This document shows positions 1 to 64,000 of a DNA stretch of 64,000 nt, one piece after another. Made by a program: the position numbers and the translations under genes. This stretch comes from Bradyrhizobium sp. CCGUVB1N3 (lineage in GTDB: Bacteria; Pseudomonadota; Alphaproteobacteria; Rhizobiales; Xanthobacteraceae): positions 9,551,501-9,615,500 of the forward strand of contig NZ_JANADR010000001.1 of the NCBI RefSeq assembly GCF_024199925.1. Direction: 5' to 3'. Under the pieces are notes generated by a model. That model saw only the letters and a list, made by a program, of their open reading frames with translations. It was not told where the DNA came from and searched no databases. Within the stretch, counting starts at the first letter, position 1. Every line of letters starts with the position of its first letter.

Positions 1-1
1 C

Positions 2-727
2 GTGCTGTGGATCGCAGGCGGGTTTGCTGAGGGCGAGACGCGGCTGTGGTTCTGGCTCGCGGCCGTCGCCTTCGAATACATCTCGCCAGCCGCGCGCTTC
101 TGGGTCCCGAAGCTGGGATTTTCCTCGATGGAGGCCTGGAGCGTCGAGGGCGGCCACATGGCCGAGCGCTGCGCCGGCTTCATCATCATCGCGCTCGGCG
201 AGGCCATCGTCGTCAACGGCGCGACCTTTGCAGAGCTGAGCTGGACCGGTGAAAATATCTCCGCCTTTCTTGCAGCTCTGCTCGGCAGCGTCACGATGTG
301 GTGGATCTATTTCCACAAAGGTGCCGAAGCGGGCTCGGAGCTGATTTCGAAATCCGCCGAGTCCGGCCGGCTGGCGCGGCTCGCCTACACCTACCTGCAC
401 ATGCCGATCATTGCCGGCATCATCCTGACCGCCGTGTCCGACGAGCTCGTGCTGAAGCATCCGACCGGACATTCCGATCTCAGGACGGTGTTGAGCACGG
501 TCGGTGGTCCCCTGGTGTTTTTGGTCGGCACCATCCTGTTCAAGCACGCCATCCGCGGCTTCCTCCAGCTCTCGCACGGCGTCGGCATTCTCATGCTTCT
601 GGCGTTAGGCTGGTTCGGCGGTGAATGGTCGCCCCTCTGGCTGTCGATCGCGACGACGGCGATCCTGATCGTGGTGGCGGTATGGGAGTCGGTGTCGCTG
701 GGATCCAAGCCTGAAGCGGCCGATTGA
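2..727 (+). CDS. Low temperature requirement protein A (LtrA) family membrane protein, 5' partial
   Basis: Polytopic inner-membrane protein; the visible 241 residues contain about six hydrophobic segments (for example SVTMWWIYFH, MPIIAGIILTAV, VFLVGTILF and ATTAILIVVAVW). The segment with FWVPKLGFSSMEAWSVEGGHMAER followed by a helix with ALGEAI is typical of the LtrA family, in which the membrane Glu/His residues are conserved. LtrA proteins are usually about 370-400 residues, so roughly 130 N-terminal residues lie left of the window; the GTG near base 2 is probably internal. Family function is poorly defined (named from a Listeria cold-growth mutant), so only the family is assigned. Confidence 0.85.
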   Translation: MLWIAGGFAEGETRLWFWLAAVAFEYISPAARFWVPKLGFSSMEAWSVEGGHMAERCAGFIIIALGEAIVVNGATFAELSWTGENISAFLAALLGSVTMWWIYFHKGAEAGSELISKSAESGRLARLAYTYLHMPIIAGIILTAVSDELVLKHPTGHSDLRTVLSTVGGPLVFLVGTILFKHAIRGFLQLSHGVGILMLLALGWFGGEWSPLWLSIATTAILIVVAVWESVSLGSKPEAAD

Positions 728-880
728 ACCGCTTGTGCCGATCGGACGTCTAACGACGAGCCGTTCTCCGCCAGGGATATCATTCAGGCCCGACGTCTCG
801 CGCCGTGTCGGCCTTGCCGGGGCATTTTGCGCCTGCTCATAGCTGAATTTGTGATGTCCCTCGTCAAGGCTCCGACAGAC

Positions 881-1420
881 ATGGACCTTCCCGTGTTCCG
901 ATATCATCCTGATCCGATTGCAAGCGGCAGCATCGTTGCGTCCGGGGCGCAATGCGTTTGCTGCGATCAGCGGCGCGGCTTCATCTATACGGGGCCAAGC
1001 TATTGCGAGGCGGAGCTCGACGAGGCTCTCTGTCCGTGGTGCATCGCCGACGGCTCGGCGCATGAGACATTCGACGCGAGCTTCGTCGACGAAGCGCTCT
1101 TCCCGGACGAGATTCCCCGCGAGGTCGTCGAGGAGATCGCCTTTCGCACCCCGGGCTTCTCCGGCTGGCAGCAGGAGCAGTGGATGGCCTGTTGCTGTGA
1201 TGCGGCCGCCTTCATCGAGCCTGCCGGCCATGCCGAGATCCGCGCACGCCATCCGCAGCTCGAGGGCACATTGATGATGCACATCGTGCACGATCACGGC
1301 CTTTCCGGCGGCGCCGCGACGCGATTTCTCACCTCGCTCAACCGCGACCGCGGGCCGACAGCTTACGTCTTCTGCTGTCGTCACTGCGACAGCAAGCTCG
1401 CCTACATCGACTGTCTTTAG
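881..1420 (+). CDS. CbrC-like (UPF0167) cysteine-rich protein
   Basis: Small soluble protein of about 180 residues. It opens with LPVFRYHPDP and continues with a CVCCDQRRGFIYTG segment and a LCPWCIADGSAH segment, the paired CxxC motifs that define the CbrC/UPF0167 family; a third CCCD/CCRHC pair is near the C-terminus, so a metal site is likely. The E. coli relative CbrC was linked to colicin E2 tolerance, but the biochemical role is unknown. The start is uncertain: the ATG at 881 places the family motif at residue 3, while an ATG at 854 or a TTG at 827 would add 9 or 18 residues. It stands between ltrA and an exported hypothetical, all on the same strand. Confidence 0.75.
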   Translation: MDLPVFRYHPDPIASGSIVASGAQCVCCDQRRGFIYTGPSYCEAELDEALCPWCIADGSAHETFDASFVDEALFPDEIPREVVEEIAFRTPGFSGWQQEQWMACCCDAAAFIEPAGHAEIRARHPQLEGTLMMHIVHDHGLSGGAATRFLTSLNRDRGPTAYVFCCRHCDSKLAYIDCL

Positions 1421-1440
1421 CCAAGGCACGCGGAGCCAAC

Positions 1441-2109
1441 ATGAGCCACGCCTTCTGGAGCTGCTTGACCTGCCTTGCGATCATGACGTTCTCGTCGACG
1501 TCAGGCTTGGCCGGCGACACGGTCCTGCTGGAGGTCGAGCTCAAGCTGACGGATCGGGACTACAAGCCGCTCGCCGGCGTGCCGGTTCGCCTGGTATTCG
1601 GCACCGGGGATTGGCAGGCGCCCAATGCCGGCACGCGTGTCGTCTCCGCGGACGATGGCACCGCGCGATTTACGGCGCAGGCCGTCATCGACCGACGCTG
1701 GAATTTTAGCAATATCGGCTTCACACCGTTCAGCATGCCGTTTCGTGCCGACCATCTTTTTCTTGCGGCCGAGCTCGAATTCGTAATTCCGAGGCGGGAC
1801 GGCGGGGATGCCGTTCATCAGTTTCTCTACACTGCCGATATCGATCGGATGCCCGACGGGGACTGCAGCACGTTGGATCTCGACAAGGTGTACGAGGCGG
1901 GCCCGGACGGCCGATTCACCAGGCTCGTCGGCTCCAACGCTGCGGGCCCGAATTTCGACGGCACGATCGACGGTTGGAGGCTCGACAGCGCCGGGTACAG
2001 GATGTGGGACTCCATGCTGACGCCGGTCAAGGATGAGCTGACCGGCACGCGCAAATGGCACCTGAAGCTCGGCTTGATGCGCCGGCCGAAGCCCGTTCTG
2101 GTGCAATAG
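1441..2109 (+). CDS. Exported hypothetical protein
   Basis: Protein of 222 residues with a clear N-terminal signal peptide (hydrophobic stretch about residues 5-22 ending near GLAGD). The mature part begins with a beta-rich segment, LLEVELKLTDRDYKPLAGVPVRLVFG, which resembles an Ig-like or transthyretin-like module (the 'plaGvpVrl' pattern of carboxypeptidase-regulatory-like domains); this is a fold impression, not a confident family match. The C-terminal half has no recognised motif. It starts 21 bases after the CbrC-like gene, so the two may be cotranscribed, and it ends nine bases before the convergent egtD stop. Probably periplasmic. Function unknown. Confidence 0.6.
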   Translation: MSHAFWSCLTCLAIMTFSSTSGLAGDTVLLEVELKLTDRDYKPLAGVPVRLVFGTGDWQAPNAGTRVVSADDGTARFTAQAVIDRRWNFSNIGFTPFSMPFRADHLFLAAELEFVIPRRDGGDAVHQFLYTADIDRMPDGDCSTLDLDKVYEAGPDGRFTRLVGSNAAGPNFDGTIDGWRLDSAGYRMWDSMLTPVKDELTGTRKWHLKLGLMRRPKPVLVQ

Positions 2110-2118
2110 AGGTCTGCT

Positions 2119-3090
2119 CTACTCCGAGGTGACCAGCGCATGCACGGAGAACATCCGTGCCGCATCGGTCCAGGTTTCCCGCACGCGCCAGCCGGCGCCG
2201 CGCGCCAGCGCTGCAAACCGCTCCAGGCTGTATTTGTAGCTGCTCTCGGTATGGATGCTCTCGCCCGGCCGGAACGAGAAGCTCGTGCCCAGCATGCGCA
2301 CGGTCTGGCTCTTCCTGCTGATCAGGTGCATCTCGATGCGGTGCTGCTCGCGATTGTAGATCGCGCGATGGGTGAAGGCGGAGAGGTCGAAATTGCCGCC
2401 GAGCTCGCGGTTGATGCGCACGAGCACATTGAGGTTGAAGCGGGCGGTGACACCGGCCGCGTCGTTATAGGCGTCGTGGAGTACCCGCTCGTCCTTCTCC
2501 AGATCGGCACCGATGATCATCAGCGCGCCCCGGCCCAGAATCTCGCGTGCACTCTTCAGAAATGCCCGGGCTTCGTGCGGCTCGAAATTGCCGATGGTTG
2601 AGCCCGGGAAGAACCCGACCTTCGGCAGCGAGGCGACTGCCGGCGGCAGCTCGAACGGCGTGGTGAAGTCTGCGGCGACCGGATGGATGCCGAGCGAGGG
2701 GAAATCTTGCCGCAGGCCGTTCGCCTGCCCCTGGAGGAAATCGCCGGAGATGTCGACGGGCACGTAGGCGGCGAACCTGCAATGCTTCAGGAGCAGGCGG
2801 ACCTTGGTGGTCGCGCCGGCGCCGAACTCGACCAGCGCAGAGTGCTCCGGGATGATTTTCGCGATCTCGCAGCCCCGCTCGCGCAGGATCGAGAGCTCGG
2901 TGCGCGTCGGATAATATTCCGGCAGGCGCGTGATTGCCTCGAACAGCTCTGATCCCGTCGCGTCGTAGAAATATTTCGGCGATAGCTTTTTCGGCTGCTG
3001 CGACAGATCCCCGATGGCGTCGCGGGCAAAGGCGGTGGTCTGTTCGTCAGGAAGATGGGCTTCGGCCAAAGCGCTGGCGTGCACATTCAT
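2119..3090 (-). CDS. egtD: L-histidine N-alpha-methyltransferase EgtD (ergothioneine biosynthesis)
   Basis: Catalyses SAM-dependent trimethylation of histidine to hercynine, the first committed step of ergothioneine synthesis. The 323-residue length matches EgtD. Signature features are KLSPKYFYDATGSELFEAI (about residues 35-53), RLPEYYPTRTE, and the SAM-binding loop VEFGAGATTK (about 87-96), with PGSTIGNF farther on. The ATG at 3088-3090 is preceded by a GGAGAG ribosome-binding site. It lies downstream of egtB on the same strand, separated by 152 bases that include a repeat element, so the two genes probably form one pathway unit. egtA, egtC and egtE are not seen, as is common outside actinobacteria. 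Confidence 0.93.
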   Translation of the reverse strand: MNVHASALAEAHLPDEQTTAFARDAIGDLSQQPKKLSPKYFYDATGSELFEAITRLPEYYPTRTELSILRERGCEIAKIIPEHSALVEFGAGATTKVRLLLKHCRFAAYVPVDISGDFLQGQANGLRQDFPSLGIHPVAADFTTPFELPPAVASLPKVGFFPGSTIGNFEPHEARAFLKSAREILGRGALMIIGADLEKDERVLHDAYNDAAGVTARFNLNVLVRINRELGGNFDLSAFTHRAIYNREQHRIEMHLISRKSQTVRMLGTSFSFRPGESIHTESSYKYSLERFAALARGAGWRVRETWTDAARMFSVHALVTSE

Positions 3091-3142
3091 GATACTCTCC
3101 TGAACGCGCTGTCCGGCGCGCGGTTGTCGTCGGATGAGATTC

Positions 3143-3243
3143 TAAAGCGCGATGAAATTAGGATGAATTGTCATCGCGCTTTAGGTCGTTGTTTGAGCAT
3201 GATCTCTTCGGAAAACCGCTGCTCACTTTTCCGGATCATGCTC
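3143..3243. repeat. Double-hairpin intergenic repeat between egtB and egtD
   Basis: Two adjacent inverted repeats: AAAGCGCGATGA with TCATCGCGCTTTA (3144-3182), then GAGCATGATC with GATCATGCTC (3195-3243). From memory this paired palindrome is a frequent dispersed element in Bradyrhizobium and Rhodopseudomonas genomes. Its right edge touches the egtB stop codon, so it is transcribed with the egtB-egtD message and could act as an RNA processing, attenuation or stability element. Confidence 0.75.
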
Positions 3244-4490
3244 TAGTCGTAGTCGGCGAGGCGCAGTCCCGTGAATTGCCAACGGTGGTGCGGATAAAAA
3301 AAGTTGCGATAGGTAATACGGCTGTGCCCGCCCGGAGTTGCAAGCGAGGAGCCGCGCAGCACCAGCTGGTTGACCATGAACTTGCCGTTGTACTCGCCGA
3401 GTGCGCCCTCCACGGCGCGGTAACCGGGATAGGGCGAATATGAGCTGCGGGTCCACTGCCAGACGATGCCGAAGGCATCATTGAGTTGGCCCGCGCGGGC
3501 CGCGACCTCCCATTCCATCTCGGTCGGCAGGTGTTTTCCAGCCCAGCGCGCGAACGCATCCGCCTCGTAATAGCTGACGTGGCAGACCGGCGCGTTGGGA
3601 TCGACCGGCTTGAGGCCGGCGAGCGTCATCACGTGCCAGTGACCGTCGATCTCGCGCCAGTGGCCCGGAGCCTGCCAGCCCTCGTTGCTGACGGTAGCAA
3701 AGCCGTCCATCAGCCAGAGCGGCGCGGCTCGGTAACCGCCGTCGCGTATGAAGGCGAGCCACTCGGCATTGGTGACGAGATTGCGCGCGATCCTGACGGG
3801 ACCGACGAGCGCGCGATGCGCCGGCTTCTCATTGTCGAAATGAAAGCTGTCGTCGGCGTGTCCGATGCTGTGAATGCCTTCGTTCAGGGATAGCCATTCC
3901 GCGCCGGTCTTGTTCGGGGCCGGGAAGCGCCACTCGCGATCGTAAGCGGGGAGAACCGGATTCTGCGCAAAGGCGTGCAGGATATCCGTGAACATCAACT
4001 CCTGGTGCTGCTGCTCATGATTGAGGCCGACTTCGACCAGCGGGCTGATGGCGCGAAGCTCGGCCTCGTCCGCCTCGCGGAAGAATCTTACAACGGCGGC
4101 ATCGACATATGTCCGATAGGCGGTGACCTGATCGGCGCTCGGCCGCGTGATGTCACCGCGGCGATGCCGGGCATGGCGCGGGCCGGCGCTGACATAATAG
4201 GAATTGAACAGGAATGCGAAGTCGGGGTGGAAGGGCTTATAGCCCGGACAGTGCTCGCCGAGCAGAAACTGCTCGAAGAACCAGGTCGTATGCGCGCGGT
4301 GCCATTTCGCAGGACTCGCATCCGGCATGGACTGGATCTGCTGGTCTTCCGCGCTGAGCGGCGCAGCGCGACGCTCGGTCTCGTTGCGGACCGCCACAAA
4401 GGCATCCACCAGCGCCTCGGCCAAGCTGCCGGATTCGGAGAAAGGTGACGCAGGGAGCGGGCTGGCCGTCGCGGAGGCTTGTTTCGTCAC
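3243..4490 (-). CDS. egtB: Ergothioneine biosynthesis sulfoxide synthase EgtB
   Basis: Non-heme iron enzyme joining hercynine to a thiol (gamma-glutamylcysteine or cysteine) with O2 to give the sulfoxide precursor of ergothioneine. The N-terminal DinB-like half carries WHRAHTTWFFEQFLL (about 63-77) and the iron-binding HxxxHxE motif HEQQHQE (158-164). The C-terminal half is an FGE-sulfatase domain with CHVSYYEADAFARWAGKHLPTE and QWTRSSYSPYPGY followed by RGSS. At 415 residues the length is normal. It starts with GTG (4488-4490) behind GGAGAA. The specific thiol donor cannot be read from the sequence; absence of egtA/egtC nearby suggests a variant pathway. egtD follows on the same strand. Confidence 0.92.
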   Translation of the reverse strand: MTKQASATASPLPASPFSESGSLAEALVDAFVAVRNETERRAAPLSAEDQQIQSMPDASPAKWHRAHTTWFFEQFLLGEHCPGYKPFHPDFAFLFNSYYVSAGPRHARHRRGDITRPSADQVTAYRTYVDAAVVRFFREADEAELRAISPLVEVGLNHEQQHQELMFTDILHAFAQNPVLPAYDREWRFPAPNKTGAEWLSLNEGIHSIGHADDSFHFDNEKPAHRALVGPVRIARNLVTNAEWLAFIRDGGYRAAPLWLMDGFATVSNEGWQAPGHWREIDGHWHVMTLAGLKPVDPNAPVCHVSYYEADAFARWAGKHLPTEMEWEVAARAGQLNDAFGIVWQWTRSSYSPYPGYRAVEGALGEYNGKFMVNQLVLRGSSLATPGGHSRITYRNFFYPHHRWQFTGLRLADYD

Positions 4491-4785
4491 GGTTTTCTCC
4501 AGGTGGACAAGAGAACGTTGCAGACGTAGCTCGGTTCCAAGAGACAGGTTCGTCCTAGATAGGGCCTCCGTTACGGGATAAAAGTCCTCCTTGGTGATGA
4601 TATTAGAGCCATCAGGCTATGACCCGGCCGGCCCCGAACTGGCAGGCCGGTTGCATGGCAGGGCTTCGTCGCCGCCATTTTACTTTGGATGTCCAATAGT
4701 TTGCGCTACATATACGGGCAGGTATCGGGTTAGATGGCTGAGCCGGCCCGAAGCGATGAGGGCTCTGCCCCGGAAGGACATGGAT

Positions 4786-5118
4786 ATGAGCATCGAGGAA
4801 TTCATCGACAGCGAAGTGAAGTCGAACGACGTGGTTCTGTTCATGAAGGGCACGCCGCAATTTCCGCAGTGCGGTTTCTCCGGCCAGGTCGTGCAGATCC
4901 TCGACCATCTCGGCGTCGGCTATAAGGGCCTGAACGTTCTCGAATCGGCTGAGCTGCGCAACGGCATCAAGGTCTATTCGAACTGGCCGACCATCCCGCA
5001 ACTTTATGTGAAGGGCGAGTTCGTCGGCGGCTGTGACATCGTGCGCGAGATGTTCCAGGCCGGCGAATTGCAGCAGCTCTTCTCCGACAAGGGCGTTGCG
5101 GTCAACGCAGCGGCCTGA
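4786..5118 (+). CDS. grxD: Monothiol glutaredoxin, Grx4/GrxD family
   Basis: CGFS-type monothiol glutaredoxin of 110 residues, which binds a [2Fe-2S] cluster with glutathione and delivers iron-sulfur clusters in the cytosol. Visible motifs are VVLFMKGTPQFPQCGFSGQ (active-site CGFS at about 29-32), the cis-Pro TIPQLYVKGEF and the glutathione-site GGCDIVREM. The ATG at 4786 is eight bases after a GGAAGG site; an ATG two codons upstream (4780) is an alternative. bolA or purL, frequent neighbours in other Rhizobiales, are not seen here. It is divergent from egtB, with about 290 bases of shared upstream region. Confidence 0.93.
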   Translation: MSIEEFIDSEVKSNDVVLFMKGTPQFPQCGFSGQVVQILDHLGVGYKGLNVLESAELRNGIKVYSNWPTIPQLYVKGEFVGGCDIVREMFQAGELQQLFSDKGVAVNAAA

Positions 5119-5127
5119 TCCTTGACG

Positions 5128-5670
5128 ATGCTGACGCGCCGGATCGGTGGCGCGCGGCTCGAAATCATCGTTGCCGACATCACGACACTCGGCGTTGACG
5201 GCATCGTCAACGCCGCCAATACGTCGCTCCTCGGCGGTGGCGGCGTCGATGGTGCGATCCACCGGGCCGCCGGTCCGGACCTTGTCGCCGAGTGCCGCAT
5301 GCTCCACGGCTGCAAGACGGGTGATGCCAAGATTACGCGGGGCTACCGGCTGAAGGCCGCGCATGTGATCCACACCGTCGGTCCGGTGTGGAATGGCGGC
5401 ACTCTCGGCGAAGACGATCTGCTCGCCTCCTGCTATCGCCGTTCGATGGAGCTCTGCCGCAAGCACGAGCTCGCCTCCGTGGCATTCCCGGCGATTTCGA
5501 CCGGCATCTACCGTTTCCCGGCGGACCGCGCCGCGCAGATTGCAGTCGCGACCACGGTCGAAGCTCTGGCCACGACCCCTTCGGTCACTCAGGTCATCTT
5601 CTGCTGCTTCTCCGAGCCAAGTGCTGTCCTGCATCGTGACGCGCTGTTGGCGCACGGCGCCGGCGATTGA
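5128..5670 (+). CDS. Macro-domain O-acetyl-ADP-ribose deacetylase (YmdB-like)
   Basis: A single macro domain of 180 residues. The order of motifs is canonical: [36 protein letters not shown] near the N-terminus, then [11 protein letters not shown] and the phosphate-binding segment [12 protein letters not shown]. The family removes ADP-ribose from acetylated or protein substrates, and YmdB also modulates RNase III in E. coli. It starts nine bases after the grxD stop, so the two genes are likely cotranscribed; a TTG six bases upstream of the chosen ATG is a less likely start. The downstream serine hydrolase begins two bases after its stop codon. Confidence 0.9.
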
Positions 5671-5672
5671 CG

Positions 5673-6950
5673 ATGAGGCAGGGCCGTCGTTCCGCCGAAG
5701 GACGTCTGGCCCTCATACGTTGGCTGTCCGTCTGCGCTGGGCTCCTGGCGTTCGCTGCGGTTGCAACGGCGCAAGACCTGCTTGCCGGCCGTGAATTCGA
5801 TCCGCAGAAGCTTGCGCGCGTCAGCGACTATCTTCGCAACGAGGTTACGGCCGGCAGGATTCCCGGCGCGATCCTGCTGATCCAGCAGCACGGCAGGCCC
5901 GTCGTCTACGAGAGATTTGGCCTGCGCAACGTCAAGACGGCGCAGCCGATGACGGACGACACCATCTTCCGCCTCTATTCGATGTCGAAGCCGGTGACCT
6001 CGGTCGCCGCGATGATGCTGGTCGATGACGGCAAGCTTGGTCTCGACGATGCACTTTCGAAATACATTCCAGCCTTCGCCGATGTGAAGGTCGGCGTCGA
6101 GCAGCCGGACGGCAGCTTACGGCTCGTACCGCCGGCGCAGCCGATCATCATCCGCGACCTCCTGCGTCACACCTCCGGCGTCACCTACGGCTTCTACGGC
6201 GACAGCCCGGTGCGCAAGCTTTATGCGAGCGCCGGCCTGTTTGACGGCGATCCCGACAATGCCGAGTTCGTCGCGCGGCTGGCGCGGTTGCCGCTCGCCG
6301 AGCAGCCAGCGACACTGTGGGACTACGGCCATTCGACCGACGTGCTGGGGCGGGTGATCGAGATCGTCTCGGACGGCTCGCTCTATCAGTTCGAGAAGGA
6401 GCGGCTGCTCGATCCGCTCGGGATGCGCGATACCGCTTTCTTCGTCGCCGACGATACCAGGCGTCCCTTGATCGCAGAGCCTCTGCCGAGCGACTGGTTC
6501 GACCGTCCCGTCGCGGGCATCAAGGAGCCGAGCGCGCCGCATCGCTGGGAATCCGGCGGCGCCGGCATGGTCGGCACCGTCGGCGATTATGCGCGCTTTG
6601 CTCAGATGCTGCTCAACGGTGGCGAACTCGATGGAAGGCGCTATCTCAGGCGCGAGACGGTCGCGCTGATGACCTCGGACCAGATCGGCGAGGGGACCGG
6701 GATCGGAAAGGATCCAGAGTTCTATTTTCCGGGCCCTGACAGCGGCTTCGGCCTGGGATTTGCGGTGCGGATGGATACGAAGGCCCCGTTGCCGGCCGGC
6801 GAATATCGCTGGGACGGCGTCGGCGGCACCTTCTTCTTCATCGATCCCGCCGACGACATGTTCGTCATCTGCATGATGCAGTCGCCGTCGCAGCGCGGGC
6901 CGATCCAGACCGAATTGAAGCGGCTGGTCTACGACGCGATGGGCCGCTGA
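5673..6950 (+). CDS. Exported serine hydrolase, beta-lactamase class C / esterase-like family
   Basis: Protein of 425 residues with an N-terminal signal anchor or signal peptide (about residues 12-33, ending in ATAQD). The active-site SxxK motif is SMSK (Ser103-Lys106), the Tyr motif is in WDYGHSTDVLG, and a GGTFFF segment sits where the KTG-like box is expected. This layout is typical of EstB-type esterases and class C-like peptidases rather than true resistance enzymes; the HTSG segment (RHTSGVTYGF) supports that. Substrate cannot be predicted. It directly follows the macro-domain gene (start two bases after its stop), so it belongs to the grxD-macro transcription unit. Confidence 0.85.
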   Translation: MRQGRRSAEGRLALIRWLSVCAGLLAFAAVATAQDLLAGREFDPQKLARVSDYLRNEVTAGRIPGAILLIQQHGRPVVYERFGLRNVKTAQPMTDDTIFRLYSMSKPVTSVAAMMLVDDGKLGLDDALSKYIPAFADVKVGVEQPDGSLRLVPPAQPIIIRDLLRHTSGVTYGFYGDSPVRKLYASAGLFDGDPDNAEFVARLARLPLAEQPATLWDYGHSTDVLGRVIEIVSDGSLYQFEKERLLDPLGMRDTAFFVADDTRRPLIAEPLPSDWFDRPVAGIKEPSAPHRWESGGAGMVGTVGDYARFAQMLLNGGELDGRRYLRRETVALMTSDQIGEGTGIGKDPEFYFPGPDSGFGLGFAVRMDTKAPLPAGEYRWDGVGGTFFFIDPADDMFVICMMQSPSQRGPIQTELKRLVYDAMGR

Positions 6951-8018
6951 TCACGCCCCGCGCACGATCTCGCGCACATGGCCGATCGTTTCCTCGATCA
7001 TCGCAGCCGTCACGTCGAGATGCGTGCAGGCGCGGATGCGGCCGTCCATCATCGCAAGCATCACGCCGCGCTGGCGCAAGGCGCCCACCATCTTGTCGCC
7101 GGGGACGCCAGTGCCGTCGGGCTTGAAGAACACGAGATTGGTCTCGGGCTCCTGCACCTCGATGCCTGCGATCTGCGATAGCCCGCGCGCCAGCGCGCGC
7201 GCATTGGCGTGGTCATCCGCAAGGCGATCGACGTGGTGGTCGAGCGCGTAGATGCAGGCGGCCGCGCAGACGCCGGACTGCCGCATCGAGCCGCCGAGGC
7301 GCTGCTTCCACTGCCAGACCGCGTCGATGAACTCGCGGGAGCCGGCGAGTGCACCGCCGATCGGCGAGCCCAGGCCCTTCGAGAAGTCGATCCAGGCCGA
7401 ATCCCAGCCTGCCGTCATGTCGCGCGGGGCGATGCCGGTGGCGACGGTTGCGTTGAGCAGGCGCGCGCCGTCCATGTGGGTGGCAAGCCCGTTCTGCTTC
7501 GCGATCGCGACGATCTCGTCGAGCGCCGCCTTCTTCCAGATCGTGCCGCCGCCGATATTGGCGGTCTGCTCAACACTGACGACCCGCTGTGTCGGCTGGT
7601 AGCGCGTGCGCGGATGAAGGGCTTTGCGGAACGTCTCAGGGGTGAACTGCCCGTCGGGGCCCTGGAGCTGCGTGATCTGGAAGCCGCCGAGGGCAGCATG
7701 CGCGCCACCTTCGCGCGCGATGATATGCGCGGTCTCATGCGCGAGGATCTCGTCGCCGGGACGGCAGTGCACCAGCGTCGCGGTGACGTTGCACATCGTC
7801 CCCGAGGGCATGAACACCGCGGCTTCCTTGCCGAGCAGGTCCGCGACGCGCTCGCAGAGCGCATTCGTGGTCGGGTCGTCGCCGACCTGCTCGTCGCCGA
7901 CCTCCGCACGCGCGATCGCCTCGCGCATCGCGGGCGTCGGCCGCGTCTGCGTGTCCGAGAGCAAGTTGATGCGCACAAGCGGCGCCTTGGGATCGACGGG
8001 GGGAGGGGTATAGAGCAT
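6951..8018 (-). CDS. Low-specificity L-threonine aldolase family PLP enzyme
   Basis: PLP-dependent fold-type I enzyme cleaving L-threonine or allo-threonine to glycine and acetaldehyde. Seen are the N-terminal LLSDTQTRPTPAMREAI, EVGDEQVGDDPT, the FMPSGTMCN loop, HMDGARLLNA (PLP-binding Asp) and the Schiff-base lysine in WIDFSKGLGSP (Lys214). Length 355 is normal. Its stop codon is adjacent to the convergent hydrolase stop (6950/6951). It lies downstream of rpsD on the same strand but is separated from it by a strong terminator, so it has its own promoter or depends on read-through. Related beta-eliminating lyases cannot be fully excluded. Confidence 0.9.
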   Translation of the reverse strand: MLYTPPPVDPKAPLVRINLLSDTQTRPTPAMREAIARAEVGDEQVGDDPTTNALCERVADLLGKEAAVFMPSGTMCNVTATLVHCRPGDEILAHETAHIIAREGGAHAALGGFQITQLQGPDGQFTPETFRKALHPRTRYQPTQRVVSVEQTANIGGGTIWKKAALDEIVAIAKQNGLATHMDGARLLNATVATGIAPRDMTAGWDSAWIDFSKGLGSPIGGALAGSREFIDAVWQWKQRLGGSMRQSGVCAAACIYALDHHVDRLADDHANARALARGLSQIAGIEVQEPETNLVFFKPDGTGVPGDKMVGALRQRGVMLAMMDGRIRACTHLDVTAAMIEETIGHVREIVRGA

Positions 8019-8063
8019 GCGACGCCTCTTGGATTGGGACGGCCCTTGCCGGGTCTCTTAAGC

Positions 8064-8093
8064 AAAAAGGCCCCGGTTTTGCCGGGGCCTTTC
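8064..8093 (-). terminator. Rho-independent terminator of rpsD
   Basis: On the minus strand, a GC-rich hairpin (AAAGGCCCCGG, loop CAAAA, CCGGGGCCTTT) runs into TTTTT. It begins about 12 bases after the rpsD stop codon, the expected position. Confidence 0.85.
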
Positions 8094-8104
8094 GAACTTC
8101 GTTA

Positions 8105-8722
8105 TCAGCGCGAATAGAATTCGACGACCAGATGCGGCTCCATCTGCACCGGGAACGGTACGTCGGAGAGGCCGGGGATGCGCGCGTATTTCGCGGTCAT
8201 CTTGCCGTGGTCGACTTCGAGATAGTCGGGGGTGTCACGCTCGGGGAGCTGGCTCGCTTCGAGCACGTGGGCGAGCTGCTTGGAGGCTTCCTTGACCTCG
8301 ATCACGTCGCCGACCTTGAGCTGGTAGCTCGAGATGTTGACCTTGCGGCCGTTCACCTTGATGTGGCCGTGGTTGATGAACTGGCGGGCGGCGAAGATCG
8401 TCGAGACGAACTTGGCGCGGTACACGACCGCGTCGAGACGGCGCTCCAACAGGCCGATCAGGTTCTCGCCGGTGTCGCCCTTCAGGCGGCTCGCCTCGAC
8501 ATAGATGCCGTGGAACTGGCGCTCGGAAATGTTGGCGTAGTAGCCCTTGAGCTTCTGCTTGGCGCGGAGCTGCACGCCGAAGTCGGAGAGCTTGCCCTTG
8601 CGGCGCTGGCCGTGCTGGCCGGGGCCGTACTCACGACGATTCACAGGGCTCTTCGGGCGGCCCCAGATGTTCTGGCCCATACGGCGATCGATCTTGTACT
8701 TCGCCTCACTGCGCTTAGTCAT
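8105..8722 (-). CDS. rpsD: 30S ribosomal protein S4
   Basis: Primary 16S rRNA-binding protein that nucleates small-subunit assembly, also tied to translational fidelity. The 205-residue sequence from [20 protein letters not shown] carries the basic [22 protein letters not shown] segment and an S4 RNA-binding domain with [11 protein letters not shown] and [12 protein letters not shown], and ends in EFYSR. The reading frame stays open upstream to 8821, but the ATG at 8720-8722 is the conserved start, preceded by AGAGGA. The gene is monocistronic with a strong terminator. The alphaproteobacterial form lacks the N-terminal zinc-binding cysteines, as here. Confidence 0.97.
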
Positions 8723-8915
8723 CGCGTCCTCTTTGATAGAGTTAGGTTGGTTTGAGGAGACGCGCCCTCCTGTGTGACCGGGAAACCCCGGCACCGACAG
8801 GCCCCATCCCCAAAGCTTCAAGGGACAAGGCCACGGGTCGCGAAACGCTTCGCGGGCCGAAACCGGCCCGCGAGCAGGCGGCTTTTAGGAGAAATCGGGC
8901 CGTCCTGTCAATCTT

Positions 8916-9695
8916 TTACGTCGCCACAGCCCGGATCGGCTTGGGCTCCACAGCCTGCCGGTTACCGCGCAATTCGGCAGCGATTTCAGTGTTCAGGGCC
9001 TGTTCCAACCGGGTCAGGACCCGGGCGATCGGGGCGGCATCGGTAATCCGGTGATCCCAACGAAGGACGACGTTGATGGTCTGGTCCGACTCGGCCACCC
9101 CATAGCTCAGGATGAACGGTCCTGGCGTGATGGCGTGGAGCTCGCCCCCGCCATAGGCCGCAACCGAGGTGACCGAATAGCTGCCGAAAAAGCTGGCGCG
9201 CTGGCGGCCGAAATTGAGCCCGATCAGCCAGGCCAGCCGGCGCAGCGGCAGCGGCAGGCGCATCGCCAGCATCATCTTGCGAACCATCGGCACGTCCTTG
9301 AGCGGGGCCTCCTTGGCATGCCGGATCAGGGCGTCGATCTCGGCGAGCGGCAGGGAATCCGGGCCGGCAATCCGCTGCGCCACCACGCATTCCTCGCCGT
9401 CCACGACGCGGGCGATCGCCACCATCGCCACGCTTTTGGGCAGCTCGTAGAAGGTCGGCCACGGCCATTTGGCATAGAGGGTGCGCAGGATCGGCTCGTC
9501 CTTGGCGACGAGCGCGAAGCCCTTGACGAAGATCGCGGCCCAGCCGGCCGGCACCTTTGCGCTGGCGCGCGCTTCGAGCAGGGGGCGGATCTGGAGTGGC
9601 CGCGACAACGAGACGAAGGGCACGCCCATCGAGGCGTGCATGAGGTCGAAGACCATGCGCCGCAGCAGCGAGATTTTCCTGGGTGTACCGCGCAT
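8916..9695 (-). CDS. Stand-alone 2-oxoacid dehydrogenase E2-type acyltransferase catalytic domain
   Basis: Protein of 259 residues that resembles only the catalytic (trimeric CAT-fold) domain of dihydrolipoamide acyltransferases. The C-terminal WDHRITDAAPIARVL matches the family active-site DHRxxDG motif, with the final Gly replaced by Ala; the catalytic His and Asp are kept. No lipoyl or E1/E3-binding domain precedes it, so it is unlikely to be part of a pyruvate-type complex by itself. It may act on a free acyl-CoA or on another carrier. No E1 or E3 genes are nearby. The start (ATG at 9693-9695) lacks an obvious strong ribosome-binding site. Confidence 0.7.
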   Translation of the reverse strand: MRGTPRKISLLRRMVFDLMHASMGVPFVSLSRPLQIRPLLEARASAKVPAGWAAIFVKGFALVAKDEPILRTLYAKWPWPTFYELPKSVAMVAIARVVDGEECVVAQRIAGPDSLPLAEIDALIRHAKEAPLKDVPMVRKMMLAMRLPLPLRRLAWLIGLNFGRQRASFFGSYSVTSVAAYGGGELHAITPGPFILSYGVAESDQTINVVLRWDHRITDAAPIARVLTRLEQALNTEIAAELRGNRQAVEPKPIRAVAT

Positions 9696-9921
9696 CGTCC
9701 TCGGGTTTCCGCGGGCTCAAACAGATGTGGCGAGTCGATCGTCCGCCCGCTGCCTGATCTAGCATGAACCAGCCGCGTTGGAGCCAGCGGCTTCATGAAT
9801 CATGGCCTTCTCAGGCTTGGAAGAAGGTCCATGAATTCGGTAGAATCATGTCGTTTCAATGCCTTAAATGGCTAATTTGATGTGGTCTGCAACCGATCTT
9901 GAGAATCGCTCGAAGGCTGGC

Positions 9922-10695
9922 CTACCGCCTGATTCCCTCGAACGCCGCCATGATGCCGCGCTGGAACAGCGACCAATCGAAACCGAGCGCGATGGCGCGG
10001 TAGCCGCGGTCGATCAAGCGATTGGCCTGCTCGGCGGTGCGCGCCACCCCGCCGATCGGCACGCCGCTTTTGAGGATGCCGGCCTCGGCCCGGGCGATCA
10101 GGTCCAACAGCTCAGGGTCCTCCATCTGGCCGCGCTTGTTGATGGAGGTGGCGAGATCGCCGGGACCGATCACCGCGATGTCGATGCCGGGCGTTGCCAT
10201 GATCTCGTCGATGCGGTTGACGGCGTCGACATGCTCGATGGTGATCATGCAGAGCATCTCGTCATCGGCTGAAGCCATGTAGTCGGGCATCGACTGGCCC
10301 CAGCGGAACGGCGCATGGAAGGGACCCCAGAGACGATCGCCGCGTGGCGGATAGCGCACGCTGCGCACCGCCTTTTCGGCTTCCTCGCGGCTCGTGATCA
10401 TCGGGAAATTGATGCCGAACGCGCCGATGTCCATCGGGGCCTTGGCAAGCCAGGGCTCGTTGGCGGCAATCCGCACCAGCGGCGTGCATGGCGTGCCGGT
10501 CGTCGCCGCGATCATCGCATGCGCTTCAGTGAGCCCGATCGGTCCGTGCTCGAGATCGACGATGATCCAGTCGAGCGAGCGCGCCATGATTTGCACGGCC
10601 TGCACGCTCGGAATGGTCGCGATCGCTCCGAAGGCGGGACGGCCTTCGCGCCAGAGCTGGCGGAGACGATTGAGCGGCGTTGATGTGGCTGACAT
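9922..10695 (-). CDS. HpcH/HpaI-type aldolase (2-keto-3-deoxy-acid aldolase family)
   Basis: Class II, divalent-metal-dependent pyruvate aldolase of 257 residues, cleaving 2-keto-3-deoxy or 4-hydroxy-2-oxo acids. Seen are WIIVDLEHGPI (metal/base region), TPLVRIAANEP, GAFGINFPMITSREEAEKAV (Gly-rich phosphate-like loop), MCMITIEHVDAVNRIDEI with the metal-binding Glu, and VIGPGDLATS. The frame is open upstream to 10932, but the ATG at 10693-10695 gives the usual family length and starts MSATSTPLNRLRQLW. The natural substrate cannot be told; neighbours (E2-like protein, murI) give no pathway context. Confidence 0.87.
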   Translation of the reverse strand: MSATSTPLNRLRQLWREGRPAFGAIATIPSVQAVQIMARSLDWIIVDLEHGPIGLTEAHAMIAATTGTPCTPLVRIAANEPWLAKAPMDIGAFGINFPMITSREEAEKAVRSVRYPPRGDRLWGPFHAPFRWGQSMPDYMASADDEMLCMITIEHVDAVNRIDEIMATPGIDIAVIGPGDLATSINKRGQMEDPELLDLIARAEAGILKSGVPIGGVARTAEQANRLIDRGYRAIALGFDWSLFQRGIMAAFEGIRR

Positions 10696-10754
10696 GGCCA
10701 GAACCTGCGGGAGAGGGGCGGCGCAACCTAGCAGCGTGCACGCGACGCGAAAAG

Positions 10755-11552
10755 TCAGGCCGGGACGCGCCCGCCGAAGAACGGCGTCAGCGCAGGGCCC
10801 AGCGCATGGGTGCGCTTCGACGTGAAAACGATTTCGGCGCCGCACTGGACGAGATCGGTGACGCGCGGGCCGAGCAGGTCCGAAACGCGGCGGGCGATCG
10901 CCGGGGCCGGATCGATCCAATTGACCGGCCAAGGTGCAAGCTTGATCAACCGGTCAAGCAGCAGCGGATAATGCGTGCAGGCGAGCACGATCGTGTCGGT
11001 GCGCGCAGTCGCATCCTCGGGGTTTCCGACGAAGCAGGGTTTCAGCTCCTCGAAGATGTCGCCGTCGCCGACCGTGGTGCCGCTGAGCGCAGCCTCGGCG
11101 AGCGACGCGAGTTCGGGCGAGCCGACCAGCGTCACCTCGCAGCCCTGGCCGTGATCCCGGATCAGCGCCTGGGTGTACTCACGCTTGACGGTGGCCTTGG
11201 TGCCGAGCACCGAGACGCGTCGGGTCTTCGACTGTGCGCAGGCTGGCTTGATCGCCGGCACCGTGCCGACGAAGGGCACGAGGTATGCAGCACGCAAGTG
11301 GCTCATGACCGAAACGGACATGGTGTTGCAGGCGATCACCACCAGGTCAGGCTTGTGCGCGGTGATCAGATCGCCGACCAGCGGCACCACGCGGGCGATG
11401 ATTTCGTCTTCGCTGTGATGGCCGTAGGGGAAGAAGGCGTCGTCGGCGACGTAGACATAGTGCGCCTCGGGGCGCGCCGCGACGACCTCGCGCAGCACGG
11501 TGAGCCCGCCAAGGCCGGAATCGAACACCAATATGGTCGGGGAGTCTGCCAC
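10755..11552 (-). CDS. murI: Glutamate racemase
   Basis: Cofactor-independent racemase providing D-glutamate for peptidoglycan. The 265 residues show the N-terminal VFDSGLGGLTVL, the first catalytic cysteine in VVIACNTMS (Cys75), a PxVGTVPAIKPA segment, and the second catalytic cysteine in LACTHYPLL (Cys192). Length and motif spacing are those of functional MurI. It lies 59 bases upstream of the aldolase gene on the same strand and is divergent from the cytochrome b561 gene. Confidence 0.95.
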   Translation of the reverse strand: MADSPTILVFDSGLGGLTVLREVVAARPEAHYVYVADDAFFPYGHHSEDEIIARVVPLVGDLITAHKPDLVVIACNTMSVSVMSHLRAAYLVPFVGTVPAIKPACAQSKTRRVSVLGTKATVKREYTQALIRDHGQGCEVTLVGSPELASLAEAALSGTTVGDGDIFEELKPCFVGNPEDATARTDTIVLACTHYPLLLDRLIKLAPWPVNWIDPAPAIARRVSDLLGPRVTDLVQCGAEIVFTSKRTHALGPALTPFFGGRVPA

Positions 11553-11727
11553 GCGGTTACCCTAGCCTTGCCATGGTTACCATTCGGTTTTTGGGGCGCT
11601 TTTGCGGCGAACCCGGGTGCAGCCCAGTTTTGAACGATTCAAATCGCCTCGATCGCGCTCGCCCGCTATCAGATCGCGCCATGCTGCGCCGCAGTTGGGG
11701 ACATTCGCAGAATTCGGGGGAGCCGAC

Positions 11728-12285
11728 ATGATCAGAAACACCAATGCCGGCTGGGGCAGCATCTCCCGCTGGTTTCACTGGATTCTCGCGATCGCGATCA
11801 TCGGCATGATCGGCTTCGGCTGGTGGGTCAACCACGTGCCGGCGAGGCCCGACCGCTTCTTCTACCGCTCGATCCACGCCGACATCGGCTATGTGGTCCT
11901 GCTGCTCACCGTCATTCGCCTGGCTTGGCGCATCGGCAACCCGACGCCGACGCTGCCGGACGACAGCCGTCCCTGGCAGAAGATCGCCGCGCGCATCAGC
12001 CACGCCGCGCTCTATCTCGTCGTCATCCTGGTCGCGGTGCTCGGCTGGGCACATTCCGGCGCGCATGCGCCCGACTACTCCAGCTTCTTCGGCCTGTTTC
12101 ACGTGCCGCAATTCACCTCTCCCGACCGCGAGGCGGCGCGCGCCTATGAAGACCGCCACATCCTCTTTGCCTATGTGCTCTTGGCCCTGATCGTGGTTCA
12201 CGTCGTCGCCGCCGCCTGGCACCACTACATCCGCCGCGACCGCGTCGCGCTGCGGATGCTGACGGAGGAAGCGAAGGCGGGGTAG
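11728..12285 (+). CDS. Cytochrome b561 family membrane protein
   Basis: Di-heme quinol-linked cytochrome b of 185 residues with four transmembrane helices. Candidate heme-ligand histidines lie in WFHWILA (helix 1), SIHADIGY, ISHAALYL (helix 3) and VHVVAAAWHH (helix 4), the CybB pattern. Such proteins transfer electrons from ubiquinol, in some cases to superoxide. The open frame extends upstream to 11602, but the ATG at 11728 has a GGGGGAG site about six bases before it and puts helix 1 at the expected distance. No c-type cytochrome or YceI partner is adjacent. Confidence 0.9.
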   Translation: MIRNTNAGWGSISRWFHWILAIAIIGMIGFGWWVNHVPARPDRFFYRSIHADIGYVVLLLTVIRLAWRIGNPTPTLPDDSRPWQKIAARISHAALYLVVILVAVLGWAHSGAHAPDYSSFFGLFHVPQFTSPDREAARAYEDRHILFAYVLLALIVVHVVAAAWHHYIRRDRVALRMLTEEAKAG

Positions 12286-12596
12286 GGAGCTGCCTGTCGT
12301 GTGGTCCGACCGCTCCCCGCACCGCTATCACGCACCGCGACCCGGCTACGCTAAGGCTTCGCTGGGGGGCGTGGGCCTTGGCTCGCCGAAGCTTCAGCGT
12401 GGGCGGCAAGCGGTGCATCCAGTACGCCGCAACTTCTCCGTATCTCGTCACCATCTCTGGAATACTGGATCGCCCGCTTTCGCAGGCGATGACAGTGCGA
12501 GTGCGGCGCGCGCTTCGATAATCTCGTCATTGCGAGCGAAGCGAAGCAATCCAGAGTCTTTCCGCGGCGGCAGCCTGTATTGCTTCGCTGCGCTCT
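12286..12596. repeat. Intergenic region with a long inverted repeat of rhizobial type
   Basis: No gene is seen in these 311 bases. The right part holds a large inverted repeat, GAGCGAAGCGAAGCAAT (12534-12550) with ATTGCTTCGCTGCGCTC (12579-12595), preceded by ATCGCCCGCTTTCGCAGGCGATGA, itself a small palindrome (about 12470-12492). From memory these are common dispersed intergenic elements of Bradyrhizobium. The element abuts the stop codon of the cNMP-binding gene and lies between two convergent genes, so it could serve as a bidirectional terminator. Confidence 0.7.
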
Positions 12597-13403
12597 TCAA
12601 GCGATCCTGTTCGTGGTCGCCGCTCGCTCCGCCTTGATCTGTTCCTGCAAGCGCTGGATGTTTTCGAGCAGGCGCTGGCTGGCGAGGACGAGGAAGTAGT
12701 AGCCGAACTGCGGGTCCTGGAAGTAGATCTCGAGCAGCCGTTCATAGGTGATGGTCAGCACCTGGCCGTCCTCGATGCACTCCACCGTTCCGGTGCGCTG
12801 GTTGTTCGGCGTCAGGAAGCCGAGCTCACCCATCAGGCGGCCAGGCGGGATCTCGATGTTGATCTCCTTGACCAGAAACTTTCCGGTCACCGTCAGGAAC
12901 ATCTCGTTGGCGGGGTCGTGGATCTTGAAGAGGGTGTCACCATGGCGGTATTTGCGCTCGGTCATGAAGGGCTTCAGCCATTCCATCGACATGTCGCCCT
13001 GCGTCGCGTGGCGTGCCTTCTTGACGAGCTTGAGCATCTGGCGGAGGCGCACGCCGTTGATGGGGACCAGCAGCAGATACAGCAGAAAGGTCGACATGTT
13101 GCCTGACAGCAGGCCGTAGGCGGCGAACAACGCACAGCCGATCATGTTGGCGACCCGCAGCGGAACCATGGTCTGCATCAGAAGCGTCGCGACGAAGAAG
13201 ATCGCGCCGACGACGGCGAATAGATTGGCCAGCGTGATGTTGGCCAGGAAGATTTCCAGCAGGCGGTTGAACAGGGCGTCGTAGGTGATGTTGTTGGGAT
13301 CGAGGCCCATCTGCATCAGGATCTTCGCGACCCTGAGATTGTCCGCAGCCGTATCGAGAATGCGGTTCAAAATCGACGAGATATCTGCGCTGGACGCCAT
13401 CAT
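12597..13403 (-). CDS. Membrane protein with C-terminal cyclic-nucleotide-binding-like domain
   Basis: Protein of 268 residues. An N-terminal region of about 60 residues is followed by two or three hydrophobic segments (about 52-110, including FAVVGAIFFVATLLM and STFLLYLLLVPI). The C-terminal half from about residue 140 is a cNMP-binding-type beta-roll: KYRHGDTLFKIHDPANEMFLTVTG, then IPPGRLMGELGFLTPNNQRTGTVECIEDGQVLTI. The phosphate-binding cassette is only partly conserved, so ligand binding is uncertain. There is no DNA-binding HTH, so it is not a Crp/Fnr regulator. A membrane sensor role is inferred. It starts with ATG ATG (13403 or 13400). Confidence 0.75.
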   Translation of the reverse strand: MMASSADISSILNRILDTAADNLRVAKILMQMGLDPNNITYDALFNRLLEIFLANITLANLFAVVGAIFFVATLLMQTMVPLRVANMIGCALFAAYGLLSGNMSTFLLYLLLVPINGVRLRQMLKLVKKARHATQGDMSMEWLKPFMTERKYRHGDTLFKIHDPANEMFLTVTGKFLVKEINIEIPPGRLMGELGFLTPNNQRTGTVECIEDGQVLTITYERLLEIYFQDPQFGYYFLVLASQRLLENIQRLQEQIKAERAATTNRIA

Positions 13404-13632
13404 ATTTCCCCACGCCTCAAGCCGTCGGTGCTTTTCGGATACTGATAATCGAAATCGATACGATCGTTTGAGTAAGATGACCGGCGGATTCGATGCAAGC
13501 GGCCAATTCTAGCCCGCGCGGCGGTTTCGGCAATTGTCCACTCGTCGGGCCCGAAAACCGGTCCGACCGGGAGGGGAGGAACGGACCCCATCCGAGGCCG
13601 TTAGCACCGAAAGCAGTGTTCGGTGAGCCGTC

Positions 13633-13848
13633 ATGTCCGATTCTTACGACTATTTTCGTGAGCACGCGATCGCGGCCACCCGCAAGGCGCGTGCCTTGCC
13701 GACGGGACCGGCAAAGCGCAAGCAGCGAACCGTCGCGCGCGTCTATCATCTCTTGTCCAGGGAGGCGGCGTTCGCGCCCAATATCCATCATCCGGATGAG
13801 TTTCGCGCGGCTCGGCGCCTGGAGCGGCAGATCATGGGGACCGGTTGA
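13633..13848 (+). CDS. Small hypothetical protein (71 residues)
   Basis: Short basic protein, rich in Ala, Arg and Lys, probably all helical and cytosolic. The codon usage (mostly G/C in third positions) supports coding. The segment RKQ...VARVYHLLSREA followed by HHPDEFRAARRLERQIMG has no motif I can name. It begins 229 bases after the divergent cNMP-binding gene and is followed after 17 bases by the frameshifted DUF2934-like gene, so the two may form a small operon of stress-type proteins. Function unknown. Confidence 0.55.
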   Translation: MSDSYDYFREHAIAATRKARALPTGPAKRKQRTVARVYHLLSREAAFAPNIHHPDEFRAARRLERQIMGTG

Positions 13849-13865
13849 TCGCTGGGAGACTTGTG

Positions 13866-14052
13866 ATGCCTTACCCCGGTCGATGAGCAGATTCGCGCAC
13901 GTGCCCACCACCACAGGGAAGAAGCCGGACGGCCGGAGGGCCGCGCCGGCGAGTTCTGGCACCGGGCCGAGCGCGCGGTTGCCTTTGACGACGTGGAGTG
14001 GTCGTCAGCGCCGTCTGCTGCAATTCTGTGCAGCGGTTCGATGACAGCCTGA
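13866..14052 (+). pseudogene. DUF2934-like small protein gene, frameshifted near the start
   Basis: The frame ending at the TGA at 14050-14052 reads VDEQIRARAHHHREEAGRPE and then GRAGEFWHRAERAV, the pattern of DUF2934 proteins (x-IRxRAYxxWExxGRPxGxxxxHWxxAE). That frame has no ATG, GTG or TTG start. An ATG at 13866 with a good GGGAG ribosome-binding site (13854-13858) is in the next frame and would join it if one base in CCCCGG (about 13874-13879) were removed; as written it reaches TGA after seven codons. It is therefore a recent one-base frameshift, a sequencing error, or a gene using an unusual start. Function of DUF2934 is unknown. Confidence 0.6.
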
Positions 14053-14150
14053 CGAAAGCGACAGCAGATTTTGCAGTCTGGAAATCCTCGTGCCGGCCAC
14101 TATGCTCGCTGTGCGGTCGGCCGCTGCATCGCCACCGCGAGGGGGGTGGT

Positions 14151-15272
14151 ATGCGCACAACATCGGTCGGCGTCGTTCGCATTGCCACCAAAGGGCCGGG
14201 CGACGTGGCAGGCCTTTTGGGGATGATCGAGCAGGGCGAGATCGATCCGAAGGCGATCCTCGCGATCCTGGGCAAGACCGAGGGCAATGGCGGCGTGAAC
14301 GACTTCACGCGCGAGTATGCCGTGGCCGCGCTCTGCACCGCGCTTGCGCCCTACGTCGGGCTCGAGCCTCATCAGGTCGAGCAGCGCATTGCCTTCGTGA
14401 TGTCCGGCGGTACCGAGGGCGTGCTCAGCCCGCACATCACCGTCTTCACGCGCCAAAGCATCGCGCCGGCGCCGGCAGGTCTTGCGGGAAAGCGGCTCAG
14501 CATCGGCATGGCACAGACCCGGGATTTCTTGCCTGAGGAGCTTGGCCGCAGTGCGCAGATCGAGGAAACGGCAAAGGCGGTAGCGTCCGCCATGGCGGAT
14601 GCCGGCATCACCGAGCCGAAAGACGTGCATTTCGTCCAGATCAAATGCCCGCTGCTGACCAGCGAGCGTGTCGAGGCGGCCTCCGCGCGCGGCAACACAA
14701 CCGTGACGACAAGTGCCTACAGCTCGATGGCCTATTCGCGCGGCGCCTCCGCGCTTGGCGTCGCGGTGGCGCTCGGCGAGATCGAGGGCGGGATCCGCGA
14801 CGAGGATGTGCTGCGGCGGTTCGAGCTGTTCTCGTCGGTGGCCTCGACCTCGGCGGGGATCGAATTGATGCACAACGTGGTCATCGTGCTCGGCAACGCG
14901 GCGTCTTCGGCGAGCCCATTCGAGATCGGCCATGCCGTCATGCTGGACGCCATCGATGCCGCTGCCGTGATCGAGGCGCTCGCAAGCGTGGGGCTAAAGG
15001 CGGGATCGATGGCCGATACGGGCCGCGAGCTCGTCAATATCTTCGCCAAGGCGGAGGCTTCGCCGAACGGCAGCGTCCGCGGTTTTCGCCACACGATGCT
15101 GGAGGATACCGACATCAGCGCGACACGGCATGCCCGCGCCGCCGTTGGCGGCCTGATCGGCGGTCTTGCGGGAAGCGGTGCTGTCTACGTCTCCGGCGGG
15201 GCCGAGCATCAGGGGCCTCCGGGCGGCGGCCCTGTTGCCGCCATCGCGCGGGTCGCCGATGATTCCGATTGA
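14151..15272 (+). CDS. Ring-opening amidohydrolase, cyanuric acid hydrolase / barbiturase family (AtzD/TrzD-like)
   Basis: Enzyme of 373 residues from the small AtzD/TrzD/barbiturase fold, with three similar domains each giving a Ser-Lys pair. Candidate residues are Lys42 (GKTEGNGG) with Ser85 (VMSGGTEG), Lys165 (QIKCPLL) with a Ser in SVASTSAG (about 232-234), and Lys300 (IFAKAEASPNG) with Ser348 (YVSGGAEHQGPPGGGP). The family hydrolyses cyanuric acid to carboxybiuret or barbituric acid to ureidomalonate; the sequence alone does not decide which. The open frame runs from 13998, but the ATG at 14151 follows an AGGGGGG site and gives family length. No biuret or allophanate hydrolase gene is adjacent. 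Cytosolic. Confidence 0.85.
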   Translation: MRTTSVGVVRIATKGPGDVAGLLGMIEQGEIDPKAILAILGKTEGNGGVNDFTREYAVAALCTALAPYVGLEPHQVEQRIAFVMSGGTEGVLSPHITVFTRQSIAPAPAGLAGKRLSIGMAQTRDFLPEELGRSAQIEETAKAVASAMADAGITEPKDVHFVQIKCPLLTSERVEAASARGNTTVTTSAYSSMAYSRGASALGVAVALGEIEGGIRDEDVLRRFELFSSVASTSAGIELMHNVVIVLGNAASSASPFEIGHAVMLDAIDAAAVIEALASVGLKAGSMADTGRELVNIFAKAEASPNGSVRGFRHTMLEDTDISATRHARAAVGGLIGGLAGSGAVYVSGGAEHQGPPGGGPVAAIARVADDSD

Positions 15273-15340
15273 GCGCAGCGGAGGGAGTATCCCCGTGCTC
15301 ATCGGTGTTCGGCCGGCTGACGGCGGCCAATGCAACGCGG

Positions 15341-15646
15341 TCACTTCGCGGCGCTGTTCACGCTGCGATGGTGGATCGACACGGGAGCCGAATTGAGCGT
15401 CGGACCGGAGGCACTCACGAGGTCACTGCGCAGCGATGGCGAAGCTGCGTGAAGCGCGAAGATGATGGCAATCTGAGTCCGGTTCTGAAGGCGGTATTTG
15501 CGCATGATGTTGCCGATATGCGCGCGAACCGTATTTTCGGAGATCTTGAGCTCGTAGGCGATGTTCTTGTTCTGCATGCCACGGGCAATCAGCATCATGA
15601 GCTCGCGCTCACGCGGTGTTGGTGTGATCGGTACGCTTGTATTCAT
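15341..15646 (-). CDS. Small LuxR-type HTH regulator without a receiver domain
   Basis: Protein of about 101 residues, nearly all of it a GerE/LuxR DNA-binding domain: TPRERELMMLIARGMQNKNIAYELKISENTVRAHIGNIMRKY, followed by a variable tail. There is no receiver or ligand-binding domain, so activity must be controlled by expression level or a partner. The ATG at 15646 follows GGAGG at the right distance; an in-frame TTG at 15652 is also possible. It lies 51 bases downstream of the ABC permease gene on the same strand's upstream end... that is, it is transcribed after the permease, so it may be the last gene of the MacAB-like operon and could regulate it. Confidence 0.8.
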   Translation of the reverse strand: MNTSVPITPTPRERELMMLIARGMQNKNIAYELKISENTVRAHIGNIMRKYRLQNRTQIAIIFALHAASPSLRSDLVSASGPTLNSAPVSIHHRSVNSAAK

Positions 15647-15697
15647 GACCAATTCCTCCCTGGCATGAAGGTTGATGTGACCATCCCAGCATTTTTC

Positions 15698-16921
15698 TCA
15701 CTCCACCTTGAGCGCTTCGATCGGACTGAGCTTGGAAGCCATGTGGGCGGGATAGAACCCGAAGATCACACCGGTCACGGCTGAAAATCCTACGGCGAGG
15801 CCGATCGACTGCATGTCGACCGCGGTGACCCAGCCGGCCATTCGCGCCACCGTCATCGACATCGTGACGCCGCCGACGACGCCGATGGCGCCGCCAAGAA
15901 GACAAAGGACGAGAGCTTCGCAAAGGAATTGCAAACGAATATCGCGCATCCGGCCGCCAAGCGCGCGGCGAATTCCGATCTCGCGGGTGCGCTCGGTGAC
16001 GGACACGATCATGACGTTCATGATGCTGATGCCGCCGACGAGGAGCGAGACCGAGGCGATCGCGAACAGCAGCAGCGCCACGGTGCGGATGGCGCCCTGT
16101 TGCGCCTCCATGGCGGCCGCGGGATCCTGCACCTTGAAATCGTCGGCCTGGCCTGCGGGAATCCTGTGTCGTTGCCGCAGCAGGCCCTCGATCTCGCTGG
16201 TCGCGCCCGCCATCTGTGTATCGGAGGCAACCTTGACGAGGATATAAGCAATGGCGTCCCGGTTGATACCGCTCGCGCTGCCGAGAAAGCGCAGCTTGGC
16301 GGTGGTCAATGGAACGAAGGCGACATCGTCCTGCGCCGGACCTTTGCGATCGAGCACGCCGATGACTTCGAGCGGGACCTGCATGATCCTGACTTGCGCG
16401 CCGATCGGATCGTCGCCCGGCGCGAACAGCTCCTTGGCGGCGGCACTGCCCAGAATGACGACCTTCGCGGCGCTCGCTTCCTCGGCCGCGGAGAAGTATC
16501 GTCCGGATGACAATTGCCAGTCGCGCACCATGAAGTGCGAAGTGGTCGTGCCGTTGATCGTGGTGTTCCAGTTCTTGGCTTCCCGGATGACTTGCGCGGT
16601 GCCCGCGACCGAACCCGCCGCGGTCTGGATCTCAGGAATCTGATCGAGGATCGCCTGCACATCACCTTCGGTCATCGTCAGCTTGGTGCCGGCCTTCATG
16701 CGAACCGCACCCTGTTGAACCGCACCCGGCATGATCATCAGCACGTTGGAGCCGATCGAGCGGATCTGCTCCTCGACTCGAAGCTGCGCGCCCTTGCCGA
16801 TGGCGAAGACGGTGACGATCGAGGCCACGCCGATCACGATACCCAGGATGGTCAGGATGCTGCGTAGCGGATTCAGGCGCAGCGCGTGAAGGGCAGTCTG
16901 AAGGGCCTGATATGCCGTCAT
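15698..16921 (-). CDS. MacB-type ABC transporter permease
   Basis: FtsX/MacB-family permease of 407 residues with the usual topology: one N-terminal helix (SILTILGIVIGVASIVTVFAIG), a large periplasmic domain (about residues 50-270) and three C-terminal helices (ALLLFAIASVSLLVGGISIMN, CLLGGAIGVVGGVTM, GLAVGFSAVTGVIFGFYPA). SVTERTREIGIRRALG before helix 3 is the conserved ATPase-coupling segment and LSPIEALKVE is the typical C-terminus. It pairs with the ATPase encoded just upstream, whose stop codon overlaps this start codon (ATGA). Together with the adaptor it probably exports a peptide, lipid or antibiotic across the periplasm. Confidence 0.92.
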   Translation of the reverse strand: MTAYQALQTALHALRLNPLRSILTILGIVIGVASIVTVFAIGKGAQLRVEEQIRSIGSNVLMIMPGAVQQGAVRMKAGTKLTMTEGDVQAILDQIPEIQTAAGSVAGTAQVIREAKNWNTTINGTTTSHFMVRDWQLSSGRYFSAAEEASAAKVVILGSAAAKELFAPGDDPIGAQVRIMQVPLEVIGVLDRKGPAQDDVAFVPLTTAKLRFLGSASGINRDAIAYILVKVASDTQMAGATSEIEGLLRQRHRIPAGQADDFKVQDPAAAMEAQQGAIRTVALLLFAIASVSLLVGGISIMNVMIVSVTERTREIGIRRALGGRMRDIRLQFLCEALVLCLLGGAIGVVGGVTMSMTVARMAGWVTAVDMQSIGLAVGFSAVTGVIFGFYPAHMASKLSPIEALKVE

Positions 16922-17640
16922 GATGCCCAGACCTTGTTTGGCATTGGGTGACACATCTCATCCGCGACGACCTCGCCGTCATGCAGGCGAATGGTTCGTT
17001 CGCAGCGCGCGGCCACGCTGGAATCGTGGGTGATCATCACGACGGTCTGGCCGCCGTCGTGGAGTGCGTCGAACAGGGCCAGAATCTCGGCGCCGGTCCG
17101 GCTGTCGAGCGCGCCGGTCGGCTCGTCCGCGAGCACGATTGCCGGCGAGGCGACGAGGGCTCGCGCGATCGCAACGCGCTGCTGCTCGCCGCCGGACAGT
17201 TGTCGCGGATAATGCCGCGCCCGGTGCAGCATGCCGACCGCCTCGAGGCACTGTTCGGCGCGCAGCATCCGCTGCTTGTGGCGGATGCCGCCATAGACGA
17301 GGGGCAGCGCCACGTTCTCGACCGCATTGTGCCGCGCGAGCAGATTGTATGATTGGAACACGAAGCCGATGGCGTGCGCGCGCAGTGCGGACCTGCGGTC
17401 ATCAGGCAGATCGGCGACGTCGCCTCCTTCCAGGAGTATCGCGCCCTCGCTCGGCCGATCAAGCAGTCCGATCATGTTCATCAGGGTCGATTTGCCGGAC
17501 CCCGACGGGCCCATGATGGCAAGACTTTCACCGCGCCGGATGTCGAAGCTGACGTCGCGCACCGCGGTCACCGCGACGCCGTCGCTCCGGTAGGTGCGAC
17601 AGACCGATCTGAGGCTGACGAGCGCGGGCAGGGCGGTCAT
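16918..17640 (-). CDS. MacB/LolD-type ABC transporter ATP-binding protein
   Basis: Cytosolic ATPase of 240 residues. Walker A is GPSGSGKST, the Q-loop is FVFQSYNLL, the ABC signature is LSGGEQQRVAIARAL, Walker B is IVLADEPTGALD, and the switch His is in MITHDSS. The Met-Asn-Met-Ile-Gly-Leu-Leu-Asp segment after Walker A is typical of the MacB/LolD/FtsE class. Start ATG at 17638-17640 overlaps the adaptor stop (ATGA), and its own stop overlaps the permease start, so all three proteins are translationally coupled. In E. coli MacB the ATPase and permease are fused; here they are separate. Confidence 0.95.
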   Translation of the reverse strand: MTALPALVSLRSVCRTYRSDGVAVTAVRDVSFDIRRGESLAIMGPSGSGKSTLMNMIGLLDRPSEGAILLEGGDVADLPDDRRSALRAHAIGFVFQSYNLLARHNAVENVALPLVYGGIRHKQRMLRAEQCLEAVGMLHRARHYPRQLSGGEQQRVAIARALVASPAIVLADEPTGALDSRTGAEILALFDALHDGGQTVVMITHDSSVAARCERTIRLHDGEVVADEMCHPMPNKVWAS

Positions 17641-19067
17641 GATCCGAACCTTATGCCGAGAAGTTCCATGCCCGCAGGCCGGATCGCCTGTCCGACCGCG
17701 ACCTGGCTGCCTTCCGCCAAGTCGCCGCTCTTGAGCGCGACCTGCTCGGCGCCGTCGGCGCCAACCGTGACCGAGATGCGCTTGAGCGACCCCGTGGGCG
17801 TGCGCAGCCATACGCCGTCGCGGCTCTGGGCCGTCGATGGCTGCGTGCCGCTCGGCTGGAAGCGCAGCGCGGCGACCGGTACCTTCAGAACGTCGTCCTG
17901 GCGGTCGACCACGATCTTGACGAGTGCGGTCATGCCGGGAAGCAGTGCGCCGTCGAGGTTGGAGGTCGACAGCACGACGGTATAGGTCACCACGTGCTGC
18001 TGCGTCTGCGGCGCCTTGCGGACCTGTCGCACGATCGCTTCGAAGCGGCGGTCGGGATAGGAATCGACAGTGAAGTGCGCGCGCTGGGCGGCGGCGATGC
18101 GTCCGATATCCGCCTCATCGACCTGGGCGTGGATCTCCATGTCCTCGAGCCGGTGCGCAACAAGGAAGGCGGTTCGCGCCTCGAGGCCGACCGCGAGCGT
18201 CTGGCCCTCGTTGATGAACCGGCCGACGACCACGCCGTCGATTGGAGAGCGGATGATGGTGCGGTCGAGATCGGCCTCGGCGGCGCGGAGAATAGCCTCC
18301 TTCTCCGGCACTGCCGTCCTCGCCTGCCGGAGCTCGGCCTCGATCCGGCGCACGTCGGCGGTGGCGCCCTCGACGGCGTAGGCGTTCAGCGTCACCAGAA
18401 CTTCCGCCTCGCGCTCCTGTGCGAGGCGCGCGGTGAAATCGGTCTGCGCATCCTCGACCGTCGTGGCCGCTACCACGTTCTGCGACTGCAACGCCAGTTT
18501 GCGCTGGAGCGTCCGCTGCGCCGACGCCTTGACGGCCTGGGCGCTGTCGAGCTTGGCTGCCAGCACCGCCCTTGTGCCCTTCGCATTCTCCAGGTCGATC
18601 TTGCCGCGGTCGAGCTTGGCCTGCTCCAGCTCGACATTGGCGCGCGCCATCTCGATCGCCGCCTTGGCTTCGTCGACCTTGGCCGCAAAGCTCCGCGGGT
18701 CGATCTGTGCCAGCGGCTGATCCTTTCGCACATTGTCGTTGAAGTCGACGTAGACCTTCGAGATCTGCCCCGACAGTTGCGAGCCCACCTCGATCGTCTT
18801 CACCGGCTGAAGCGCGCCGGTCACCGTGATCGTCTGCTCGATGCTGCCGCGCTGGATCGAGGCGTAGCGGAACATCGGCGGGTCGGAGCCGAAGGTCGGA
18901 GCTTCATGTGCGGCGGGGAGAATGGTCTGCGTGGTTGCGCGATAGGCGTGTCCGGCTTCGTTTGCGATCCAGATGGCCGAAGAACGCAAACCGGCGGGAT
19001 CGATGGCAAAAGTCGCCGCAAATGCGGAAACGCCACCCAACGCAACGAGGATTGGCACAAAACGCAT
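17637..19067 (-). CDS. MacA-like periplasmic adaptor (membrane fusion protein)
   Basis: Adaptor of 476 residues linking the ABC pump to an outer-membrane channel. An N-terminal signal anchor (about 5-25) precedes the barrel-sandwich segment ITVTGALQPVKTIEVGSQLSGQI, a long alpha-hairpin (about 115-255, rich in Ala, Glu and Lys), the returning lipoyl half RSPIDGVVVGRFINEGQTLAV and a beta-barrel domain ending near the C-terminus. It is the first gene of the adaptor-ATPase-permease operon. No TolC-like outer-membrane gene is in the window, so a channel encoded elsewhere is presumably shared. Rapid identity with MacA rather than other DevB-type adaptors is supported by its neighbours, not by a specific motif. 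Confidence 0.9.
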   Translation of the reverse strand: MRFVPILVALGGVSAFAATFAIDPAGLRSSAIWIANEAGHAYRATTQTILPAAHEAPTFGSDPPMFRYASIQRGSIEQTITVTGALQPVKTIEVGSQLSGQISKVYVDFNDNVRKDQPLAQIDPRSFAAKVDEAKAAIEMARANVELEQAKLDRGKIDLENAKGTRAVLAAKLDSAQAVKASAQRTLQRKLALQSQNVVAATTVEDAQTDFTARLAQEREAEVLVTLNAYAVEGATADVRRIEAELRQARTAVPEKEAILRAAEADLDRTIIRSPIDGVVVGRFINEGQTLAVGLEARTAFLVAHRLEDMEIHAQVDEADIGRIAAAQRAHFTVDSYPDRRFEAIVRQVRKAPQTQQHVVTYTVVLSTSNLDGALLPGMTALVKIVVDRQDDVLKVPVAALRFQPSGTQPSTAQSRDGVWLRTPTGSLKRISVTVGADGAEQVALKSGDLAEGSQVAVGQAIRPAGMELLGIRFGS

Positions 19068-19727
19068 ATTGAAACCCCGGCCTTATCAAAAAGAAGACCG
19101 TCAGGCACAATCTGCACCCTCACGCACAGGTAGTAATCCCTGCGCTATCGCTTGACGGTCCAGCAATATGTCGTCGCTTCTAGGCGCCTGGTCGTGTGTG
19201 CTCCATGAAACAAACGTCAAGTTGTGTGCCGTCGATCCACCACTATTGGGATGATGGATATACTTCGGGATTCGTCGCGGCCACAGAATCGATCTTTTTC
19301 AATCACTAATTGTAGAATGTGCTATGGTGTGGTGGGGATATGGGCCGGTCGGAGCATACTGATTTCTGCTCGTGTATGAGAGCGCGCCATGACCACGTGG
19401 GCGACACGGCAGCTGCTTCAGCACATTCGTCGCACGGAAGCTCGGCCTTCCGCATCCGCAACGCTGCGTCATCTCGGCGGCGATGCCGCGATCTCACGCA
19501 AGACCAGGCTTAATGATCATCGTCGAATGCGAAGCAGTGTTTCGTCGCCTGCACATGCGGCGCGTTGTCATCGATCTGTCGCATCGAAGGGAAGGCGCAG
19601 GAAGTGTGAACTAGCCCACAGCAATGTCACGCCGCTGCACTAGGATGGTTGGTTGATTGCATGTGAGGAAACCCGGCGCCGATCGGTTCTCACGACAAAA
19701 AGTTATTGGACGAGGAGACTTTGAGTC
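19068..19727. other. 660-base intergenic region upstream of two divergent units
   Basis: Lies between the divergent MacA-like adaptor gene and the FixJ-type regulator, so it should hold both promoters. The base composition of the middle part (about 19140-19340) is richer in A and T than the flanks. Open frames here (for example from 19389) are short, Arg/Ser/His-rich and lack convincing start sites, so no gene is called. No clear sigma-54 or palindromic operator was seen. Confidence 0.5.
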
Positions 19728-20426
19728 ATGAGCACGCGCCCGCCAACGATTTACGTGATTGACGACGATGAGCAAATAAGGACCTTGCTTGGAGATATCT
19801 GCCACGACGCCGGACTTGAAGTGAAGCTGTTCGGCTCGACCGACGAATTCTTGGTGGAGCAGCTCTCCGATGGTCCGTCGTGCCTGGTGCTCGACGTTCG
19901 CTTTCCCGGCACCGCGCCGACCGGGCTCGATCTGCAGCGAACGCTGGCCGACTCCGGGGTCTTGGTTCCGATCGTGTTCATCAGCGGCCATTCCGACATC
20001 CGCACCTCGGTGGAAGCGATGAAGCGCGGCGCGGTGGAATTCCTGCCCAAGCCATTTCGCGAGCAGGAGTTTCTCGATGCGGTGCGGCTCGGCGTGGAAC
20101 GCGACCGCAGGCGGCTCGAGCGCGAGCTCGTTGTGCGCCAGGCCTGGCAGCGCTTCGAGGAGCTCACGTCGCGCGAGCGCGACATATTGCTGCTGATGGC
20201 GGAGGGACTTGTCGCCAAGCAGATTGCGGCCAGGCTGAATGTCAGCGAGGTGACGGTGAAGGTGCACCGCGCGCGCATGATGCGGAAGCTTCAGCTGCGT
20301 TCACCCATCGAGGTGGTGAGGCTCGTCGACAGCATCAGGCCGAACGTTGCGACGACACGTCAAGGCGCGGTTGCGTCAAATGGTGCAAAGTCGCACGTGG
20401 CATCTAGTCCGTCCGGACTAGCATGA
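19728..20426 (+). CDS. FixJ/NarL-type response regulator next to the curlin-like cluster
   Basis: Two-domain regulator of 232 residues. The receiver has the acidic pocket IDDDE (11-15), phosphorylation site Asp56 in LVLDVRFPG, and Lys108 in FLPKPF. The C-terminal LuxR/FixJ helix-turn-helix is LTSRERDILLLMAEGLVAKQ followed by AARLNVSEVTVKVHRARMMRKL. A tail of about 30 residues follows. No cognate kinase is adjacent. It precedes the first curlin-like gene by 109 bases on the same strand. E. coli CsgD, the curli activator, is also a receiver-LuxR protein, so a role in controlling these genes is a reasonable inference. Direct control has not been shown here. Confidence 0.88.
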   Translation: MSTRPPTIYVIDDDEQIRTLLGDICHDAGLEVKLFGSTDEFLVEQLSDGPSCLVLDVRFPGTAPTGLDLQRTLADSGVLVPIVFISGHSDIRTSVEAMKRGAVEFLPKPFREQEFLDAVRLGVERDRRRLERELVVRQAWQRFEELTSRERDILLLMAEGLVAKQIAARLNVSEVTVKVHRARMMRKLQLRSPIEVVRLVDSIRPNVATTRQGAVASNGAKSHVASSPSGLA

Positions 20427-20535
20427 ACCTCAGTCTATCAAGCGTCGCGTCGACGGTTCAGAGTATCCCGCATGATGTCGCAGAGTTTTGCATACGACAT
20501 CGCAAACGCTAACCTTGGCACGAAAGGGATACTCC

Positions 20536-20922
20536 ATGCGTAAGTTCATTCTTGCTTCCGTCGCACTCTTCGCTCTCACCGCCGGCGCCCGCGCCGACAA
20601 TACCGCGACCACCTTCCAAATCGGCCTCGTAAACGGCTCCTCCGTGAACCAGCAGGGCCACGTGAACGACAGCTCGACCACCACTCAGGTCGGCCTCGTG
20701 AATGGTGCGCTCACCCTGCAGGGCACGACCACGCCTTCGCTCAACAACACCAGCTCAGTGACCCAGGTTGGCGCCGTGAACGCGGCCATCACCGGGCAGA
20801 TTGCGACCGGCAACAACACCAGCTCGATCGGCCAGTTCTCGATCGGTGGCCCGCCGAGCAACTTCGCTGCCGTTGGTCAGATCGGTGGTGGCCTGAACCT
20901 CAGCTCCATCACGCAGCACTAA
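20536..20922 (+). CDS. Curlin-repeat-like secreted protein 1
   Basis: Protein of 128 residues with a Sec signal peptide (residues 1-20, cleavage near ARADN). The mature part is built of imperfect repeats about 20-24 residues apart with the core Q-x-G-x-x-N: TFQIGLVNGSS, TTQVGLVNGA, VTQVGAVNAA, IGQFSIGG, VGQIGGGLN, rich in Gln, Gly, Asn, Ser and Thr and nearly free of charge. This matches the amyloid core pattern of CsgA/CsgB (S-x5-Q-x-G-x-x-N-x-A-x3-Q). It is likely an extracellular functional amyloid subunit. Start chosen at ATG 20536 behind AAAGGGA. A GC-rich stem (20942-20967) lies just downstream and could reduce read-through into gene 2. Confidence 0.75.
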   Translation: MRKFILASVALFALTAGARADNTATTFQIGLVNGSSVNQQGHVNDSSTTTQVGLVNGALTLQGTTTPSLNNTSSVTQVGAVNAAITGQIATGNNTSSIGQFSIGGPPSNFAAVGQIGGGLNLSSITQH

Positions 20923-21046
20923 GCCAGCCCCGTACCTACCTGGGCGCGTCACAGCGCGGGCGCGCCCGGGCCATATTCCAAAATAATTGCGATCAGGCTC
21001 GTTGATGAAACGGCGGATCGACCAGTTGCTACTACGGAGAGTTCAC

Positions 21047-21439
21047 ATGCGGATCAATTATCTAGTCGCGACGGTCGTCACGCTCAGTGCGCTGACTTCT
21101 GTCCAAGCCAAAGCTGACAACACGGTCAGCGTGTTGCAGTTCGGAACGACGAATGTTTCGTCTACAGCGCAGAGCGGCCCGGTGAACAATACCGCGACGA
21201 CGCTGCAATTCGGTGCCAACAACAACGCGACGAGCGTGCAGTTGGGATCGCTATCCTCGGTCAATTCGGCGACAATCGGACAGGGCGGCACGACGCCTAC
21301 CGCGACCAATAATGCCGCGGTCGGTCAGTTCGGCGGCTCCAACACGAGCCTGATCGGTCAGATCGGCTTGAACAACACGGCCGCCGTGGGCCAGCTCGGA
21401 CTCCTGAACGGCTCCACCATCCTGCAGGCAGCCCCGTGA
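21047..21439 (+). CDS. Curlin-repeat-like secreted protein 2
   Basis: Protein of 130 residues: signal peptide (1-23, ending QAKADN) and a mature chain of repeats VLQFGTTNVSS, TLQFGANNNAT, VQLGSLSS, IGQGGTTPT, VGQFGGSNTS, IGQIGLNNTA, VGQLGLLNGS. The Q-x-G-x-x-N spacing is more regular than in gene 1, at 11-12 residues per half repeat in the C-terminal half, as expected for a stacked beta-solenoid strand pair. Almost no charged residues occur in the mature part. The ATG at 21047 follows CGGAGAG. The frame is open upstream to 20987 but that part has no signal-like character. Probably a fibre subunit or nucleator. Confidence 0.75.
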   Translation: MRINYLVATVVTLSALTSVQAKADNTVSVLQFGTTNVSSTAQSGPVNNTATTLQFGANNNATSVQLGSLSSVNSATIGQGGTTPTATNNAAVGQFGGSNTSLIGQIGLNNTAAVGQLGLLNGSTILQAAP

Positions 21440-21483
21440 CGTGAGGTCGTACCGAGATCTCGACAACAATGTGGAGGCATGTG

Positions 21484-21828
21484 ATGAACAAGCATCTTCT
21501 GGCCGCTGCGATGGTAGCTCTCGTCTCCTGTTGCGCAGTGAGCGGCCCGGCACGGGCGCAAAGCGCCGACATCAAGACGATCGTCTCGGTCAACGGGCCG
21601 CCGGTCGTATTGAACCAGAACAGCTCGACCAACATGGCCGGCATATTCATGGTCGGCGGCACGACCAGCGCGACGGTCACCCAGAACGGAACCAACAACG
21701 CCACCGGCATCCTGCAATTTGGCGGAACGAACAGCGCTTCGCTCTCCCAATTCGGGAACTGGAATTCCGGGTTCGTTGGCCAGGTCGGCCTGAACAACAC
21801 GTCGCACGTCACGCAGACCAGTCCGTGA
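21484..21828 (+). CDS. Curlin-repeat-like secreted protein 3
   Basis: Protein of 114 residues with signal peptide (1-25, ending ARAQS). The first 40 mature residues (SADIKTIVSVNGPPVVLNQNSS) are not repeat-like; then repeats follow: VTQNGTNNATG, ILQFGGTNSAS, LSQFGNWNSGF, VGQVGLNNTSH and a final VTQTSP. Two Cys residues sit in the signal peptide (SCCAV), which could make it a lipoprotein-like signal but without a clear lipobox. The ATG at 21484 follows a perfect GGAGG. 44 bases separate it from gene 2. The distinct N-terminal segment could fit a nucleator (CsgB-like) role, which is only an inference. Confidence 0.72.
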   Translation: MNKHLLAAAMVALVSCCAVSGPARAQSADIKTIVSVNGPPVVLNQNSSTNMAGIFMVGGTTSATVTQNGTNNATGILQFGGTNSASLSQFGNWNSGFVGQVGLNNTSHVTQTSP

Positions 21829-21867
21829 GATCCGAGCTTCGTTCGGACGCGTTGGGAGAAAGATCTC

Positions 21868-22320
21868 ATGAGATGGCGCAGTCAAATCTGGGCGGCGACC
21901 GCAGTCGCCGCCGTAGTCGCGGCGAGTACCGAAGCGTCCGCCGGTGCAATCAAGACCGGCGCGTCCAACGACAAGATCAGCGTCGAGACGGTCTTTGCGT
22001 TCGGCAATGATCAGAAGCCGGTGGTGGTCGAGGAAAACGGCAGCAAGCTCAACTTCGTGCAGGTGATCCAACTCGGCGGTGCGGGTCCGGTGGGTGCAAC
22101 GATTATCCAAACCGGAGCGACCAACTATGCTAACGTCATGCAGACCGGCGGGACGACGAGCGCCGCGATCGGTCAGTTTGGCGCGAGCAATACGGCGAAC
22201 GTCATGCAGATGGGCGATGTCACCGGTACGCTGCTTGTGCAGGTTGGCGACATGAACCGGGGCAGCGTCAGCCAGTTCGGTCGCTTCAACTGGGCAGCCA
22301 TCTTCCAGTTCGGGCGGTGA
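21868..22320 (+). CDS. Curlin-repeat-like secreted protein 4
   Basis: Protein of 150 residues with signal peptide (1-25, ending EASAGA). A non-repeat segment (about 26-65, with ETVFAFGNDQKPVVVEENGS) is followed by IIQTGATNYAN, VMQTGGTTSAA, IGQFGASNTAN, VMQMGDVTGT, LVQVGDMNRGS, VSQFGRFNWAA and a terminal IFQFGR. This is the most regular run of 11-residue units in the cluster, with aromatic residues at the end (FNWAAIFQFGR), reminiscent of the CsgB C-terminal repeat that anchors to the cell surface. The ATG at 21868 has GGGAGAAAG upstream. The ORF overlaps the upstream extension of gene 5 but not its likely start. Confidence 0.72.
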   Translation: MRWRSQIWAATAVAAVVAASTEASAGAIKTGASNDKISVETVFAFGNDQKPVVVEENGSKLNFVQVIQLGGAGPVGATIIQTGATNYANVMQTGGTTSAAIGQFGASNTANVMQMGDVTGTLLVQVGDMNRGSVSQFGRFNWAAIFQFGR

Positions 22321-22337
22321 TTGCAAGAGGCACGCAC

Positions 22338-22637
22338 ATGAAGCTCGTTCTGTTTGCAGCAGGAGTGGTGATGATGGTGTCGGGCGGAACGGGGCCGGCA
22401 TCGGCCGGCAATGACGGAGACGGTCATACGACGATCGTGGAGGATGCCAACGGCCGGACGGTGATCACCCAAAGCGGCGATCCCGCTCAAGTCGAAGTGC
22501 GGATCGAGAAAGAGCCCGGGCGCACGACCGTCTACCGCAAGAGCGGCGGAAACACCGCGGTCGTGACCCAGAGCACGAATCCGGCGGATCTCCCGCCCGC
22601 CTTGCGCGAATGGTTGCGGAGCCACTCCGGGCAATGA
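22338..22637 (+). CDS. Small exported protein, last gene of the curlin-like cluster
   Basis: Protein of 99 residues with a signal peptide (1-24, ending ASAGND). The mature chain is charged and has no Q-x-G-x-x-N repeats, unlike the four genes before it: TIVEDANGRTVITQSGDPAQ, then VRIEKEPGRTTVYRKSGGN and a C-terminal ADLPPALREWLRSHSGQ. Size, location and charge would suit a periplasmic chaperone or assembly helper (the alphaproteobacterial CsgH inhibitor is of similar size), but no CsgH or CsgC motif is recognisable. Start at ATG 22338 behind AAGAGG, 17 bases after the previous stop. It converges on the SecD-like gene with 18 bases between. Confidence 0.65.
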   Translation: MKLVLFAAGVVMMVSGGTGPASAGNDGDGHTTIVEDANGRTVITQSGDPAQVEVRIEKEPGRTTVYRKSGGNTAVVTQSTNPADLPPALREWLRSHSGQ

Positions 22638-22655
22638 AGACCGAGGCGGCGGCGC

Positions 22656-23771
22656 CTAGCGGCTCGCTGCGCCTGGCTCCACGACCTTCTGCTCGACTAG
22701 GGTCAGACGTCCGGGAAGTGCCGCAGCGACCAGCTTGCTGGCGACGCTGCTGGCCTCTTGAACCGTGAAGTTTCCTGAAATCTGCCCTTGGCCACCGGTG
22801 ATCGGCTCGCGGATGACTGGTGCCGCGATCACCTTGTCCTCGAGCACGATGGCAAACGGCTTGCCGACATTTTCTTCGGTGGCATGGGCAAATCGCCGCT
22901 GGCCGCGGGCGTTGAAGCGGAAGCTCACGATCGGATCGTGGGTCCTGGAGTCGTAGCCCGGCGCGGCATCGCTGAGGTCGTCGCCGTCGAGCAGGCCTTC
23001 CTTCAGCACGAGCCAAGGCGCATTGTCCTTGAAGCCGTAGAGAACGTCGGAGCCTGCGGGCAGGGAATCCTTCAGGGCGTCTTGGGGAGAAGTCGAGATA
23101 TCCACCATGCGGAAGCTGACCCGCACCTTTTTCGCGAAAAGCGCAGCGACCCGATCGGGATCGGTCACGCCCGGCAACACCAGGCGAATGCGGTCGGCCC
23201 CGTCGGGCAGCACGCCGGCCGGCTTGATGTCGATGTCGTACAGGCGCTGGTCGATCATGGTCATGGACCGGTCGACCAGGTCGCGCAGATAGGCAGCGAA
23301 GGCGGCGTCCGTTGGCGTGAACCTGATCTGTCCGCTACCTGCATCGGCCACGGTGACGGGGCTGCCGGGGATCGGCGGGTAGTCCTTTGGGGCGGTCAGC
23401 TTGGCGAGCACGCGGTCGCGGTCCTTCGGCTCGGTGATCCTGATCTCGACGCCGCCGTCGCGGATCGCAAGGCCGGAGAAAGGAATCCGGCCATCGTGCA
23501 CGATGCGATAGAGATCATCGCGCAGATCGTTCACCGTCCTGTCGCGCAAGGCGCCGGCGTCGACCTTGAACACCATGCGTGAGCCGCCCTGTTGTGCGAT
23601 CGCCTTTTCGGCGAAGGCTCCGATCTTGGCACGCATCTTGTCGACCGGCGCATCCTCGGCGCGCGCCGCGTGCAGGGGGACGGCGACTGCGGCGCCGAGG
23701 ACGAGAGCCGCGATCAGCCCGGTCGTCCCGTCACTCGTCCTGCGTCCAAAGGCCCACGTGTCGATGGTCAT
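22656..23771 (-). CDS. Exported SecD-like protein lacking the transmembrane export domain
   Basis: Protein of 371 residues with a signal peptide (about 18-38, ending AARAED). The rest aligns by pattern with the periplasmic part of SecD: MVFKVDAGALRD in place of the P1 base, IRLVLPGVTDPDRVAALFAKK (matching the IxVQLPGVxDPxRAxxxL motif), and a P1 head with VSFRFNARGQRRFAHATEENVGKPFAIVLEDKVIAAPVI, GQGQISGNFTVQEASSVASKLVAAALPGRL. The six membrane helices that follow in SecD are missing, and the chain ends after VVEPGAASR. It cannot be a normal translocase subunit; it is probably periplasmic or lipid-surface protein with a SecD-derived binding fold. Start ATG 23771 follows AGAGGA. It is convergent with the curlin-like genes. 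Confidence 0.8.
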   Translation of the reverse strand: MTIDTWAFGRRTSDGTTGLIAALVLGAAVAVPLHAARAEDAPVDKMRAKIGAFAEKAIAQQGGSRMVFKVDAGALRDRTVNDLRDDLYRIVHDGRIPFSGLAIRDGGVEIRITEPKDRDRVLAKLTAPKDYPPIPGSPVTVADAGSGQIRFTPTDAAFAAYLRDLVDRSMTMIDQRLYDIDIKPAGVLPDGADRIRLVLPGVTDPDRVAALFAKKVRVSFRMVDISTSPQDALKDSLPAGSDVLYGFKDNAPWLVLKEGLLDGDDLSDAAPGYDSRTHDPIVSFRFNARGQRRFAHATEENVGKPFAIVLEDKVIAAPVIREPITGGQGQISGNFTVQEASSVASKLVAAALPGRLTLVEQKVVEPGAASR

Positions 23772-24149
23772 GGCGTCCTCTCTTCCGGCAGACGGCGCCT
23801 GCCACGAAACGTCGGTCGTAACCTCAGTCCCTTGGTCCCCCCGCCGGTTAAGGAGGTTCAATCGCCAAATCACCCCTAGCCCGGGTGCAGGCGGCCATGC
23901 TTTGATGCCACGTCCAACGAGGCATCCCTGACCGGTCTCGGCGTCTGCCATTTCTTCGGCAAGCGCCTGGAGAGCGAGGGGCCCTAGGTGAAAAGCCTGC
24001 GCCGAATTCCGGCTTCCGGAGGGCATGGACGGCGGCCAAATCATCGATCATTCTGTCAGCTCTTGATCCGCGCGGACGGATCGAGCCCCGCCTGAAAGCA
24101 AACTCAAACAAGCCAGGCGGGCACCAGACATGAGGGAGGATGGACGGAA

Positions 24150-26057
24150 ATGGCGGGCATTCACGCGCTCGATCGGATCATCGGCGAGGACTATCCGGAA
24201 TTGGCCACGGACGAGCAGGTCCGTGCCCTGGAGCAGGTGCCTTACGCGGAGCGCATCGCGGCCGAAAGCACCTATGATGCGATCAGGCTCGGGGCGGCCG
24301 GCAATCCCGATGCGCCGGCGATCCAGTTCCTGCCCAATGCCGATCCCGCCGATGTGCCGCTGGTCATCTCGCACCGTGACTTCGTCGCGCGCGTCACGCA
24401 GGCCGCCAACATGTTTCACGCGCTGGGTGCGGGCAAAGACGACGTCATCAGCTTCATGCTGCCGCTCCTGCCCGACGCTTTCGTGACGCTGTTCGGCGCG
24501 GAGGCCAGCGGCATTGCCAATCCCGTCAATCCGCTGCTGGAGCCGCATCAGATCGCTGAGATTCTGGAGGCCGCCAACACCACGATCCTGGTGGCGCTCG
24601 GCCCCGTGCCCGGCACGGACATCTGGCAGAAGGTCGAACAGATCCGCCCATCCCTGAAGCGCCTCAAGGCCATCGTGCAGGTCGGTGGCGGCGGCGATCC
24701 CGCGAACGGCATCTTCGCCTTCAACGATCTCATCAAGCAGCAGCCGGCGGACCGGCTCGTCAGCGGCCGCAAGATTTCCGGCAGCGACATCGCCGCCTAT
24801 TTCCATACCGGAGGCACCACCGGCACGCCAAAGCTCGTGCGCCACACCCATGCCAACCAGGTCTACCAGGCGTGGGGGCTCAACCTGCTGCTGAAGTCGA
24901 AGCCGGGCGGCAATCTCCTGTTCGGCATGCCGCTGTTTCACGTCGGGGGATCGCTGACGCAGGTGCTGACGACGCTTGCGGGCGGCGGCTGCCTCGTCGT
25001 GCTGTCGCCGTCCGGCTGGCGCAATCCCAATGCGGTGAAGAACATCTGGCAGCTCGTCGAACGCTTCAAGCCGGAGGCGCTGTCGAGCGTGCCGACCGTG
25101 CTTGCGGCGACGCTCGCCGTGCCGCCAGGCGGTGCCGACATTTCGAGCCTGAAATTTGCCGCCGGCGGCGGCTCGGCGATTCCGGTGGCGGTCGGCTCCG
25201 CGATCCAGGACAAGCTGAAGCTCCCGGTGGTCGAGGTCTACGGCATGACGGAAACCTCGAGCGTGCACACCATGGCCTATCCGGACCGGCCCATCCGTCT
25301 CGGCTCGGTCGGCCTGCCGATGCCTTACGCCCGCGTGCGTATCGTCAAGCTCGACGGCGGGGGACGGCTCGAGCGCGACTGCGCCGTGGACGAGATCGGC
25401 GTCGTGATCATGGCCGGGCCCGGCGTGTTCGGCGGTTATCTCAACGATACTCACAACGAGGGCGCTTTTGTCGACGAGGTCTGGGTCAATTCCGGCGATC
25501 TCGGCCGGCTCGATGCGGACGGCCATCTCTGGATCACCGGCCGCGCCAAGGATCTCGTGATCCGCGGCGGTCACAACATCGATCCGGCTCCGATCGAGGA
25601 GATCATGTTCCAGCATCCGGCCGTCGGCTTTGCCGCCGTGGTTGGCCAGCCCGACGCCTATGCCGGCGAGCTCCCCGTCGGTTACGTGCAACTCAAGCCC
25701 GGTGCCACGGTCGAGCCGGGCGAGCTGGAGACCTGGGTGCGCGAGCGCACGCCCGAGCGCGCCGCCGTGCCTGTGCAGATCATTTCGATCGATCCCATGC
25801 CCGTTACCGGCGTCGGCAAGGTGTTCAAGCCGCAACTGCGCTGGAATGCAGCCCAGCGCGTGTTTGCCAAGGTGCTGACCCCGGTCACCGAGAAGGGCAT
25901 CGACTGCAAGGTGAAGGTCGGCGCGCATGGCAGCCACGGCTCGATCGCGACGGTGACGATCGCAGGCGTGCCGGACGGCAAGCGCGAAGAGGTCGCAGGC
26001 GAGGTGCACAAGCTGCTCGACCCGTTCGTGATGCGGCATGAGGTGGTGTACGCGTAG
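24150..26057 (+). CDS. Acyl-CoA synthetase (AMP-forming)
   Basis: ATP-dependent CoA ligase of 635 residues from the ANL superfamily. The P-loop is YFHTGGTTGTPKLVRHTH, A5 is VYGMTETSSVH, A7/A8 are NSGDLGRLDADGHLWITGRAKDLVIRGGHNIDP, and the catalytic Lys is in GVGKVFKPQLR. A C-terminal extension of about 75 residues (INCKVKVGAHGS-like region to VMRHEVVYA) follows the usual end and may be an added small alpha/beta domain. The acyl substrate cannot be inferred; long-chain or aromatic acids are both possible. Start ATG 24150 has GGGAGGA upstream. Probably monocistronic or coupled with the small frame at 26072. Confidence 0.9.
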   Translation: MAGIHALDRIIGEDYPELATDEQVRALEQVPYAERIAAESTYDAIRLGAAGNPDAPAIQFLPNADPADVPLVISHRDFVARVTQAANMFHALGAGKDDVISFMLPLLPDAFVTLFGAEASGIANPVNPLLEPHQIAEILEAANTTILVALGPVPGTDIWQKVEQIRPSLKRLKAIVQVGGGGDPANGIFAFNDLIKQQPADRLVSGRKISGSDIAAYFHTGGTTGTPKLVRHTHANQVYQAWGLNLLLKSKPGGNLLFGMPLFHVGGSLTQVLTTLAGGGCLVVLSPSGWRNPNAVKNIWQLVERFKPEALSSVPTVLAATLAVPPGGADISSLKFAAGGGSAIPVAVGSAIQDKLKLPVVEVYGMTETSSVHTMAYPDRPIRLGSVGLPMPYARVRIVKLDGGGRLERDCAVDEIGVVIMAGPGVFGGYLNDTHNEGAFVDEVWVNSGDLGRLDADGHLWITGRAKDLVIRGGHNIDPAPIEEIMFQHPAVGFAAVVGQPDAYAGELPVGYVQLKPGATVEPGELETWVRERTPERAAVPVQIISIDPMPVTGVGKVFKPQLRWNAAQRVFAKVLTPVTEKGIDCKVKVGAHGSHGSIATVTIAGVPDGKREEVAGEVHKLLDPFVMRHEVVYA

Positions 26058-26071
26058 GCTTCTTCGAAGGG

Positions 26072-26209
26072 GTGAGCGTCGCCAGGAACATCATCGTTCT
26101 CTGGATGGACCGCGCCGCGGGGGTCTTCATCCCCCGCATCGCCTTCCACTCCGACGACGACGAGCGCAGCTTCGTCGAGTTTTCCGGCAAGCGCGCCGGT
26201 GTCGCGTAA
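26072..26209 (+). CDS. Possible small protein (45 residues) after the acyl-CoA synthetase gene
   Basis: Short frame not found among longer open frames. It would encode VSVARNIIVLWMDRAAGVFI and then PRIAFHSDDDERSFVEFSGK followed by RAGVA. Nearly all third codon positions are G or C, as in true genes of this genome, but the start is doubtful: the GTG at 26072 has AAGGG immediately next to it, too close for an ideal ribosome-binding site, and the frame is open upstream only to 26042. It may be a small real gene or the tail of a decayed one. Function unknown. Confidence 0.4.
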   Translation: MSVARNIIVLWMDRAAGVFIPRIAFHSDDDERSFVEFSGKRAGVA

Positions 26210-26222
26210 TGGGTTGGGTGGC

Positions 26223-27395
26223 TTAGCCCGCCGGCATCGTCTTCTCGATCAGGCGCACCCAATAGGACGCGCCGTGGCCGAGAATGTTGTCGTTGAAGAC
26301 GTAGGCGGGATGGTGGCACTCATTGCCGTCGCCCATGCCGACCAGGATCATCGCGCCTGGACGCGCTTCCAGCATGAAGGAGAAGTCCTCGGCGCCCATC
26401 ATCGGAATGAATTTTTCGTTGACGCGATCGGCACCGGCAATCTCGCGCGCGACCTCGGCGGCAACGCCGGCTTCGCGCGCGTGGTTCATCGTCACCGGAT
26501 ACATGCGGCTATATTTGGTCTCGGCCGATCCGCCATAGGCGCGCGCCACGCTGTCGGCGACCTCGCCGATGCGGCGCTCGACCAGATCGCGCACTTCGGG
26601 ATCGAGCGTGCGCACGGTGCCGCTGAGCTCGGCGACCTCAGGAATGATGTTGAACGCCGTGCCGGCGTGGAACTGGGTGATGGAGACGACGGCGGATTTC
26701 AGCGGATCGACGTTGCGCGCGACGATCGATTGCAGCGCGTTGACGATCTGCGACCCGATCAGCACGCTGTCGATCGATTTGTGCGGGCCGGCGCCGGCAT
26801 GGCCGCCCTTGCCGTGAACGGTGATCTGGATGTTGTCGGAGGAGGCGAGCATCGCGCCGGGGGTCGTTGCGAAATGGCCCTCGGGCAGGCCTGGCATGTT
26901 GTGCATGCCGTAGACCTCCTGGATGTTCCAGCGGGTCATCATGCCGTCGTCAACCATCGCTTTGCCGCCGCCGCCGCCTTCTTCGGCCGGCTGGAAGATC
27001 ACGACGGCGGTGCCGTCGAAATTGCGCGTCTCGGCGAGATACTTTGCGGCGCCCAGCAGCATCGCGGTGTGCCCGTCATGGCCGCAGGCGTGCATCTTGC
27101 CGGGAACTTTCGAGGCATAAGGCACGCCCGACGTCTCCATGATCGGCAGCGCGTCCATGTCGGCGCGCAGGCTGATCGTTCGGCCGGACGTAGCCTTGCG
27201 GCCGCGGATCACGCCGACCACGCCGGTGCGGCCGATGCCGGTCACCACCTCATCGCAGCCGAACGCGCGCAGCTTGTCGGCAACGATGCCGGCGGTGCGG
27301 TGCACCTCGTAGAGCAGTTCCGGGTTCTCGTGGAAGTCATGGCGCCAGGCGGCCATTTCGTCGGAGAGTGCGGCAACACGGTTGATGACGGGCAT
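26223..27395 (-). CDS. M20 family metal-dependent amidohydrolase (hippurate hydrolase-like)
   Basis: Cytosolic M20D peptidase of 390 residues that releases acyl groups from N-acyl amino acids. Metal ligands are seen in HACGHDGHTAMLLGAA and FQPAEEGGGGGKAMVDDG, the dimerisation (lid) domain carries HGKGGHAGAGPHKSID, and GAEDFSFMLEARPGAMILVGMG holds the last ligand region with the terminal His in CHHPAYVFND. The arrangement equals that of HipO/IAA-amino acid hydrolases. The acyl specificity is not predictable. It lies 142 bases downstream of purB on the same strand; a repeat (27434-27529) fills most of that gap, so it probably has its own regulation. Confidence 0.92.
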   Translation of the reverse strand: MPVINRVAALSDEMAAWRHDFHENPELLYEVHRTAGIVADKLRAFGCDEVVTGIGRTGVVGVIRGRKATSGRTISLRADMDALPIMETSGVPYASKVPGKMHACGHDGHTAMLLGAAKYLAETRNFDGTAVVIFQPAEEGGGGGKAMVDDGMMTRWNIQEVYGMHNMPGLPEGHFATTPGAMLASSDNIQITVHGKGGHAGAGPHKSIDSVLIGSQIVNALQSIVARNVDPLKSAVVSITQFHAGTAFNIIPEVAELSGTVRTLDPEVRDLVERRIGEVADSVARAYGGSAETKYSRMYPVTMNHAREAGVAAEVAREIAGADRVNEKFIPMMGAEDFSFMLEARPGAMILVGMGDGNECHHPAYVFNDNILGHGASYWVRLIEKTMPAG

Positions 27396-27433
27396 GGGGG
27401 ATTTCCGTTTCTTGTTGGATTGCCGAGGATAGC

Positions 27434-27529
27434 GTCATTTCGGGGCGATGCGAAGCATCGAACCCGGAATCCAGAAGTTGCGGCGCGAGATTCCGGGTTT
27501 CACGCGCGATGCGCGTGCCCCGGAATGAC
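27434..27529. repeat. Palindromic GTCATTcCGGGGCG repeat, copy 1
   Basis: A 96-base inverted repeat whose ends are GTCATTTCGGGGC (27434) and GCCCCGGAATGAC (27517-27529). Inside are GCGATGCGAAGCATCGAACC and CCGGAATC/GATTCCGGG arms. A shorter relative lies at 58930-59009 with the same ends and the same GCGATGCGAAGCATCGAACCCGGAATC core. Between purB and the M20 gene; probably a mobile-derived (MITE- or RPE-like) element. Confidence 0.8.
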
Positions 27530-27537
27530 GACGAAAA

Positions 27538-28845
27538 TCAGCTCTCCCCGAACACGCGCTTGAAGATCGTGTCGACGTGCTTGAGGTGATAGCCGAGGTC
27601 GAACTGCTCCTCGATCTCGGCGTCCGAGAGATATTTCTTCACCTCGGTGTCCTTCTTAAGGAGCTGCAAAAAGTCGCCTTCGCCGCGCCAGACCGGCATC
27701 GCATTGCGCTGCACCAGCTTGTAGGCGTCCTCGCGGCTCGCGCCCTTCTGCGTCAGCGCCAGCAGCACGCGCTGCGAATGCACGAGGCCGCCGAGGCGGT
27801 CGAGGTTCTTCTGCATGTTGGCGGGGTAGACCAGGAGCTTGTCGATCAGGCCGGCGAGGCGGACGAGCGCGAAGTCGAGCGTCACGGTCGCGTCCGGACC
27901 GATCATGCGCTCGGCAGAGGAGTGTGAGATGTCGCGCTCGTGCCAGAGCACGACGTTCTCCAGCGCCGGCGTCACATAGGCGCGGACCATGCGCGACAGA
28001 CCCGTGAGGTTTTCTGACAGCACCGGGTTGCGCTTGTGCGGCATCGCGGAGGAGCCCTTCTGCCCTTCCGAGAAGAACTCCTCGGCTTCCAGCACTTCGG
28101 TGCGCTGGAGATGGCGGATTTCCACCGCGAGACGTTCCACGGAGGAGGCGATCACGCCGAGGGTAGCAAAATACATCGCGTGGCGATCGCGCGGGATCAC
28201 CTGCGTCGAGATCGGCTCCGGCGTGAGCCCCATCGCTTTCGCAACATGCTCTTCGACGCGCGGATCGATCTGCGCAAAAGTGCCGACGGCACCCGAGATG
28301 GCGCAGGTCGCGACTTCCTTTCGCGCCGCGATCAGGCGCTCCTTGGCGCGCGAGAACTCGGCATAGGCAAAGGCGAGCTTGAGGCCGAACGTCACCGGCT
28401 CGGCATGGATGCCGTGGGAGCGGCCGATGGTCGGCGTCATCTTGTGCTCGAAGGCGCGCTTCTTCAGCGCAGCCAGAACCTTGTCGAGATCGGCGAGCAA
28501 CAGGTCCGCGGCGCGCGTGAGCTGGACGTTGAGGCAGGTGTCGAGCACGTCGGAGGAGGTCATGCCCTGGTGCACGAAGCGCGCCTCGGGGCCGACGATC
28601 TCGGCGAGGTGGGTGAGGAAGGCGATGACGTCGTGCTTGGTCTCGCGCTCGATCTCGTCAATGCGGGCGACGTCGAAGGTGGCGTTACGGGTCTTGTCCC
28701 AGACCGTCTTGGCGGCCTCTTTCGGGATCGTCCCGAGCTCGGCGAGCGCGTCCGCCGCATGTGCCTCGATCTCGAACCAGATCTTGAACCGCGTCTGCGG
28801 CTCCCAGATCGAGGCCATTTCCGGGCGGGTATAACGGGGGATCAT
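27538..28845 (-). CDS. purB: Adenylosuccinate lyase
   Basis: Fumarase/aspartase-superfamily enzyme with two roles in purine synthesis: release of fumarate from SAICAR and from adenylosuccinate. The 435-residue length is that of bacterial PurB. Seen are MIPRYTRPEMASIWEPQTRF at the start, KHDVIAFLTHLAE, GMTSSDVLDTCLN (catalytic Ser/His region), TIGRSHGIHAEP, and the mobile signature loop GSSAMPHKRNPVLSEN. The frame is open to 28962 but the ATG at 28845 is the conserved start. It stands alone among minus-strand genes; no other pur genes are nearby. Confidence 0.96.
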   Translation of the reverse strand: MIPRYTRPEMASIWEPQTRFKIWFEIEAHAADALAELGTIPKEAAKTVWDKTRNATFDVARIDEIERETKHDVIAFLTHLAEIVGPEARFVHQGMTSSDVLDTCLNVQLTRAADLLLADLDKVLAALKKRAFEHKMTPTIGRSHGIHAEPVTFGLKLAFAYAEFSRAKERLIAARKEVATCAISGAVGTFAQIDPRVEEHVAKAMGLTPEPISTQVIPRDRHAMYFATLGVIASSVERLAVEIRHLQRTEVLEAEEFFSEGQKGSSAMPHKRNPVLSENLTGLSRMVRAYVTPALENVVLWHERDISHSSAERMIGPDATVTLDFALVRLAGLIDKLLVYPANMQKNLDRLGGLVHSQRVLLALTQKGASREDAYKLVQRNAMPVWRGEGDFLQLLKKDTEVKKYLSDAEIEEQFDLGYHLKHVDTIFKRVFGES

Positions 28846-29013
28846 CGCGAGGCGCTCCAGGTGGGGCGGGGCGCGCCTGAGGGCGCAGACACCGGCCAGA
28901 ATGCTTTTTACGCCGCGATTTAGCAGAGCGGGGGGAGCGAAACAAACGGCTTGGCACCGCAAACGGGGGATTTGCCCGGCGTTTTCGCGGGACTGTCAAT
29001 CACGAAAAGCTGA

Positions 29014-29037
29014 CTGACAGATATTGAAATCTGTCAG
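29014..29037. promoter_or_regulatory. Perfect palindrome, probable TetR-type operator
   Basis: CTGACAGAT and ATCTGTCAG separated by six bases (ATTGAA), giving a 24-base dyad. The size and symmetry fit a TetR/AcrR dimer site. It is 331 bases upstream of the TetR start and 169 upstream of the purB start, next to AT-rich promoter-like sequence. Confidence 0.5.
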
Positions 29038-29173
29038 CAAGACGTGTATATCCGTCTTCGGACGCTCCGATTGGGCGTCCCGCGAGTCCATCCCGGGGCC
29101 CGGGTCCGAAACAAACGGACCCCTGGGCCGTAACCAAGAGGGTGGGTCGTGGACGAAGTGGAGACTTACGACA

Positions 29174-29275
29174 ATGACGACCGAAATCATCAATATCGCC
29201 GGGCAGATTGGGCACTGGCTCAATGTGCTGGTGGCGCGCCAGATCGCGGCGCAGGCTGCAAAACTGCCGCATTAA
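29174..29275 (+). CDS. Possible small amphipathic protein (33 residues)
   Basis: Frame encoding MTTEIINIAGQIGHWLNVLV and then ARQIAAQAAKLPH. It is predicted to be a single amphipathic or membrane-associated helix. The ATG at 29174 has GGAG about 11 bases upstream, slightly far. It sits between the palindrome at 29014 and the TetR gene, so if real it would be the first gene controlled from that operator region. No known small-protein family is recognised; the evidence is limited to start site, composition and position. Confidence 0.4.
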   Translation: MTTEIINIAGQIGHWLNVLVARQIAAQAAKLPH

Positions 29276-29367
29276 CGCAAGAGCTTTCCGAACGACCGGC
29301 ACGGCCGCTTCGGAATGCGGCCTGATCGCCGGGTGAATGGCCCCTCTCACGGGAACATGGTGCTGGC

Positions 29368-29952
29368 ATGAACGAAGCCGTTGTCTTGACGCCGGAGCGC
29401 ATCCTCGAAGTCACCGAGGACGTGCTCAGGCGCTATGGGCTTGCCAAGGCCACCGTGGTCGACGTTGCCCGGGCACTGGATGTGAGCCATGGCAGCGTCT
29501 ATCGCCATTTTCCGAGCAAGGCCTCGTTGCGCGAGGCCGTGGCCAAGCGCTGGCTCGAGCGCATGGATGCGCCGCTGCGCAAGATCGCCCAGGATACGGG
29601 ACCTGCGCCGGCGCGGCTCGAGGCCTGGCTGCGGACGTTGTTTGCCGCCAAGCGCGAGCGCGTCTGCGACGATCCCGAGATGTTCCAGACCTATCTGACG
29701 CTCGCGCGCGAAGCCTGCGCGGCGGTGAAATGCCACAAGGACGGCCTGGTCGAGCAGATGTCGGCGATCCTGTCCGACGGCGTCAAGCAGGGTGTGTTCG
29801 ACGTCGCCGACGCCAAGGTGACCGCGCGCGCGATCTTCGATGCGACCAGCCGCTACCACCATCCCGCCCACGCCGACGAGTGGAAGGACGCCGATCTGCC
29901 CGCCCGCGTCGACGCGCTGCTGACGCTGCTACTGCGCGGGTTGAAGGCATAA
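29368..29952 (+). CDS. TetR/AcrR family transcriptional regulator
   Basis: Repressor-type protein of 194 residues. The N-terminal TetR helix-turn-helix reads RILEVTEDVLRRYGLAKATV, then DVARALDVSHGSVYRHFPSKASLREAV (recognition helix SHGSVYRHF). The C-terminal ligand-binding domain (about 75-194) contains several Cys and His (EACAAVKCHKD, SRYHHPAH), possibly a redox or metal feature. No efflux or degradation gene is adjacent on its strand, so the target is unclear; the dyad at 29014-29037 is the best candidate operator. The ATG at 29368 lacks a strong ribosome-binding site (GGTGCTGG only). Confidence 0.88.
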   Translation: MNEAVVLTPERILEVTEDVLRRYGLAKATVVDVARALDVSHGSVYRHFPSKASLREAVAKRWLERMDAPLRKIAQDTGPAPARLEAWLRTLFAAKRERVCDDPEMFQTYLTLAREACAAVKCHKDGLVEQMSAILSDGVKQGVFDVADAKVTARAIFDATSRYHHPAHADEWKDADLPARVDALLTLLLRGLKA

Positions 29953-30002
29953 GGCCGACGCTTCATCATTTCGTTCTGGCGCAGCAAAGACCCGGTGGCC
30001 GC

Positions 30003-30308
30003 TTACCCTCTCGCCTTGTGGGCGAGGGGGCCGTCGCGAAGCGAAAGCGGATGAGGAGGCTTTCTCCGCGCGTGGATGGCGGCATCGGTCGACGGCACAA
30101 CCGGCGGGCTTTCCGGATATGGATTGATCTCGATTTCGACGACGTCCCTTGACCGCTTTCGAAGGCGGTAGAAGGTAAGCTCCTGTTCGAGCATGGGGCA
30201 GCGGAAGCTGACGGCAGCCGTATCTGGCAGGCGGCAGAGCTCGTCGATGAGTTCGCCTACGGTAATGATCGGGGGATGGGCGACTGTCTTATGATTAGCC
30301 TTACTCAT
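30003..30308 (-). CDS. Hypothetical protein (101 residues) whose 3' end lies in a repeat
   Basis: Soluble protein with a central beta-rich segment, ITVGELIDELCRLPDTAAVSFRC followed by QELTFYRLRKRSRDVVEIEINPYP, resembling no family I can name. The start ATG 30308 has AGGAGTAACGCC upstream. The last 20 codons (HPLSLRDGPLAHKARG) are read from a palindromic repeat, CCCTCTCGCC-TTGT-GGGCGAGGG (30005-30029), of a kind frequent in these genomes, so the C-terminus was probably added by insertion of the repeat. It precedes the NarL-like regulator downstream by 93 bases in the opposite order: both are on the minus strand, with this gene transcribed last. Confidence 0.5.
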   Translation of the reverse strand: MSKANHKTVAHPPIITVGELIDELCRLPDTAAVSFRCPMLEQELTFYRLRKRSRDVVEIEINPYPESPPVVPSTDAAIHARRKPPHPLSLRDGPLAHKARG

Positions 30309-30401
30309 GGCGTTACTCCTCCACTGCGTTACTAACCGGAGCTGAGTGGTCTCAGTTCCGCTGGAGCGCCGCTCAACGGTCTCTATGCGTCAGCATTGCT
30401 G

Positions 30402-31055
30402 CTAGATCCGCGTTAGTCCGCAGCTCGCCGCCAGCCGCACGAGTTGCGCGTCCGTCCGCGCGCCGGTCTTGGTCTTGATCAGATAGTGGTAGTTCTGCAC
30501 GGTCTTCACACTGAGATTGAGGTGCGAGGCGATCTGCTCGGTGGTGGCGCCGCCGACGAACTGCCGCAAAATCTCGATCTCGCGCTCGCCCAGCTGATCG
30601 AGCACCGAGCCCGTCGGTGACAGGCTCTCTTCGGCCAGGACATGGGCGATGTCGTCGCTGATGGCGCGCTCGCCACGGGCAACCGCGCGGACGGCTGCGA
30701 CCACCGCCGAGGGCTCGCTGCTCTTGGTGACGAAACCGCATGCGCCGGCGCCAAAGGCAGCTTTCACCAGCACGGCTTCGTTGTGCATGGTGAAAACGAG
30801 AATACGCGCGCGGGGATCGCGCGCGCGGATATTGCGGATGGCTTCCAACCCACTGGCGCCGGGCATCGAGATGTCGAGCACGACGACGTCGGGATCGTGC
30901 GTCTTGAAGGCGCCGTAGGCGTCCGCGGCATTGTCGGCTTCGGCGACGACATGCAAATCGCCCTGGCTTTCCAGGACGCGCCGGTAGCCTTGCCGGACGA
31001 TCGGATGATCGTCGACCAGCAGCACCGAGATGCCCTTTGCCGTTACCTCCGTCAT
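30402..31055 (-). CDS. NarL/UhpA-type response regulator
   Basis: Two-domain regulator of 217 residues. Receiver: acidic pocket in LLVDDHPIV (Asp15, Asp16), phospho-acceptor Asp61 in VVVLDISMPG, and a Lys in GFVTKSSEP. DNA-binding: LGEREIEILRQFVGGATTEQ followed by ASHLNLSVKTVQNYHYLIKTK, a GerE helix-turn-helix. It begins seven bases after the stop of the histidine kinase gene, so the two form a two-component system and one operon. The stimulus and target genes are unknown; no nitrate or sugar-phosphate genes are nearby. Confidence 0.93.
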   Translation of the reverse strand: MTEVTAKGISVLLVDDHPIVRQGYRRVLESQGDLHVVAEADNAADAYGAFKTHDPDVVVLDISMPGASGLEAIRNIRARDPRARILVFTMHNEAVLVKAAFGAGACGFVTKSSEPSAVVAAVRAVARGERAISDDIAHVLAEESLSPTGSVLDQLGEREIEILRQFVGGATTEQIASHLNLSVKTVQNYHYLIKTKTGARTDAQLVRLAASCGLTRI

Positions 31056-31062
31056 GTCGGCC

Positions 31063-32433
31063 TCATGCGGCCAGCGGAATGGTCGCCGCCACGCTCAGCC
31101 CGCGATTGGCACGCGCGATCGACAGCGAGCCGCCGGCGGCTGCAACGCGCTCGCGGATGCCGGTCAGCCCGAAGCCGGCCGACTGCGCCACCCGATCTGC
31201 ATCGCCGCCGCCGTCGTCCTCGACGCGGATCAGGAGGGCATCGTCCTTGCCGGCGCGCCGCTCGATCCGCAAGTTGATCTCGCGCGCCGCGCTGTGGCGC
31301 AGCGCGTTGGTCAGGCATTCCTGGGCGACGCGGTAGGCGGTGGTGGCAGCCTGGCCACTGATGTCCGCAAGATCGCCCTTGAGGTCGAGCTGGATCGTCG
31401 GCTGTGTCGCGCTCTGTGAGCGCCAGCTATCGACGAGATTGACGAGGCTCGCCTCAAGCCCCAGCTCCTCCGGCAGGGGATTGCGGAGCCGCTTCAGCGT
31501 ATCGCGGAGCGACGCCATGATGCGGTGCCCAGCCTGCGAGATCATGCGTGCATCCTGTGCGATCCCGCTCGCATTCGTCTGCTTCGCGCCTGCCGTCTCG
31601 ATGGTGCTGGCGAAGGCGAGGATGGCGGACAGATTTTGGCCGAACTCGTCATGCAGCTCGCGGGCGAGCGCGCGCCGCTCGTCGTCGCGGATCTCGAGCA
31701 GGCGCCTGGTCAGCGCCGCGCGCTGCTCGGTCGCTTCCTCGAGCCGCCCGCCGAGCTCGCCGACGGCCTTGCCGATCATCGCAAGCTCCATGGAGCGGAA
31801 GCGCGGCAGCGGCGTGCGGTACTGTCCGCGCGCCATCCGTTGCAAGGCGGTCACGATCGAGCGGGCCGGTGCGAGCGCATGCGCGATCGCAAGCGAGGCT
31901 AAGAGCGCAATCGCCACCGACATCAGGAGCGCGACGTCGATCACGTTGAGAATGTACTCCCAGGCGAGCGAGATCGCTGCAGCCGGATCAGGCGTCGCCA
32001 CCACCGTGCCGGCCGCGGCCGCGCGCGGGCTCACCGGCCGCACGACTTCGGCATGACTGCCGAGGAAGGTCGGGACCAGGGACGCAAACCAGCGCGGCGG
32101 GGTCTGGCCGATTCCCTGGCTCTGGCCGCACAGAGGTTTCTCGAATGCAGCCGCTGGCTGGAACTGCACGCAGACACCCGGCGCAATCAGCTTCATCGTA
32201 TCGAGCGTGCGCCAGTCCGGAACCGGTACGAGATGCTCGCGCATCCTGTTGCTGCGCAGCAAGAGCTCGCGCCAGTACAGCGCCTCCAGCGCATGTGCGA
32301 CCCGCTGGGCGGACGCGGCCGTGGCGCGATCGACGCTGCGATAGGCATCAAACGTCGCCCAGACCGTCGCGGCGGTCAGGCACAGCGCGACGATCACAAG
32401 CAAACGGGCGACGAGCTGAAGCACGAGGCGCAT
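31063..32433 (-). CDS. NarX/UhpB-type membrane histidine kinase
   Basis: Kinase of about 456 residues. TM1 (about 5-26) and a second TM (about 160-190) flank a periplasmic sensor domain of roughly 130 residues containing two Cys (GVCVQF and PLCGQSQG), which might form a disulfide. A HAMP segment (APARSIVTALQRMARGQY) follows, then a HisKA_3 dimerisation domain with ARELHDEFGQNLSAI (phospho-acceptor His) and an HATPase with RVEDDGGGDAD and GFGLTGIRERVAAAGG. The ATG at 32433 is chosen because TM1 starts there; the longer frame to 32547 adds no domain. Partner regulator is downstream with seven bases between. Confidence 0.9.
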   Translation of the reverse strand: MRLVLQLVARLLVIVALCLTAATVWATFDAYRSVDRATAASAQRVAHALEALYWRELLLRSNRMREHLVPVPDWRTLDTMKLIAPGVCVQFQPAAAFEKPLCGQSQGIGQTPPRWFASLVPTFLGSHAEVVRPVSPRAAAAGTVVATPDPAAAISLAWEYILNVIDVALLMSVAIALLASLAIAHALAPARSIVTALQRMARGQYRTPLPRFRSMELAMIGKAVGELGGRLEEATEQRAALTRRLLEIRDDERRALARELHDEFGQNLSAILAFASTIETAGAKQTNASGIAQDARMISQAGHRIMASLRDTLKRLRNPLPEELGLEASLVNLVDSWRSQSATQPTIQLDLKGDLADISGQAATTAYRVAQECLTNALRHSAAREINLRIERRAGKDDALLIRVEDDGGGDADRVAQSAGFGLTGIRERVAAAGGSLSIARANRGLSVAATIPLAA

Positions 32434-32621
32434 GCGATCACCCCCAACGTTTGGTAAGGTCACGATAACAACGCCGCCGCATCTTGCCAATCGCGGGAGC
32501 TGACGGGCGATGCTGCTCGGGAAAATTTCCCAAGCCGTTTTGGGCATGGCTCTTTGGACTGCGCGCGGCGGCTTTGATCTAATCGGCGACGGGTCGTTTT
32601 TGGACCGGGGAGCGAGACAGC

Positions 32622-33392
32622 ATGAGTTCGATCACCATCGGCAAGAGCGCGCCGCCTGCGGCCGACCCGTCGGAGCGGAGCGCACTCCTGCTCTGGATGG
32701 TCTTTACGGGCCTGTCGGTCTTCGCCGTCGTGTTGCTGTGGCGCTTTGGCCTGATCCATCTGATGGTGGTCTCCGACCGCACCTACATTTCGAGCTTGAT
32801 CGCGGTGCTCTATGTCGTCACCTGCGGCCATTGCTTCTGGCGGACCCGCGCGATCGCGCGGGAAGGGGCGGCGGCGCGGCGCTGCCGTGCGGTGCTGTCA
32901 ACCAAGGACGGCAGCAAGGCGCTCGATACCACCGGCACATCGCTGCCGCCTGGCCTCGTCAGGGATCACATCGAGAGCCTGGTGACGAAAGCCGCGGCCC
33001 AGGACTATCGGGCGGTCGACCAGACGCTGCTGTTGCGGACGCTTGTCGACCGCCTGCGCGGCTCCAACGGGTTCGGCGCCTTCGTCTCGGATACGCTGAT
33101 GAAGCTCGGCCTGCTCGGCACCATCATCGGCTTCATCATCATGCTGGCGCCGATTGCTGGACTGGACGCGGCCGACAAGGTCGCGATGCGATCCTCGATG
33201 GGGTTGATGAGCGATGGCATGGCGGTCGCGATGTACACGACGCTTGCCGGCCTCGTCGGCTCGATCCTGGTTCGCATCCAGTACTACATGCTCGACGCCG
33301 CGACCCAGCGGGTGTTCTCCGACGCCGTCGTGCTGACCGAGACCTACGTCACGCCGGCTCTGGAACGCAAGCGTCCGGGAACGCCGCCATGA
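32622..33392 (+). CDS. MotA/TolQ/ExbB-like proton channel family protein
   Basis: Membrane protein of 256 residues. Two N-terminal hydrophobic segments (LLLWMVFTGLSVFAVVLLW and YISSLIAVLYVVTCGH) are followed by a cytosolic loop of about 90 residues and a C-terminal pair of helices: DTLMKLGLLGTIIGFIIMLAPIAGL and GLMSDGMAVAMYTTLAGLVGSIL. The last pair matches the MotA/TolQ/ExbB channel signature (LGLLGTVxGxxxxF ... ALxTTxxGLxxxIP). The family forms pentamers that use the proton-motive force to drive a partner with one TM and a periplasmic domain. It overlaps the next gene by four bases (ATGA), which encodes just such a partner. Confidence 0.85.
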   Translation: MSSITIGKSAPPAADPSERSALLLWMVFTGLSVFAVVLLWRFGLIHLMVVSDRTYISSLIAVLYVVTCGHCFWRTRAIAREGAAARRCRAVLSTKDGSKALDTTGTSLPPGLVRDHIESLVTKAAAQDYRAVDQTLLLRTLVDRLRGSNGFGAFVSDTLMKLGLLGTIIGFIIMLAPIAGLDAADKVAMRSSMGLMSDGMAVAMYTTLAGLVGSILVRIQYYMLDAATQRVFSDAVVLTETYVTPALERKRPGTPP

Positions 33393-34060
33393 TGGATGAT
33401 TTCGGGCTCTATCCGCGCGAGGAGCCGTTCGATCCGCTCGGCGTGATGCTGTTCAAGGCGCTCCAGGTGATCGCCTTCCTGTTCTTCCTCGCACTTCTTG
33501 CCGTCTCCCCGGACGCCAAGGACGGCAAGATCGATTCCAAGGCCGAGTTCATGATCACGCTGGACTGGCCGGACAATCACCCCGACGATCTCGACCTGTT
33601 CGTGCAGGATCCCGCCGGCAACATCGCCTGGTACCGGCATCGCGAGGCCGGCTTTCTCACCCTCGACCGCGACGACCGCGGCGGAGCCAACGACTTCATC
33701 GTGGTCAACGGCAAGAAGATCGCATCCCCCATCCGCGAGGAGATCGTCACCGTGCGCGGCATCGTCGCCGGCGAATACACCGTCAACGTCTCGCATTTCC
33801 AGGCCACGACCAACGAACCGGTCGCGGCGAATGTGAAGGTACAGAAGCTCAACCCGACCGCGCAGGTGATCTTCGACAACAAGCTGACGCTCAACCATAC
33901 CGGTGACGAGAAGACGGCGGTGCGGTTCCGGCTCGATGCGGAAGGGAAGGTCGTCAACGTGGACCAGCGGCCGAAATCGCTGCTGGAGACGTTCCGCAGC
34001 AGCTGGCGCAACGGCGCGGATATCGATCCGAAGACCGGCGTGAGGATGCGCCGTGACTAG
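33389..34060 (+). CDS. Single-pass membrane protein with YfaP-like periplasmic domain, candidate ExbD-type partner
   Basis: Protein of 223 residues. A cytosolic N-terminus with acidic residues (MMDDFGLYPREEPFDPLG), one TM (about 19-41), then a periplasmic beta-sandwich. The segment FMITLDWPDNHPDDLDLFVQDPAGNIAWY resembles the YfaP/DUF2135 motif (LxWdxndtDlDLhVxdPxG). The topology equals ExbD/TolR, but the C-terminal domain is different and much larger. An Asp in or near the membrane helix is expected for proton use; the nearest ones are at the segment edges (Asp17 and the DAKDGK after the helix), so this needs checking. Translationally coupled to the channel gene and overlapping the next gene. 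Confidence 0.7.
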   Translation: MMDDFGLYPREEPFDPLGVMLFKALQVIAFLFFLALLAVSPDAKDGKIDSKAEFMITLDWPDNHPDDLDLFVQDPAGNIAWYRHREAGFLTLDRDDRGGANDFIVVNGKKIASPIREEIVTVRGIVAGEYTVNVSHFQATTNEPVAANVKVQKLNPTAQVIFDNKLTLNHTGDEKTAVRFRLDAEGKVVNVDQRPKSLLETFRSSWRNGADIDPKTGVRMRRD

Positions 34061-34661
34061 CCTGCAACTGGTCATTCTCACGATTTCGGTCGCTTACGCC
34101 GTGATCGGCGCGCTGCTCCTGGTCGTGCTGGTCTATGGACGCATGCACTGGTCGCTGAAGGCCATGGCGGTCATTGTGACCAGCGTCTTCTACCTCGTCA
34201 GCTTCGGCGCAATGCGCGGGCTGCTCGGCTGGGCTACCACGGACCGGCTGCCTGCGTCGTTCAAGCTGTTGGCGGCGCGCATCGTCGAGCCGCATTCGCT
34301 GGAGGGTGACCCCGGCTCGATCTATCTTTGGGTCGAGGAGCTCGACGAGGACCACCGGCCGAGCGGCATCCCGAGGGCGTTCCGCGTTCCCTATAATGAC
34401 GCGCTGGCCGAGAAGACCCATGCTGCGGAGAACGAGATCGCGGCAGGACACCCGCAGGGCGGGCGCGCCGCGGATTTTGGCGGCGGTGACGGCACCATCA
34501 TCGACATGGTGCGGGAATATGTAACGCCCAAGGCCGTGATTGAGACGGCCGGCGGCGATTCATCGACCGGCGAATTCACGGCTCCGCCGGCGGGTAGCGC
34601 GCAGGGCGCGGTGTTTACCCCGCTGCCGCCGCCCAGAATGCCCCCCAAGGACGAGCAGTAG
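34053..34661 (+). CDS. Hypothetical two-TM membrane protein, third gene of the ExbB-like operon
   Basis: Protein of 202 residues. Two N-terminal hydrophobic helices (VILTISVAYAVIGALLLVVLVYG and AMAVIVTSVFYLVSFGAM) are followed by a soluble region of about 140 residues with ARIVEPHSLEGDPGSIYLWVEEL, RAFRVPYNDALAEKTHAAENEIA, and a Pro/Gly-rich end. No family is recognised. GTG start at 34053 overlaps the previous stop (eight bases), and the three genes are clearly one operon. It may act as an accessory or regulator of the channel complex. A short gap separates it from the phosphoesterase gene. Confidence 0.65.
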   Translation: MTSLQLVILTISVAYAVIGALLLVVLVYGRMHWSLKAMAVIVTSVFYLVSFGAMRGLLGWATTDRLPASFKLLAARIVEPHSLEGDPGSIYLWVEELDEDHRPSGIPRAFRVPYNDALAEKTHAAENEIAAGHPQGGRAADFGGGDGTIIDMVREYVTPKAVIETAGGDSSTGEFTAPPAGSAQGAVFTPLPPPRMPPKDEQ

Positions 34662-34779
34662 GTCCAACCATTTGCCCTGGGGGCGACCGCTGGTCAACGG
34701 CCGCGCGCTGTCGCATCTTGTTGACGTCCCTCAAATTGGCTTTATCGGCATACGAATAGGATTTGAGGGTGGAGGACGC

Positions 34780-35520
34780 GTGCGACTGGCCGTCTTTTCG
34801 GATATCCATGGCAACCGGCAGGCTTTTGACGTGTGCCTGAAGGCGGCGCGCGAGCGCGGCGCGGAGCGCTTCATCCTGCTCGGCGATTTCGTCGGCTATG
34901 GCGCCGATCCGGAATGGGTGGTCGATACAGCGATGGAACTGGTGGCTCACGGCGCCGTCGCTGTGCGCGGAAATCACGACCAGGCGGTCCAATCGTCGGC
35001 CGAGACCATGAACGCCGAGGCGCAGATCGCGATCGAATGGACCCGCGGCCGGCTCGATGCCGCGCAGCGGCGCTTCCTTGCCGAGCTGCCGATGTCCATC
35101 GAGGATACCGACCGGCTCTATGTGCATTCGGAAGCCTCGCACCCGACGCGATGGCACTATGTTCGCTCGACCACGGATGCCGCGAAAAGCCTGATCGCGA
35201 CGCCGTGCCACGTCACATTCTGTGGTCACATTCATCGCCCGGCGCTCTATTCGATGTCGGTGACCGCGAAGATGACGAGCTTCGTCCCCAGGACCGACGT
35301 TCCCGTGCAGCTCCTGCGCGGCCGGCAATGGCTCGCGGTGATGGGCTCGGTCGGCCAGCCGCGCGATGGTGACCCCTCCGCCTGCTTTACGCTGTTCGAC
35401 ACCGAGAGCTGTCAGATCACCTATTGCCGTGTGCCCTATGACATAGAGGCGGCGGCGAGCCGGATCCGGGAGAACGGCCTGCCGCATTGGCTGGCCGACC
35501 GGCTGTCGCAGGGGCGCTGA
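34780..35520 (+). CDS. Calcineurin-like metallophosphoesterase (YfcE/MJ0936-like)
   Basis: Phosphoesterase of 246 residues with the two-metal motifs: FSDIHGN (8-14), LLGDFVGYG, VRGNHDQAV, and the C-terminal CGHIHRP. The spacing is that of small bacterial metallophosphoesterases that act as protein phosphatases, phosphodiesterases or nucleotidases. Start GTG 34780, behind GGTGGAGG; an upstream part of the frame to 34540 has no homology-like features. It ends three bases before the kinase gene, so kinase and phosphoesterase are cotranscribed, which suggests an antagonistic kinase/phosphatase pair, though PPP-type Ser/Thr phosphatase motifs are not specific here. Confidence 0.88.
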   Translation: MRLAVFSDIHGNRQAFDVCLKAARERGAERFILLGDFVGYGADPEWVVDTAMELVAHGAVAVRGNHDQAVQSSAETMNAEAQIAIEWTRGRLDAAQRRFLAELPMSIEDTDRLYVHSEASHPTRWHYVRSTTDAAKSLIATPCHVTFCGHIHRPALYSMSVTAKMTSFVPRTDVPVQLLRGRQWLAVMGSVGQPRDGDPSACFTLFDTESCQITYCRVPYDIEAAASRIRENGLPHWLADRLSQGR

Positions 35521-35523
35521 GCG

Positions 35524-36963
35524 ATGCCGAAATCCCTGGTCAAGGTCGGAGCTGAGATCGACGGCTTCACCGTCGGTGAATGCGTGCATGCCGGCGGCAT
35601 GGCGACGCTGTGGACGGTCACCCATCCCGGCATCGACGCGCCGCTTCTGATGAAGGTTCCGCGGGTGTCCGAGGGCGAAGACCCCGCCGCCATCGTCTCC
35701 TTCGAGATGGAGCAGATGATCCTGCCGCGGCTCGCCGGCCCGCACGTGCCGCACTGCTTCGGTACCGGCGATTTCGCGCGCCAGGCCTATGTCGTGATCG
35801 AGCAGCTCCCCGGCACCACGCTCTATCCGCGGCTGCCCGACCTGCCGCTGCCCTATGAGGAGGCGCGCGTGCTGGTCGCGAAAATCGCGACCGCGCTGGC
35901 CGATCTGCACCGGCAGAACGTGATCCACCACGACATCAAGCCGAGCAGCATCATGTTCCGGGCAACCGGCGAGGCGGTGTTGATCGACTTTGGGCTGTCG
36001 CACCACGACCATCTGCCGGATCTGTTGCAGGAGGAGTTCCGGCTGCCCTACGGCACGGCGCCCTATATGGCGCCGGAGCGGCTGTTGGGCGTGCGCGACG
36101 ATCCGCGTAGCGATCTGTTTTCGCTGGGCGTGCTGCTCTATTTCTTCACCACGGGCGAGCGTCCCTTCGGCGAGGGCGAGACACTGCGCGCAATGCGGCG
36201 CCGGCTGTGGCGCGATCCGCATCCGCCGCGCAAATTGCGTCCCGACTATCCGCCCTGGCTTCAGGAAATCGTACTTCGGTGCCTGGAGATCGAGCCGGTC
36301 CGGCGCTATCCGACCGCCTCGCAGCTTGCCTTCGATCTCACCCATCCCGACAAGGTCAGGCTCACCGCGCGCTCGGAGCGGCTCAAGCACGATCCGCTCT
36401 CGATCGCCTGGCGGCGGCGCTTCAATCATGAGGCGACGCAGCCGCGACCGAAATCGGATGTGGCGGCGCAGATTGCGTCGAGCCCGATACTTGCGGTTGC
36501 TCTCGACACCGCCGAGGGCGCGGCTGAATTGAACGAGGCGCTACGGGTCACCACCGAGCGGATCCTGGCTACGCTGCCCTCGGCGCGGCTTGCTTGCGTC
36601 AACGTGCTGAAGCTCAACCGTCTCGTGATCGACCGGACACTCGACGAAGACGGATCCAACAAGCATATCGACCGGATGGTCGCACTCAGGCATTGGGCGA
36701 CGCCGCTCAAGCTCGACGAGAGCCGGCTCACGGTTCATGTGCTGGAGGCGGTTGATCCGGCCGCCGCGATCCTGGAATTCGCCGAGATCAACCAGGTCGA
36801 CCACGTCATCATCGGCGCGCGGCAGAGCTCGTTCAGGCGCACGTTGCTGGGCAGTGTTTCATCCCAGGTGGCCTCGGAAGCGGCCTGCACCGTCACCGTG
36901 GTGCGGCCGCCGCGGATGGCGGCGGATTCAGATGAGGTGAAGGCGGACGAAGCTGCAGGCTAG
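35524..36963 (+). CDS. Ser/Thr protein kinase fused to a universal stress protein domain
   Basis: Protein of 479 residues. Kinase domain (about 10-275): glycine-rich loop GECVHAGGMATLW, Lys44, catalytic loop HHDIKPSS (Asp137, Lys139) with Ser at 142 replacing the usual Asn, DFG at 155-157, and APYMAPERLLG. No transmembrane segment follows. The C-terminal half (about 315-470) is a UspA domain with VIIGARQSSFRRTLLGSVSSQV, close to the G-x2-G-x9-G-S nucleotide-binding motif but with Gln for the second Gly. Kinase activity is possible but altered metal binding is suggested. Start ATG 35524, three bases after the phosphoesterase stop. The fusion probably senses nucleotide or stress state. Confidence 0.88.
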   Translation: MPKSLVKVGAEIDGFTVGECVHAGGMATLWTVTHPGIDAPLLMKVPRVSEGEDPAAIVSFEMEQMILPRLAGPHVPHCFGTGDFARQAYVVIEQLPGTTLYPRLPDLPLPYEEARVLVAKIATALADLHRQNVIHHDIKPSSIMFRATGEAVLIDFGLSHHDHLPDLLQEEFRLPYGTAPYMAPERLLGVRDDPRSDLFSLGVLLYFFTTGERPFGEGETLRAMRRRLWRDPHPPRKLRPDYPPWLQEIVLRCLEIEPVRRYPTASQLAFDLTHPDKVRLTARSERLKHDPLSIAWRRRFNHEATQPRPKSDVAAQIASSPILAVALDTAEGAAELNEALRVTTERILATLPSARLACVNVLKLNRLVIDRTLDEDGSNKHIDRMVALRHWATPLKLDESRLTVHVLEAVDPAAAILEFAEINQVDHVIIGARQSSFRRTLLGSVSSQVASEAACTVTVVRPPRMAADSDEVKADEAAG

Positions 36964-36977
36964 ACCAGATCTGCGGA

Positions 36978-37331
36978 TCAGGCGGCGTGAGCGCCGTGAC
37001 CGTCGCGCTTGCGGCGGACGGGCAACCAGAAATCGGGCTCGGCGTCGCTATGGTCGGGACCGACGCCGAAGAACTGGATGATCTCGTGGCAGGGTTGGCA
37101 ATGGAACAGATTCCGGGAGGAAGCTGCCTTCGACATTTCGTTCAGGCAGTTGGGGCAAAGCGGTTTCATCGGGCGATTCCAGAAAAGGATTAAATACTGA
37201 CGCTGTGACCGGAACTGTTCCAGGTCCACGATCTCGGACCCGGTGTCGTTGGCCTCACACGCGCGGCCGAAGAGATAGTTGAGGTCCGGATACGGGCACC
37301 GCGGGATGCGGCGCTTCGGTTGATGCTTCAC
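36978..37331 (-). CDS. Hypothetical zinc-ribbon-like protein
   Basis: Protein of up to 117 residues. The segment LCPNCLNEMSKAASSRNLFHCQPCHE contains two CxxC motifs 18 residues apart, a probable zinc ribbon. The C-terminal WLPVRRKRDGHGAHAA is basic. The start is uncertain: the ATG at 37331 gives MKHQPKRRIPRCPYPDLNY, but an internal ATG at about 37171 would start just before the zinc ribbon with MKPLCPNC. No function can be assigned. Convergent with the kinase-USP gene (15 bases between stops). Confidence 0.55.
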   Translation of the reverse strand: MKHQPKRRIPRCPYPDLNYLFGRACEANDTGSEIVDLEQFRSQRQYLILFWNRPMKPLCPNCLNEMSKAASSRNLFHCQPCHEIIQFFGVGPDHSDAEPDFWLPVRRKRDGHGAHAA

Positions 37332-37352
37332 GATCGCGACCTGCCCGCCCCT

Positions 37353-37499
37353 TTAGCGTCGGTAGCGATTGAGATGGATGATGCGGGCGGAACGAGCCAC
37401 GACTTTCACCGGTCGCGCGACATAGACGCAGCGCGCCGCGACTGCTGCATTCAAGCCGAGCCACAATGCCACGCCAGTCCAGACCAAGGTCGTCGTCAT
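37353..37499 (-). CDS. Small single-pass membrane protein (48 residues)
   Basis: Short frame reading MTTTLVWTGVALWLGLNAAV, then AARCVYVARPVKVVARSARI and IHLNRYRR. The first half is one transmembrane helix, the second is strongly basic, as in small positive-inside anchored proteins. The ATG at 37497-37499 has GGGAGC about seven bases upstream and third positions are GC-rich. It lies between the zinc-ribbon protein and rpe, all minus strand. Function unknown. Confidence 0.55.
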   Translation of the reverse strand: MTTTLVWTGVALWLGLNAAVAARCVYVARPVKVVARSARIIHLNRYRR

Positions 37500-37647
37500 G
37501 ATGTGCTCCCGTCAAAAAGGGGAGCGCTCTTGTGCATTGATTTGTACGAATCAGGGAAGCTGGGGTGATTACGGGGTTCAAGGCAATTTTAAGTTTGTCG
37601 CGGTGCAGCACCCGTAGAAACCCGCAATATATTTCGTGCGCGCAGGT

Positions 37648-38349
37648 TCAGATCGCTTCGCCCCGCGCGTTCGCGGCCGCATTGCGGATCGCGTCGATGT
37701 TGGTCTTGTAGGCCTCTTGCGTGCCGCCGCGAAACACCGCAGTGCCGGCGACGAAGGCGTTCGCGCCGGCTGCCGCTAGCGCCCCCGCGACCTCGGGTCC
37801 GACGCCGCCATCGACCTCGATGTCGATCGGCCTGCCTGCGGTCATCGCGCGGATGTCGCGGATCTTGCCGAGCGCGGAGGGAATGAAGGACTGCCCGCCG
37901 AAGCCGGGATTGACCGACATCACCAGCACGAGATCGATCAGGTCGACGACGTATTCAATCGCGCTGATCGGCGTGCCCGGGTTGAGCGAGACGCCGGCCT
38001 TCTTGCCGAGCGCGCGGATCGCCTGGAGCGAGCGGTGCAGGTGGGGACCCGCCTCCGCATGCACGGTGATGTGGTCGCAGCCGGCCTTGGCGAAGGCCTC
38101 CAGATAGGGATCGCAAGGCGAGATCATCAGATGCGCGTCGAAGATCTTCTTGGTGTGCGGACGCATCGCCTTGATGACGTCGGGGCCGTACGAGATGTTC
38201 GGGACGAAATGTCCGTCCATGATGTCGAGATGCATCCAGTCGGCGCCGGCGGCGTCGACGGCGCGCACCTCTTCGCCGAGCCTGGAAAAATCCGACGCGA
38301 GGATCGACGGCGCGATCACCAGGGGGCGGAGTGCGAGGGCTTGGGTCAT
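37648..38349 (-). CDS. rpe: Ribulose-phosphate 3-epimerase
   Basis: Interconverts D-ribulose 5-phosphate and D-xylulose 5-phosphate in the pentose phosphate and Calvin cycles. TIM barrel of 233 residues with [14 protein letters not shown], the metal-site histidine and aspartate in [40 protein letters not shown], and the second catalytic Asp in DIEVDGGV. The frame is open upstream to 39063, crossing the EF-hand gene on the other strand, but the start at ATG 38349 gives normal length. No other Calvin-cycle genes are nearby. Confidence 0.95.
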
Positions 38350-38540
38350 GGGCACGGTTTCCCGAGAAAGCCGTTGGAGCGTGTGACGATGGGCCTCGCC
38401 TAACATGGGCGATGCGGGGGAGCAATGCAGGGGGAGGCGCTTCCTGTGGGCGGAAAATTCTGCCGCAACCGGCACGAATTGCCGGTGTTCCCCGACGGTG
38501 CAAGGCGCGGGGAAGCCGGATTTGATTGAGGTTTTTGCGC

Positions 38541-38556
38541 TGGCACGACGCTTGCT
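38541..38556 (+). promoter_or_regulatory. Sigma-54 (RpoN) promoter for the EF-hand gene
   Basis: TGGCACG-ACGC-TTGCT matches the -24/-12 consensus TGGCACG-N4-TTGCW at every position. The ATG of the EF-hand gene is 53 bases downstream of its end. No TGT-N10-ACA (NifA) site was found in the preceding 150 bases by eye, so the activator is unknown. Confidence 0.75.
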
Positions 38557-38608
38557 GACTGGATTTGGAGCATAGGCCGCGGCTTGCCGCATCGTCTGGA
38601 GTTGTCGA

Positions 38609-39451
38609 ATGTTGTTCGCCCTTGGTGCGGTATCGGGTGCGCTCGATGCGTTGCAGTCGCTGACATCCTCGAAGACGTCCTCGACGCAGCAGACAGGCTC
38701 CACGCAAGGGGCGACCAACCCGTTCTCGATCGACAGCGGCAGCAGCACGACGAGCGGCGCGAGCTCGTCGGTCAACTCCGGCAACTGTCCGCAGATCTCG
38801 CCTGAGACGATGAGCGCGCTGATTGCGGCGCAAAGCCAGTCGTCGGCGAGCACGAGCAGCTCCTCCAGCTCGACCTCGTCGAGCTCCTCAACGAGCTCAT
38901 CGTCGACCTCGATGAGCCCGCAGGACGCCCTGAAGGATCTGTTCTCGCAGATCGATGCCGATGGCGACGGCAAGATCACCAAATCGGAATTCGAAAACGC
39001 GCTGGGCGCGGGCGGCACCAATGTGGCGCAGGCCGACGACGTCTTTTCCAAACTCGACAGCAATAGCGACGGCAGCGTCAGCCTCGACGAAATGTCGAAG
39101 GCGCTGCAGGGTGGGCATCACGGCCACCACCAGGCCGAAAGCGCCGGCAGCTCCAGCGGCTCCGGGGACGCCAGCGGCAGCAGCTCGGACGGCAGCTCCG
39201 ATCCCTTGACCGGGGCGACCACGACGTCCGCGACCAACAGCGACGGCTCGACCACGACCACCATCACCTATGCCGACGGCTCGAAGGTCTCCATGACGAC
39301 GCCGGCTGCGTCGAGCTCATCGAGCTCCGGTTCCAACTCCAGCGGCTCGAACTCGGCGACATCGTCCTACAACTGGATCGAGCAGATGATCCAGCGCGAG
39401 GCGCAGCAATTGTCGGCCACCGCGGCCTCGTCGCTGTCGGTGAGCGTGTAA
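38609..39451 (+). CDS. Ser-rich EF-hand calcium-binding protein
   Basis: Protein of 280 residues of low complexity. Two EF-hand loops are seen: [12 protein letters not shown] (about 116-127) and [12 protein letters not shown] (150-161), both with the expected Ca ligands at positions 1, 3, 5 and 12. They lie between a Ser/Thr-rich linker (79-103, almost pure Ser and Thr) and a second Ser/Gly-rich part. A His-rich patch, GGHHGHHQ, follows the second loop. The N-terminus ([18 protein letters not shown]) is not a classical signal peptide, so export by another route is possible. A perfect sigma-54 promoter match lies upstream, implying expression under nitrogen-limited, symbiotic or surface-associated conditions. 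Confidence 0.8.
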
Positions 39452-39498
39452 GCACCGGCGCGATTTGACACCCCGGCGTCCGGGGCGATCAGGGAGCT

Positions 39499-42400
39499 TC
39501 ATTTCTCGCTCTCGCCGAAAGCGAGACACTCGCTCGCAGGAACCCTGACCGGGTCAAGATCGTAGCTTCCGGTCTGTGGGTTGTGTCGGTACCTGATGTA
39601 TTCGCCAGGCGACGGGGTCGGGAAACACCGGAACCGCGGGATATTTGGCGAGCCGGTGGGCGTTTTCGCTTTGCTGACATCCTCCGCGGGAGTCGGTGTA
39701 GTTTGAGGTGGCGCCGGTGTCGCCTGAGACGGCGTAGGAGTGGTGGGGATCGGAGCGGGCGTTGGGCTGGGCGTAAGCGTGGGGGGAGGCCTCGGAGTTT
39801 CCACCGGATTTGGCCTTGGCGTCTCCACGAGAGGCGGCTTCGCCCAATTGTACTCGTAGGCCAAGGTGCCCCCTACCACAGCGAGCGCTCCGACAATGCA
39901 CAGGATGGCTGCGCCGAGACCTGCCTTGACCGGCGCGGAATTCCAGGCCGTGGTGCGCGAAACGTCTGCCAGAGATCTAGCGGCAATCAGCCCCGGCAGC
40001 GCGCGCCCAACATAGTAGAATGATCCGACGATCAGAGCATTCGATAAGGCGCCAAGGAATGCACGGTCAGAATTGATCCGGAATGGCCTAATGGATACTT
40101 CCAGCTCCGGCAGGGCCGACAGCAGGAGTACAACGCCGCCAATTTTCGCCGCCATTCTGTGAGGTTCCGGGACGCGGGAGAGAAAATTCGCCTGCGATAG
40201 CGAGTGGAGCAGGCCGATACGGTAGGGGTCAATGCGATCGGCAGCACCGATGCCGAGTCCAACCAGGAACAGCTGATATCGCACAAACGGATCGAGTAAG
40301 ACCCCGCCCACGGAGATGTTGACCCCGACGCAATCCAGCACGATCAATCCTATCACGAACCAAAGAGCCGGGCCGCGGAGCCCGAGGAGGGATTGCAGCA
40401 AGCGCTGGATCGATCGGGGCAAATCAATCTGCGAGACGCGCGCCCGCAGTTCCGACGATCCCGCCTCGCCGAACGGAGATTCGACGGCGAACATACGTTC
40501 GCTGAGCGGCGCTGTGCCGACGGATCGACGCACGCGAGGCGGCGCGTCGATGGCTGAGCGTATGAGCCGTGTCATGACCAGCACCAGAACGACAGTGACG
40601 AAGCCGGCGAGACCCGGGTAACCGAGAAAGAAGCGAAATACGGGTACGTCAACAGCGTTGCTGCCCCACTGCAGCAACGCGCCCGTCAATTCGACGACGG
40701 CGAGCACGACGATGAGACGGTGCAGCGGCGCACGGGACAGCCCGATAAAGGCAAGCAGTATGAGCGCGAGCGGATACAGATCGGCATTGATCCGCAACGA
40801 AGAGTTGCCAACGTCCAATTCGATCATGAGGAGACAGAGGATGACCATCTGTGGCGTGGTCACCCGATCCTGCGTGAGGACCGAGGCCCGCAGCCTGGCG
40901 TCGGTCGCGAACATCGCGGCCAGGAGCGCCGCAAGGGCCCAGCCCAGAGCGGGACTGACGGCGACGAATGAGCGGTCAATTGCGATGCACAGCATCATCG
41001 GCACAAGCGCCAGCGACATCGCGGGCAAGGCGCGGGCGCCGTAGTGCGCCGCGATCCACGCCGAAACAGGCAAGGCCAATTGATGGAAGCCGCCAAGCCT
41101 CAGGACCGACAGGGCGCACGGTACAAGCAGCAGACATCGCCACCACAGCCCATCCCTGGGCGCAACTACGAGATCTGACCGCACGGTACGTATGATCGGC
41201 CAGAGCAACAGCCAATTCATCAGCCAGGAAAGCTGGCGGAAGACTGCGGTTACCGTCGGGTCGTCGGTTATTGTCGGGATGAGTATGTGCAGGATGGGGA
41301 CGGCGACCGCAAGAGCAAGGAGGCCTACCAGAGGCCTCCGCTCGGAGGCGGGGACCTCCTCGTTCCAGGCGATCAGCAGCACGAGGCCAACGAGCGCAAG
41401 CGATAGCCATGGGCCGTAGATTGTAAGCGTCCTGAACGCAGCGTTCGGAATACCAATATTCGCGGCGAACTGCGCAATTTGTGGGCTGAATGCGAATGCA
41501 ATGGGAAGCACGACACCAAACGCCATTCCGAAAAGGACGAGGAATGTCGAAGTGAAGGGAATGCCCTGCACGAGCAGGCGCCATCGTATTATCCAACGCG
41601 ATCGCGGAGACTGGGGCTGCCACCTTGGCTGCTCGAAGGCCAAAAGCCCGGCGGCGATGCCGCCGATCAGGCGCGCATTTGCATCAAGAGGCCACCAGAA
41701 CTCCTTGTGATCACTCCAGCTAATGTCAAAGAGAGGCACCGAGACAGCATCAACGACAAGGAAGAAGGCGACACCGGCCAGCGCCTGCCCGACCACGTAA
41801 AGGCTTGCGGCCTTCGCGATCGCGGGTCGGGGCGCGGCTCCCTGGCTTATCATCCTGGTTCCCAACGACCAGGCCATGAAGGCGCCGATGCTGAGCATCG
41901 CGAACTCATGCTCAATCCACAGGAGGATGTCGCTACCCTCCAGCACGCGCTGCAGATTGCCGGATGCCGCATAGCCGATGAGTACGGTCACCACGGCAGC
42001 ATTGGCCCAGGGGTGAGCCAGCGAGAACAGGGCTCTTACGACAAGTGGGGATGGAGCGTCTGCGCTGAACCAGCGATACGCGATCGTGGCCATCAAGCCT
42101 TCGGCAATACACAAATGACGTATCGCAGGCAGCGGCTCGGCGGCGAGGGCGGCTAGCATGAGGACCGCCGCGGCCAACGTCGCAAGAGCCGCGAGACCTG
42201 CGTTAACGATGCGATATCGCGGCGCGAAGAAGAGGAGAGCGATAGCGACGAGCCCGAGATTCGTGATGTCCCTCGCGACCGGTTCGATCGATTGTGCCGC
42301 CCTGAAGATCAAGCCACCCAGGCGTTGCGCATGTGTCACGACGAAATACGCGGCGAATGCGACGGTCGCGGCAGTCAAGACGACGGCGAAGCCGGTTCGC

Positions 42401-44211
42401 CAGTCTAGATCGTTGAGCGCCACTCTCCGCGAGCCGACACGCTCTCCGATCATTCCCTTCATCAGCGGGTCGGATCGATCCGACGGGTCCATGCGCTCAA
42501 GCGCTATCTCACGCAACTGACTGAGATCGTCCGGGGAGATGACCGCTGCGGTTGTGGCAGTGCTGTAGCGGCGCGGTGCCGCCTCGCCGGCCATGTACAA
42601 CAGCCAGGCGGACCGTGCGGTCTCTCGCAACTCCTTGGGGATTCGATCGACGAGCGCAATCCGAAGCCAGTTTGGCAGCTCGCCCCGACGCATCCAGGGA
42701 AGATTGGCCAGCCGTGCGAGCGAGGATTCACCGGGCATGGGAACCCCCAGCAATGTCAAATGGCCTGCAATGCCGTCGGTCGTGGCTGGTGAAAGGCGTG
42801 GCTGCACTGCGAGAATGGCTAGCAACGCGAAAGCGCGCTCGCCCAGCCATTCACGCAACTGATCGAGGAGAAGCGCCGCCCGCTGCGGCGACGGTAGCTT
42901 GCGGCCGTCCAAGAGAGCGGGTTCGAGCTGAAATTGTGGAGACGGCTGCTCTTCGTCCGCGGTCGCTTCTTCTGTCGCCACCTCGTATTCACGCGGCGAC
43001 AGCAGCCATTCCGCAATCTGCCGAATCCCTTCAGTTCGGAACTCCACGACGAACCAGCCAGCTCGGCGCAGAGCCTGCACGGCAAAGCTTGGTGGGGTCG
43101 TTAGTTCGGGAACAAGCAAGATTCGTTCGGAAAACTCATCGATCGGCGCCGAATTGATCGCTGCGTCGGCGAGACGATCATAGAACGGCCGTCCGTCGGA
43201 GATTACCAGCAGCCGCGCGCCGTAGTGGCGCAACGCAACGTGATCTAGGGTTTCGACTTGGCCGCCGGCCCAGCGGTGTGCGATGTGAGGTCTGCCGAAG
43301 AATGCATATGCGTCGCTGTGCACGCCGCCCTCGCGCAGGCATCTCAGCAAAGCCTCAACCGGAACCCTCATCTGATCCTCGGCGTGGTTCAGCTCTGCAA
43401 GGACGACGTGCTCGGGCAGCTTTGGACGACCGCCCCGGACGATGATGGGAACGCCGGCGTGACGGACGGTCTTGCGAACGGTCAGCGGCAAATTGAGAAA
43501 ATAGCCATGCGGCGACAAGTGGCGGCGCAGCGAGCGTAGCGATGTTCGTAGCGATCCTTCACTAAACCACGCGAGGTGACCTCCCAGGAACGGTGGCACT
43601 TCATCCGGGCGCGAAACAGCGACCTTGACGCGTTCGCGGTGACGGCTTCGCAGAACGATGACGGCCATGATGATGCCGACGAGCGTTGCCAGATAAACCG
43701 GCGCTGCATCAAGCCAAGTCGCGGGAAGGGTAGGTGTTGGACCCGTCCCGTTAGGCTTGAAAGGACCGATCGGCAACGGAGAGGTGGGATCGATGAGTAG
43801 CGCCAGCAGAATCGTGATGAAGCTGGCGATCCCGATCCAAACCAGCCAATTGCGTCCAACGGTGCGCGCAGCATCTTCGGCTCGCGAAAGGGTCTTAATC
43901 GGTTGCACTAGCTCGGCGACCGGGGCCAACTCGGTGGTCTCAGTTTCCGATGTTCGCATTTCGGCCGCCAGACGCGCCCGCAAGGCGCCTTGGTCGCGTG
44001 CGCTCGTGCAGAGAAGGGGCGCAAGCCAATCGGCCGCAACAAACGGTTCGTTGAGCAGGACGCCGGCGCTCGCCAGGCGCCGGAGCAGGGCGGCAGCCAT
44101 GATCTGCCGGTCGATGCCGATGCGCAAACCATCCTCTCGCCGGAGCCGATCAAGCAGGCCGTCGAGATCCGGTACTGCACGATGGGGGGCTATGTCTTCT
44201 GCTTGAGCCAT
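39499..44211 (-). CDS. Giant polytopic membrane protein with degenerate vWA-like domain, conflict-system component
   Basis: Protein of 1570 residues. Order: helical N-terminus (1-115, with LDGLLDRLRREDG resembling effector-associated helical domains), TM (122-140) and TM (172-187), a soluble region (190-590), about twenty further TMs (roughly 600-1480), and a Pro/Thr-rich tail. The soluble part contains a Rossmann-like segment: HVVLAELNHAED (268-279), FGRPHIAHRW, ARLLVISDGRPFYDRL (332-347) and ILLVPELTTPPSFAVQALRRAGWFVVEF. LVISDG resembles the fourth strand of vWA domains, while the DxSxS metal motif is replaced by ELNHAED, so metal binding is probably lost. It overlaps the MoxR gene by 22 bases. 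Function unknown; partner of the MoxR ATPase is inferred. Confidence 0.75.
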   Translation of the reverse strand: MAQAEDIAPHRAVPDLDGLLDRLRREDGLRIGIDRQIMAAALLRRLASAGVLLNEPFVAADWLAPLLCTSARDQGALRARLAAEMRTSETETTELAPVAELVQPIKTLSRAEDAARTVGRNWLVWIGIASFITILLALLIDPTSPLPIGPFKPNGTGPTPTLPATWLDAAPVYLATLVGIIMAVIVLRSRHRERVKVAVSRPDEVPPFLGGHLAWFSEGSLRTSLRSLRRHLSPHGYFLNLPLTVRKTVRHAGVPIIVRGGRPKLPEHVVLAELNHAEDQMRVPVEALLRCLREGGVHSDAYAFFGRPHIAHRWAGGQVETLDHVALRHYGARLLVISDGRPFYDRLADAAINSAPIDEFSERILLVPELTTPPSFAVQALRRAGWFVVEFRTEGIRQIAEWLLSPREYEVATEEATADEEQPSPQFQLEPALLDGRKLPSPQRAALLLDQLREWLGERAFALLAILAVQPRLSPATTDGIAGHLTLLGVPMPGESSLARLANLPWMRRGELPNWLRIALVDRIPKELRETARSAWLLYMAGEAAPRRYSTATTAAVISPDDLSQLREIALERMDPSDRSDPLMKGMIGERVGSRRVALNDLDWRTGFAVVLTAATVAFAAYFVVTHAQRLGGLIFRAAQSIEPVARDITNLGLVAIALLFFAPRYRIVNAGLAALATLAAAVLMLAALAAEPLPAIRHLCIAEGLMATIAYRWFSADAPSPLVVRALFSLAHPWANAAVVTVLIGYAASGNLQRVLEGSDILLWIEHEFAMLSIGAFMAWSLGTRMISQGAAPRPAIAKAASLYVVGQALAGVAFFLVVDAVSVPLFDISWSDHKEFWWPLDANARLIGGIAAGLLAFEQPRWQPQSPRSRWIIRWRLLVQGIPFTSTFLVLFGMAFGVVLPIAFAFSPQIAQFAANIGIPNAAFRTLTIYGPWLSLALVGLVLLIAWNEEVPASERRPLVGLLALAVAVPILHILIPTITDDPTVTAVFRQLSWLMNWLLLWPIIRTVRSDLVVAPRDGLWWRCLLLVPCALSVLRLGGFHQLALPVSAWIAAHYGARALPAMSLALVPMMLCIAIDRSFVAVSPALGWALAALLAAMFATDARLRASVLTQDRVTTPQMVILCLLMIELDVGNSSLRINADLYPLALILLAFIGLSRAPLHRLIVVLAVVELTGALLQWGSNAVDVPVFRFFLGYPGLAGFVTVVLVLVMTRLIRSAIDAPPRVRRSVGTAPLSERMFAVESPFGEAGSSELRARVSQIDLPRSIQRLLQSLLGLRGPALWFVIGLIVLDCVGVNISVGGVLLDPFVRYQLFLVGLGIGAADRIDPYRIGLLHSLSQANFLSRVPEPHRMAAKIGGVVLLLSALPELEVSIRPFRINSDRAFLGALSNALIVGSFYYVGRALPGLIAARSLADVSRTTAWNSAPVKAGLGAAILCIVGALAVVGGTLAYEYNWAKPPLVETPRPNPVETPRPPPTLTPSPTPAPIPTTPTPSQATPAPPQTTPTPAEDVSKAKTPTGSPNIPRFRCFPTPSPGEYIRYRHNPQTGSYDLDPVRVPASECLAFGESEK

Positions 44212-45374
44212 GATTGAAGCACATTGCGCCCCAATTCGAGATCGGGCGTCGATTTGAGGAGCACGCCCAGCGACGCCTCGAGCTGTTCGCTAGGCAGATT
44301 GCGAAGGCTTGAGACCGACGTGCGTCCGGATCGTTCGGGATCGAGCAGTTGCCGCATCCAGGCCAGCACTTCAGCCGTCGCGGGCCGCTTGCCGAGACCG
44401 CGTTGTATGCGCAGTTCGTGGACGAAGCTGAGCGCGTCGTCGAAGAGAGCTTCCGAGACGGAAATGTCTGCAAGACGCGCCCGCACGATCTCGCCGATCG
44501 TTACGTCTCCGGGAAACCGGGACTCCTGTGGGGGGAAGTCGATATGGTGGAAAATGCAGCGCCGCAGGAAAGCTTCAGGCAGGCTGCGTTCCGAGTTGGT
44601 CGTCATGATGACGATCGGCCAGCTTCGCGGGTTGTCGAGGCGCACCCGCACGCCGAGCTGAGGAATGTCGAACTGCATCAGATCAAGCTCTGTCAGCAGA
44701 TCGTTCGGCAGATCTCGCGGCGCCTTGTCGATTTCGTCAATCAGGACGATCGGCGGCGACTGGCGGATCGGCAGGTCGTCTGCGACCAAATCCTGAAAGA
44801 CATTGAGCTCGCCGCGGAATCGGGAACCCCGGCCAACCGCTTCGAGCTTTTGCAGCGGCGCATTGGGCCCCCCGGCTTCGAGAATGGCGCGACCAAGTCC
44901 GACAAAGGCGATGTAGGCCGAAATCGGCTCCTTGGATCTAGCATCGCCCGTCCTGCGGGTCATGGGCCTAACCGGTTTGGGGTTTGCATCGTCGGCATCG
45001 CGGTAGGCGTCGCGCAGTCGTCCGAGTTCGTCGAAACGATAGAGAATGGTTTCCTTCGATGCGTCGGATGTCACGGTCATCCGGATGAGCGATGTCCCGA
45101 CCGGAAGTCCGAGATCGGCACAGATGGCCGTCGCCAGCTCGGTCTTGCCCACGCCCGGCTCACCCGCAAGCAGCAGAGGCATCCGCAAACTCATTGCCAC
45201 GTTGACCGCCCGTATCAGGCTTGGACTGGCACGATATGCGTCCGGCTGACCGCCGAGAATTCGCGCAGGCAAGGGAAGCTCCGATAGTGACCTGCGTGGT
45301 CCCTGCGTTCCGCCGCGATAAAACAGCGGCTCTTTGTTGAGAGTGTTGCTGATCGTGCTGTCAAGTGCCGCCAC
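44190..45374 (-). CDS. MoxR-family AAA+ ATPase of the protease operon
   Basis: AAA+ ATPase of 394 residues. Walker A is AGEPGVGKTELA, a long insertion follows (with SLIRMTVTSDASKETILYRFD), Walker B is IVLIDEIDKAPRDLPNDLL, and sensor 1 with the arginine finger region is MTTNSERSLPEAFLRRCIFHHIDFP. The C-terminal helical lid ends WLKQKT. MoxR ATPases usually work with a vWA protein to remodel or insert cofactors into targets. Here the next gene encodes the vWA-like giant protein. GTG start at 45374 follows GGAGGAGTAGG; the upstream frame extension overlaps the protease gene and is rejected. Distinct from the second MoxR ATPase at 63289. Confidence 0.9.
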   Translation of the reverse strand: MAALDSTISNTLNKEPLFYRGGTQGPRRSLSELPLPARILGGQPDAYRASPSLIRAVNVAMSLRMPLLLAGEPGVGKTELATAICADLGLPVGTSLIRMTVTSDASKETILYRFDELGRLRDAYRDADDANPKPVRPMTRRTGDARSKEPISAYIAFVGLGRAILEAGGPNAPLQKLEAVGRGSRFRGELNVFQDLVADDLPIRQSPPIVLIDEIDKAPRDLPNDLLTELDLMQFDIPQLGVRVRLDNPRSWPIVIMTTNSERSLPEAFLRRCIFHHIDFPPQESRFPGDVTIGEIVRARLADISVSEALFDDALSFVHELRIQRGLGKRPATAEVLAWMRQLLDPERSGRTSVSSLRNLPSEQLEASLGVLLKSTPDLELGRNVLQSWLKQKT

Positions 45375-45390
45375 GGTCCTACTCCTCCGG

Positions 45391-46863
45391 TTATATCTGT
45401 CCTTCCAAAAGCCAAAGCAGATCTTTCTGGGTAAAGTTGATCCAGCCACGGCTCGTGACATGCGGTTCGAGGCTGCGCGCCAACGACTGGAGTTCCACGG
45501 GGCGATCGCTTTGCAGGACCTTCAGCAAGATCAGATTGCGGATATCGTCCGGCCACGCTTTGACATGTTCGAGGGAATGCGGGCCGAGGTAGACCGACTT
45601 GCTCAAAAGGCCAGTCGCAGGTTTCTTGAGCTGTTCCAGCAGATTGCCATCTGCCGGCCGTCCTTCAAACGTGAGAACGTATCCCGCGGCCTCGCCGCGC
45701 GCGCGTTGGACACCTGCCCAACATTGCCGCCATTCGGTAATCAAATGAAAGTCGAGTGGCGTGGGCTTGGCAGGCAGCGAGACATGAAACCAGGGTGCCA
45801 CCGAATGCCCCTTCAATTGGGCGGCAATCTCCTCCCATTTCTCGGGCCAGGGCGGACTTAGAAGCATGTTGCGGGCCGTGTTGCGGCACATCGTCTTCAC
45901 GGCGGAAACGGGGTCATTGGAATCTTGCGGCCAGGACACCGCAAGCAGTCCCGACGTGCGATCCTGGAACAGCCTTGGCAAGGCCTCTTCGTGAATGCGC
46001 ATAACCAGGTCGCCGCATCGATCCTGTTCTTGGCCGTAGGCGATGATCTCCACGGATGTGCCATTTGCGGTCGCATCGACGATCGTATCGATGACGCTTC
46101 CGGCAATCGTGGTGCGGTCAAAGAAGTGGATGATCTGGGACAGCTTGCGAAATTCCGGAGGAATGTCCGTGATGATGATGTTGCGCGCCTTGGGCAGCGG
46201 AGGAGTCGCGCCGAGCAGATTGCACAGATGCTGATCTTGACTGAGGAGGGCGCCGATTGGCTCTGCCTCGAGAACACTCGCGGGATCCCAACCATCCGGG
46301 TACCGTCGCATGACACCGAGGATCAAGTTACCGGCAACAAGCGGTCCACCAGAGAGGCCTTTCCACGCGGCTGCGTCATTGGCAGGCACCGAGAGGGTTG
46401 AATTGAAGGCGATGGTCGGAGGCTTCTCCGAGAACGTCCAGCATTTCCCGGGCAGATTGACGTGTGCGACGCGCTCATGAGGCTGGTTCTTCGCCTGGGC
46501 ACGTGGGAATCCCACGGTCCAGGCGACCGTGTCGTCCTCTGGCCAGTCGGCAAATTGCATTTCGCGCTGCGGCCTCGCCGCCTCGTCCTTGAGCAAGAGG
46601 ACGGCGATGTCCGGTGGTACAGTTCCCTGGGGAACGGGCGGTGGCCAGACGACCTCCGCGGCGATCGGTCGTGTTTGGTCCTTCGAGAGCTCGCGCCCGA
46701 GATAGGCATAGACCTTATCCGCGCGCTGCCAGGTTTTTTCATTGGCCACGCAGTGCAACGCGGTCAGGACCAATCCCGGCCGTACCAGCCAACCTGTCCC
46801 TGATTGATCGGGGTTGGTGGACTGGATCTTGACCACATCGAGAAATCGGTCCCGCGGATCCAT
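45391..46863 (-). CDS. Trypsin-like serine protease with long C-terminal extension
   Basis: Protein of 490 residues. The trypsin fold (1-215) has the triad His37 in LTALHC, Asp85 in PPDIAVLLLKD and Ser171 in WKGLSGGPLV; all three residues are kept. No signal peptide is seen, so the protease acts in the cytosol. The C-terminal part (about 225-490) begins NIIITDIPPEFRKLSQIIHFF and contains VSWPQDSNDPVSAVKTMCRN and WRQCWAGVQRARG, resembling in pattern inactive-STAND or effector-associated regions found on such proteases; that assignment is tentative. The start ATG 46861-46863 is 21 bases after the TRYPCO2-like gene stop, and the MoxR start is 16 bases downstream, so the genes form one operon. 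Confidence 0.82.
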   Translation of the reverse strand: MDPRDRFLDVVKIQSTNPDQSGTGWLVRPGLVLTALHCVANEKTWQRADKVYAYLGRELSKDQTRPIAAEVVWPPPVPQGTVPPDIAVLLLKDEAARPQREMQFADWPEDDTVAWTVGFPRAQAKNQPHERVAHVNLPGKCWTFSEKPPTIAFNSTLSVPANDAAAWKGLSGGPLVAGNLILGVMRRYPDGWDPASVLEAEPIGALLSQDQHLCNLLGATPPLPKARNIIITDIPPEFRKLSQIIHFFDRTTIAGSVIDTIVDATANGTSVEIIAYGQEQDRCGDLVMRIHEEALPRLFQDRTSGLLAVSWPQDSNDPVSAVKTMCRNTARNMLLSPPWPEKWEEIAAQLKGHSVAPWFHVSLPAKPTPLDFHLITEWRQCWAGVQRARGEAAGYVLTFEGRPADGNLLEQLKKPATGLLSKSVYLGPHSLEHVKAWPDDIRNLILLKVLQSDRPVELQSLARSLEPHVTSRGWINFTQKDLLWLLEGQI

Positions 46864-46884
46864 GGCGCCGAAGCCGAGCGCTAG

Positions 46885-47226
46885 CTATCCGTTAGCATTC
46901 GGTTTCGGAGGATCGTCGGGGGTCGGCAGGCGCTGGGCGCTGTCGTCGGCGATCCGGTTGGATCCGTCAATCTTGAGCTTCAAGGTGACCTTGTGGCTGC
47001 CGGTGTCGTCCCGCTTGAGGCCGCCACCCGCTTCGGCAACCCAAACTTTGATTCCGACCTTGCCATCCTTGCTCACAGTGAAGCCGACTGAGAGTTCCAG
47101 CGTGATCTCCTCGGCCGAGAAGCGCAACGCCTTTCCTGCGCCATCGGCCATCGCCGTTTCGAGTTCGGCACGAAGATTTGCGATTGCAGCTGCGATTCCT
47201 AATCCGCCCTCTGGTTCCGTGCTCAC
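46885..47226 (-). CDS. Trypsin-co-occurring domain 2 (TRYPCO2)-like small protein
   Basis: Protein of 113 residues, first gene of the operon. Two parts: an N-terminal helix (GLGIAAAIANLRAELETAMADG) and a beta-rich part with ALRFSAEEITLELSVGFTVSKDGKVGIKVWVAEAGGG and then SHKVTLKLKID. The helix plus two-strand 'I-x-L-E-L' layout is that described for TRYPCO domains, small proteins that accompany trypsin-like proteases in predicted conflict systems (Kaur, Burroughs, Iyer and Aravind). Start is GTG at 47226 behind GGAGAC. Proposed roles are sensor or inhibitor of the protease; neither is shown here. The family call rests on pattern and on location next to the protease. Confidence 0.75.
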   Translation of the reverse strand: MSTEPEGGLGIAAAIANLRAELETAMADGAGKALRFSAEEITLELSVGFTVSKDGKVGIKVWVAEAGGGLKRDDTGSHKVTLKLKIDGSNRIADDSAQRLPTPDDPPKPNANG

Positions 47227-47718
47227 GGTCCGTCTCCTCTAAAGGAATTGGCAAACAATGGGATGCGCGGTCGTGTTAAATATGTGCAATTGCTCCGGCT
47301 GATGACAAAAATAGTCGCTACGCCGGCCGCGGGCGATATTGTAGTGATACACACTTCGGTTGCAATAGGTTTGCGGTGGATTCCGATGCGCCGCGCTGCG
47401 GCAAGGACGCCACTTCAGCCGAACCGATCCTTCCACGCCCGTAGCGCATCGTCAGTCGGCAGCGCGATGGCGCGCTCGACGCCGCGTGCGACCACGTTTG
47501 CCGCGACCGAGCTCGGGACCAGAGCAACCAGTACACCGCTGCTTCTCCCTATCCCTCTGCTATCTCAAATGTTTCGGCGTCGCCCGAGCATGGCGACGGC
47601 GACAAGCCCTCTTACTTTGCATGGGGTTGTTTTTGATGTTTTGTTTGGCAGCTCCCCAACCATGTCTCTGTGCTTGACCGCCGCCGCTTTCACGCCGGGC
47701 GGTGACGAGAGTGTCGGA
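47227..47718. other. Intergenic region upstream of the conflict operon
   Basis: 492 bases between the TRYPCO2-like gene start and the P1-peptidase stop. Apart from the peptidase relic, it has low coding potential. The stretch 47245-47380 should contain the operon promoter; ATATTGTAGTGATACAC (about 47337-47353) and its surroundings are AT-rich. No clear -35/-10 or operator was identified. Confidence 0.5.
47415..47515 (-). pseudogene. Relic of the 3' end of a P1-peptidase gene
   Basis: On the minus strand the frame ending at TGA (47415-47417) reads VAANVVARGVERAIALPTDD and then ALRAWKDRFG before the stop. This is clearly similar to the last 33 residues of the intact P1 peptidase at 47719 (VAANVVARAIARGVYSATVLPF then AGALPSWKDRFG), and the bases GCCGAACCGATCCTTCCACG are identical. 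No more of the gene is present upstream of this point, where the DNA becomes A+T-richer and without frames. It is the eroded end of a diverged second copy. It lies between the conflict operon and the intact gene. Confidence 0.8.
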
Positions 47719-48714
47719 CTAGCCGAACCGATCCTTCCACGAAGGTAGCGCGCCGGCGAACGGCAACACCGTCGCGCTGTACACGCCGCGCGCAATCGCG
47801 CGCGCCACGACGTTGGCTGCGACCATGCCGACCTCGGTGAGGCCGACGATCGGATCGATCGGCTTTTCGCAAGTCGCGGCGGCAAACAGCACGTCGCCGT
47901 CGGTCGGTGCATGCACGGGATAGATCGCGCGGGCAAAGCCCGTCTGCCCGATCATGGCGAGGCGCTTGGCTTGCGCCTTGGTCAGCGTCGCATCGGTGAC
48001 GACGAGGCCGATCGTCGTGTTCTCGCGCGGGCTCGCGGCCGGCCCGCCCTTGATGCGCATCTTGAGCATGTCGTCCGTGAAGGTATCCGGCAGGCCGCGT
48101 CCGCCGAATTCGCCGCCCACCTCGAACGGCGCGGCCCAGAACCAGGGGCCGTCGCCGACGGTTACGCTGCCGACCGCGTTGACCGCGGCGATCGCGGCGA
48201 CCTTGATGCCGTTGCTGGTCACGGCGGACGCCGAGCCGAGCCCGCCCTTGAAGTTCGCCGTGGTGGCGCCGAGGCCGGCGCCGACACTGCCGATCGCGAA
48301 GTCCGTGCCGGCTGAGGCTGCCGCGGCGTAGCCGAGGTCGCGATAGGGCGGGAAGCGGCCCCAGGCCTTGTCACCGCCATTGAGGAGATCGAACAGGATC
48401 GCGCCCGGCACGATCGGGATCAGCGCCTCGCGGACCCGGAAGCCGCGGCCCTGCTCGGCGAGCCAGGCCTGTACGCCGCCGCCGGTCTCGAGCCCGAAGG
48501 CCGAGCCGCCCGACAGTGCGATCGCATCGACGCGCTCGACCGTGTTGGCAAGGTCGAGCAGCGCGTCCTCGCGCGTCCCGGGCCCGCCGCCGCGCACGTC
48601 GATCGCCGCCACCGCCGGCTGGTCGAAGACGATCGCGGTCGCACCCGAGGCGAGCTTTTCGTCGTGGGCGTGCCCGACGCGGACGCCGGCGATATCGGTG
48701 AGGAGGTTTTTCAA
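47719..48714 (-). CDS. P1 (S58/DmpA-NylC) family peptidase
   Basis: N-terminal-nucleophile enzyme of about 331 residues, self-cleaving into two chains. The N-terminal part is LTDIAGVRVGHA and the VDAIALSGGSAFGLET segment is highly typical; GFRVREALIPIVPGAILFD follows. The proposed cleavage site is Asn232-Thr233 in ENTTIGLVVTDATL, similar to the Asn/Thr site of the NylC-type branch as recalled. Substrates of the family are small peptides, D-esters, beta-peptides or nylon oligomers, and cannot be told here. Starts in this frame are all TTG; the one at 48714 has GGGAG six bases upstream, that at 48735 does not. Confidence 0.87.
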   Translation of the reverse strand: MKNLLTDIAGVRVGHAHDEKLASGATAIVFDQPAVAAIDVRGGGPGTREDALLDLANTVERVDAIALSGGSAFGLETGGGVQAWLAEQGRGFRVREALIPIVPGAILFDLLNGGDKAWGRFPPYRDLGYAAAASAGTDFAIGSVGAGLGATTANFKGGLGSASAVTSNGIKVAAIAAVNAVGSVTVGDGPWFWAAPFEVGGEFGGRGLPDTFTDDMLKMRIKGGPAASPRENTTIGLVVTDATLTKAQAKRLAMIGQTGFARAIYPVHAPTDGDVLFAAATCEKPIDPIVGLTEVGMVAANVVARAIARGVYSATVLPFAGALPSWKDRFG

Positions 48715-48775
48715 GGCGGACTCCCGGCGCTGCAAGCGACAGTGCCGTCAGCGATAGCGCAGGCGCAAGCTGCGC

Positions 48776-51556
48776 TCAACTGCCGAGCGCGATGCGGAGC
48801 ATCCCGGCGAGCTCGGACTTGCGGTAGGGTTTTGCGAGCAGCAGCACCCCGGAATCGAGCCGGCCGTGATGGACGATGGCGTTCTCGGTATAACCTGACG
48901 TGAACAGCGTCTTCAGCGCCGGGCGGCGCCTGGCCGCTTCGTCGGCGAGCTGGCGGCCGTTCATGGCGCCGGGCATGATCACGTCTGTGAAGAGCAGGTC
49001 GATATCGGCATTACCGTCGATCAGCGTCAGCGCTTCCGCCGCGTTCGCCGCTTCCAGCGCGTTGTAGCCGAGGCTCCTGACCTGGGTCACGACATATTGG
49101 CGCACCAGCGCGTCGTCCTCGACGATCAGGATCTTTTCGTCGCCGCCCTCGATCGGCACGTTCCGCAGCGCCTCGAGTGGGGTCTCCTGCACGCCGCTCG
49201 AGCGCGGCAAATAGATCTTCACGCTCGTGCCGTGACCTTCCTCGCTGTAGATCTTGACGTGCCCGCCGGTCTGCTTGACGAAGCCGAACACCATGCTCAG
49301 CCCAAGTCCCGTACCCTTGCCGACCTCTTTCGTCGTGAAGAAGGGGTCAAACACCCGCTCGATCATTGCAGCCGGAATGCCGATGCCGGTGTCGCTCACC
49401 GCGATCATCACGTAATTGCCGGCGATGATGTCGGGGTTCATGCTCGCATAGCTGTCGTCGAGGAAGACGTTGCGGGTCTCCAGGACCAGCGTGCCGCCGT
49501 CGGGCATGGCGTCGCGCGCGTTCAGGGCGAGGTTCAGGATCGCGGTGGTGAGCTGGCTCGGGTCGACCAGCGCCGGCCAGGCGTCCTCGGTCAGTTGCGA
49601 CGAGATGGTGATCTGCTCGCCGAGCGTCGGGCGCAGCAGCTTGGCGGCTTCCACGACCAGCGCGTTGGCGTCGACCTCGCGCGGTTGCAGCGGCTGCTTG
49701 CGGGCAAAGGCGAGGAGGTGCCTGGTCAATTGCGCGCCGCGTTCGGCCGCATCGTCGATCAGCCTGGTGATCGCCGTCAGATCGGGCCGGTCGACGACGG
49801 CCTCGGACAGGATCCCGATTGTGCCCGTGATGACGGTGAGCACGTTGTTGAAATCATGAGCGACGCCGCCGGTGAGCTGGCCGATGGCGTCCATCTTCTG
49901 CGCCTGCCTGAACTGCGCCTCCGCCGCCTGCTTCTCGGTGAGGTCGCGCCCGATGAAGAAATGGCGCTTCACCGGCTCCGACCAGGTGCCGAGCCAGTTC
50001 AGCGTGACGTCGTGCCCATCCCGGTGGGGGTAGCGCGCCTCGAAGCTGCGCTTGGTCAGGCCGCGCCGCGCGGCGCGCATTTCCTCGCGTGTCCCCTCGA
50101 GATCGTCGGGATGGATGAACTCCGTCGCGTTGTGTCCGATCATGTCCTCCGGGCTGAAGCCGAGGATATCCTTCACGCTCGGGCTGACCTGGACGAAATT
50201 GCCGTAGCCGTCAGTGACCAGGATCAGGTCCTGCGACGTCTCGAAGATGCGCTCGCGCTCCTCGACCTCGCGATTGAGCGCCGCCTGCGTTCGCTTGCGC
50301 TCGGTGATGTCGCGGGCGATCTTGGAGGCGCCGATGATCTTGCCGTCCGACGACCACAGCGGGAACAGGCTGAGCACGACGTCGAGCGGCTGCCCGCTCT
50401 TGTTCACGCGCACGGTTTCGTGCTGCTCGATGACCTCGCCATTGCGGGTGCGGGCGAGGATCTCCTCCATCTCCTCCCGACGACCTTCCGGCATGATGAT
50501 GTCGATCGGCTGTCCGACGGCTTCCGCCGCGGAGAAGCCGAACACGCGCTCGGCGGCGCGGTTCCACGCGGTGATGGTGCCATCGAGCGTCTTGGTGATG
50601 ATGGCATCGTTGGAGGATTCCACGACTGAGCTGAACAGCCGCTCGCGTTCGCCGAAACGATCGCGCTCCGAAGCCGTTTGCCGTCGCAGCATGCCGAGCA
50701 AATCCATGGTCTGCGCCTGCAGGCGGACATTCTCGATCAACAGCACCGCCAGCACGAAGCTCGCCGCGAACAGGCCGTAAATGCGCCCCGCATAAAAACC
50801 GAGATCGAAACGCGCGCCATTGAGGATTCCCGACAGGGCGATATCGAATAGCCAGGCGCACATGACAACCATGAGCCAGACGTCGATCACCGAATGCGGC
50901 CGCCGAAACCACAGCGTGACCAGGGCGGCGGCGCTCAAGGACCATACGAACGAGATCACGCCGATCTGTGTGGGCGTAAAGCGGCCGTCGCGCAAAAGGT
51001 CCGGCAGCAGGTCATGCTTGGCCGTGACGATCCAAGCGAAGGCGATGACCGCCACGGCCGATCCGAGTATGCTGCCGAGGATCGCGCGGCGCACCGTCCC
51101 CCTTATTTTGACGCCGCCGCCAGCGTCCTTCAGCCAAGCATAGGCGAGCACGAAGAGCGGAAAGCCGCCGTGCCAGATCATATACAGCCAGGCGGTGGTC
51201 TGCGGACCCGCGCCCAACAGTCCGGTTGGCGCAAACAGCTCGGGGAAGGTCAGGGCGTGGGCAACGGCTGCGGCCGCGGTGAAGAGGTAGCCGGTTGAGA
51301 GCATCAACAGCGCGCGGGTCCGCAAGACCGCAAATTGCGACAACAGCAGCACCGCAGTGATGACGTCGCTGACGGCGAGCGCGGACTGGTAACTCGCGAC
51401 GAAGGCCGGAACGCGCGCAAGCGGCACGCGGGCGAAGGGAACGGCCAGCGCGAACAGAATCGACGAGACGCCAACGATCGTCAATGCTGCAGTGCGATCG
51501 CTCCGAGCGGCTGGCAAGGTCGAAAGGAAGGTGCTTCGGTCGTTCGGTGCCAGCAC
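48776..51556 (-). CDS. Hybrid sensor histidine kinase with MASE4-like membrane domain and two PAS domains
   Basis: Protein of about 926 residues. Order: eight hydrophobic segments (about 20-280, MASE4-like), PAS (about 300-420, SNDAIITKTLDGTITAWNRAAERVFGFSAAE), PAS (about 430-545, DLILVTDGYGNFVQVSPSVKDILGFS), HisKA with GGVAHDFNNVLTVI (phospho-acceptor His), HATPase (NARDAMPDGG, DTGIGIP, GKGTGLGLSMVFGFVKQ) and a receiver (about 810-926, ILIVEDDALVRQY with DLLFTDVIMPG). Phosphorelay output within the molecule is to its own receiver, and perhaps to the CheY-like protein encoded divergently at 51853. GTG start at 51556 follows AGAGG; another GTG at 51562 is possible. Confidence 0.9.
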   Translation of the reverse strand: MLAPNDRSTFLSTLPAARSDRTAALTIVGVSSILFALAVPFARVPLARVPAFVASYQSALAVSDVITAVLLLSQFAVLRTRALLMLSTGYLFTAAAAVAHALTFPELFAPTGLLGAGPQTTAWLYMIWHGGFPLFVLAYAWLKDAGGGVKIRGTVRRAILGSILGSAVAVIAFAWIVTAKHDLLPDLLRDGRFTPTQIGVISFVWSLSAAALVTLWFRRPHSVIDVWLMVVMCAWLFDIALSGILNGARFDLGFYAGRIYGLFAASFVLAVLLIENVRLQAQTMDLLGMLRRQTASERDRFGERERLFSSVVESSNDAIITKTLDGTITAWNRAAERVFGFSAAEAVGQPIDIIMPEGRREEMEEILARTRNGEVIEQHETVRVNKSGQPLDVVLSLFPLWSSDGKIIGASKIARDITERKRTQAALNREVEERERIFETSQDLILVTDGYGNFVQVSPSVKDILGFSPEDMIGHNATEFIHPDDLEGTREEMRAARRGLTKRSFEARYPHRDGHDVTLNWLGTWSEPVKRHFFIGRDLTEKQAAEAQFRQAQKMDAIGQLTGGVAHDFNNVLTVITGTIGILSEAVVDRPDLTAITRLIDDAAERGAQLTRHLLAFARKQPLQPREVDANALVVEAAKLLRPTLGEQITISSQLTEDAWPALVDPSQLTTAILNLALNARDAMPDGGTLVLETRNVFLDDSYASMNPDIIAGNYVMIAVSDTGIGIPAAMIERVFDPFFTTKEVGKGTGLGLSMVFGFVKQTGGHVKIYSEEGHGTSVKIYLPRSSGVQETPLEALRNVPIEGGDEKILIVEDDALVRQYVVTQVRSLGYNALEAANAAEALTLIDGNADIDLLFTDVIMPGAMNGRQLADEAARRRPALKTLFTSGYTENAIVHHGRLDSGVLLLAKPYRKSELAGMLRIALGS

Positions 51557-51852
51557 GTTCACCTCTTGCGGACCGCCATTGACGCTTCCAGTAAGACACA
51601 CTCCCTCGGAAGCATCTTAGCCCGCTACCTCGCTTCGCGGTAGCCGGGTCTGGGCACGTGCTCCGATGAGAAGATACGCGACTCAACCGAAGGTTAGAGC
51701 TTAATTAAATTTTTAGAGAACGAGGAGCCGAGACCCGGTAAGCTGGCCTTTACTGACCGGGGAAATAATACCTCTACCGCTGTGGCGGGATCCCGTTCCG
51801 GGAGGCAGATTTTCCGTCTGACACCAATCTCATGACGCCGGGAGTCGTTCCC

Positions 51853-52230
51853 ATGACCCGCATTCTCGTGATCGACGACCAGAAGGACGTCCGGGCGATG
51901 GTGTCCATCGTGCTCAGGGTCAATCGTTTCGAGGTGGTTGAGGCGGAGAGCGGCGCTGCCGGGCTGAAGGCATTCGGCGAGGCGGCGTTCGACGCGGCGA
52001 TCGTGGACATTTTCCTGGCCGACACCAGCGGCCTCGAGGTCATGACGGCGATTCGCGAGAGCTCCCCAAACTTCCCGATCGTCGCCGTCTCCGGCATGAC
52101 CGCGCTCGACTTCATGGAGGAGGCGCCGGGCCTTGCCAACGTCGTATGCCTGCAGAAGCCGTTCCGGCCCAACGATCTCCTCCAGGCGCTCAAGACGGCG
52201 CAGGCGGGCAAGCTTAAGGCCGTGGTCTGA
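51853..52230 (+). CDS. CheY-like single-domain response regulator
   Basis: Receiver-only protein of 125 residues. Acidic pocket IDDQ (7-10), phospho-acceptor Asp52 in AAIVDIFLADTSG, the Thr/Ser in AVSGMTALD, and Lys102 in CLQKPF. With no output domain it probably transmits by binding a partner or works in a phosphorelay; the divergent hybrid kinase is the nearest candidate kinase. ATG 51853 follows GGAG at good spacing; an upstream ATG at 51832 would add seven residues. A terminator hairpin lies directly downstream. Confidence 0.9.
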   Translation: MTRILVIDDQKDVRAMVSIVLRVNRFEVVEAESGAAGLKAFGEAAFDAAIVDIFLADTSGLEVMTAIRESSPNFPIVAVSGMTALDFMEEAPGLANVVCLQKPFRPNDLLQALKTAQAGKLKAVV

Positions 52231-52242
52231 CTGCCGGATGGG

Positions 52243-52270
52243 AAAACGCCCCGGCGAACCGGGGCGTTTG
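52243..52270 (+). terminator. Terminator hairpin after the CheY-like gene
   Basis: AAACGCCCCGG-CGAA-CCGGGGCGTTT begins about 13 bases after the response regulator stop. Because the stem starts with AAAA and ends with GTTTG, it could also work for the convergent livK gene. Confidence 0.75.
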
Positions 52271-52322
52271 TAAGGATGGCCTCAAGGCCGAGGCCGTTGG
52301 GAGCCCTTGTTAGGAATCCTTG

Positions 52323-53441
52323 TTAGGAGCCCTTGGCGCCGAGCTCGGCGTAGTTGCCCTTGGCGTCCCACTTGTAGACGACGTAGTCGATCTGCTTGAT
52401 GTCGCCCTTGGCGTCATACTCGATCGGCCCGAGCACCGTATCCCACTTGCCGGCCTTGATGGTCTCCATGACCTTCTTGGCGTCGGTGGTACCGGCCTTC
52501 TTGACCGCCTGCGTCCAGACCTGGAGCGCGGCGTAGGTGTAGAGCGTATAGCCTTCCGGATCGATGCCCTTGGCCTTGAAGGCTTCGACGATCTTCTTCG
52601 CGGTCGGCTTGTTGCGCGGATCGGGGCCGAAGGTGAACAGCGTGCCTTCGCCCGCCGGGCCGGTGATGGAGGCATACTCCTTGTCGGCCAGCGCGTCGCC
52701 CGACATCAGCACCGTCTTCAGGCCCTGGTCGCGCATCTGGCGCAGGATGAGGCCGGCTTCCTGGTGGTAGCCGCCGACATAGACGAGGTCGACATTCTCC
52801 TTCTTCAGACGCGAGACGATCGCGTTGAAGTCCTTGTCGCCCTTGTTGTAGGACTCGTAGAGCTTCTCGGTGATGCCGGCCTTGTTGAGGGCCTTCTTGG
52901 TCTCGTCGGCAAGACCCTTGCCGTAGGTGGTCTTGTCGTTGAGGATCGCGATGTTCTTGCCCTTGTAGTTCTTGGCAATGAACTGCGCGGCGATCAGGCC
53001 CTGCTGGTCGTCGCGGCCGCAGACGCGCGCCACGTTCCACAGCTTGCGCTCGGTGAAGAGCGGGTTGGTCGAAGCCGGAGTGATCTGCAGGACGTTGCCG
53101 TCCGCATAGGCTTCAGAGGCCGGGATCGAGGATGACGAGCAGAAATGGCCGGCGACGAACGGGATCTTGGCGCCGGCGATCTTTTCCGCCACCGAGCGGG
53201 CCTGCTTCGGATCGCAGGCGTCGTCTTCGGCGTTGAGCGTGATTTTCTTGCCGTTGACGCCGCCGGCGGCGTTGATGTCCGCCACCGCCAGGTCGGCGCC
53301 GTTCTTCATCTGCCGGCCGAATGCGGACTCGGTGCCGGTCATCGGGCCCGCGACTGCGATGGTGATATCCTGCGCGTACGCTGCCGTCGACAGCGCTACG
53401 GACGCGCCAAATGCCAGACCGATGAGTTTCAGTGATTTCAT
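52323..53441 (-). CDS. livK: Branched-chain amino acid ABC transporter substrate-binding protein
   Basis: Periplasmic binding protein of 372 residues with a signal peptide (1-22, ending AYAQD). The mature chain starts ITIAVAGPMTGTESAFGRQMKNGADLAV (Leu/Ile/Val-binding type I fold), with DDACDPKQARSVAEKI (one of two Cys for the family disulfide) and HFCSSSSIPASEAY (second Cys and ligand Ser-Ser-Ser). The C-terminal lobe has TFGPDPRNKPTAKKIVEAFKAKGIDPEGYTLYTYAALQVW. It lies downstream of livF on the same strand with 152 bases between, so it may have its own promoter. An imperfect duplication around the stop codon (about 52300-52335) is noted separately. Confidence 0.94.
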   Translation of the reverse strand: MKSLKLIGLAFGASVALSTAAYAQDITIAVAGPMTGTESAFGRQMKNGADLAVADINAAGGVNGKKITLNAEDDACDPKQARSVAEKIAGAKIPFVAGHFCSSSSIPASEAYADGNVLQITPASTNPLFTERKLWNVARVCGRDDQQGLIAAQFIAKNYKGKNIAILNDKTTYGKGLADETKKALNKAGITEKLYESYNKGDKDFNAIVSRLKKENVDLVYVGGYHQEAGLILRQMRDQGLKTVLMSGDALADKEYASITGPAGEGTLFTFGPDPRNKPTAKKIVEAFKAKGIDPEGYTLYTYAALQVWTQAVKKAGTTDAKKVMETIKAGKWDTVLGPIEYDAKGDIKQIDYVVYKWDAKGNYAELGAKGS

Positions 53442-53593
53442 GAGATACCTCGCGGGTGGTCGTCTGTTGGGAGTTGCCGGGTTCGCCCGGTTCAAACCGG
53501 CGCCATTCTTGAATGAATTTGCGGAGAAGTCACCGGCAAAATACGGGCATTAGCAAAGATATCTAGCTGCATTCTCGCGCAGGGCGGGGCCGG

Positions 53594-54330
53594 TCAGGCG
53601 TGCCGGCCACCTTCCAGATAGGCAGCGCGGATTTCAGGGCGCTGCAGCAATTCGGCACCGCTGCCCGCGAGCGTGATCAGGCCGTTGACCATGACGTAGC
53701 CGCGATGGGCGAGCTTCAGGGCATGGTTGGCGTTCTGCTCGACGATCAGCACGGTCAGGCCGTCCTGCCGGTTCAGGGTGCGGATCGCGTCGAAAATCTG
53801 CCGCGCGATGAGCGGGGCGAGCCCCAGCGAGGGTTCATCGAGCAGGAGCAGGCGAGGGCGGCTCATCAAGGCGCGGCCGATCGCCAGCATCTGCTGCTCG
53901 CCGCCGGACAGGGTTCCGCCACGCTGGGCGAAACGTTCCTGCAGGCGGGGAAACAGGGCGAACACGCGCTCGAGCGTGCTCTCCCGTTCCGCAGGCGTGC
54001 TGTCGGTGACATCGGCCCCCATCTGGAGGTTCTCGGCGACGCTCATCCGCGGGAAAATGCGGCGGCCTTCCGGCGATTGCGCGATACGCAAATGCGCGAT
54101 CTCGTGGGTCGGGACGGCGGTGATGTCCTTGCCCTCGTACAGGATCTGCCCGGCGCGGGCGCGCGGCTTGCCGAAGATCGTCATCATCAGCGTCGACTTG
54201 CCGGCGCCGTTGGCGCCGATCAGCGCGACGATCTCGCCGGAATTGATCTCGACGTCGACGCCCTTCAGCGCCTCGATCTTGCCGTAGGCCGCGCGCAGGC
54301 CCCGGATCGCGAGCAGGGGGGATGCCGCCG

Positions 54331-54334
<4 letters not shown>
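53594..54334 (-). CDS. livF: Branched-chain amino acid ABC transporter ATPase LivF
   Basis: Cytosolic ATPase of 246 residues. Walker A GANGAGKSTL, Q-loop in AQSPEGRRIFPRMSVAENL (the LivF-typical EGRxxFxxMTVxENL), signature LSGGEQQMLAIGRAL, Walker B LLLLDEPSLGLAP and H-loop region VEQNANHAL, where the usual His is replaced by the LivF/LivG-type Gln-Asn. GTG start at 54334 overlaps the livG stop (GTGA). It is the last gene of the livHMGF run. Drives uptake of branched-chain or related amino acids by the LivH/LivM channel. Confidence 0.95.
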
Positions 54335-55160
<826 letters not shown>

Positions 55161-55164
<4 letters not shown>

Positions 55165-56489
55165 CCGTGGCCTTCCTTGACGAGGTCGGAGGAGATGGCC
55201 TGCGCCTTCTTCAGATACACGGTCGGCGCGCGATGGCCGATCAGGCCGCGTGGCCGCCAGATCATGATCAGCACCATCGCCCAGCCGAAAACCAACATGC
55301 GGTAGATCTCAAGCCCGCGGAACAGCTCGAAGCCACCGATCATGGCGAGAGCGGCGAGCGCCACGCCGAGTTGCGAGCCCATGCCGCCGAGCACCACGAT
55401 GGCAAGCACCAGTGCGGATTCCTGGAAGGTGAAGGATTCCGGGCTGATGAAACCCTGGCGCGTGGCGAAGAAGGCGCCGGCGAAGCCGCCGAACAGCGCA
55501 CCCGTCGCGAACGCCGTCAGTTTCGTGGTCGTGGTGTTGATGCCGAGCGCACGGCAGGCGACCTCGTCCTCGCGCAACGCTTCCCAGGCGCGGCCGATCG
55601 GCAGACGCCGCAGGCGGATTGTCACCCAGTTGGTGAGCAGCGCCAGCGCCAGGATCAAATAGAACAGGAAGACGATGCGGTGGGTCGGCGAATACTCGAT
55701 GCCGAGCTTTGCGGCGAGCCCGTCGTCGCTGTTGTCGAGCGGGATGCCGAACAGGGTGGGGCGCGGAATGCCGGTGACGCCGTTGGGCCCGCCGGTCAGG
55801 CTCTGCCAGTTGATGATGACGAGTCGGATGATCTCGCCGAAAGCGAGCGTGACGATAGCGAGATAGTCGCCGCGCAGCCGTAGCACCGGGAAGCCGAGCA
55901 TAACCCCCCACATGGCTGCGAGGATGCCGGCGAGCGGCAGGCAGATCCAGAACGACCAGCCGAAATTCGTCGCGAGCAGCGCGTAGGAATAGGCGCCCAC
56001 CGCATAGAAAGCGACGTAGCCGAGATCGAGCAGGCCGGCGAGCCCGACCACGACGTTCAAGCCCCAGCCCAGCATCACATAGGTGAGCACGAGGATTGCG
56101 AGGTCGAGGATGTAGCGCTGGTTATAGAAGATGACCGGCACGAGGAGGGTGAAGATCAGGAGCGCCGGCGCCAGGTAGTTGCCGAGGATCGACATGCCGC
56201 GATGCACAGCGGGCGGCACCAGCTTCTCGGCGCCGACAGGGCCGATCCATTGCCGCAGCAATTCGATGAGGATCGATCCTCCGAACACGATGCCGACGAT
56301 GGAGGCGAGTTCGCCGAACCGCGTCCAGTAGGTCAGTTGCCCATCGGGACCGGCCTCGGTGCGGATGCCGATCATCAGCGAAAACAGCAGCAGCGCGACG
56401 AGAGCGCTCAGGAAGGCCTTTTTCAGGATGAAGGGGATACCCGCTGCGGTGCGGGTTGCGGATACCGTTTCTTGCGAAAGAGCTGTCAC
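55161..56489 (-). CDS. livM: Branched-chain amino acid ABC transporter permease LivM
   Basis: Inner-membrane permease of 442 residues with about ten hydrophobic segments. The family region is RYILDLAILVLTYVMLGWGLNVVVGLAGLLDLGYVAFYAVGAY and GFPVLRLRGDYLAIVTLAFGEIIRLV, with GRAWEALREDEVACRALGIN as the ATPase-coupling loop. A long N-terminal extension (about 100 residues including two extra helices) is typical for LivM. GTG start at 56489. It begins 12 bases after livH stops and overlaps livG. It probably has LivH as partner. Confidence 0.94.
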
Positions 56490-56501
56490 GCAGGCGACCT
56501 G

Positions 56502-57419
56502 TCAGACTTTTTCGACTTCGGGACGGCCGAGCAGGCCGGTCGGCATGAATATTAGCACGATGATCAGGATCGAGAACGCGGCAACGTCCTTGTACTCGAC
56601 CGAGAAATAGGCCGACCAGAACGTCTCGATCAGGCCGATCGCAAGCCCGCCGAGCACCGCGCCGGGCAGCGAGCCGATGCCGCCGAGCACCGCCGCCGTG
56701 AACGCCTTGATGCCGGCGACGAAGCCCATGTTGAAATCGACCTGGCCATAGTAGAGCAGGTACATCAGGCCCGCCACTGCCGCAAGCGCCGCGCCGATCA
56801 CGAAGGTCATGGAGATGGTGCGGTCGACATTGACGCCGAGCAGCGCCGCCATGGTCTGGTCCTGCTCGCAGGCGCGCATGTCTCGCCCGAGCCGCGTGCG
56901 CAAGACAAGCCGGTTGAAGATCAACAGCAGCACGATCGTGGTGGTGACCACCAGTATCTGGATGTTGGAGAGCTGGATCACGAAACCGTCCGCGCTCTCA
57001 TGCAGAGTGTAGCCGCCGGTGATCAACGGCGGGATCGGCTTGACCCGGGCGCCCTGCGCCACCTGCGAGTAGTTCGTCAGCACGAAGGACATGCCGATGG
57101 CCGACAGCATCGGGGCAAGGCGGAAGGAGTGACGCAACGGACGGTAGGCGATGCGCTCGACCGTCCAACCATAAAGCGCAGTAATCGCCATCGAGGCGAG
57201 CAGCACGACCAGCAGGATGACCGGAACCGCGGTCAGGCCGAACGAGACCAGGATCAGGAAGGTGATCAGGGCGATGAAGCCGCCGATCATGAAGATGTCG
57301 CCATGGGCGAAATTGATCATGCCGACGATGCCGTAGACCATCGTGTAGCCGATAGCGATCAGGCCGTAGATCGAACCGAGGACGAGGCCGTTGATGAGCT
57401 GCTGGGTGAAATAGTCCAT
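56502..57419 (-). CDS. livH: Branched-chain amino acid ABC transporter permease LivH
   Basis: Inner-membrane permease of 305 residues with eight or so helices. Family landmarks: QQLINGLVLGSIYGLIAIGYTMVYGIVGMINFAHGDIFMIGGF near the start, then GRDMRACEQDQTMAALLGVNVDRTISMTFVIGAALAAVAG (coupling loop) and GFVAGIKAFTAAVLGGIGSLPGAVLGGL. First gene of the livHMGF operon; the ATG at 57419 has no strong ribosome-binding site visible. The upstream 255 bases up to the small Gln-rich gene should hold the operon promoter. Confidence 0.95.
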   Translation of the reverse strand: MDYFTQQLINGLVLGSIYGLIAIGYTMVYGIVGMINFAHGDIFMIGGFIALITFLILVSFGLTAVPVILLVVLLASMAITALYGWTVERIAYRPLRHSFRLAPMLSAIGMSFVLTNYSQVAQGARVKPIPPLITGGYTLHESADGFVIQLSNIQILVVTTTIVLLLIFNRLVLRTRLGRDMRACEQDQTMAALLGVNVDRTISMTFVIGAALAAVAGLMYLLYYGQVDFNMGFVAGIKAFTAAVLGGIGSLPGAVLGGLAIGLIETFWSAYFSVEYKDVAAFSILIIVLIFMPTGLLGRPEVEKV

Positions 57420-57674
57420 GGGCTGCCGCTATCCAGACTGACGCACCATGAGGGAACTCTTGGGCCCCGGCAGCCCTGAAACGGCACGTCGTCCGCATTT
57501 TGTAACAGGAGGGAACTGGCGGCCGCAACTGGCCAGGCCTCGCCATAAAGGCTTGTACAGGGTGATTTTCGTCCCCCGGGGTTCCGGCGCCGGAGAGGAA
57601 CCCGGTTCCAATGGCAACCTAGTCGGGCGCTGACCGTTATCCCGCCTCAGGTCGCAACAAGGGAGTTTCCCGCG

Positions 57675-57833
57675 ATGACGAAGCAGCAGAACCAGAATCC
57701 GGGCCAGCAGAATCAGAAGCCCGGCCAGCGCCCCGATCAGCAGCAGGGCGGCGGCCAGAAGCCCGGACAGCAGCAGCAGGATCCGATGCGCCAGGGCGAC
57801 AAGCCGGGCCAGCATGGTCAGGACCAGGGTTGA
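57675..57833 (+). CDS. Small Gln/Pro/Gly-rich hypothetical protein (52 residues)
   Basis: Reads MTKQQNQNPGQQNQKPGQRP, then DQQQGGGQKPGQQQQDPMRQ and GDKPGQHGQDQG. It consists almost wholly of Gln, Pro, Gly, Asn, Lys and Asp and is probably disordered, with a loose PGQ(Q/K)-type repeat. The ATG at 57675 has GGGAG nine bases upstream and a terminator follows at 57874. From memory similar short proteins are frequent in Bradyrhizobium genomes. Function unknown. Confidence 0.6.
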   Translation: MTKQQNQNPGQQNQKPGQRPDQQQGGGQKPGQQQQDPMRQGDKPGQHGQDQG

Positions 57834-57873
57834 TCCTGAAGCACCTTGGAGTTGTGCAACCTTAGAGTTGTGA

Positions 57874-57899
57874 CAGTCCCGCCGAAAGGCGGGACTTTT
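57874..57899 (+). terminator. Rho-independent terminator after the Gln-rich protein gene
   Basis: AGTCCCGCC-GAAA-GGCGGGACT followed by TTT-C; stem of nine pairs with a GNRA-type loop, 40 bases after the stop codon. Confidence 0.85.
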
Positions 57900-58022
57900 C
57901 CTTTTGCCCGGCTGAGGTTTGTCCACAGCAGTTAAGGTAAACGAAGAGTTTAAATTGCCGCCTCAAGTCGAGGGGAGTTAGCTACCGCAAAAGGCCCGGC
58001 CGGCTCGGGCCCAACGGAAATC

Positions 58023-58556
58023 ATGCGGGAAGCGGCAATGCTGAAGAACTGGCGGATCGGGTCAATCAATGGCGTGGTGCTCGCCGCCTATTTCATCCCG
58101 GCCTGGACGTTGATTGCCTTCAACATCATGGTCGCCCCCGTGCACGGGCTCTACGAGCGGCCGAGCGTCGCGGTGGCGCTGTTTATCAGCGACCAGCTCC
58201 AGATGTCGGGCATGAGTACGGTCCGCGCGGCGTGGCTGCTGGCGCTCGGCCGCCTCATCGTGGTGGCGTTCTTTGCCATTTTCCTGGCCCTGCTCTCGAT
58301 TCCCCGAGTCCGCAAGGCCGGCGGCTCGGACGAGGCGCTCGCCATTGCGCTTGTCATCGGCAGCCTGATGTCGTTCGCGAGCATGGTGATGGCCTCGAAG
58401 GTCGGCGAGATGGCCGCCCTCAGGCTGCACGCGACCGAGCTTCTGCTGCTGCTCGGCGCGACAATCGTGCTGGTGATCGAGCGGCCGGTCCGGCCGCGCG
58501 TGGAAACCACAGCGCCGCTAGGGCTTGAGCAGGCCGAGCTCCTGCACAATCGCTGA
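58023..58556 (+). CDS. Hypothetical multi-TM membrane protein
   Basis: Protein of 177 residues with four predicted transmembrane helices: VVLAAYFIPAWTLIAFNIMV, TVRAAWLLALGRLIVVAFFAIFLALL, ALAIALVIGSLMSFASMVMA and TELLLLLGATIVLVI. No family is recognised. The first ATG is at 58023; a start at 58038 (MLKNWRIG) with GGGAAG upstream is equally good. The gene overlaps the pcaC gene on the opposite strand by 39 bases at the 3' ends. Function unknown. Confidence 0.65.
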   Translation: MREAAMLKNWRIGSINGVVLAAYFIPAWTLIAFNIMVAPVHGLYERPSVAVALFISDQLQMSGMSTVRAAWLLALGRLIVVAFFAIFLALLSIPRVRKAGGSDEALAIALVIGSLMSFASMVMASKVGEMAALRLHATELLLLLGATIVLVIERPVRPRVETTAPLGLEQAELLHNR

Positions 58557-58910
58557 GGCTTCCTTGACGGCGTGGTTGGCCGCCGGCACGCCGCAATAGA
58601 TCGCCTGCTGAAGAAGGATTTCCTTGATATCGTCGGGGGTGAAGCCGCCCTCGGCGAGCGCTGCGCGCACGTGCAGGCGAAATTCATCCCATTGCCCGAG
58701 CGCGACCATGGTGCCGATGACGAGCACGCGCCGCGTCCGCTCGTCGAAATGCGGCCGCGTCCAGATCTCGCCCCAGGCGTAGCGGGTGATCAGGTCCTGG
58801 AAATCGGTATTGAACGCATTGCGGTTGGCGATCGACTTGTCGACCCAGGCGTTGCCGAGCACCTTGCGGCGCGCCTTCATGCCGGCATCGCGGCGCTTCT
58901 CGTCGTCCAT
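58518..58910 (-). CDS. pcaC: 4-carboxymuconolactone decarboxylase
   Basis: Decarboxylates gamma-carboxymuconolactone to the enol-lactone in the protocatechuate branch of the beta-ketoadipate pathway. The 130-residue length fits PcaC (AhpD-like fold): KARRKVLGNAWVDKSIANRNAFNTDFQDLITRYAWGEIWTRPHFDERTRRVLVIGTMVALGQWDEFRLHVRAAL-type pattern, with GVPAANHAVKEA at the end (motif pieces given in order). The start ATG 58910 follows GGAAATC. It is downstream of pcaD, separated by a repeat element, and likely cotranscribed with pcaB and pcaD. Confidence 0.92.
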   Translation of the reverse strand: MDDEKRRDAGMKARRKVLGNAWVDKSIANRNAFNTDFQDLITRYAWGEIWTRPHFDERTRRVLVIGTMVALGQWDEFRLHVRAALAEGGFTPDDIKEILLQQAIYCGVPAANHAVKEASAIVQELGLLKP

Positions 58911-58929
58911 TGATTTCCTCCAGAATTGA

Positions 58930-59009
58930 GTCATTCCGGGGCGATGCGAAGCATCGAACCCGGAATCTCGAGATTCCGGATTCGCCTCTTCGAGGCGCCC
59001 CGGAATGAC
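58930..59009. repeat. Palindromic GTCATTCCGGGGCG repeat, copy 2
   Basis: 80-base inverted repeat with ends TCATTCCGGGGCG and CGCCCCGGAATGA, sharing the GCGATGCGAAGCATCGAACC core with the copy at 27434-27529. The middle differs (TCTCGAGATTCCGGATTCGCC instead of CCAGAAGTTGCGG...). It sits between pcaD and pcaC inside the operon. Confidence 0.8.
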
Positions 59010-59018
59010 AATCAACAA

Positions 59019-59801
59019 TTAGCGTTGCGTCAAGAAGCCGACCACCGCGTCGGTGAAGGCGTGCGGCTGCTCGACATTGGAGATGTGGGCGGCATCGATG
59101 ATGGTCATGCTGGCGCCGGGAATTTGGCTGCGGATCAATTCGCCCGCCGAAATCGGGGTCGCCATGTCGTGGCGGCCGGCGATCACGAGCGTCGGGCTCT
59201 TGATCTTCGGCAGCAGCGCGCGCTGGTCGAGCGTCGACAGCGCCTCGCAGCAGGCGAGATAGCCCTCGACGGGGGAAGCGAGCAGCATCGATTTCATCTT
59301 GGCGGTGATCTGCGGCTCACGCTCGCGGAAATCTGCGGTGAGCCACCCCGCGAGCACGGCATCGGCGACCGCCGCGATGCCGCCCGTCTTCACCGCCTCG
59401 ATACGTTCCAGCCATTTGTTTGGTTCGGCGTAGTAGCAAGAGGTATTGGCAAGGATGATCTTGCCGAACCGCTCTGGCGCGTTGGCGCCCAGCCATTGCC
59501 CGACCATGCCGCCCATCGACAGGCCGCACCAATGCACCTTCTCGATGTTGAGATCGTCGAGGATCGCGAGCACGTCGCGGCCGAAGCGCTCCATCGAATA
59601 GGGGCCGGGGGCTACGCTTGACTTGCCGTGGCCGCGGCGGTCATAGCGGATGACGCGGAACACCTGCGTCAGCGCCTTCATCTGCGGCTCCCACATCTGC
59701 AGCGTGCAGCCGAGCGAGTTGGAGAGCATCAGGGTCGGCCCGCCGTCGCGGCCCTCGACGGACACGTTGAGCAGGCACCCGTCGGCATCGATCATGGGCA
59801 T
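59019..59801 (-). CDS. pcaD: 3-oxoadipate enol-lactonase
   Basis: Alpha/beta hydrolase of 260 residues that opens beta-ketoadipate enol-lactone. Seen are the oxyanion region LMLSNSLGCTLQMWEPQM, RYDRRGHGKS, the nucleophile elbow WCGLSMGGMVGQ (Ser in GLSMGG), the acid in VIAGRHDMATP and the catalytic His in DAAHISNVEQP. Start ATG 59801 (MPMIDADG) follows GGAG. It lies 14 bases after pcaB and before pcaC, so order in transcription is pcaB-pcaD-pcaC. Confidence 0.92.
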   Translation of the reverse strand: MPMIDADGCLLNVSVEGRDGGPTLMLSNSLGCTLQMWEPQMKALTQVFRVIRYDRRGHGKSSVAPGPYSMERFGRDVLAILDDLNIEKVHWCGLSMGGMVGQWLGANAPERFGKIILANTSCYYAEPNKWLERIEAVKTGGIAAVADAVLAGWLTADFREREPQITAKMKSMLLASPVEGYLACCEALSTLDQRALLPKIKSPTLVIAGRHDMATPISAGELIRSQIPGASMTIIDAAHISNVEQPHAFTDAVVGFLTQR

Positions 59802-59815
59802 GGCGGCGTCTCCGT

Positions 59816-61171
59816 TTATTCGCGGTCGAGGCTGTCGAGCAGCCGGTCGATCAGGGCTTGGGAAGCGCCTTGATAGGCCATCGGCTCGAACAGTGCCGCA
59901 ATTTTCTCCGGCGCAAGATGCGCGGTGACATTCGAATCGGCCGCGAGCACGTCGCGCAAATGCTTCTTCTCGGCAACCGCCTTCTTGCTGGCAGCCTCGA
60001 CCAGATGATGCGCGTCGCTCTTGCCGATGGTCTCGGCGAGCGCGAAGGTGACGGCTTCCGCCATGATCAGGCCGTGCGTCGCGTCGAGATTGGCGCGCAT
60101 GCGCGCCGCGTCGACGTCGAGGCCTTCGGCGATATCGACGATGGCTGCAAGCGCGCCTGAGGCGACCAGCATCAATTGCGGCAGCGTCGGCCATTCCGCG
60201 TGCCACGGGCCGGCGCTGCGCTCGTGATCCTGGACCTGGGCCGCGAGGATCGTCGCGGCCAATTGCGGCGCCATCGTCGCCGCGCCAAGCGCGCTTGCGG
60301 CAGCGACCGGATTGCGCTTGTGCGGCATGGTCGAGGAGCCGCCGCGGCCTTCGCCGGCGGGCTCAAAGGCTTCGGCGACGTCGGTCTGCATCATCAGCGA
60401 GACGTCGCGGGCGATCTTGCCGCAACTGCCGGCGAGAATCGCAAGGCTTGATGCCGCCTCCGCGATCCGGTCGCGATGGGTGTGCCAGGGCGCCTCGGGC
60501 AACTGAAGGTTCAACTCCTGCGCAAGCCGCTCGGCGACGACAAGTCCCTTGCCGCCGAGCGCCGCGAGCGTGCCGGCGGCGCCGCCGAATTGCAGCGCGA
60601 GGCCTTCGCGGCGCAGCCGCCGCAGCCGGCAGCGTGCGCGGGCAAGGCTTGCGGCATACTCGGCAGCCTTCAATCCGAACGGCATCGGTAGCGCGTGCTG
60701 CAGCCAGGTGCGCGCGACCATGGCGGTGTTGCGGTGGGTACGCGCCAGTGCGGCAAATCCTTTGATGGCACGACTGAGGTCGGCGTCGAGCGCATCGATC
60801 CCGGCGCGAAGCATCAGCATGGTTGCAGTGTCGATGACATCCTGGCTGGTGGCGCCCCAATGCACGTAGCGCGCGGCCTCCGCATCGGCCTTGGCGACGC
60901 TGGCGGTCAGCGTCTTGACGAGGGGGATCGCCAGATTGCCCGACCTGGTCGCGGCCTCCGCGAGCGCGGTGAGGTCGAACGCCGACGCCTGGCAGGCGGC
61001 TTCGATCGGGCCGACCGCGCTTGTGGGAATCACGCCGGTCGCAGCTTCCGCCCGGGCCAGCGCTGCCTCAAATTCGAGCATGTTTTGCAGGTAAGCCCGG
61101 TCATCGCAGACCGCGCGCATGGCCACGCTCGACAGCATCGGCGCAAGCAGGGGGGAGAGGGATGTGCTCAT
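59816..61171 (-). CDS. pcaB: 3-carboxy-cis,cis-muconate cycloisomerase
   Basis: Fumarase-superfamily enzyme of 451 residues lactonising 3-carboxymuconate. Motifs: YVHWGATSQDVIDTATML (conserved T-S loop), TWLQHALPMPFGLKAAEYA, the signature loop GEGRGGSSTMPHKRNPVAAA and ERSAGPWHAEWPTLP. The MPHKRNP loop and substrate-site WHAEW favour PcaB over adenylosuccinate lyase. First gene of the pca operon, divergent from the cox-like cluster. The protocatechuate dioxygenase genes pcaGH are not in the window. Start ATG 61171; GTG/TTG alternatives were not better. Confidence 0.92.
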   Translation of the reverse strand: MSTSLSPLLAPMLSSVAMRAVCDDRAYLQNMLEFEAALARAEAATGVIPTSAVGPIEAACQASAFDLTALAEAATRSGNLAIPLVKTLTASVAKADAEAARYVHWGATSQDVIDTATMLMLRAGIDALDADLSRAIKGFAALARTHRNTAMVARTWLQHALPMPFGLKAAEYAASLARARCRLRRLRREGLALQFGGAAGTLAALGGKGLVVAERLAQELNLQLPEAPWHTHRDRIAEAASSLAILAGSCGKIARDVSLMMQTDVAEAFEPAGEGRGGSSTMPHKRNPVAAASALGAATMAPQLAATILAAQVQDHERSAGPWHAEWPTLPQLMLVASGALAAIVDIAEGLDVDAARMRANLDATHGLIMAEAVTFALAETIGKSDAHHLVEAASKKAVAEKKHLRDVLAADSNVTAHLAPEKIAALFEPMAYQGASQALIDRLLDSLDRE

Positions 61172-61339
61172 GTTGCGCGGGACCTAACCACCATGGGCCG
61201 CGTCTGCCAATCCCAAACCGTTCGGCAAGCGTTTTGCAGTTGCGAATATGCATTGCATGTGATCGCCGGTCGCCCTTTCCTTTGCCGCGGCGCTGCGTTA
61301 CTTGAGCAGCGTTGTGTCAGTGATCCCGGGAGGCGGCCC

Positions 61340-61786
61340 ATGGCCATGACAATGAACGGCGAAGTTCAGCTTGCGGCGTCGCGCGAATCCGTGTGGGCCA
61401 AGCTCAACGATCCCGAGGTGCTGAAGGCCTGCATCCCCGGCTGCGAGGAACTTGAGAAGACCGATGACGGCGGTTTTCGCGCGGTCGCCAAGATGAAGGT
61501 CGGCCCGGTGTCAGCGCGCTTCAAGGGCAAGGTCATGCTCAGCGATCTCGACCCGCCGAACGGTTACAAGATCACCGGTGAAGGCGAGGGCGGGGTGGCC
61601 GGCTTCGCCAAGGGGGGCGCGGCGGTGAGACTGTCGGAGAAGGATGGCGGCACGCTGCTCTCCTATGATGTCGAGGCGCAGATCGGCGGCAAGTTGGCGC
61701 AGCTCGGCCAGCGCCTGATCAACGGCGCCGCCAAAAAGCTCGCCGACGAATTTTTTACGAATTTCGCCAAGGCGGTACAGGGTTAG
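61340..61786 (+). CDS. coxG: CO dehydrogenase subunit G-like SRPBCC protein
   Basis: Protein of 148 residues from the CoxG/SRPBCC family. MTMNGEVQLAASRESVWAKLNDPEVLKACIPGCEELEKTDDGGF begins as in CoxG (the xxxCIPGCE motif), and GGVAGFAKGGAAVRL and GQRLINGAAKKLADEFF follow. CoxG of Oligotropha is a membrane-recruiting factor for CO dehydrogenase; that one has a C-terminal anchor that is lacking here. Start ATG 61340 behind GGGAGG. First gene of a run with coxS-coxM-coxD-like genes on the plus strand; the 169 bases before it probably hold the promoter. Confidence 0.88.
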   Translation: MAMTMNGEVQLAASRESVWAKLNDPEVLKACIPGCEELEKTDDGGFRAVAKMKVGPVSARFKGKVMLSDLDPPNGYKITGEGEGGVAGFAKGGAAVRLSEKDGGTLLSYDVEAQIGGKLAQLGQRLINGAAKKLADEFFTNFAKAVQG

Positions 61787-61920
61787 CCCTGCGCCTTAAG
61801 GCATAACTGCCTGCATTTCGGGCGATGTTGCCCGAAGGTGCAATGGCCCATATGATGGGTCGGAATAACTATAAGAACCGCTTCGCCGGGACCCGGCGGG
61901 GTGCTGACCAGAGAGTCCTG

Positions 61921-62406
61921 ATGGCCAAAATCTCCCTGATTGTGAACGGCAATCCCGTCAACGCCAATGTCGACCCCCGCACCCTGCTGGTGCAGTTTCT
62001 GCGCGAGCATCTGCGGCTGACCGGGACCCATGTCGGCTGCGACACCTCGCAGTGCGGCGCCTGCGTCGTGCATCTCGACGGCAAGGCCGTGAAATCCTGC
62101 ACCACGCTTGCGGTGATGGCCGACGGCCACGAGGTCAAGACCATTGAGGGGCTGGCCGCTGACGGCGCCCCGCTGCATCCGATGCAGGAGGCCTTCCGCG
62201 AGCATCATGGCCTGCAGTGCGGCTTCTGCACCCCCGGCATGATCATGACCGCGATCGACATCGTCCATCGCAAGGGCCACGAGCTCGACGACCACACGAT
62301 TCGCGAGGAGCTCGAAGGCAATCTCTGCCGCTGCACCGGCTACCAGAACATCGTCGCCTCGATCGCCGCCGGCGCGAAGGCGATGGCGAAATCCGACCTC
62401 GCGTAA
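61921..62406 (+). CDS. coxS: CoxS-like [2Fe-2S] subunit of a molybdenum hydroxylase
   Basis: Small subunit of 161 residues carrying two [2Fe-2S] clusters that pass electrons from the Mo site to FAD. Cluster ligands: Cys40, Cys45, Cys48 and Cys60 ([16 protein letters not shown] ... SC), then Cys100, Cys103, Cys135, Cys137 ([10 protein letters not shown] ... LCRCTG). Length matches CoxS/CutS. The frame is open upstream to 61825, but the ATG at 61921 gives the conserved [10 protein letters not shown] start. Which substrate (CO or another small molecule) depends on the missing large subunit; see the note on gene order. coxM follows after 39 bases. Confidence 0.93.
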
Positions 62407-62445
62407 ACCGACACTCGCGCGCCTCTCGCGATCAGGAAGCCCATT

Positions 62446-63252
62446 ATGTACGAATTCAAATATCATCGCCCTGGGACCGTGCGGCAGGCGGCCAATCTGC
62501 TGGTGAAGAATGAGGACGCCAAGGTGATCGCCGGCGGCCACACGCTGATTCCCGTGATGAAGCAGCGCCTCGCAAGCCCGCCGCATCTCGTCGACCTCTC
62601 CCATATCGAAGGTCTCGACACGATCGAGATGAAGGGCCGTTCGCTGGTGATCGGCGCTACGGCGAAGCACGCCGATGTCGCGACGTCGGCCATCGTGGGC
62701 GAGGTGATCCCGGCGCTCGCGAGCCTTGCCGGTGGCATCGGCGATCCCGCCGTCCGTCACAAGGGCACGATCGGCGGCTCGCTCGCCAACAACGACCCGA
62801 CCGCGGACTATCCGGCGGCTGTGCTCGCGCTCGGCGCCACCATCGTCACCAACAAGCGCCGCCTGAAGGCGGAAGAGTACTTCCAGGGCCTGTTCTCGAC
62901 CGCGCTCGAGGCCGACGAGATCATCACCAAGGTGATGTTCCCGCTGCCTAAAAAGGCGTCCTACGTCAAATTCCGCAACCAGGCCTCGCGCTATGCGCTG
63001 GTCGGCGTGTTCGTGGCACGGCGACCGTCGGATGTACGCGTCGCCGTCACCGGAGCCGGCTCGGATGGCGTCTTCCGCGTCACCGCGTTCGAGGAAGCGC
63101 TGAAGAAGCGGTTCGCGTCGAAGGCGATTGAAGGCATCGAGGTGCCGGCGGAAGGCCTCAACAGCGACATCCACGGCAGCGCCGAATACCGCGCACATCT
63201 CATCGGGGTGCTGACGCGGCGCGCCCTCGATGCCGCCAATGCCAAAGAGTGA
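62446..63252 (+). CDS. coxM: CoxM-like FAD-binding subunit of a molybdenum hydroxylase
   Basis: Medium subunit of 268 residues. FAD-binding motifs of the CoxM family: KVIAGGHTLIPVMKQRLASP (the AGGxSL(I/L)P motif, here AGGHTLIP) and IGDPAVRHKGTIGGSLANNDPTADYPAAVLAL (the TIGGSxAxxDPAxD motif). The C-terminal domain has YVKFRNQASRYALVGVFV. Receives electrons from CoxS and reduces the respiratory chain or another acceptor. It is followed 36 bases later by the MoxR (coxD-like) gene. Confidence 0.93.
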   Translation: MYEFKYHRPGTVRQAANLLVKNEDAKVIAGGHTLIPVMKQRLASPPHLVDLSHIEGLDTIEMKGRSLVIGATAKHADVATSAIVGEVIPALASLAGGIGDPAVRHKGTIGGSLANNDPTADYPAAVLALGATIVTNKRRLKAEEYFQGLFSTALEADEIITKVMFPLPKKASYVKFRNQASRYALVGVFVARRPSDVRVAVTGAGSDGVFRVTAFEEALKKRFASKAIEGIEVPAEGLNSDIHGSAEYRAHLIGVLTRRALDAANAKE

Positions 63253-63288
63253 TGGGCCCGGACCGGGCGTAGCGAGACTGGCTCTTTC

Positions 63289-64000
63289 ATGACTGCAGCG
63301 GCACTGCCGGCATCGGTCGATGCGATGCTCGAACTCCTCACTTCGCGCGGCTATCTCGCGGAGCGGTCGCTGGCGACGGTGACCTATCTGTCGCTGCGCA
63401 TGGGACGGCCGCTATTCCTCGAAGGCGAGGCGGGCGTCGGCAAGACCGAAATCGCAAAGGTGCTGTCGGCGGCGCTGGGGCGCAAGCTGATCCGCCTGCA
63501 ATGCTATGAGGGCCTCGACGTTTCGTCGGCGGTCTATGAGTGGAACAGCGCCGCGCAGATGATCGCGATCCGGATGGCGGAGGCCGCCGGCGATACCGAT
63601 CGCGAGCAGCTCTCGTCGGATATCTTCGCCGATCGTTATCTGATCAAGCGGCCGCTGCTCCAGGCGCTGGAGCCGGACGTTGCCGGCCCGCCGGTGCTGC
63701 TGATCGACGAACTCGATCGCGCCGACGAGGCGTTCGAGGCGTATCTGCTCGAAATCCTCAGCGACTTCCAGGTGACCATCCCCGAGTTCGGCACTGTGAA
63801 GGCGCCGCATCCGCCGATCGTCATCATCACCTCCAATCGCACCCGTGAGATCCACGACGCGCTGAAGCGGCGCTGTCTCTATCACTGGGTCGACTATCCC
63901 TCCGCCGAGCGCGAGCTCGCGATCATCAAGACGCGCGTGCCCGGCATCTCGGCAAAACTGTCGCAGCAGGTGGTGCGCTTCGTGCAGGCGCTGCGCAACC
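63289..64000 (+). CDS. coxD: MoxR-family AAA+ ATPase, CoxD-like, 3' partial
   Basis: First 237 residues of a MoxR ATPase, cut by the window end; no stop codon is reached. It starts MTAAALPASVDAMLELLTS (ATG at 63289), with Walker A EGEAGVGKTEIA, GLDVSSAVYEWN, Walker B VLLIDELDRADEAFEAYLLE, sensor 1 ITSNRTREIHDALKRRC. The CoxD ATPase of Oligotropha acts in maturation of the Cu-Mo active site of CO dehydrogenase together with CoxE (vWA) and CoxF. The vWA partner would be expected immediately to the right. This is the second MoxR ATPase in the window. Confidence 0.88.
   Translation, partial: MTAAALPASVDAMLELLTSRGYLAERSLATVTYLSLRMGRPLFLEGEAGVGKTEIAKVLSAALGRKLIRLQCYEGLDVSSAVYEWNSAAQMIAIRMAEAAGDTDREQLSSDIFADRYLIKRPLLQALEPDVAGPPVLLIDELDRADEAFEAYLLEILSDFQVTIPEFGTVKAPHPPIVIITSNRTREIHDALKRRCLYHWVDYPSAERELAIIKTRVPGISAKLSQQVVRFVQALRN

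Follow-up and report, generated by a model that had tools for sequence, protein, structure and literature searches.

A four-gene operon in the window, the whole 64,000-nucleotide stretch of Bradyrhizobium sp. CCGUVB1N3 DNA that was analysed, probably belongs, as an inner-membrane form gained by horizontal transfer, to the MoxR–vWA–iSTAND ternary systems, which are conflict systems predicted by comparative genomics (Kaur et al. 2020, PMC7159879). This class gives the best fit because the protease carries an iSTAND-like half, the giant membrane protein carries a vWA-like module, and the C-termini that follow this module vary in relatives. A role in conflict or defence is suggested by the distribution and the architecture of the genes. 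The sequence-only reading of this DNA had likened the operon to predicted MoxR–vWA conflict systems with a trypsin and a Trypco2 protein, and this resemblance was upheld. The features are the following.

39453..47719, no strand assigned: inserted segment with all four genes, between an EF-hand gene (ending at 39451) and an S58 peptidase gene (47719-48735)
46885..47226, minus: Trypco2 protein, 113 aa (PF19631, E 1.5e-23)
45391..46863, minus: third component, a trypsin–iSTAND-like fusion of 490 aa (PF00089, PF13365, catalytic triad)
45571..46125, minus: iSTAND-like domain, residues 247-431, with an NB-ARC/ORC-like fold and a degenerate Walker A
44190..45374, minus: MoxR-like AAA+ ATPase, 394 aa from a GTG start (AAA, AAA_5, motifs)
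39499..44211, minus: giant vWA-like polytopic membrane protein, open frame of 1570 aa
43930..44211, minus: N-terminal four-helix region of the giant protein, residues ~1-94 (model helices 16-27, 33-48, 56-67 and 71-94)
43651..43848, minus: pair of membrane segments at residues 122-140 and 169-187 (hydropathy; long helices in the model)
42991..43557, minus: vWA-like domain, residues ~219-407, with an altered MIDAS (E273, D279; S337-D338-G339)
42442..42894, minus: helical linker, residues ~440-590, with LPWxRxGxxPxWLR, the best conserved motif of the family
39862..42393, minus: polytopic membrane domain, residues ~607-1450 (hhalign to profiles of relatives)
39502..39849, minus: Pro-rich tail, residues 1455-1570, containing two Cys (sequence)
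47417..47508, minus: incomplete, diverged duplicate of the S58 gene's 3' end (score 52 when aligned with 47721-47812)

The four reading frames were confirmed where they had been placed before (Trypco2, 46885-47226; protease, 45391-46863; ATPase, ending at 44190; giant protein, 39499-44211), with spacings of 21 bp and 16 bp followed by a 22-bp overlap, and these packed minus-strand genes fill an insert of about 8.3 kb. The flanking genes are neighbours in 10/10 genus relatives examined, and the S58 gene was present in 78 of 79 genus genomes. Their aligned ends lie only 65-474 bp apart in all ten fetched relatives (L103-L112), leaving no space for the operon at any of the ten syntenic sites. The N-terminal module of the giant protein was found, with its own genome counted, in 10/265 genomes of the genus, 7/397 of the order and 3/385 of the class, two of the three class-level matches being very weak and up to 3-4 candidates being scored per genome. 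That the four genes constitute one inserted unit is well supported, and its absence from the ten syntenic sites, together with the scarcity of the module in the genus, supports an accessory and horizontally acquired operon; the conserved chromosomal synteny that would speak against a conflict system was not seen. A defence-island location showed no sign either, as the seven flanking genes tested were syntenic in the ten relatives. No tRNA that could mark the insertion site was detected in the 64-kb window, and the ends of the insert showed no terminal repeats (local alignment scores of 19 at most in either orientation). The partial copy of the S58 gene, whose initial 21 bp are identical and whose score of 52 compares with 28 for the best of 200 shuffles, is possibly a trace of the insertion event.

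The protein that the sequence-only reading had described as a cytosolic trypsin scored above cut-off with the Pfam models PF00089 (trypsin, 43.5 bits) and PF13365 (31.6 bits), and its triad was indeed intact (H37, D85 and S171 in LTALHC, DIAV and GLSGG). Towards the C-terminus, half of the protein resembles a STAND domain that is inactive (iSTAND). The predicted fold of this domain matched NLR, ORC and Dark/Apaf-1 chains, ORC-type AAA+ folds matching it equally well as STAND, in a poor model (mean pLDDT 52.7, trypsin part unmodelled) built from an alignment that included iSTAND rows. The window protease is 24% identical over 338 columns to an Azospirillum protein with Pfam iSTAND (PF19995), a family scored above its cut-off of 24 in L013 (32.8), L020 (33.2) and L124 (25.0), and below it in the window, L042, L125, L126, L127 and L130, that is, 3/9 third components of multi-TM loci passed. 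A leave-out iSTAND profile gave 15 bits on the window protein, and 4.7 once L013, L020, L023, L042 and L044 were removed. The inactive STAND is thus recognised by fold in the window protein and by Pfam in the three equivalents that passed.

Proteins with iSTAND have been described with N-terminal peptidase, TIR, cyclase or EAD domains (PMC7159879, where it treats them), and the window protein carries at this end the trypsin with its intact triad. The third components of relatives carry, by Pfam, TIR in L044, L067 and L068 and a cyclase in L071, and those of L127 and L130 are caspase-like by motif or sub-threshold score. The supported reading makes the protease the N-terminal part of the third component of the system; being joined to the iSTAND-like part, it would have its expected regulator built in. 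PADLOC gave only sub-family resemblances for it (LmuA, 31.7 bits; Avs1b, 23.3 bits). Both the insertion and the iSTAND-like half of the protease lay beyond what the sequence-only reading had seen.

The identity of the small protein as Trypco2 was borne out by PF19631 (83.3 bits, cut-off 24.2); the window and Azospirillum proteins gave no BLAST alignment at 1e-3, yet both matched the Pfam model. The ATPase, which displays the motifs GEPGVGKT, IVLIDE, TTN and FLRR, likely starts at the GTG at 45374, behind an RBS-like stretch, and not at the ATG at 45461, which overlaps the protease. Its description as a MoxR AAA+ ATPase stood as regards the AAA+ motifs, the Pfam families AAA (48.3 bits) and AAA_5 (41.7 bits), and its nearest plasmid relatives in tblastn, which RefSeq names MoxR, whereas AAA_3 remained below threshold (11.7 bits, cut-off 27); the best NCBIfam resemblance was MadB (74 bits, cut-off 475), and PADLOC returned only IetA at sub-family level (~25 bits). 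Among these plasmid relatives, the ATPases of L013, L014 and L015 adjoin Pfam-iSTAND genes, which places the protein in the family concerned. The protein is a candidate member of the MoxR clade proper, which is marked by a helix-2 insert. MoxR proteins of the iSTAND class are described without the extensions at both termini that VMAP-type ones have; here the AAA+ core begins after some 60 residues, among which the stretch YRGGTQG/LPLPARI loosely resembles the VMAP-type motifs given in PMC7159879, without the Trp. A related ATPase ORF was found at the same locus and on the same strand, no more than ~3.2 kb from the module of the giant, in 33/40, 5/6 and 9/9 loci.

The first ~590 residues of the giant protein are a family module; a model of it built without the window gave them 217 bits, against at most 1.5 for 200 shuffles. 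The module starts with a four-helix N-terminal domain (four helices within residues 16-94 of the model) and the two N-terminal TM segments given by hydropathy, and its linker holds the invariants L504, W506, R508, G510, P513, W515, L516 and R517 (alignment A2, 36 rows). No Pfam family matched the giant protein at E <=0.01 (one at 0.078, far under cut-off), Pfam vWA was unmatched in the window, L013 and L014, and PADLOC had no match for this protein or for Trypco2. Foldseek on the predicted model returned at E <=0.001 just two matches, both chain G of NorQD complexes, a chain that we take to be NorD, and in a second fold comparison (VIA) midasin and an integrin-type vWA were tied with a response regulator, TIR and other Rossmann-like chains. 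The vWA-like reading thus retained moderate support from the top Foldseek match, set against a tie with generic Rossmann-like folds. The loss of DxSxS was confirmed, with E273 and D279 in its place, but it is not special to this protein, since the family consensus there is D-R-x4-D-H-Q; the pair of MIDAS aspartates that typifies the class without defining it was not found in the window giant, and its branch carries that consensus. From the alignment, the degenerate MIDAS is a family trait and not a peculiarity of the window giant. Ternary vWAs of the FtsH and beta-propeller classes, as presented in PMC7159879, include a subset without one or both MIDAS aspartates.

The claim that a vWA-like domain is unusual on a giant polytopic protein was supported. 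Of its supposed 22 or so helices, the polytopic character stood and the count did not: hydropathy, on which all TM counts rest, gave 18 segments at mean >=1.5 (2 plus 16). In hhalign the membrane domain of the window scored 58.1 against the L125/126/127/130 profile and 53.0 against the L013/L020/L124 profile, whereas 16 segment-preserving shuffles each reached maxima of 26.8 and 25.4, respectively, and three unrelated polytopic ORFs, all shorter (396-513 aa), scored <=19.1. The likeness is visible only by profile, as BLAST against relatives gave nothing convincing (best E 0.02). The L042 membrane domain reached 64% probability with the L013/L020/L124 group, 2.1% with the L125/126/127/130 group and 0.3% with the window. 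It is well supported that the vWA-like module goes together with a polytopic membrane domain recurring in relatives, and this ~14–20-helix domain, recognisable by profiles from seven relatives, seems to be a previously undescribed part. Among 385 class genomes, with <=2 candidates per genome fully scored, the polytopic profile matched only in the window's own genome. In two congeners, L127 and L130, a Tle1-like phospholipase (PF09994) takes the place of the Pro-rich tail after the membrane domain. A housekeeping transporter is disfavoured by the lack of a Pfam family at E <=0.01 and by the sporadic profile matches, and the RefSeq label 'O-antigen polymerase' on the Azospirillum giant had no Pfam support.

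An alignment-based scan of genome contigs recovered 36 loci from 93 pattern matches, while a scan with the giant alone yielded 27 pattern matches and no relatives, and 40 pattern matches in viral contigs likewise included none. An Azospirillum plasmid, Limobrevibacterium, an Eremiobacterota MAG and one congener share the four-gene order, and the succession Trypco2–protease–ATPase–module is common to the window, L013, L020, L042 and L124. The C-termini after the module included FGE-sulfatase (8/36) and WD40-type models (up to 4/36), as well as GUN4, multi-TM and Tle1-like phospholipase domains. The cassette has been picked up sporadically by some soil bacteria.

The operon resembles the MoxR–vWA–iSTAND systems, as they are characterised in PMC7159879, in its iSTAND-type third component with an N-terminal peptidase, in an AAA+ partner from a family adjoining Pfam-iSTAND genes, and in a partner protein with a four-helix N-terminus, N-terminal TM segments and a variable C-terminus. 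It departs from them in the D-R-x4-D-H-Q that replaces the MIDAS in the window branch, and in the ~14-20-helix C-terminus, as the main text of that paper mostly reports soluble effectors or wall-binding domains after the TM segments. NorQ–NorD (PMC13036017) also pairs a MoxR ring with a vWA partner, chain G of NorQD topping the Foldseek list for the giant's module, but the NorD MIDAS is intact and the pair as described there comes without protease, iSTAND or polytopic domain. Two further likenesses are by description. The Thiohalocapsa DGR 9 locus (PMC10907252) is reported with a MoxR beside a trypsin-like peptidase lacking a canonical VMAP domain; its partner has DGR-diversified C-type lectin domains, none of which Pfam detected in the window giant. 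In the CARD-NLR system LypABC of Caulobacter, according to the account in PMC13236601, LypA consists of a trypsin and, after it, an ATPase domain without Walker motifs, and its peptidase activity is required for lysis; unlike the window protein, LypA has a CARD, and LypB, its partner, combines TPRs with an ATPase whose Walker motifs are intact. Membership in the CARD-NLR (Lyp-like) systems was rejected, as no CARD or NLR-like ATPase was matched by Pfam among the four proteins and, the trypsin match beginning at residue 11, a CARD could not fit ahead of it. AVAST type 1 was also rejected (Avs1b, 20 bits against a curated cut-off of 1500).

As a MoxR–vWA–iSTAND system, the operon could work as follows. 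A resting complex would sit at the inner membrane until a trigger binds the iSTAND part or disturbs the membrane domain. The ATPase ring would then engage the vWA-like module, as NorQ does NorD, and, driven by ATP, rotate or stretch the linker joining the vWA part and the membrane. This movement would switch the trypsin on, with Trypco2 as regulator or first substrate, and the active protease would cut the giant protein or cell proteins, the ensuing membrane damage or growth stop leaving the invader unable to spread. Tentatively, these loci may represent an undescribed membrane-embedded ternary class, in which the ~14-20-helix domain, the part in common that faces the membrane, is combined with trypsin–iSTAND(–Trypco2) or caspase-like–iSTAND proteins and the cell's own membrane is attacked, by conduction here and by the Tle1-like phospholipase in the two congeners. 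If so, bacteria would have their own equivalent of an NLR-fold protein that works through a membrane machine.

It is also conceivable, though rather doubtful, that killing is done by the giant's own membrane domain, acting as a channel gated by the ATPase and unlocked by the trypsin as trigger; the domain stays recognisable by profile in relatives while the part that follows varies (Pro-rich or phospholipase), but a membrane platform explains this at least as well, because two relatives carry a lipase attached to the domain. Moreover, a PDB sequence search with it at E up to 1 retrieved no solved channel or transporter, its lone match being a dehydrogenase (0.0025). More improbable is a chaperone for maturation or repair without any conflict role, in which the ATPase and the vWA-like protein would remodel a membrane complex like NorQD or RavA-ViaA and the trypsin would serve quality control. 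The top Foldseek match does come from NorQD, presented in PMC13036017 as the maturation machine of a membrane enzyme, and a trypsin with an AAA+ protein also suits quality control; however, the genes are absent at the ten syntenic sites, the module was not found in 255/265 genus genomes, N-terminal signalling domains and C-terminal domains are swapped among relatives, and the insert holds no fifth gene as a possible client. A ternary system of the VMAP type, with a VMAP-C too diverged to be recognised, is very improbable, and VMAP membership was rejected: the gene order is the same and trypsin and Trypco2 are typical VMAP partners as given in PMC7159879, but Pfam showed no VMAP-C at E <=1, and in its place there is a STAND-like fold, with Pfam iSTAND there in three equivalents.

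Our literature search found no experimental tests of MoxR–vWA ternary systems, and the four-gene cassette, being compact and having an empty site that is known, offers a practical test case for the predicted class. Concrete and separable hypotheses on where such a system would act, namely at the inner membrane, follow from the altered MIDAS, the polytopic domain and the sister loci with a phospholipase.

The four-gene operon is an insert between the EF-hand and S58 peptidase genes. The syntenic region was taken from 10 of the 77 other Bradyrhizobium genomes having the flanking S58 gene (L103-L112), and in all ten the order of seven flanking genes was kept and the aligned ends of the EF-hand and S58 genes lay 65-474 bp apart. 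This distance is 8.3 kb in the window, the extra DNA relative to these genomes being the four genes, listed here with a duplicated gene end beside them:

46885-47226, minus strand: Trypco2 protein
45391-46863, minus strand: trypsin–iSTAND-like fusion (490 aa), the third component
44190-45374, minus strand: MoxR-like ATPase
39499-44211, minus strand: giant polytopic protein
47417-47508: diverged, incomplete copy of the S58 peptidase gene 3' end (91 bp, aligned to 47721-47812, score 52)

The duplicate, whose first 21 bp are identical to the original, scored above the best of 200 shuffles (28), and this diverged copy suggests integration at the S58 gene end, of which it is a possible footprint. 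No tRNA was found in the window as an insertion site, and local alignment of the insert ends revealed no notable terminal repeats. The giant and EF-hand genes converge, and the gap between them contains a perfect short hairpin (CCCCGG-CGT-CCGGGG, 39471-39485), possibly a terminator.

Re-reading of the open frames placed all four where the sequence-only reading had put them, separated by 21 bp, 16 bp and then a 22-bp overlap. The Trypco2 identity was borne out by a clear Pfam match (PF19631, 83.3 bits), and the protease sequence retains the whole triad (H37, D85, S171). The ATPase, most likely starting at GTG 45374, carries the motifs GEPGVGKT, IVLIDE, TTN and FLRR; its place in the strict MoxR clade is tentative, Pfam AAA and AAA_5 passing but AAA_3 failing (11.7 bits, cut-off 27), and it is termed MoxR-like because its nearest plasmid relatives carry the MoxR name in RefSeq. 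Its best NCBIfam resemblance was MadB (74 bits, far under the cut-off of 475). The giant has the claimed 1570 residues, but hydropathy (mean of at least 1.5) gave 18 membrane segments, two ahead of the vWA-like part and 16 behind it, rather than about 22.

The proposed search for the four-gene set across genomes was answered by a plasmid tblastn with the giant, which returned two records, both matched via its N-terminal part. The Azospirillum lipoferum 4B plasmid AZO_p2 (L013), typed conjugative, carries the four genes in the window's order, plus a small fifth ORF. Compared with the window, the ATPase is the best conserved part at 38% identity, followed by residues 17-536 of the giant at 28% and the protease at 24%; neither Trypco2 nor the giant's membrane part gave a BLAST alignment. 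The fifth ORF (L013:12077-12394, 105 aa), 3' of the giant, shows by eye a hydrophobic stretch and a Pro-rich end resembling the Pro-rich tail of the window's giant, as though it may have been split from it. The Azospirillum giant (L013:7845-12080) is named 'O-antigen polymerase' in RefSeq without Pfam support, a likely misannotation.

In genome contigs, alignment A1, built from four N-terminal modules, matched 36 loci, many of them from giant sulfur bacteria and from cyanobacteria of the filamentous kind. In 33/40 (window, L013-L015 and L020-L055), 5/6 and 9/9 loci, the module is preceded on the same strand by a related ATPase ORF at a distance of no more than about 3.2 kb. Six of the seven misses in the first set have their module no more than about 1.1 kb from where the contig stops, and the other (L051) is a 143-residue piece only; the single miss in the set of six (L070) likewise sits at the edge of its contig. 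The window, L013, L020 and L042 served as sources for a Trypco2 profile, which matched these four and, independently, L124, five of 55 loci. All five have trypsin triad motifs, passing Pfam trypsin except in L020, and a multi-TM C-terminus (seven segments in L020, 14-20 in the rest; hydropathy 1.6).

The module is one family: when left out of the profile the window scored 217 bits (best of 200 shuffles, 1.5), and 138 bits when all of the above five loci were removed (best shuffle, 1.8). Its model (pLDDT 73.8) opens with four helices and then two membrane helices, after which come a Rossmann-like domain (~219-407) and a linker of helices. The top three Foldseek matches were chain G of NorQD complexes, a chain that we take for NorD; their E-values ran from 4.9e-4 to 1.1e-3 and their target TM-scores from 0.39 to 0.41. 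In VIA, midasin MIDAS (8.1), NorQD chain G (7.9) and an integrin-type vWA (7.6) were listed for the vWA-like part, but they tied with a response regulator at 8.4 and with a TIR chain at 8.2, and therefore the fold by itself is not decisive; the modelled domain, claimed to be vWA-like, is a candidate vWA domain. The reported loss of DxSxS holds for the window, with E273 and D279, but is not specific to it, the family consensus being D-R-x4-D-H-Q. The C-termini behind the module vary, with FGE-sulfatase in 8/36 proteins and WD40-type in at most 4/36 (among 25 of 77 families listed); GUN4 ends one module-bearing protein by Pfam. In a second branch (L069, L072, L129, L131, L132) the proteins have 880-922 residues, more sequence ahead of their vWA-like part, and one or two segments in the membrane past about residue 820; the third components of L069 and L072 are trypsin-like by Pfam.

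Within the genus, the module was present in 10/265 genomes, the window's own counted, and five of the nine other carriers (L124-L127, L130) have a polytopic C-terminus. The window's membrane domain scored 58.1 (86% probability) against the L125/126/127/130 profile and 53.0 (81%) against that of L013/L020/L124, compared with at most 26.8 and 25.4, respectively, for 16 shuffles keeping membrane and loop segments, and at most 19.1 for three unrelated, shorter polytopic ORFs. L042 alone gave no profile signal with the window's domain; against the L013/L020/L124 profile its probability was 64%. A search of 385 class genomes, scoring at most two candidates in each, found the domain in the window's genome only. 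Its profile matched six of ten chosen genus genomes, true by construction because all six gave profile rows; the four module carriers lacking a polytopic tail did not match.

In two congeners (L127:6673-12303, L130:2557-8079) the membrane domain of the polytopic vWA-like protein is followed by a Tle1-like phospholipase (PF09994; E 8.7e-70 and 2.2e-69). Judged by sequence, their third components look caspase-like: both contain an SGHG motif, that of L130 reached 18.0 bits for Peptidase_C14, under the cut-off of 21.4, and that of L127 had no Pfam match. The iSTAND profile matched them weakly (26.3 and 16.9 bits). Both loci also have an ORF upstream that contains VFVHGI, in our reading a candidate alpha/beta-hydrolase-like protein.

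Architecture, Pfam matches in three equivalents, and fold support placing the window's system within the MoxR–vWA–iSTAND ternary class. The nearest described system is the Thiohalocapsa DGR 9 locus (PMC10907252), and no description of a polytopic version was found in the literature searched, which took in main-text sections of PMC7159879. Kaur et al. (PMC7159879) predict a division of labour in which the third component is the sensor, the MoxR–vWA pair does the remodelling and sets the threshold, and effectors are released or triggered by N-terminal peptidases. The NorQD study (PMC13036017) reports a vWA finger inside the pore of NorQ, and in its proposal a linker is twisted and stretched by the motor. 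Combining both, the four products would form a complex held at the membrane, where the ATPase ring would pull the linker joining the vWA-like part to the membrane and thereby switch on the trypsin, all steps past assembly being ones that we infer. Because the sister proteins L127 and L130 bear a lipase, we lean towards the membrane domain being a platform with membrane-directed output, a pore being the alternative.
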